A stretch of 20,695 bases of DNA from a candidate division WOR-3 bacterium (GTDB lineage Bacteria; SDB-A), in NCBI GenBank assembly GCA_016926475.1, contig JAFGON010000024.1:1-20695 (forward strand). Reading direction: 5' to 3'. Each line of letters begins with the position of its first letter. Position 1 is the stretch's first letter. The notes beneath the pieces are model-generated. The model was not told the origin of the DNA, made no database searches, and saw nothing but the letters and a program-made list of their open reading frames with translations. Shown here one piece after another: positions 1 through 20,695 of the stretch. The translations under genes and the position numbers were made by a program.

Positions 1-84
1 AGAAAATAAACCGGGGATTTCGATTATTCTTCCCACATACCAGTTATTATCAATCCAATATTCCATTGTATATTTACTCTTCAT
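1..84 (-). CDS. HicB-family antitoxin-like protein, N-terminal fragment
   Basis: Only the first 28 codons are in the window; the gene continues past the left edge. The start ATG is at 84-82 on the minus strand, preceded by GAGGTG with 3 bases of spacing. The fragment begins MKSKYTMEYWIDNNWYVGR and continues into IIEIPGLFS. This is the usual opening of the HicB/UPF0150 fold: a beta strand, an acidic turn, a 'WYVGRI' strand, then an E-x-PG-x-FS segment. HicB proteins neutralise the HicA mRNA interferase and repress their own operon. Neither HicA nor the HicB C-terminal DNA-binding domain is visible here. It could also be a solitary HicB-like protein. The family call rests on this short match only. 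Confidence 0.6.
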   Translation of the reverse strand, partial: MKSKYTMEYWIDNNWYVGRIIEIPGLFS

Positions 85-106
85 AAGCACCTCATCTTAT
101 AATTTT

Positions 107-135
107 ATTAAAATATCAGATTTTTTATATTACAA
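107..135 (-). promoter_or_regulatory. Candidate sigma70 promoter for the HicB-like gene
   Basis: On the minus strand TTGTAA (135-130) and TTTAAT (112-107) are separated by 17 bases, matching the -35 consensus at 4 of 6 and the -10 at 5 of 6. The predicted transcript would start near 100, leaving a short leader that includes the GAGGTG ribosome site. The surroundings are very AT-rich, so chance matches are likely. Confidence 0.4.
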
Positions 136-170
136 ATAATAAATAGGGAAAAATTGCATAAAGTATTCGT

Positions 171-914
171 TTACGCTTTTCCCTGATTTTTTACTTTCTG
201 CTCTGCCGAGGTGAGTTCTTCTTCCGATGCAAGATAGTAGTGCTTTATGGGTTTGAGTTCGTCGTCGAGTTCGTATATAAGTGGTATGCCGGTCGGAATA
301 TTCAGAGACACTATTTCCTCTTCCGGGACGTCGTCCAAAAACTTTACAAGCGCCCTTAAACTGTTGCCGTGGGCGGCTATTATGACCTTTTTCCCGCTTT
401 TGACCGTCGGTGAAATAATTTCGTGCCATAGGGGCAGAAACCTCTGGACAGTGTCTTTCAGGCACTCTGTCAGGGGCAGGTCTTTTTCATCGAGGTCTCT
501 GTATCGGGGGTCGTTGCCCGGGTATCTTGAGTCGTCTTTTGTAAGCGCGGGGGGCTGAATCGCGTAACTCCTACGCCAGACGTGGACCTGCTCCTCGCCG
601 AATTTCTGAGCCATCTCCGATTTGTTCAAACCCTGAAGTGCGCCGTAGTGGCGTTCGTTGAGCCGCCAGAACCTTTCCACAGGTATCCACATCAAATCCA
701 TCTCGTCGAGAGTTATCCACAGAGTCCTTATAGCCCTTCTCAAAACCGAAGTGTAGGCGATGTCGAAGGTAAAACCTTTTTCCTTGAGTTTTTTACCGGC
801 AGTATGAGCCTCAAAAATTCCTTTTTCGGAGAGGTCGATGTCCGTCCAACCCGTAAACCGGTTTTCCTTGTTCCAAAAACTCTCACCGTGCCTTAAAAGG
901 GTCAGTTCAAACAT
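171..914 (-). CDS. gpmA: 2,3-bisphosphoglycerate-dependent phosphoglycerate mutase
   Basis: This is the glycolytic/gluconeogenic enzyme that interconverts 3- and 2-phosphoglycerate in the cytosol through a phosphohistidine intermediate. The 247 residues match the family length of about 250. Visible features are the RHG motif with catalytic His9, Arg60 in LRRAIRT, the acid residue Glu87 in NERHYG followed by ALQGLNK, and the second histidine, His182, in AAHGNSLR. The C-terminal tail typical of dPGM is present. The reading frame is open six codons upstream to 932, but the ATG at 914 is preferred because AGGAG lies 5 bases before it and the protein then begins [10 protein letters not shown], as homologues do. 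It is the last gene of a minus-strand operon and overlaps the end of the preceding histidine phosphatase gene by 13 bases. No hairpin terminator is seen after its stop. Confidence 0.95.
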
Positions 915-1546
915 ATTTTCTCCTTTTCCCAAAAAGCCGAGTGGGGCGTTTCACCGAATTCCGAAAGCCTGAAACCATTTCCGTCGTGGATGATTTTTGT
1001 GAGAGCAGTGTTTTCGAGTTTTCCAAGGTCCCAGACATTTCTTATCGGAATATTTTTAACCCAGGCGGAGGCGGTTCTTATCAAGACACCGTGGGAAAAG
1101 ACCAGAATTTTTTTCCCGGAATGCTTGTCAATGACATGATTAAGAAATGATACCGCCCTTTTCTGGACGCATTCAAAAGTCTCACCTCCCGCGATTTGGA
1201 AAAGGTCGGGTCTGAAGTTGAAATTCCTGAATTCAAGCGGGTTCTCTTTTTGAATGTCTTGGATTGGCTTGCTCTCCCAAAAGCCGAGGTTCATCTCTTT
1301 TATAAAGTCAGATTGGATTATATCCAGACCCAGATCTTTTGCGACTATAATCGCCGTCTGAAGAGCCCTCTGCAGGGGGCTCGAATAGACGAGGTCGAAA
1401 ACATGTCCCGTTTTGGCAAAATGAAAAGCGAGAGAGCGCGACTGCTGGACACCGAGTTCGCTTAAAACGGATTCGCTCTGCCCCTGTATTCTTCCTTCGA
1501 GGTTCGCCTTGCTCTGTCCGTGTCTGACAAAAGTTATACTCGTCAT
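902..1546 (-). CDS. Histidine phosphatase family protein (GpmB/CobC-like)
   Basis: A 214-residue member of the phosphoglycerate mutase-like histidine phosphatase superfamily. It has the RHG motif with His9, QGQ at 21-23, Arg60 in [10 protein letters not shown], Glu84 in KEMNLGFWE, and His152 in FSHGVLIRT. It lacks the insert and tail of true dPGM, so a small-molecule phosphatase (alpha-ribazole phosphatase-like or broad acid phosphatase) is more likely than a mutase. The substrate cannot be read from sequence. The frame is open upstream to 1627 inside the deacetylase gene, but the ATG at 1546 places the RHG motif at residues 8-10 and forms an ATGA overlap with the deacetylase stop. Translation is therefore probably coupled. 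Its 3' end overlaps gpmA by 13 bases. Confidence 0.85.
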
Positions 1547-2352
1547 TTTACAATTTCGCCGGAATACCTGGAATATTTCAAATAGACCGTGTCGGCGAGG
1601 GCTTCTTCGAGAGGTATGAAATTCCAACCGTCTTCCAAAAAAATGTCTATTATCTCTCCTAAGACGAAAGAGTTGATATAGTTCATGTGCAAAAGCATGA
1701 CAAGCGGTACGTCCCTGTCATATTTTTTCGTGTAAAAACTATCGTTTGCCAAAATCCTCTCTTCGATGTGAGAAATGTACTCCCTTTTGACAGAATCCAG
1801 AAATACAGTGTCACCGGAAGGCAGGGCATCGACGAAAGTCTTGTTGAACTTCCAATCGTCGTTGTCTATTGTCACCGGAGCGACCGTATAACCGTTTCTT
1901 CTCAGAGCTTGTAGAACAGAGTCCCTTTTTTCTGGGGTGTCGCCCATGCTCAGGCAGGGATACCTGAAATATTCCGGCCTTTTGCCGAAAAGAGTTGTCA
2001 GAAGGGAGTCGCAGATCAAGAAATCTTCAATGTATTCTTCCGCCGAGACGTCGTCGAGATCGCGGTGGGAATGGGTGTGGTTTCCGATGGAGTGCCCCCT
2101 GTTGACGAATTCGTTCATAAGTTCGAGGGCGAAACCGTTGATAGTTGAGGTCACTGTGAACCCCATGACCTTGACGTTTCTGGAATCGAGTGTGTCGAGG
2201 ATTCGGATGAAATAATCGTGCTTCTGTTCTCTTGTCAAGCCTCTGGTGTAGGTGAAAGGCAAGTCGTCTATAGTCAGCGCAACTCTCTTTTGCGCCGGGG
2301 CTGGTTGCGAGAAAACCACAACAAAGAAGAGGAAGAGCGGGATTTTTTTCAT
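1543..2352 (-). CDS. Secreted polysaccharide deacetylase (NodB-like)
   Basis: A 269-residue protein with an N-terminal signal peptide (MKK, a hydrophobic core to about residue 16, likely cleavage after APA at 20). A NodB-type deacetylase domain follows. Visible motifs are motif 1 TIDD (Asp29/Asp30), motif 2 NHTHSH with metal-binding His92 and His96, motif 3 FRYPC around Arg130, a D-x-DDW segment near 162-167, and the late LLHMN motif. Family members hydrolyse N- or O-acetyl groups on peptidoglycan, chitin-type oligomers or xylan, using a divalent metal. The precise substrate is unknown. It would act outside the cytoplasmic membrane. ATGA overlaps at both ends couple it to the aminotransferase upstream and the phosphatase downstream. 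Motif 3 reads RYP rather than the commoner RPP. Confidence 0.88.
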   Translation of the reverse strand: MKKIPLFLFFVVVFSQPAPAQKRVALTIDDLPFTYTRGLTREQKHDYFIRILDTLDSRNVKVMGFTVTSTINGFALELMNEFVNRGHSIGNHTHSHRDLDDVSAEEYIEDFLICDSLLTTLFGKRPEYFRYPCLSMGDTPEKRDSVLQALRRNGYTVAPVTIDNDDWKFNKTFVDALPSGDTVFLDSVKREYISHIEERILANDSFYTKKYDRDVPLVMLLHMNYINSFVLGEIIDIFLEDGWNFIPLEEALADTVYLKYSRYSGEIVK

Positions 2353-3542
2353 AAATGTTCCTTCACTACTTCGGAGAGAATTTTTATCCCTTTTTCAATC
2401 TGTTCTATCGAAGGGAAAGAGTAGTTGAGCCTTAAAGTGTTTTTACCCGAGGAATCACAGTGAAAGGGCTGTCCTGTTATAAAGGCGACGTTTTTTTCGA
2501 CCGCCTTGTAGAAGATTTGCTGGGCGTCTATTCGCTCAGGGAGTATGACCCACAGGAACATTCCTCCGTCGGGTTTCGACCATATAACACCGTCCGGCAT
2601 GTTATTTTCCAGAGAAGAGATCATCGCCTTGTTTTTGGGTCTGTAAACTTCAATGGCTTTTTTTATGGTCTCCTCCATTTTTCCCTGTGATATGAAATGG
2701 GAGAGTATCAGCTGGGTAAACGACGGGGTGCAGAGGTCCACGGATTGCTTGAGCATCACTATTTTGTCTATAAGTTCTTTTTGGGCTGTTATCCAGCCCA
2801 TTCTCATTCCCGGGAACAGCATTTTTGAAAAAGTCTTGAGAAGAACGACTCCATTGCCTTCCGACAATGTCCAAAGGCTGGGTAATACATTTCCTGTGAA
2901 GCTGAGCTCTCTGTATGGAGAGTCTTCGACAATGAGAATGTCCCTTTCTTTTGTGAATTTTAAAAGTTCTTTTCTTCTTTCAAGCGTCATCGTGATGCCT
3001 GAAGGGTTTTGAAAATCGGGTATAGTGTATATGAAAGCCGGAGAAGTATTTTTCTTCTCGAGTTCGTCGACGACCTTTTCCAGAGTGTCTATTTCCATTC
3101 CGCCGAAATCCATTTTGATTCCGACCATATTCGCCATGTCGCGCCTGAAAGCCTGTATGGCGCCGAGATAAGACGGCAATTCCATTATGACGGGCGTGTT
3201 TTCGTCCAAAAAGAGGCGGGATAATAAATCCAAACCCTGCTGGGAGGAAGAGGTCACGCAGATCTCTTCTTCGGTGGCCTTTTCGCCGAAGTCTGCCATG
3301 AATTTGACGAGGGAGGAAAGCATCTCTCCCTCTCCTGGAGTCGGTCCGTATTGCAGGGCGAGATACCCTTTTTCTCTTAAAACCTTTTCGGTTATTTCCG
3401 TAATGTCTTTTGTCGGAAAAAGCTTTGAATCCGGGAGGCCTCCGCCAAAGGATATTATGCCGGGTTTTCTCGTCATACTGAGAAGCTCTCTAATTTCCGA
3501 CCTTTTGATGCTCGAAGAAATCTTTGAAAATCTAAGCGCCAT
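2349..3542 (-). CDS. PLP-dependent class I/II aminotransferase (2-aminoadipate/aromatic type)
   Basis: A 397-residue fold-type I aminotransferase. It resembles the group holding LysN (2-aminoadipate aminotransferase), kynurenine aminotransferase II and the MocR catalytic domain. The N-terminus carries GIISFGGGLPD, typical of this group. The cofactor is bound by FQNPSG (Asn179), VEDSPYREL (Asp207, Tyr210), TFSK with Schiff-base Lys240, and GMRMGW (Arg247). NTLRLNYSF near the C-terminus holds the substrate carboxylate arginine. It is a cytosolic amino-group transfer enzyme; whether the donor is aminoadipate, an aromatic or a branched-chain amino acid is not decidable here. The ATG at 3542 has AGGAG 5 bases upstream. 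It is the first gene of the four-gene minus-strand operon and overlaps the deacetylase by ATGA. Confidence 0.88.
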   Translation of the reverse strand: MALRFSKISSSIKRSEIRELLSMTRKPGIISFGGGLPDSKLFPTKDITEITEKVLREKGYLALQYGPTPGEGEMLSSLVKFMADFGEKATEEEICVTSSSQQGLDLLSRLFLDENTPVIMELPSYLGAIQAFRRDMANMVGIKMDFGGMEIDTLEKVVDELEKKNTSPAFIYTIPDFQNPSGITMTLERRKELLKFTKERDILIVEDSPYRELSFTGNVLPSLWTLSEGNGVVLLKTFSKMLFPGMRMGWITAQKELIDKIVMLKQSVDLCTPSFTQLILSHFISQGKMEETIKKAIEVYRPKNKAMISSLENNMPDGVIWSKPDGGMFLWVILPERIDAQQIFYKAVEKNVAFITGQPFHCDSSGKNTLRLNYSFPSIEQIEKGIKILSEVVKEHL

Positions 3543-3662
3543 GACCTCTCCTTTTCCTTGTGAGAATTTATTATTATTGATAACCTTTTTTGCGGACGCT
3601 TTTTATTTTATCATAAATTGTCTTAAGTTTGTAGAACCAGAATGACACCAGAAAGGAGTTTT
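3543..3662. promoter_or_regulatory. Divergent intergenic region
   Basis: These 120 bases separate the leftward operon from the rightward helicase and must hold promoters for both. On the minus strand an AGGAGAGG ribosome site sits at 3552-3545. On the plus strand AAAGGAG (3652-3658) precedes a TTG at 3663. The centre is AT-rich (3565-3635). TTGATA at 3577-3582 could be a plus-strand -35, but no well-spaced -10 partner was found, so I do not place a specific promoter. Confidence 0.4.
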
Positions 3663-5984
3663 TTGGAAATCTCGGTTGGTGAACTTGTAAATTTCGTTTT
3701 TTGCGATAACGATCTGGAGTCGAACTTCAAGAGCATGGAAAAAACCAGGGTTGGTGGCGAAATCCACAGAGAACGCCAGGCCAGTATGTCGGAAAGCGGT
3801 GATTACGAGTCAGAGAAATATCTGAAACTGGATTTTGTATACGAGGGAAGAGAATTCACCATCAAGGGAAAAGCCGATGGCCTGTTGACGGAAGACGGCA
3901 TCACAACAGTGGAAGAGATTAAAACGGGCGAGATGTCCGGCAGAGGTGATTATGAAATACAAAAGCATCTCGCGCAGGCTAAATGCTACGCCTTCATGTA
4001 TTCCAAAATTTACGGCGAGAGTAATATATCAGTCAAACTTGTGTATATAGACGAAGAAAGGAAAATCGAGCAGAAAAAATTTCTTTTCAGCCATTCGGAG
4101 CTTGAAAACGACTTTTTTGAGATGTTCGAAAAATACTTCAAGTGGCTTTTGTTTTTGGAGAAAAGAAGAAATGAACGGGACAAATCCCTTTCTGAAGTTA
4201 GCTTCCCTCACGATACGTTCAGAAAAGGGCAGGAAGAGATGTTTTTTGCGGTCTTTGAAGCCGTGGAGAACTCAAAGACGCTCTTTGTCAGGGCTCCTAC
4301 CGGAATAGGAAAGACCGCGGCGACGATTTTCCCCTCTCTTAAATCCCTCGGAGCAGATCACGCCGAAAAGGTTTTTTATCTCACGGCGAAGACTACGACG
4401 AGGGAAGTTGCCCAGAACACGCTGAGACTTTTTTCACAAAAAGGGATGTCGCTGAAGAGCGTTTCTATAACGGCGAAGTCAAAGATATGCTTTTTGGGGC
4501 TGGATGTATGCGACGTAGATCACTGTCCTTACGCCAAGGGTTATTACGGGAGGGTCAAAACGGCGATTGTCGAAGCTCTGATGAATGAAGACCTGCTGAC
4601 GAGCGAGGAAATCGAGAAGTACGCGAAGATACACGGTATCTGCCCTTTTGAGTTCTCCCTCGACATATCAAGGCATTGCGACTTTATCGTCTGCGATTAC
4701 AACTACCTTTTCGATCCCAACGTATTTTTGAGGCGTTATTTTTTGGAAGATTCAGGCGATTTTGTCTTTCTGATTGACGAAGCCCACAACCTTCCTGACA
4801 GGGCGAGAGATATGTATTCCGCTCAGCTCAAAAGGTCTATGTTTTCGGAGAAAAAATATCTTCTGTCCGATTATTTAGCGGAGGATTCCTTTGAAGAAGT
4901 CGAAAATTTTTTTGAATTGATATTATCTAAAATTCCCGAAGAGGGATTCTGGATTCAGAGCAAACCCCTTGATGAAATTATCCCTGTTCTGCAGTCGTTT
5001 TCGGAGTGGATGGCTTTTTGGATGAAAGAAAATTACGGAAAAAAACATTACAATGAGATTTTGAAACTTTATTTTGACGTCCAGACCTACTTGAAAATAT
5101 TCGATTTATACGGTTCGAACTACGTCACGTATATCAAAGCCGTAGGAAATGACGTAGTGATAAAGCAGTTTTGTCTCGACCCTTCCAGGAATTTGAGAAA
5201 AGTTTTGAAAAAAGGGAGGTCGAGCATTTTCTTTTCCGCGACGATGAAACCCATGGAGTATTACAGGGACATTTTAGGCGGAGACGCAAACTCTTTGGAG
5301 CTCGAACTCGAATCGCCGTTTCCAGAGGAAAATCTGTCCCTGTGCCTTACGCCTTATATCTCGACAAAGTATTCTTCCAGAAATTTCAGTCTGTCTGAAG
5401 TCTGTTCGGTGATCCACGAGACATTTATGTCTAAAAAGGGCAACTACATGGCTTACTTCCCTTCTTACGCGTATCTTGAAAAGGCGATCGAGTCTTTCCG
5501 GTTAGAGTATCCGGACGTCAAAATCGCTTGTCAGAGTTCAATGATGACAGAAAAGCAGAGGCAGAGTTTTTTAAACAAATTCTCAAAATCGAGAAAAGAA
5601 GGACTTCTTGGGTTCGCTGTGATGGGAGGCGTCTTCTCTGAGGGAATAGACCTTCATGGCGACAGGCTATCCGGAGCCGTTATTGTTGGTGTCGGATTGC
5701 CGAAGATTTGTTTTGAGCTCGAGATTGTTAGGGAGTATTTTGAAAGGGAAAGGGAAGCTGGTTTTGACTTTGCCTACACCTACCCGGGGATGAACAAAGT
5801 ACTTCAAGCAGCCGGAAGGGTTATTAGAACCGAAAACGACAAAGGTGTCATTGTGCTAATCGACGCGAGGTTTTCAAGCGATAAATATCTGTCTCTTTTT
5901 CCGAAGGAGTGGTCCAATTACAAAGTTGTGTCGTCTGAGAAAGAACTCCGTACGGTTTTGAAAAGGTTCTGGCAAGGTGAATGA
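3663..5984 (+). CDS. PD-(D/E)XK nuclease-DinG/XPD-type DNA helicase fusion
   Basis: About 773 residues. The N-terminal part looks like a RecB/Cas4-family nuclease: EIHRER with a candidate His, Asp72 in KADGLL, the E-x-K pair Glu85/Lys87 in EEIKTG, and a downstream QAKCYA motif. A superfamily 2 helicase of the XPD/DinG branch follows: Walker A APTGIGKT (Lys217), DEAH box 372-375, SATM motif III, and QAAGRVIR motif VI near the C-terminus. Cys276, Cys283, Cys288 and Cys327 lie between Walker A and the DEAH box, where XPD-type helicases bind a 4Fe-4S cluster. The family unwinds DNA 5'-3' in repair or replication-conflict roles. An in-frame ATG at 3642 has no ribosome site. The TTG at 3663 has AAAGGAG 4 bases upstream and gives an N-terminus (EISVGELVNF) like family members, so it is preferred. 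It is divergent from the aminotransferase operon. Confidence 0.85.
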   Translation: MEISVGELVNFVFCDNDLESNFKSMEKTRVGGEIHRERQASMSESGDYESEKYLKLDFVYEGREFTIKGKADGLLTEDGITTVEEIKTGEMSGRGDYEIQKHLAQAKCYAFMYSKIYGESNISVKLVYIDEERKIEQKKFLFSHSELENDFFEMFEKYFKWLLFLEKRRNERDKSLSEVSFPHDTFRKGQEEMFFAVFEAVENSKTLFVRAPTGIGKTAATIFPSLKSLGADHAEKVFYLTAKTTTREVAQNTLRLFSQKGMSLKSVSITAKSKICFLGLDVCDVDHCPYAKGYYGRVKTAIVEALMNEDLLTSEEIEKYAKIHGICPFEFSLDISRHCDFIVCDYNYLFDPNVFLRRYFLEDSGDFVFLIDEAHNLPDRARDMYSAQLKRSMFSEKKYLLSDYLAEDSFEEVENFFELILSKIPEEGFWIQSKPLDEIIPVLQSFSEWMAFWMKENYGKKHYNEILKLYFDVQTYLKIFDLYGSNYVTYIKAVGNDVVIKQFCLDPSRNLRKVLKKGRSSIFFSATMKPMEYYRDILGGDANSLELELESPFPEENLSLCLTPYISTKYSSRNFSLSEVCSVIHETFMSKKGNYMAYFPSYAYLEKAIESFRLEYPDVKIACQSSMMTEKQRQSFLNKFSKSRKEGLLGFAVMGGVFSEGIDLHGDRLSGAVIVGVGLPKICFELEIVREYFEREREAGFDFAYTYPGMNKVLQAAGRVIRTENDKGVIVLIDARFSSDKYLSLFPKEWSNYKVVSSEKELRTVLKRFWQGE

Positions 5985-5989
5985 TTTTC

Positions 5990-6019
5990 AGACAAAAAAT
6001 CCAACCGATGTGATATGCT
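5990..6019 (+). promoter_or_regulatory. Candidate extended -10 promoter for the cyclase gene
   Basis: CAGACA (5990-5995, 4 of 6 to the -35 consensus) is followed after 18 bases by TATGCT (6014-6019) with an upstream TGA, forming a TG-extended -10. The box ends 6 bases before the ATG at 6026, and no Shine-Dalgarno site precedes that ATG. A transcript from here would begin at or next to the start codon. Alternatively the gene is read through from the helicase, 41 bases upstream. Confidence 0.35.
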
Positions 6020-6025
6020 AATCTC

Positions 6026-9000
6026 ATGAACCCTTTTCTACCCGGTGAAATTGACCTTGTTTTCGCGAAGAAGACCAGACCAGGGGCTCTTCTTTTTGCC
6101 GATGTCGTGGGTTTTACCGCTTTAAGCGAAAAATTCAGCGAAAGGGGAATCTCCGGCACCGGCGAACTGACCGAACTTTTGGATTCTTGTTTCGAGTCTA
6201 TTCTTTCTGTGGTCAGAAAGCACGGCGGCGACATAATCGAGTTTATAGGCGACGCGATATTAGTCAAGTATGAAAATATGGACCAGGCAAAAAAGTGTTC
6301 AACCCAAATGATCAAAACAATCAAATCCTTCTCGGACATCGAAACTTCCGCCGGTAAGTTTTCTCTTTCTATGAAAATCGTTCTGGGCAAAGGGAGCTGG
6401 AAAGAGCTCATACTCGGAACCCAAGAAAAACTCCTGCTGTTTCTCACAGGAAATATTTTAAAAGAGATGGCGAAGGCGGGAGAAAAAAAGGCTTTGATAA
6501 GCTTTGCTAAATCGGCAGAAAGAAGGAAAATGACAAGAAAAACCGACCTGAAGATGAAATTCAGGATAGCGGGAAAAAAGAAGTTTAACCCAAACATCCC
6601 TATTGAAATATCCAGAAAAAGTTCTCTCGGCGAATTCAGGTCTGTAGCCTGCGTGTTTTTCCAGATAAAAGGTTACGATGAAGACAACCCGGATTATGAA
6701 GACATCAACAGAATAATAGTCATCGCACAGAAAACAGCGGAAAAGTTTGGAGGCTGGTTGAATTGCGTGGACAACGTCCGCAAAAATGGGAGCAGGATAC
6801 TCGTCCTTTTCGGAGCTCCAACAGCTTACGGGGGTGAGGGTGAAAGGGCGGTTAAATTCGCCATGGAATTGACACGCCTTTGTAATGAATCCGCCCAAAT
6901 ATCTGTCTGTGCGAGCGCCGGGGCAGGGTTTGTCTTCGCGGGGATGATCGGAGATAAAAAGAGGAAAAAGTATTCGGTCATAGGCGATGCCGTAAACACA
7001 ACTTCAAGGATTCTCGACGGGCTTGAAAAGGGGGCTATTGTCGTCACCGAGGATTTATTCAGGATGACTAAAGACAAAATTCGTTATTCCCGTTTGAAAT
7101 CCGTCCGGGTGAAAGGCAAAAAATACCCGCTGAAAAGGTACAGACCGGAAAGTGTAATATTTGAAACTCCCGTTTTGGGACGATTTCTTGGAAGAGAAGA
7201 AGAAATCAGAAGGGCTCGTGAAATGATTTCAAAGGGCAGTTGCTCGATTATGATAAAAGGCGAACCCGGAATAGGAAAGACGCGATTTCTGGATGAATTG
7301 TCGAGGTTTGCCGAGAAAAAAGGTTACAAAACCTTCAAGACCAGAGCCGAGGAAAACAGACCTGCTTTCGAACCATTTGCCGGTCTCGTCCGGGGTATGT
7401 GCGCGATTGAAAAAAGCGACGGCGACAGCGAAATCGTCTTCAAGATTAAAAAAACCATAGGAGAGCGATCGGCGGACGATAAAATAAGCTCAGCGGGTGT
7501 TTTGTCGGAGATGTTTTTCGGCATAGAATCAGGTGACGAGAGGTTCAAGAAGCTGAACCCTGAAATCCGAAAACAAAATTTAGTCGAAGCTCTTTTGGAG
7601 TTGATGAAATCTTTTCAGGGTAAACTCTGTGTTGTATTTGACAGTTTTCAGTGGGTTAAAAAGGAGGATTTTGACGTTTTGGATTTTATCCAGAGCTCTC
7701 TCCTTGGTTACTCAAGGGCGGAAGTTTGTTTTTTAATGGCTTCGAGAAAAGACGAATTTCCAGCCACAAATATAAAAGCATTTGAAAATGCGAAAATTGA
7801 AATTGGACCCATGAACGAAAACTATTTCAAGATTTTTACCGAAAAACTGCTGGGAGATAAAAAAATCGAAAAGAGCCTTTTGAACACCATCATGGCGAAA
7901 TCCGACAGAAATCCTTTCTACGCTGAGCAGATACTATTTTATCTTAAAGACAAAAAAATGATTTCGGAAAAAAAAGGAACATGGAGCGCGGAGATAAACT
8001 ACAAGAATGAAAACTTGCCGGAAAATCTCTTTTCAATAATCGTCTCGAGAATAGAAAAAATCGGAGAAAGCGCCAAGGACTGCCTTAAAGTGGCAAGCGC
8101 GGTCGGCATGAATTTCAGAGCCGAGACGCTGGAAAATGTGTTGAAAAAAAGTGTATCAAAAGAAATAAAACTCGGAGTCGAGGCGGGAATTCTGAGCGTG
8201 ATTGACAGGGGTGAAACTGCTTATTGTTTTACACACGCGCTCTACAAAGACGTACTCTACCAGACAATAATTTCGGAAGAGAAAAAAAATATCCACGGCG
8301 CGATAGCCAGGTATTTTGAGAAAAAACTGAACACGAAGACGAGAGAAAACCTTTCTCTTGTATCTATGCATTTCGACCTTTCCGAAAACTGGCGAAAAGC
8401 CTATGGTTATATGTTTGATGCCGGTCTTAAATCAGCCGAGAAGTATCTGAACGAAGAGGCGAATTTTCATTTTGAAAGAGCCCTGATAATAGCGAGAGAC
8501 CACCTGAAATCGAAAACCATGGAAGCGAATGCCGCCAAAGAACTCGCGAATCTATGTTATTACACAGGCGAATACGATAAAAGCCTTCACTGGACGTCCG
8601 TTTTTGAAAAATTGTCCCCGAAGAATTCTCTGGTAGGATCAAAAGTAGCCAGATTCAGATCCAGGTGCGCGAGAGGTGAAAAGGAGTTCAGAAAAACCCT
8701 TAAATCTTTGGAGAAAAACATCAAAGCCCTGAAAACTTCTTCGCAGATACAAAAGAGGGAGAGGATACAAAATTATATTTCCCAAGCCTTTCTCCACAGA
8801 AGTCTATACGAACCCCAAAAAGCTCTTGAGGTGATCGGCCTTGCGGAAAATGAGCTGAAAAAACTCGACAGTCATTTTCTGGACGACAAAATAGAGACAA
8901 GCATTCTGCAGGAAAAAGCTTCAGCCATGATTTTCAGTTTCGACTACGCGAACGCGATGAAATATTATGAAGAAGCTTTCAACAAAGCAGTAAAAACTGG

Positions 9001-10144
9001 AGACAAGATAACTGCCGCCGCTTCAATTTCAAACATAGGTTTTATTCGGCACTACAAGTGTGAATACGAAAAAGCTCTCGAAGAATATCAAAAAGCGGAA
9101 GAGATCACTCGTGAAATCGGCGACAACAAGGGGCTTTGTCTTTCTTTGATGAATTTGGGATGCGTTTATAACGACATAAACAAAATTGGCAAATCGATTT
9201 TGTGTTTTGAAAAATCTCTCGGTATCGCTCTTGAAATGAATTTTAAAAAGCAGATTATTTTCAACTACATTAACTTAGGCAACAGTTACAACAATATGAG
9301 GATTTCAAAAAAAGCGATTGAATTCACCAAAAAAGCTTTGCCCTATGCTTTGGAGCTAAATGATTACGTGGCTTTGGCGAGAATAAACGAAAATTTAGGA
9401 AACATCTACAGGAAAAAAGGAGACGTTGAAAAGGCCATTAAGCACTACAACGATGATTTGAAATACCTCGAATTGTCTCAAGACTACAAATGGATGTTTT
9501 ATGTTTTGGAGAAAATGGCTGATATCGAATTTGATATGATGAATTACAAAAAGTCTCTTGATTACGCGAAGAAAGCTCTGGTTTTGAGCAGAAAACAGGA
9601 TTATCCCGAGGGGCAGACAGATATTCTGATGTTCATCGCACGCCTCTTTTTGGAAACCGGAAAATACCAGAAAGCAGAAATATACGTAAAAAAAGCTGAA
9701 AGCCAGGTCGGTATGTGCAAGGACAAGGAGGTTACAGCTCTATACTACATCAACAGAGCATACTTTGAAGAAAAAAAAAGTAAAACCGAAGGTTTGCCCA
9801 TAAAGCATGAAGGGGTTGACAGGGTTGAAGAGTTGATGAACAAAGCACTTGAAATAATTGAAGACGTGAAATTTGAAAGTTTGAAACTAGAATATTACTA
9901 TTCCTGGGGTTTGATCTTCAGAGAAAGAGAACTGTTAAGAGAATCTCTGCAAAACCTAAAAGAGGCCATGAAATTGGCAAAAAAAAGGAATGACGAAGAA
10001 AGAAAATTAAAAGTCTATACGCAGATGTATTTGCTGTATAAAAAAACAGACAGCCAGAAAGCGCGTTTTTTCTATGAAAAGGCGAGAAAGGCTTTATTGA
10101 AAACCCGAAACTACAAAAGAGTCGAGTGGCTAAAAAATATTTAG
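6026..10144 (+). CDS. Soluble adenylyl cyclase-like protein: tandem class III cyclase domains, NTPase, TPR
   Basis: A 1372-residue cytosolic protein, with no membrane segment or signal peptide. Cyclase domain 1 (about 18-160) has FADVVGFT with metal Asp26 and FIGDAI with metal Asp76; the Asn/Arg pair of the usual G-D-x-V-N-x3-R motif is replaced by lysines (146, 150). Cyclase domain 2 (about 203-380) lacks both metal Asp residues (Gln213, Ser256) but keeps GDAVNTTSR with Asn324 and Arg328. The two together can form one complete active site, as in animal soluble adenylyl cyclase. An AAA/STAND-type NTPase follows: Walker A GEPGIGKT (412-419, Lys418) and probable Walker B Asp539 in VVFDSF. From about 780 to the end there are repeated helical pairs of TPR type, for example near INENLGNIYRKKGDVEKAI. 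Expected product is cAMP; cGMP cannot be excluded. The ATG at 6026 has no ribosome site; MNPFL places FADVVGF at residue 24, as in homologues. Confidence 0.85.
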   Translation: MNPFLPGEIDLVFAKKTRPGALLFADVVGFTALSEKFSERGISGTGELTELLDSCFESILSVVRKHGGDIIEFIGDAILVKYENMDQAKKCSTQMIKTIKSFSDIETSAGKFSLSMKIVLGKGSWKELILGTQEKLLLFLTGNILKEMAKAGEKKALISFAKSAERRKMTRKTDLKMKFRIAGKKKFNPNIPIEISRKSSLGEFRSVACVFFQIKGYDEDNPDYEDINRIIVIAQKTAEKFGGWLNCVDNVRKNGSRILVLFGAPTAYGGEGERAVKFAMELTRLCNESAQISVCASAGAGFVFAGMIGDKKRKKYSVIGDAVNTTSRILDGLEKGAIVVTEDLFRMTKDKIRYSRLKSVRVKGKKYPLKRYRPESVIFETPVLGRFLGREEEIRRAREMISKGSCSIMIKGEPGIGKTRFLDELSRFAEKKGYKTFKTRAEENRPAFEPFAGLVRGMCAIEKSDGDSEIVFKIKKTIGERSADDKISSAGVLSEMFFGIESGDERFKKLNPEIRKQNLVEALLELMKSFQGKLCVVFDSFQWVKKEDFDVLDFIQSSLLGYSRAEVCFLMASRKDEFPATNIKAFENAKIEIGPMNENYFKIFTEKLLGDKKIEKSLLNTIMAKSDRNPFYAEQILFYLKDKKMISEKKGTWSAEINYKNENLPENLFSIIVSRIEKIGESAKDCLKVASAVGMNFRAETLENVLKKSVSKEIKLGVEAGILSVIDRGETAYCFTHALYKDVLYQTIISEEKKNIHGAIARYFEKKLNTKTRENLSLVSMHFDLSENWRKAYGYMFDAGLKSAEKYLNEEANFHFERALIIARDHLKSKTMEANAAKELANLCYYTGEYDKSLHWTSVFEKLSPKNSLVGSKVARFRSRCARGEKEFRKTLKSLEKNIKALKTSSQIQKRERIQNYISQAFLHRSLYEPQKALEVIGLAENELKKLDSHFLDDKIETSILQEKASAMIFSFDYANAMKYYEEAFNKAVKTGDKITAAASISNIGFIRHYKCEYEKALEEYQKAEEITREIGDNKGLCLSLMNLGCVYNDINKIGKSILCFEKSLGIALEMNFKKQIIFNYINLGNSYNNMRISKKAIEFTKKALPYALELNDYVALARINENLGNIYRKKGDVEKAIKHYNDDLKYLELSQDYKWMFYVLEKMADIEFDMMNYKKSLDYAKKALVLSRKQDYPEGQTDILMFIARLFLETGKYQKAEIYVKKAESQVGMCKDKEVTALYYINRAYFEEKKSKTEGLPIKHEGVDRVEELMNKALEIIEDVKFESLKLEYYYSWGLIFRERELLRESLQNLKEAMKLAKKRNDEERKLKVYTQMYLLYKKTDSQKARFFYEKARKALLKTRNYKRVEWLKNI

Positions 10145-10145
10145 A

Positions 10146-10664
10146 CTAAAAAAAGGGCTCGGTCGCTTCGACGTGTAATATTTCGCCGTAAAATACCCTG
10201 TGGTAATCCTTTTCCGGGTAGCACTTTGGGATATAGTCGTCGAGAAAATTACCGGGTATCAAGTCCCCCCAATAAATTTTCCTGCATTCAATCGCCAGAT
10301 CAGCTTCTACAAAAGAAGGAGCAGGAACTTTTTTTGATTTTTCGACGTGAAGCCTCGTCAGAGATATTTTATCGCAGTCCTTGCCTGATTTTGAGCCCAA
10401 AAAAGAGAGGTCATTTTGAAACTCTTGGGGAAAAGAGCAAAGCGTAAAGAAGGGATAATTGTTGCAAAAACTCCATGTATGCCTCGTGGGCCTCACGAAT
10501 ATCTGCGCGAAAGGCTTGTTCCATACGGTTCCGAAACTGCCCCAGCCGACGGTCATAGTGTTAAAATTATCTTCGTCGCCGCATGTGAGAAGAAGCCATG
10601 TTTTTTGCCATATGTTGAAGATTTTCAAAGACAATTTTTCTATAGCAGTTTCTTTTCGTTTCAT
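10146..10664 (-). CDS. Flavin reductase-like, FMN-binding split-barrel protein
   Basis: A 172-residue protein of the flavin reductase-like family, which binds FMN in a split beta-barrel. Recognisable parts are NTMTVGWGSFGTVWNKP (about 35-51), the FVRPTRHTW segment next to it, and the late core strand EADLAIECR, all in the usual order. Members reduce flavin for a partner oxygenase or act in redox stress; the partner is unknown. The ATG at 10664 has GGGAG 4 bases upstream. Its stop is one base from the stop of the convergent cyclase gene, leaving no room for a terminator, so the two transcripts probably overlap. It is divergent from the beta-propeller gene, with 48 bases between the starts. Confidence 0.8.
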   Translation of the reverse strand: MKRKETAIEKLSLKIFNIWQKTWLLLTCGDEDNFNTMTVGWGSFGTVWNKPFAQIFVRPTRHTWSFCNNYPFFTLCSFPQEFQNDLSFLGSKSGKDCDKISLTRLHVEKSKKVPAPSFVEADLAIECRKIYWGDLIPGNFLDDYIPKCYPEKDYHRVFYGEILHVEATEPFF

Positions 10665-10674
10665 AATTCTCCCG

Positions 10675-10704
10675 CTGTCAAACTTTCCTTTGAAATGCTA
10701 TCAT
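10675..10704 (+). promoter_or_regulatory. Candidate extended -10 promoter for the beta-propeller gene
   Basis: CTGTCA (10675-10680, 4 of 6) is followed after 18 bases by TATCAT (10699-10704) with TGC before it, a TG-extended -10. The box ends 8 bases before the ATG at 10713, and no ribosome site is present, so the message may be leaderless. TATCATGATA (10699-10708) is a perfect 10-base palindrome, so the same box could also serve the divergent flavin reductase gene. Confidence 0.38.
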
Positions 10705-10712
10705 GATAAGAC

Positions 10713-12200
10713 ATGTTAAAAAAGGAAAAGATAGTCCAGATTTCGTTTTTTTTGTTTTTTCTCAGAAAAATGCTCATGCCTTTTGAAGCTTCAATCCATG
10801 AAAACATCAAACCCGAGACGCCCCACCAGATTGAAATAATCAACGGAACATTTCTTGGAGGAGAAGGCCGGAATTACTACGGCGAGAATCCTCCAGACAG
10901 ACTTGACGTTATATGGAAGACTGTCCTCGGAACAGGGACTACGAGAGTTGGATCGAGCGGAGAGAGGAGATGGAGCGGAAGCGGATGGACGGGTCAACCT
11001 CTCATGGTTAAACACGGAGAGACATACTACATAATTCAAGGTGCTTTCGACCACAACCTGAAAAAAATCAGGGCTGAAACAGGAGAACTGGTCTGGCAAT
11101 ACAGATTCGACGACGTCATAAAAGGAACAGGGACGGTTGTTTTGATGCCTTGGATCGGAGACAGTGTGAATTCGGTCTTCATTGTTCAGGGGAGCAGGCT
11201 GGGGACGAGTAACAGCCTCCAATCTTCTATTGTACCAAGCCTGAGAGCGGTTTCATTTTTTACCGGGGAAGAACTCTGGCGATTCAACGTGAAGAGAACA
11301 GATAGCTACAGCAGAGACGCGGATGGATCAGGCATTATGATAGACAGTTTGTTTTATATAGGTCTTGAAAACGGAATTTTCACAGTTTTGAATCCGGACC
11401 CTACCCGCCTTGAAACACGAGACGGAATCCCGCAGCCTCAAATCGTAAAAGAGATTTTTTTGTATGAAGAATCTGACAGGCAGAAACACGGAGGTAATCT
11501 CGTTGTAGAATCATCGGTCTCGAGAATAGGCAAAACTCTGTATATCTGCGCCGGATCAGGACATGTCTATGGAATTGACGTTGAAAGCAAGGAAATAGTC
11601 TGGGATTATTTCATAGGCTCCGACATAGATGCTTCTCCTGTGGTCACTTATGATTCATGCCTTCTGGTTTCTATTGAAAAACAATATATACCCGGAAAAG
11701 GGGGTGTTTTCAAACTTGACCCTTCCAAGCCCCCGGATTCCTCTGTCGTTTGGTTTTTTCCCACCGGAAATAAAAATTTCGCCGACTGGAGAGGAGGGGT
11801 CGTGGGTTCCTGCGCTGTAAACGACAGATACAGGTCTTACGGTTATCCAGCTTTAGCAGCCTTTACGGGTATTGACGGCAATGTTTATGTCGTCCAGCAC
11901 GATTCACTTGATCCTGAGGGTAAAAAGGCTGTCAGCCCTGATGGGTTTGCAGAATTCCCCCTTCCGAAAATAGTATTCTCAGATTACATCGGGCCGAGCA
12001 TCGCCACGCCGCTGCTGTTTGAAAGTAAATTGATAGTCCCTTCATACAACGGGCTTTTTCTGTATTCCTGGACCCCGAACCTAAATTTCTTTCTTTTGGA
12101 CAAGTTCACGACCGGTTTTGAATCTACGCCTTTTGTCTGGGACAGAAGAATATATATCGGCTCGCGTGACGGATACCTTTACTGTTTCGGGGAGAACTGA
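10713..12200 (+). CDS. PQQ-like beta-propeller repeat protein, probably exported
   Basis: A 495-residue protein with PQQ/BamB-type propeller blades. Typical blade units read as a sugar-like 'A/D-x-x-TGE-hh-W' turn: RAETGELVWQYRF, AVSFFTGEELWRF, GIDVESKEIVWDYF, and a last strand IYIGSRDGYLYCFGEN at the C-terminus. Such proteins serve as scaffolds (BamB), enzymes (quinoprotein dehydrogenases) or surface sensors. No haem-binding CxxCH or clear PQQ ligand set is seen, so an enzymatic role is not supported. The N-terminus has a short hydrophobic stretch (residues 8-17) followed by RKM, which is not a clean signal peptide; a start further downstream would remove it. It faces the flavin reductase gene across a short divergent region. 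Confidence 0.75.
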   Translation: MLKKEKIVQISFFLFFLRKMLMPFEASIHENIKPETPHQIEIINGTFLGGEGRNYYGENPPDRLDVIWKTVLGTGTTRVGSSGERRWSGSGWTGQPLMVKHGETYYIIQGAFDHNLKKIRAETGELVWQYRFDDVIKGTGTVVLMPWIGDSVNSVFIVQGSRLGTSNSLQSSIVPSLRAVSFFTGEELWRFNVKRTDSYSRDADGSGIMIDSLFYIGLENGIFTVLNPDPTRLETRDGIPQPQIVKEIFLYEESDRQKHGGNLVVESSVSRIGKTLYICAGSGHVYGIDVESKEIVWDYFIGSDIDASPVVTYDSCLLVSIEKQYIPGKGGVFKLDPSKPPDSSVVWFFPTGNKNFADWRGGVVGSCAVNDRYRSYGYPALAAFTGIDGNVYVVQHDSLDPEGKKAVSPDGFAEFPLPKIVFSDYIGPSIATPLLFESKLIVPSYNGLFLYSWTPNLNFFLLDKFTTGFESTPFVWDRRIYIGSRDGYLYCFGEN

Positions 12201-12227
12201 TAAACAAACTGGAACCAGTGATGCGAC

Positions 12228-12402
12228 ATGCCTGAATTCAACCTTGAGTTTATAAAGCACAATGGAATGGATGAGTGGCTAATTGAACAGGGAAAAAAAT
12301 GGACATGAGGCTTTTGCGGAGAGACTCAAAAACAACCAACGGGTCATGAACGAACCGAGGGGAAGGTTTCGTTCCTGGAGAAAGCACATTCTGTTCAACT
12401 GA
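12228..12402 (+). pseudogene. Small ORF split by a +1 frameshift at an A7 run
   Basis: From ATG 12228 one frame reads MPEFNLEFIKHNGMDEWLIE then QGKKWT and stops at 12308. The next frame, entered in the run of seven A residues at 12293-12299, reads GHEAFAERLKNNQRVMNEP then RGRFRSWRKHILFN and stops at 12402. Removing one A joins them into a single protein of about 57 residues. Both halves look like one charged, helix-rich polypeptide. It may be an inactivated gene, a sequencing or assembly error in the homopolymer, or a gene expressed through slippage. The ribosome site is weak. An imperfect hairpin (12348-12356 with 12365-12374) lies in the second half. I do not recognise the family. Confidence 0.5.
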
Positions 12403-12410
12403 CGAATAAA

Positions 12411-12872
12411 ATGAATTTGACCTTAGACGAAATACTTCAAAAGATACCGGATATGGAGAATAAATCCAGTGAAAGCACGCTTGTGTATCACTCGCCAGAT
12501 GAAGACGATTTGGATTTCTACATCGAACTTTGCGAGTTTTTCAGGAACTCCGATGATTTAAGCCAGCAAAAAGTATTTGATTGCCTTAGCGAAAAAAAAG
12601 GAATCCTCAACACACTGCTGGGAATGATTTTCGAATCAGCTGAGAATCTAAAAAAGGAGAAAGACGTCTTCTGGCTTAAGACAGGGTTGACCGCGGCGGA
12701 GATTAATGGGAACAGGCTGGATCCGAGAGATTTTCTTCTTGCTCTGGCCGAACTCTACGTTTCTGCAATAAAAGCCGGCATCAACCCGGACAGTTTTTTT
12801 GACGCGGCAAAAAAGGCGGTTCCGAAGAATTTCAAGGATTATCCGGTTGTAAAAAACAGGGTAGGCGGTTAA
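12411..12872 (+). CDS. Hypothetical acidic protein
   Basis: A 153-residue soluble protein that I do not recognise. It is acidic at the N-terminus (PDEDDLDFYIELCEFF) and appears largely alpha-helical. The C-terminal part (NRLDPRDFLLALAELYVSA then IKAGINPDSFFDAAKKAVP) has the look of a conserved helical bundle. No signal peptide, membrane segment or catalytic motif is visible. The start ATG is 9 bases after the stop of the frameshifted small ORF and has no good ribosome site, so it may be translated by reinitiation from that ORF. The OsmC gene follows after 54 bases. Codon use resembles its neighbours. Confidence 0.7.
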   Translation: MNLTLDEILQKIPDMENKSSESTLVYHSPDEDDLDFYIELCEFFRNSDDLSQQKVFDCLSEKKGILNTLLGMIFESAENLKKEKDVFWLKTGLTAAEINGNRLDPRDFLLALAELYVSAIKAGINPDSFFDAAKKAVPKNFKDYPVVKNRVGG

Positions 12873-12926
12873 GATAAATTTTTAACCCTTTTAAAAGACT
12901 GAAGAACCAGGAAAAACGGAGGGTAA

Positions 12927-13334
12927 ATGAAAGCTTCATCGCATTGGCTGGAAAAGTATAAAACAAAAATTGATGACGGAAGAGGGCACGAAATCCTGTC
13001 TGACCAGACCCCCGATTACGGAGGAGACGACACTGGTCCCACGCCTCTTGACCTTGTGGTAATGGGTTTAGCCGGATGTGTTAATGTCCTGTATGTTATG
13101 GTCGCTCAGAAAATGAGGCTCAAATATAAGACTTTACAGGTCGATGTGGAAGCAGATAAACCAAAAGAAGCCAGGACTATTGAAAGGGCAAGGATCGTTT
13201 TGAAAATCAATACAGCAGAAGACGATAGTAAAGTGCAAAAATGCCTTGAGCAAGCTGAAGCAATGTGCCCTATCGGAGCTATTTTTCAAATGGCTGGAAT
13301 TGAAATTAAGAGCAGGTTCGAAAAGGTTGGATAA
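12927..13334 (+). CDS. OsmC/Ohr family protein (YhfA-like)
   Basis: A 135-residue protein of the OsmC family, which includes thiol-dependent peroxidases of organic hydroperoxides. It has GPTPLDLVVMGLAGC with the first conserved Cys51 on the central helix, and EAMCPIG with the second, Cys114. The short N-terminus and the segment DDGRGHEILSD resemble the YhfA-type subgroup, whose peroxidase activity is less certain than that of OsmC or Ohr. It is a cytosolic homodimer in the family. The ATG has GGAGG 4 bases upstream. The unknown membrane protein gene starts 10 bases after its stop, so the two are probably cotranscribed. Confidence 0.88.
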   Translation: MKASSHWLEKYKTKIDDGRGHEILSDQTPDYGGDDTGPTPLDLVVMGLAGCVNVLYVMVAQKMRLKYKTLQVDVEADKPKEARTIERARIVLKINTAEDDSKVQKCLEQAEAMCPIGAIFQMAGIEIKSRFEKVG

Positions 13335-13344
13335 AGCGGTTTTT

Positions 13345-13968
13345 ATGATAAAAAAAACAAGCCGAACCCAAGGTTTTAAACTTTCTGTGTTGTTCTATCC
13401 TTTTTTTCCGTTTCTCGGATTATTTTTTGGAGTTTCCGTGACGAGTATTGCCGTATTTAACACGTTTTCTTGGGCGGTAGTTGTATCCGCTTTTGTCGCA
13501 TTAGGGTTTTTACTCCATTTTTATTTTTTCAAATGCCTTAGAGCTAATATTTTTTACCTTGAAAATTCTTCTGTCACAGCGGCCTACATTCTCTATGCCT
13601 TGGTCATATCCCTGCTTTTTAAGACGATTTTTATCCATAACTTGATACTGTCTTTTGTCGCCGGAGTTTTTATACGGAGAAGAAAAGAATTTTTTGGAGA
13701 GAGTTTTTCGCCTGTCTGGGATGGTCTGAAAACTTGTTCGCTGACTTTGCCGGTGTCTTTTGTAAGTTATGCAGTATATAGAAGCTCTTTGTCTGGAAGG
13801 TTTACGATGTTTCCGGACTATACCCCTGAAGGCATTTTCCTCTCTTCAGGCGACTATCTTTGGACTGCCGTTGTTCTTTCAGCTTTGTTTTCTCTTACGG
13901 CAGCTCTGACACTCTCGGGGTTGTTTTTTTTCACCGGGAGAGAGCCGGTTGACCCAGAAAAAATTTAG
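13345..13968 (+). CDS. Hypothetical polytopic membrane protein
   Basis: A 207-residue hydrophobic protein of unknown function. Starting at the ATG at 13345 (MIKKTSRTQGFK), it shows about six hydrophobic segments: two after the basic N-terminus (near LFYPFFPFLGLFFG and WAVVVSAFVALGFLL), two near residues 70-105, and two in the last 80 residues (near LTLPVSFVSYAVY and WTAVVLSALFSLTAALTL). Charged loops RRRKEF and REPVDPE lie between or after them. The frame is open upstream into the OsmC gene to 13246, but that part is not membrane-like and reads the OsmC coding sequence out of frame, so it is left out. The ribosome site is weak, which suggests coupling with osmC-like translation. No transporter signature is recognised. 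Confidence 0.65.
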   Translation: MIKKTSRTQGFKLSVLFYPFFPFLGLFFGVSVTSIAVFNTFSWAVVVSAFVALGFLLHFYFFKCLRANIFYLENSSVTAAYILYALVISLLFKTIFIHNLILSFVAGVFIRRRKEFFGESFSPVWDGLKTCSLTLPVSFVSYAVYRSSLSGRFTMFPDYTPEGIFLSSGDYLWTAVVLSALFSLTAALTLSGLFFFTGREPVDPEKI

Positions 13969-13977
13969 GATTAAGAT
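13949..13977 (+). promoter_or_regulatory. Candidate promoter for the KamA-family gene
   Basis: TTGACC (13949-13954, 5 of 6 to the -35 consensus) and TAAGAT (13972-13977, 4 of 6) are spaced by 17 bases. The predicted start near 13984 would give a leader of about 48 bases up to the AGGAGG at 14022-14027. The -35 lies inside the end of the membrane-protein gene. Confidence 0.3.
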
Positions 13978-14021
13978 ATAACTAAGAATCTAAATCAGTA
14001 TAAATCAAGCCTAAAAATAAC

Positions 14022-14034
14022 AGGAGGAATCCTG
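14022..14034 (+). promoter_or_regulatory. Strong Shine-Dalgarno site followed by an in-frame CTG
   Basis: AGGAGG at 14022-14027 is the best ribosome site near this gene. Four bases on, the codon CTG at 14032-14034 is in frame with the KamA reading frame and no stop lies between. The spacing equals that of other genes here (GGAGG plus 4). No ATG, GTG or TTG in the right frame sits at this distance; the nearest is the TTG at 14062, 34 bases away. A CTG start would add ten residues. Confidence 0.4.
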
Positions 14035-14061
14035 AATAAAAGAGATGGTATTTCGATTATA

Positions 14062-15855
14062 TTGAACGAGACTTCTTCCTCGGTTTTGAAACGTATCTGG
14101 GAAACCGCGCCGGTTTTCATGAATATTCTCAAAAATTCGGTCACTTTAGAAGACGCTCGAACAGGTGTTTTGAATTTTCTAAATGAAAAGGAAGATGTTC
14201 TTGAAAATGTGCATTCTGAAAAGGTCTACCAGAATTTTCACGTACTCGAAATAGAAAACGCTAAAGAATGCATAAAAGCCCTTAAAAACATTTTCCGCAC
14301 AAAAAACGAACAGATCTCTGAATTTTCCGCGCTGAACCTTTTATACAGGATGGCGGTAGGAGAGACAAAAGACATAGAAAAAGTCAATCAGGCGTTTTTA
14401 GTTGAATTTCTATATCTTTTAAAAGGAGTCAATTTCCAATCCGGCATTTACGATGAAATATACACCAAAACTCAAGACCCGGAAAAGAAAGTAAAATCGA
14501 GAATGCACAAGCTCGATGTGTTTGCAAGACAAATGAGGGATGGTTTTGAAAGGTTCAAGACGGGTATGGACGATGATGTCGTTGAAAATCGGAAAATCAT
14601 GAAAAGGAGAATTTTAAAATATTTCAACAGTTCGGAGGAAGACTGGAAAAATTATAAATGGCATCTGTCCAGGGTTATTAAAACCACCGAAAACCTCGTC
14701 AAATTAGTCGATTTGAGTTTGGATGAGTTTGAAGGCGTGGAGATGGCCGTCAAAAACGGAATCCCTTTTCAAATCACTCCCTATTACTTGTCTTTGTTCA
14801 ATCCGTCGGGCAGGCAGGATTATGACAGGACAGTCAGGGCTCAGGTTCTGCCCACGGTGTTTTTCTGCAGAAAAATGATCGAGAACATTGAAGGTTCTGT
14901 CGATATGGATTTTATGGGAGAAAAACATACTTCTCCGATATCCGGTGTGACAAGGCGATATCCGAATATCGTCATACTGAAACCTTTTGATTCGTGCCCT
15001 CAGATCTGCGTGTATTGCCAGAGGAATTGGGAGATCAAAAACCTCGGCGAAGTCATTTTTTCACATGAAAAAAACGAAATGGCGGTCAAATGGATAGCTG
15101 ACAATCCAAGCGTAACAGAAGTCCTGATAACGGGTGGGGACCCTCTTACACTGCCCAACTCATACTTAAACAGACTCGTAGGGCAAGTTGCAAAGATTGA
15201 GCACGTGGAGAGGATCAGAATAGGGACGAGAACTCCTGTCACCATTCCCTTCAGGATTAACGACGGTTTTTTGGAGATATTGAAGAAGTATCATGAACCG
15301 GGTAAACTTGAGATCTGCGTTGTAACCCACATAGAAAGTCCAATAGAATTAACTGAAGATGTCCTTGAAGCTGTGACAAAAATCAGAAAAGCGGGGATTG
15401 GCGTCTACAACCAGCAGGTTTTTACTTATTACACGAGCAAAAAATTCGAGACTGCTTTTCTCAGGAAAAATCTGAAACTTTTTGGTATAGACCCCTACTA
15501 CACTTTCAACACAAAAGGCAAGGAAGAAACAGGTGAATTTATGGTACCGATAGCGAGAATCCAGCAGGAAAGGAAAGAGGAAGCAAGACTTCTACCAGGG
15601 CTTGTCAGGACAGACGAACCTGTTTTCAACATACCTTCACTCGGTAAATCGCATCTCAGGGCCGGGCAGGACCATGAATTGATAGGGATAATGCCCAACG
15701 GCAGAAGAGTTTTCAGGTTTTATCCCTGGGAGATGAAGATATCCCTCGCTGACGACTACATATACACCGATGTAAGCATATACGACTACATGAAAAGGCT
15801 TCAGAGAGACGGGGAAGATGTCGAAGACTACAAGACGATTTGGTATTATTTCTAA
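14062..15855 (+). CDS. KamA-family radical SAM aminomutase-like enzyme
   Basis: A 597-residue member of the lysine 2,3-aminomutase family, well above the 416 residues of the clostridial enzyme. The extra length is an N-terminal helical region of about 230 residues. The radical SAM cluster motif is CPQICVYC (Cys312, Cys316, Cys319), followed by LITGGDPLTL for SAM and the THIESP strand. The PLP lysine is probably Lys529 in NIPSLGKSHL. The GHxSG motif of classical lysine 2,3-aminomutase is not visible near it, and the segment RAGQDHELIGI then RVFRFYPWE belongs to a distinct subgroup. The expected chemistry is an adenosyl-radical, PLP-assisted 2,3-amino shift in an oxygen-sensitive cytosolic enzyme. 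The substrate (lysine, glutamate or other) is undetermined. The TTG at 14062 is listed as a conservative start; a CTG at 14032 next to a strong ribosome site may be the true one. Confidence 0.85.
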   Translation: MNETSSSVLKRIWETAPVFMNILKNSVTLEDARTGVLNFLNEKEDVLENVHSEKVYQNFHVLEIENAKECIKALKNIFRTKNEQISEFSALNLLYRMAVGETKDIEKVNQAFLVEFLYLLKGVNFQSGIYDEIYTKTQDPEKKVKSRMHKLDVFARQMRDGFERFKTGMDDDVVENRKIMKRRILKYFNSSEEDWKNYKWHLSRVIKTTENLVKLVDLSLDEFEGVEMAVKNGIPFQITPYYLSLFNPSGRQDYDRTVRAQVLPTVFFCRKMIENIEGSVDMDFMGEKHTSPISGVTRRYPNIVILKPFDSCPQICVYCQRNWEIKNLGEVIFSHEKNEMAVKWIADNPSVTEVLITGGDPLTLPNSYLNRLVGQVAKIEHVERIRIGTRTPVTIPFRINDGFLEILKKYHEPGKLEICVVTHIESPIELTEDVLEAVTKIRKAGIGVYNQQVFTYYTSKKFETAFLRKNLKLFGIDPYYTFNTKGKEETGEFMVPIARIQQERKEEARLLPGLVRTDEPVFNIPSLGKSHLRAGQDHELIGIMPNGRRVFRFYPWEMKISLADDYIYTDVSIYDYMKRLQRDGEDVEDYKTIWYYF

Positions 15856-15912
15856 AAAAATTCTAAAAATTACAAATTTACCATTTTTGGGGTGTAAAAT
15901 TCTGGAGGAATA

Positions 15913-16974
15913 ATGAAAAGGTTTGCAGGATTCCTGTGTTTTTGTGCTGTTTTAGGTTGCACGAGTTCGACAAGCCCTGGAGGCAACTCGAAAATATTTT
16001 TCGGATGGGCTGGGGGTGTACCTGACGGTGACAGCTCCGCGGTGGTTATTAGAACTGCGAACGGCGGTGAACCGTGGACAAGATGCGGTGAACACGGAGA
16101 AATACCTCCTGTTTACATAAACGGAATCGAAGCTCTGGATTTGTCCACTGTGTGGATAGTCGGCGGCTTGTGGGGAGGGTATGGACTAGTGATGATGTCT
16201 GAAAACGGAGGTTCAACATGGGAGAGAAAAGGAAACTCTCAGATTTTTCCGAATGTAGAAGCTGGTTGCATATTTTCTCTCGATAGAAACCGCTGTTGGT
16301 GCGGCGGAGATAGCGGCATGATATATTCGACTTCAGACGCGGGCAATACATGGATTCAGAAAAATGACTCCCAGGGAAAGGAATTCCTTCTTAGCGGAAT
16401 CAAAGTTTTCAACGACGAAGTTGTGTGGATTGTCGGAGGAACAGCCATAGGAAAAAACCAAGGTGTTATACTTAGAACAACAGATGCAGGCCTTACATGG
16501 CAAAGACAAGGCCAAGGGACGGAAGTTGACAGTCATTACCTTATAACGATTTCCGCGCCTGACACTTCCTGTGCATGGGCTGTAGGAAACGGGTATATTG
16601 TAATGAGGACGACCGACGGAGGGCAGACTTGGTTGAACGTATCGCCATTACCATCATCCGGCAACGACGCAAACGGCGTGGTCGCTTTTGATAAGAATAA
16701 CGCATGGGTGGTGATGGACTACAACAATGTTTTTCGGACCACTGACGGAGGCCAGACATGGGATCAGCAGGATGTTCCGGTGACAGACCAGTTCATAACG
16801 AGAATTTCGGTTGTTGACAAAAACACAGCTTGGGCGGTCGGAAGTCAGAGCAACGCTCCATTCAACCACGGGGCAATTCTACACACAACCGACGGAGGCA
16901 GTACTTGGGTAGAGCAGACAAACCCAGTCCCGAAAAACCTCTACTGCGTGTCTTTTTACGGTGAAATCCGCTGA
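15913..16974 (+). CDS. Lipoprotein with Asp-box (BNR/Ycf48-like) beta-propeller
   Basis: A 353-residue exported lipoprotein. The N-terminus MKRFAGFLCFCAVLGC has a lipobox ending at Cys16, so the mature protein is lipid-anchored. Seven Asp-box turns of the form T-x-D-x-G-x-T-W occur at about 48-55 (degenerate, ANGGEPW), 96-103, 140-147, 190-196, 234-240, 277-283 and 326-332, spaced 44-50 residues apart, one per propeller blade. Between them is a repeated AWAVG or VWIVGG strand. This pattern matches Ycf48/sialidase-type propellers. No sialidase catalytic arginine triad or tyrosine is apparent, so a binding or assembly role is likelier than enzymatic. The start has GGAGG 4 bases upstream. TAAAAT (15895-15900), preceded by TG, may be a -10. 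The SF2 helicase follows after 20 bases. Confidence 0.85.
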   Translation: MKRFAGFLCFCAVLGCTSSTSPGGNSKIFFGWAGGVPDGDSSAVVIRTANGGEPWTRCGEHGEIPPVYINGIEALDLSTVWIVGGLWGGYGLVMMSENGGSTWERKGNSQIFPNVEAGCIFSLDRNRCWCGGDSGMIYSTSDAGNTWIQKNDSQGKEFLLSGIKVFNDEVVWIVGGTAIGKNQGVILRTTDAGLTWQRQGQGTEVDSHYLITISAPDTSCAWAVGNGYIVMRTTDGGQTWLNVSPLPSSGNDANGVVAFDKNNAWVVMDYNNVFRTTDGGQTWDQQDVPVTDQFITRISVVDKNTAWAVGSQSNAPFNHGAILHTTDGGSTWVEQTNPVPKNLYCVSFYGEIR

Positions 16975-16994
16975 CAGAAAATAGTGTTTTCAGT

Positions 16995-19652
16995 TTGTGC
17001 CGTTTCAAATTCGTCTGGAGAACTTATCAGAAAAGAGTTCTCGACGAACTTTACGGACACATGGAAGACGACAGCCTTCATGTTGTCGCCGCTCCGGGAT
17101 CAGGTAAAACCGTCCTCGGAATTGAGACTATCATAAAACTCGGTAAGCCGGCTCTTGTGCTTTCCCCTACATTGACTATAAGGGACCAGTGGATAGATAG
17201 GTTTGCGGATCTTTTTCTAAAAGACCCGGAAGAAGTCCAAAAATTGGTTTCAAAGAATCTTGCTGAACCAAAACCTTTGACATCAGAGACATACCAGTCC
17301 CTGCATTCTTTCATTAAAGAAAACAAAACGAGAAACATTCCGGAAAATTATTTTGAAACTCTCGTTCTCGACGAAGCGCATCATCTAAGGACCTCATGGT
17401 GGAAAAGCCTTCTCAATTTCAAAGAAAAGATGAAAAAATGCAGGATAATAGCTCTTACGGCCACACCGCCATACGATGTCACTTATTTCGAATGGGAGAG
17501 GTATACACGACTCTGCGGGCCTATAGACTCCGAGATATCCGTTCCGGAACTTGTCAAAAACGGAGACCTCTGCGCCCATCAAGATTACATTTACCTTTCC
17601 AAGCCGGACCAAAGCCAACTGAAAAAGCTTCTCGACTACAAAGAGAAAATCAGGGAGTTGACAGACAGGATTCTGAATGACCAAAATTTTGCCAAACATG
17701 CCGCTTCCCATCCCTGGATAGCGGATTTTGAAAGGAACATGTCCGAATCACTGGGTCAACCCCGGTATCTCACATCAATGCTTGTATATCTCGAGAAACA
17801 TAAATCAACAAGCACCTCAAAGTCATTAAACCTGGATAATGCCGTGAAAATTCTGACAGGAGGAAAAGGAGGACTGCCAGGATTCAACCTGAAATGGTTT
17901 GAAATTTTTCTCAATTTCGTGTTTTACGAGGATAAAACAAATCATTTTTCCAAATATGAAGCGGTTCTGGAGTTAAAAAAAGAACTCGAAAGGTTGGGGG
18001 TGATTGAAAAGAAAAAAATCTTTTTGTCGAATAACCCGAAGATAAAAAAGATGCTTGTAAAAAATCCGAGTAAACTCTCGAGTATAGCAGACATAGTACA
18101 AATGGAATACAGAGGGCTTGAGAATAAACTGCGTATGGTGATTTTGACCGATTTTATATGCCTTTCCTATCTACCGAGAACACAGGATGATAAGCCTTCT
18201 CTCGTCAAAATTGGCGTTGTTCCAATATTTGAAACTCTCAGGCGAGTAGGTGAAATCGGATTGAAAACGGGTGTTCTTTGCGGAAAACTCGTCCTCTTTC
18301 CAGGGGTTGCATCACCCGCGGTAATTCATTTTCTAGAAAAGGAGGGGGTCGAAGACGCCAGATCGAAAATACGCCCCGCGGCGTTCGACGAAAGATTTGT
18401 CGAGCTCAAACTTGAAGGGAAGACAAAAGAACTTTCAGTTAAAGCCATGACAAAAATTTTCAAAGAAGGGCACATAAATGTTATCGTTGGAACACAATCT
18501 CTTTTGGGGGAAGGATGGGATGCCCCTTGCATCAACACAATTGTGCTCGCAAGTTATGTCGGTTCCTATATGCTATCAAACCAAATGAGGGGAAGAGCGA
18601 TAAGAATAAACCCTGAAAACCCGGGAAAGACAGCAAATATTTGGCATCTGGCATGTTTGGACCCTACTTCCGAGGATTTTGGGGAGGATTTTACAACCCT
18701 TGAAAGGCGTTTTTTGTCTTTCACTGGCGTAGCCATGGACAAACCCTTGATAAGAAACGGCATAAAGAGAATGGCGCTGGATGATTTCGATTTAAAAAAC
18801 CGCGGGTATGAACTATACAACGGTTTTTGCCTAAAAAAAGCTCTTGAAAGGGATAGTCTTGAAAACAGGTGGAAAGAAGCTCTCGAATCGGGAACTTCTC
18901 TGGAAGAGGGGCTTTCTCTGAAAAAAGATTGGCGGAAGGTGGCTGGGCTGAAAAGTATTATACTATCCGAAACTATCAGAGCATTGTTTTTTCAAGGGGT
19001 CGGCTTTGGAATTTTCTTTTTTCTTCTCATAATCAGAGATTTTCTGTATTCAAGACACATTTCCCCACCCTTTTGTTTTGGTGTGGTTTTATTTGGGATT
19101 GTTGTCTCCGCGTTGTTTTCGTCATATTATTTTGTAAAAGCGTTTGTTCTTTTTATAAAGCATGGCAGCCTTGAAAAGAATATGTGTCAAGTTGGTAAAT
19201 GCGTTTTGGAAACTTTGAGGGGAGAAGGTTTTGTGAAAACCCCTTTTTCAAAAATTCAAATCAGCGCTCAGGAGGAGTTCGGAGAGGTTGTCCTGACAAT
19301 GAAAGGGGCCACTCTTTACGAGAAAACTTTGTTTTTCAACTGTATGGAAGAGATATTCGGTGTTGTTAAAAATCCGAGATACTTGTTGGTGAGAAGGTCT
19401 GATTTCACGGGATTATTGTCTTTTTTAAGCAAGAGGTTTAAGAAAACAGATTTTCACAACGTCCCGGAAATATTCGGTAAAAATAAAACTTTAGCCAAAA
19501 AATATGCCAAAAATTGGTCGAAAAGAATAGGTAAAGCCTTTGTTTTCTACACGAGAAACGAAAGAGGGAGAATGCTTTTACTCAAAGCAAGGGAGTATGC
19601 CCCTTCATCTGATAAAACGCCGGAAAGCCGGCGCGTAAACAGGTGGGTGTGA
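16995..19652 (+). CDS. SF2 DEAD/DEAH-box helicase with a transmembrane hairpin
   Basis: An 885-residue superfamily 2 helicase-like ATPase. Motifs in order are a Q-like opening (WRTYQKRVLDEL), Walker A AAPGSGKT (Lys38), DEAH 126-129, TATPP near 155, LLGEGWDAP near 508 (motif V), and QMRGRAIR (from Gln530, motif VI with arginine fingers). After the helicase core come two hydrophobic segments, about 664-680 and 693-714, joined by a short loop RDFLYSRHISPP. Some 170 further residues follow (basic near KKYAKNWSKRIGK). A nucleic-acid translocase held to the membrane is unusual. The substrate, DNA or RNA, is unknown; the core resembles type III restriction and UvrB-like ATPases, but no nuclease motif is seen. 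The start is a TTG without a ribosome site, chosen because the frame is closed at 16962-16964 and the Q-like motif follows at once. It overlaps dinB by GTGA. Confidence 0.8.
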   Translation: MCRFKFVWRTYQKRVLDELYGHMEDDSLHVVAAPGSGKTVLGIETIIKLGKPALVLSPTLTIRDQWIDRFADLFLKDPEEVQKLVSKNLAEPKPLTSETYQSLHSFIKENKTRNIPENYFETLVLDEAHHLRTSWWKSLLNFKEKMKKCRIIALTATPPYDVTYFEWERYTRLCGPIDSEISVPELVKNGDLCAHQDYIYLSKPDQSQLKKLLDYKEKIRELTDRILNDQNFAKHAASHPWIADFERNMSESLGQPRYLTSMLVYLEKHKSTSTSKSLNLDNAVKILTGGKGGLPGFNLKWFEIFLNFVFYEDKTNHFSKYEAVLELKKELERLGVIEKKKIFLSNNPKIKKMLVKNPSKLSSIADIVQMEYRGLENKLRMVILTDFICLSYLPRTQDDKPSLVKIGVVPIFETLRRVGEIGLKTGVLCGKLVLFPGVASPAVIHFLEKEGVEDARSKIRPAAFDERFVELKLEGKTKELSVKAMTKIFKEGHINVIVGTQSLLGEGWDAPCINTIVLASYVGSYMLSNQMRGRAIRINPENPGKTANIWHLACLDPTSEDFGEDFTTLERRFLSFTGVAMDKPLIRNGIKRMALDDFDLKNRGYELYNGFCLKKALERDSLENRWKEALESGTSLEEGLSLKKDWRKVAGLKSIILSETIRALFFQGVGFGIFFFLLIIRDFLYSRHISPPFCFGVVLFGIVVSALFSSYYFVKAFVLFIKHGSLEKNMCQVGKCVLETLRGEGFVKTPFSKIQISAQEEFGEVVLTMKGATLYEKTLFFNCMEEIFGVVKNPRYLLVRRSDFTGLLSFLSKRFKKTDFHNVPEIFGKNKTLAKKYAKNWSKRIGKAFVFYTRNERGRMLLLKAREYAPSSDKTPESRRVNRWV
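19618..19633 (+). other. GC hairpin just before the dinB start
   Basis: CGCCGG (19618-19623) and CCGGCG (19628-19633) form a perfect 6-base-pair stem around the loop AAAG. It sits in the last codons of the helicase gene, 15 bases upstream of the dinB GTG. No U-run follows, so it is not a standard terminator. It could affect ribosome access or RNA stability between the two genes, or be a coincidence of coding. Confidence 0.35.
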
Positions 19653-20695
19653 GGAAGATAATTCACATAGACATGGACGCGTATTACGCGGCGATAGAGC
19701 AGAGGGACGATCCTTCGCTGAGAGGAAAGCCTGTCATAGTCGGAGGTACTCCGGGGACGAGGAGCGTGGTTTCGACCTGTTCCTACGAAGCCCGGAAATT
19801 CGGGGTCAGATCGGCAATGCCGTCAAACACCGCCAAAAGACTTTGCCCTCAGGGAATTTTTGTACTTCCGAGGTTCAGAGTCTATGAAAAGGTGTCAAGG
19901 CAGATAAGGGAAATCTTCAGGGAGTACACCGACCTCGTAGAACCCATGTCTTTGGACGAGGCGTACCTCGACGTCACCCATAATAAGAAGGAGATTTCGT
20001 CGGCGACGATCATAGCCAGAGAAATCAAGAAAAAGATACACAGTAAGACGAGCCTGACGGCATCAGCGGGGGTTTCTTACAACAAATTTCTGGCAAAAGT
20101 CGCGTCTGATTTCAAGAAACCCGACGGACTTACAGTTGTGCCTCCGGGTAAAGCCGAAAAGTTTCTGGAAAACCTCGACATAAGGAAGTTTTACGGAGTC
20201 GGTGTGGCAACTGAAAATCGCATGAGAAAACTGGGAATAAACAATGGCGCAGACCTGAAAAAAAGAACCCTCGAAGAACTGAAGGAAAATTTCGGTAAAG
20301 CCGGAATTTATTACTACGAAATAGTCCGGGGAATAGACGAAAGACCTGTTATAAATGAATGGGAAAGGAAATCCTACGGAAGCGAGACGACTTACGAGAA
20401 GGACCTGACCGATATGGACCAAATCGCCGCGGAGATGGAGAGGCTTTCAGAAAAGGTTTTCAACGGAACAGAGAAAGAAAACCTCAAGGGAAAAACGGTG
20501 ACCGTTAAGGTCAGATACGGCGATTTTACTACGCTTACAAGAAGCCTGACGAGGGAGGATGCTGTCGATTCGAGCGAGGATATTGTAAAAACAGCGCTTT
20601 TTTTACTTCGTAAAACCGAAGCCGGAAAAAGAAGCATCAGGCTCCTCGGGGTTACGCTTTCGAATTTCTATTCAGATGAAAAAATTATGACAGAG
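19649..20695 (+). CDS. dinB: DNA polymerase IV (Y-family), 3' end cut by window
   Basis: A translesion DNA polymerase; 349 codons are present with no stop before the window end. The GTG start gives MRKIIHIDMDAYYAAIEQRD, as in E. coli Pol IV. Catalytic residues fall at the same numbers: Asp8 in IDMD, Asp103/Glu104 in SLDEAYLD. Tyr13 takes the steric gate position, where E. coli has Phe13. The fingers motif STCSYEARKFGVRSAMPS, the SYNKFLAKVASDFKKPDGL segment and the VGVATENRMRKLGI helix-hairpin-helix are intact. Pol IV bypasses damaged bases with low fidelity, usually recruited through a C-terminal clamp-binding motif that would lie beyond the window. The start overlaps the helicase stop (GTGA, 19649-19652), so the two are probably co-translated. 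No LexA-type box was found upstream. Confidence 0.93.
   Translation, partial: MRKIIHIDMDAYYAAIEQRDDPSLRGKPVIVGGTPGTRSVVSTCSYEARKFGVRSAMPSNTAKRLCPQGIFVLPRFRVYEKVSRQIREIFREYTDLVEPMSLDEAYLDVTHNKKEISSATIIAREIKKKIHSKTSLTASAGVSYNKFLAKVASDFKKPDGLTVVPPGKAEKFLENLDIRKFYGVGVATENRMRKLGINNGADLKKRTLEELKENFGKAGIYYYEIVRGIDERPVINEWERKSYGSETTYEKDLTDMDQIAAEMERLSEKVFNGTEKENLKGKTVTVKVRYGDFTTLTRSLTREDAVDSSEDIVKTALFLLRKTEAGKRSIRLLGVTLSNFYSDEKIMTE

Follow-up and report, generated by a model that had tools for sequence, protein, structure and literature searches.

Animal soluble adenylyl cyclase (sAC; ADCY10), with human structures that include 4CLF and 4CLK, is usually presented as a bicarbonate sensor, with cyanobacterial and myxobacterial cyclases as its nearest relatives. 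Bacterial sAC orthologues have been known since 2002–2004 (Roelofs and Van Haastert 2002; Kobayashi, Buck and Levin 2004; both as cited in PMC6660944); like the protein reported below, they join a cyclase to a P-loop NTPase region and are related to animal sAC. According to a 2026 paper, most non-mammalian animal sACs lack one or both bicarbonate residues, and two that were tested are controlled by pH (PMC12867704). The transmembrane adenylyl cyclases AC5, AC8, and AC9 are likewise pseudo-heterodimers with one split site, but are membrane-bound, lack a STAND/TPR arm, and are thought to stem from a separate fusion (PMC9552081). PH0952 (6MFV), MalT (8BOB), and Apaf-1 (3SFZ) share the ATPase module fold and the helices that follow it with the protein described here, whereas their effector parts are not cyclases.

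The window analyzed is a 20,695-nucleotide stretch of DNA from a WOR-3 bacterium. Sequence and structural modeling make it likely that its ORF 6026–10144 encodes a cytosolic ADCY10-type class III nucleotidyl cyclase with one C1/C2 site and a STAND/TPR arm that may control it. It adds a further member to the orthologues of 2002–2004 and belongs to an uncultured, WOR-3-like lineage in which the family has many copies. What is new is this member itself, its missing bicarbonate site, the large expansion of the family, and a putative two-gene split cyclase elsewhere in the genome.

Results

Two tandem class III cyclase domains occupy the N terminus of a single soluble chain and are followed by an ATPase and a repeat arm (Table 1). 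The MNPFLP start is kept in close relatives, and an artefact or frameshift is unlikely given that both the full frame and the start are conserved in related genes.

Table 1. Coordinates of the cyclase gene, its domains, and its key residues within the window
Feature	Position	Strand	Basis
Two-domain cyclase/STAND ATPase/TPR gene, 1372 aa, ATG at 6026	6026..10144	+	ORF, conserved start, Pfam domains
Cyclase domain C1 (about residues 18-165), putative metal-ligand half-site	6077..6520	+	ADCY10 C1 profile match, C1 clade, model
C1-C2 linker	6521..6622	+	Low model confidence, pLDDT <50 at 165-172 and 178-199
E72, place of human sAC bicarbonate lysine K95	6239..6241	+	Alignment; K95 role from PMC12867704
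D26, metal ligand, = ADCY10 D47	6101..6103	+	61/61 relatives
D76, metal ligand, = ADCY10 D99	6251..6253	+	61/61 relatives
K117, = ADCY10 K144, pyrophosphate lysine	6374..6376	+	Alignment; role from PMC12867704
K146-K150 of C1, lost Asn/Arg positions; A149 at place of bicarbonate arginine R176	6461..6475	+	Alignment
Cyclase domain C2 (about residues 200-378), putative catalytic Asn/Arg half-site	6623..7159	+	ADCY10 C2 profile match, C2 clade, model
Q213, first metal-Asp place (human C2: N298)	6662..6664	+	Asp in 0/61 relatives
C247, where ADCY10 has base-reading lysine K334 (the two nearest relatives have Asp)	6764..6766	+	Alignment
S256, second metal-Asp place (human C2: C342)	6791..6793	+	Alignment
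S317, = ADCY10 T405, adenine contact	6974..6976	+	Alignment; role from PMC12250328
N324, = ADCY10 N412	6995..6997	+	N in 59/61 relatives
R328, = ADCY10 R416	7007..7009	+	R in 60/61 relatives
STAND-type P-loop ATPase and helical/winged region (about residues 386-788)	7181..8389	+	AAA_16, fold matches
Walker A GEPGIGKT (412-419)	7259..7282	+	G412, G415, G417, K418 invariant in 21 relatives
D539, Walker B Asp, end of strand 534-539	7640..7642	+	Sequence and model
TPR arm (about residues 789-1372)	8390..10141	+	TPR_12 at 998-1068, TPR_MalT at 1101-1226 (Pfam)

A template-free model of residues 1–380 (pLDDT 86.6, pTM 0.87) predicts that the two domains pack as a C1/C2 pair. It superimposes on human sAC with a Z score of 37.8 over 355 residues (rmsd 2.6 Å), spanning both domains, and on AC5, AC8, and AC9 with Z scores of 28–34. 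How the ATPase sits relative to the cyclase pair is not reliably predicted (pTM 0.54).

The first-pass annotation had proposed a pseudo-heterodimeric cyclase on a single chain, its one active site split between the two domains, a view that the predicted packing and the residue equivalences both support. All eight residues that it named lie where it had placed them in the 1372-residue ORF, and alignment to human ADCY10 confirms that the Asp and Asn/Arg positions are equivalent (Table 1), with K146 and K150 of C1 aligning to D173 and L177. C1 thus has both metal-binding Asp residues and Lys at the Asn/Arg positions, while in C2 Gln213 and Ser256 replace the Asp residues and N324 and R328 are retained. 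Among 61 non-identical bacterial two-domain relatives, both C1 Asp residues are kept in all 61 and the first C2 Asp in none; the Asn and Arg are kept together in 58 of the C2 domains and in only 3 of the C1 domains. Judged from these alignments, the split half-site pattern is family-wide and more than chance. By alignment and predicted packing, a single site has its full set of residues, contributed by C1 and C2 together, whereas the second possible site, its mirror image, lacks them. All four residues are present in 14 of 19 cyclase domains that had initially been classed as single.

The proposed NTPase/TPR arm was also borne out, by a STAND ATPase fold and TPR repeats (Pfam and fold matches). 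Pfam places AAA_16 at residues 386–556, and the predicted ATPase fold matches PH0952, MalT, and Apaf-1. Walker A and B motifs, together with a predicted MalT/Apaf-1-like fold and helical repeat arm, point to a STAND-type module. A P-loop NTPase region after C2, typical of sAC, is recognized here by its presence and its STAND fold.

Discussion

The first-pass annotation had spoken of a homologue-like architecture, and the profile, tree, and AU results go further, indicating true homology of both domains to ADCY10. A bacterial two-domain profile matches ADCY10 in one stretch with 227 bits. When C1 and C2 were treated as separate taxa, each proved homologous to its counterpart: ADCY10-C1 fell within the bacterial C1s and ADCY10-C2 within the bacterial C2s, in both cases with planctomycete and acidobacterial proteins as neighbors, and an AU test rejected the tree that joins both ADCY10 domains (p = 3.2e-5). 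Because the ADCY10 domains join the bacterial C1s and C2s separately and their pairing is rejected, ORF 6026–10144 encodes an sAC homologue. The same results speak against convergence, in which a single-domain cyclase would have been duplicated independently to give the bacterial and the animal two-domain proteins; transmembrane adenylyl cyclases, held to have fused separately in early eukaryotes (PMC9552081), offer a precedent, but we consider such an origin extremely improbable here. A closer sister relation between the window's subfamily and ADCY10 received an AU p value of 0.40. Proteins from Planctomycetota (L095) and Blastocatellia (L108), which have the same two-domain layout and half-sites, branch as sister to ADCY10 for C1 as well as for C2 and stand nearer to it than the window protein does. 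The fused one-site C1/C2 pair with a STAND/TPR arm occurs in several bacterial phyla and has common ancestry with ADCY10 domain by domain; therefore, the fusion is older than the split from the animal gene. The rarity of the architecture implied earlier does not hold, since it is spread over these phyla and this genome alone encodes at least 13 such proteins.

As in ADCY10, two cyclase domains are fused and a single site is complete, with D47, D99, K144, N412, and R416 all kept; the predicted C1/C2 packing is the same, the C1 and C2 domains are orthologous, and a P-loop STAND region follows C2. In ADCY10 this region is predicted (PMC12802110), and the likeness there is one of presence. The window protein differs from ADCY10 at K95 (E72), R176 (A149), and K334 (C247), in its changed FDKG loop, and in its shorter C1-C2 linker. 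The changes at K95 and R176 bear on the bicarbonate part of an earlier suggestion that the protein senses bicarbonate or calcium like mammalian sAC. Homology to ADCY10 would favor such sensing, as would the bicarbonate response of some single-domain bacterial cyclases (PMC3918592). However, both charged residues of the mammalian-type bicarbonate site are gone, none of the 61 relatives has both, and non-mammalian sACs without the pair are unresponsive (PMC12867704). L095 and L108 keep the Lys equivalent to K95, although not R176, whereas the window protein keeps neither. Direct bicarbonate control is therefore unlikely from the sequence, and we give a bicarbonate- or calcium-sensing cyclase of the mammalian kind very little credence. 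The pair is missing from all bacterial members sampled, in line with the 2026 finding that such control is mainly confined to mammals (PMC12867704).

Substrate and activity are uncertain, because Cys247 stands at the K334 position and C2 has an altered FDKG loop. Guanylyl cyclases typically have an acidic residue at the base-reading Lys position. The replacement of this Lys by Cys here and by Asp in the two nearest relatives, along with Ser at the T405 position, would fit a changed base specificity in the window's small subfamily, whose product would then be cGMP or some cyclic nucleotide other than cAMP. Of the 12 other two-domain paralogues of the genome, 7 keep Lys or Arg at the K334 position together with Thr at that of T405. 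Cys, however, is not the guanylyl-type residue, the K334 position varies in other bacterial relatives too, and the ADCY10 Lys touches the base only via water (PMC12867704). A changed specificity is thus unlikely, if worth keeping in view. The same doubtful standing applies to its fuller form, a nucleotide-switched Cys/Asp subfamily whose product, under STAND/TPR control, would be cGMP or a cyclic pyrimidine nucleotide, in a lineage with many sAC-type paralogues as parallel sensor channels. Alternatively, the cyclase pair may be a nucleotide sensor or switch that makes little or no product and leaves the work to the STAND/TPR arm. The base-pocket changes, one degenerate paralogue in the genome, and the resemblance of the 1–380 model to 6YII, an ATP-binding cyclase-like protein (Z 25.6), are in keeping with such a pseudo-cyclase. 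Retention of all metal, pyrophosphate, and transition-state residues argues against it, as does the degree of conservation between close relatives, which is highest in the cyclase part (57–58% identity versus 44–47% over the full length), and we rate it as somewhat less probable still.

For the favored reading, a working ADCY10-type cyclase, a route from signal to product can be proposed. C1 would provide D26 and D76 for two metal ions and K117, whose ADCY10 counterpart K144 is the pyrophosphate lysine (PMC12867704), and C2 would provide N324 and R328 for the transition state. We infer that the NTPase/TPR arm regulates the cyclase: the TPR arm may bind a ligand or partner, the STAND module may alter its shape or oligomeric state when it exchanges nucleotide, by analogy with MalT and Apaf-1, and this change may determine how well the C1/C2 pair closes on its substrate. 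Cyclic-nucleotide-binding proteins encoded in this genome, in which five cNMP-binding matches were found, could then sense the product, probably cAMP. In two related genomes, a cNMP-binding/GGDEF gene adjoins a two-domain paralogue. The role of the C-terminal NTPase/TPR region of sAC is poorly understood, and the bacterial members are proteins in which it could be worked out.

Two other assignments were set aside. Matches to PycC of the Pycsar antiphage system were weak and generic (best E 2.4e-7), with no adjacent dedicated effector gene, and the NCBIfam model TOMM_kin_cyc scored 153.9 bits, far below its cut-off of 705.75, probably reflecting only a shared cyclase-ATPase order. The gene neighbors, a DinG-like helicase and a flavin reductase, gave no functional hint, the window contains no tRNA, and a promoter and terminator scan of it gave no usable result. 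Neighboring ORFs are similar in size and order in a same-genus relative.

The paralogue count given above rests in part on a scan of the contigs of this 2.1-Mb genome with a narrow alignment. As for the remaining 5 of the 19 domains first classed as single, two form a split gene pair, a putative cyclase divided over two genes on contig C31 of the genome, and one probably comes from a two-domain protein truncated by a contig end.

A conserved one-site arrangement in two cyclase domains

The window protein contains two Guanylate_cyc stretches, an AAA_16 ATPase at residues 386-556, and TPR repeats (Pfam). When all PDB sequences were searched with residues 1-380, human soluble adenylyl cyclase (sAC; ADCY10) was the top cyclase match (E 1.7e-19): its C1 aligned with residues 20-142 and its C2, in the same order, with residues 199-330. 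Residue-level alignment placed the metal ligands D26 and D76 on ADCY10 D47 and D99, and N324 and R328 of C2 on N412 and R416. Q213 and S256 of the window C2 occupy the positions of N298 and C342, so the Asp residues are absent from the human C2 too; K146 and K150 of C1 occupy those of human D173 and L177. The first-pass annotation, which had described a single active site split between the two domains, was thus correct in all its residues and coordinates.

Two-domain relatives came from the genome of the window, from other members of the same genus and family, and from further groups, whether their genomes were named or not. Among 61 non-identical bacterial two-domain proteins, both C1 Asp residues were always kept (61/61) and the first C2 Asp never (0/61), while Asn and Arg were present together in C2 of 58 and in C1 of 3. 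All four residues were found in 14 of the 19 domains initially set aside as single. The half-site asymmetry is therefore a conserved family property and not a quirk of the window gene. C1 domains with Asn and Arg plus both Asp occur in two Thermoflexales proteins (L094 and L096) and in one from a groundwater bacterium (L098), as expected if C1 was formerly a complete domain; these proteins are possible evolutionary intermediates.

A template-free AlphaFold2 model of residues 1-380, built from 21 sequences, had a mean pLDDT of 86.6 and a pTM of 0.87. Human sAC was its first Foldseek match (E 2e-26, TM 0.77 on query), and superposition on 4CLK covered both domains (Z 37.8, 355 residues, 2.6 A; VIA-align 2). 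AC9 came next after sAC (Z 34.4), and single-domain cyclases matched mainly C2 (Z about 18). The two domains are thus predicted to pack as a C1/C2 pair, as the first-pass annotation had proposed.

Common descent with ADCY10

When 21 two-domain proteins from bacteria, the window's included, were combined into a profile, it matched ADCY10 as one unbroken stretch of C1, linker, and C2 (227 bits, E 3e-66), compared with 128 bits for the best single-domain cyclase. Bacteria-only C1 and C2 profiles each picked the matching ADCY10 domain (117 versus 32 bits and 106 versus 18 bits, respectively). In a tree of 76 domains, with the domains of each protein as separate taxa, C1 formed one clade (100/99) and C2 another (100/98); ADCY10-C1 fell among the former and ADCY10-C2 among the latter, each beside the same Planctomycetota and Blastocatellia proteins (98/90 and 99/95). 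Forcing both ADCY10 domains together was rejected (p 3.2e-5). The bacterial proteins and ADCY10 are thus homologous and not merely analogous, and the duplication and fusion are older than the split of these bacterial genes from the animal gene. Both halves of the tree put the window's subfamily close to the ADCY10 group, with another sampled bacterial group nearer; the tree is silent on the direction of gene transfer between bacteria and eukaryotes.

Regulation and substrate

Every criterion tested places the window protein in the broadly defined sAC-type family and outside the bicarbonate-regulated mammalian sAC type. The bicarbonate-binding residues of human sAC are K95 and R176 (PMC12867704, PMC12250328). 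These positions are E72 and A149 in the window protein, and the pair was found in none of the 61 bacterial relatives. Most non-mammalian animal sACs are without one or both residues, and two that were tested responded to pH instead of bicarbonate (PMC12867704, 2026). This leaves bicarbonate control as the least well-supported element of the first reading. The base-reading lysine K334 is replaced by Cys247 in the window protein and by Asp in its two nearest relatives, and the 405 position is Ser in the window's subfamily; 7 of the 12 other two-domain paralogues of the genome have Lys or Arg at the K334 position with Thr at the 405 position. These base-pocket changes may affect both the substrate and the activity level of the window cyclase.

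C-terminal to C2, Walker A is intact (GEPGIGKT, 412-419), with key residues invariant in 21 relatives, and the Walker B Asp is D539. AAA_16 was present in 21/21 sampled relatives, and recognisable TPRs in most. A model of residues 1-898, in which placement of the cyclase against the ATPase is unreliable (pTM 0.54), matched MalT, Apaf-1, and PH0952 (a STAND ATPase together with its TPR arm). By analogy with the mode of action of MalT and Apaf-1, we infer that the arm may regulate the cyclase.

Paralogue expansion and prior work

Publications have described bacterial sAC orthologues from 2002 (Roelofs and Van Haastert) and 2004 (Kobayashi et al.) onward, as cited in PMC6660944; the window protein therefore joins an already known kind. 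New here are a check of the one-site arrangement in 61 proteins from bacteria, a tree in which ADCY10 is entered domain by domain, the finding that these bacterial members lack the bicarbonate pair, and a large lineage-specific expansion in a WOR-3-like genome. No prior report of the expansion was found in the literature, where our search covered the lineage itself little.

The window's genome (2.15 Mb, 106 contigs) has 27 Guanylate_cyc matches; the counts for three related genomes are 22, 23, and 31. Its two-domain sAC-type proteins number at least 13, plus a degenerate one and contig-end fragments, and their genes take up about 2% of the genome. In the degenerate paralogue, perhaps a pseudo-cyclase, the first metal Asp is His and the catalytic Arg is Phe. 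A 6.1-Mb genome (G121) has 63 Guanylate_cyc matches. One genome of the window's family (G003) is recorded as 'Desulfuromonas sp. SDB' (LKUE01000156.1), a name that is probably wrong.

Coordinates of cyclase genes and other features
Feature	Location	Strand	Remark
Two-domain cyclase/ATPase/TPR gene	window 6026-10144	+	ORF, 1372 residues
DinG/XPD-like helicase	window 3642-5984	+	N-terminal PD-(D/E)XK/Cas4-like nuclease match
DEAD/ResIII helicase	window 16995-19652	+	long hydrophobic membrane-like stretches C-terminally
Two-domain genes, at least 13	window's genome (G000) contigs C3, C8, C24, C33, C49, C54, C62, C73 (two), C88, C90, C93, C105
Degenerate two-domain paralogue	L057; G000:C33 near 13.4 kb	-	ORF, 680 aa
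cNMP-binding/GGDEF gene and paralogue	L125:1317-2495, 2458-6390	-, +	divergent pair
cNMP-binding/GGDEF gene and paralogue	L121:855-1955, 2061-5867	-, +	divergent pair
Window-genome counterparts	L122:85-1185, L126:7-3855		both at contig ends
Two-gene cyclase pair	L144:1172-3145, 3085-5019	+, +	G000:C31 about 18671-22518

Genomic neighbours

Each genome has five cNMP-binding matches, which could act as receivers. Two related genomes carry a cNMP-binding/GGDEF gene oriented divergently from a neighbouring two-domain sAC-type paralogue, and the contig-end counterparts in the window's genome are compatible with the same layout. The encoded protein is possibly a cyclic-nucleotide-controlled diguanylate cyclase; the divergent layout suggests, without proof, that two-domain cyclases feed c-di-GMP signalling.

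A two-gene pair (L144), with counterparts at L141, L142, and L143 and thus kept in four genomes, encodes in each gene TPR repeats and one C-terminal cyclase domain. The first keeps both metal Asp and has lost Asn/Arg; the second keeps Asn/Arg and the adenylyl-type Lys/Asp base residues and has lost the Asp pair. The pair resembles an obligate heterodimeric cyclase encoded by two genes.

The window gene itself lies downstream of the DinG-like helicase gene and faces a flavin reductase gene. A same-genus relative has neighbour ORFs similar in size and arranged in the same order; these neighbours gave no functional hint. The DinG-like helicase gave a strong match (E 2.9e-130) to a DinG model associated with type IV CRISPR, and no CRISPR genes were identified within the window. 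The second helicase, with its membrane-like stretches, is an unusual combination.
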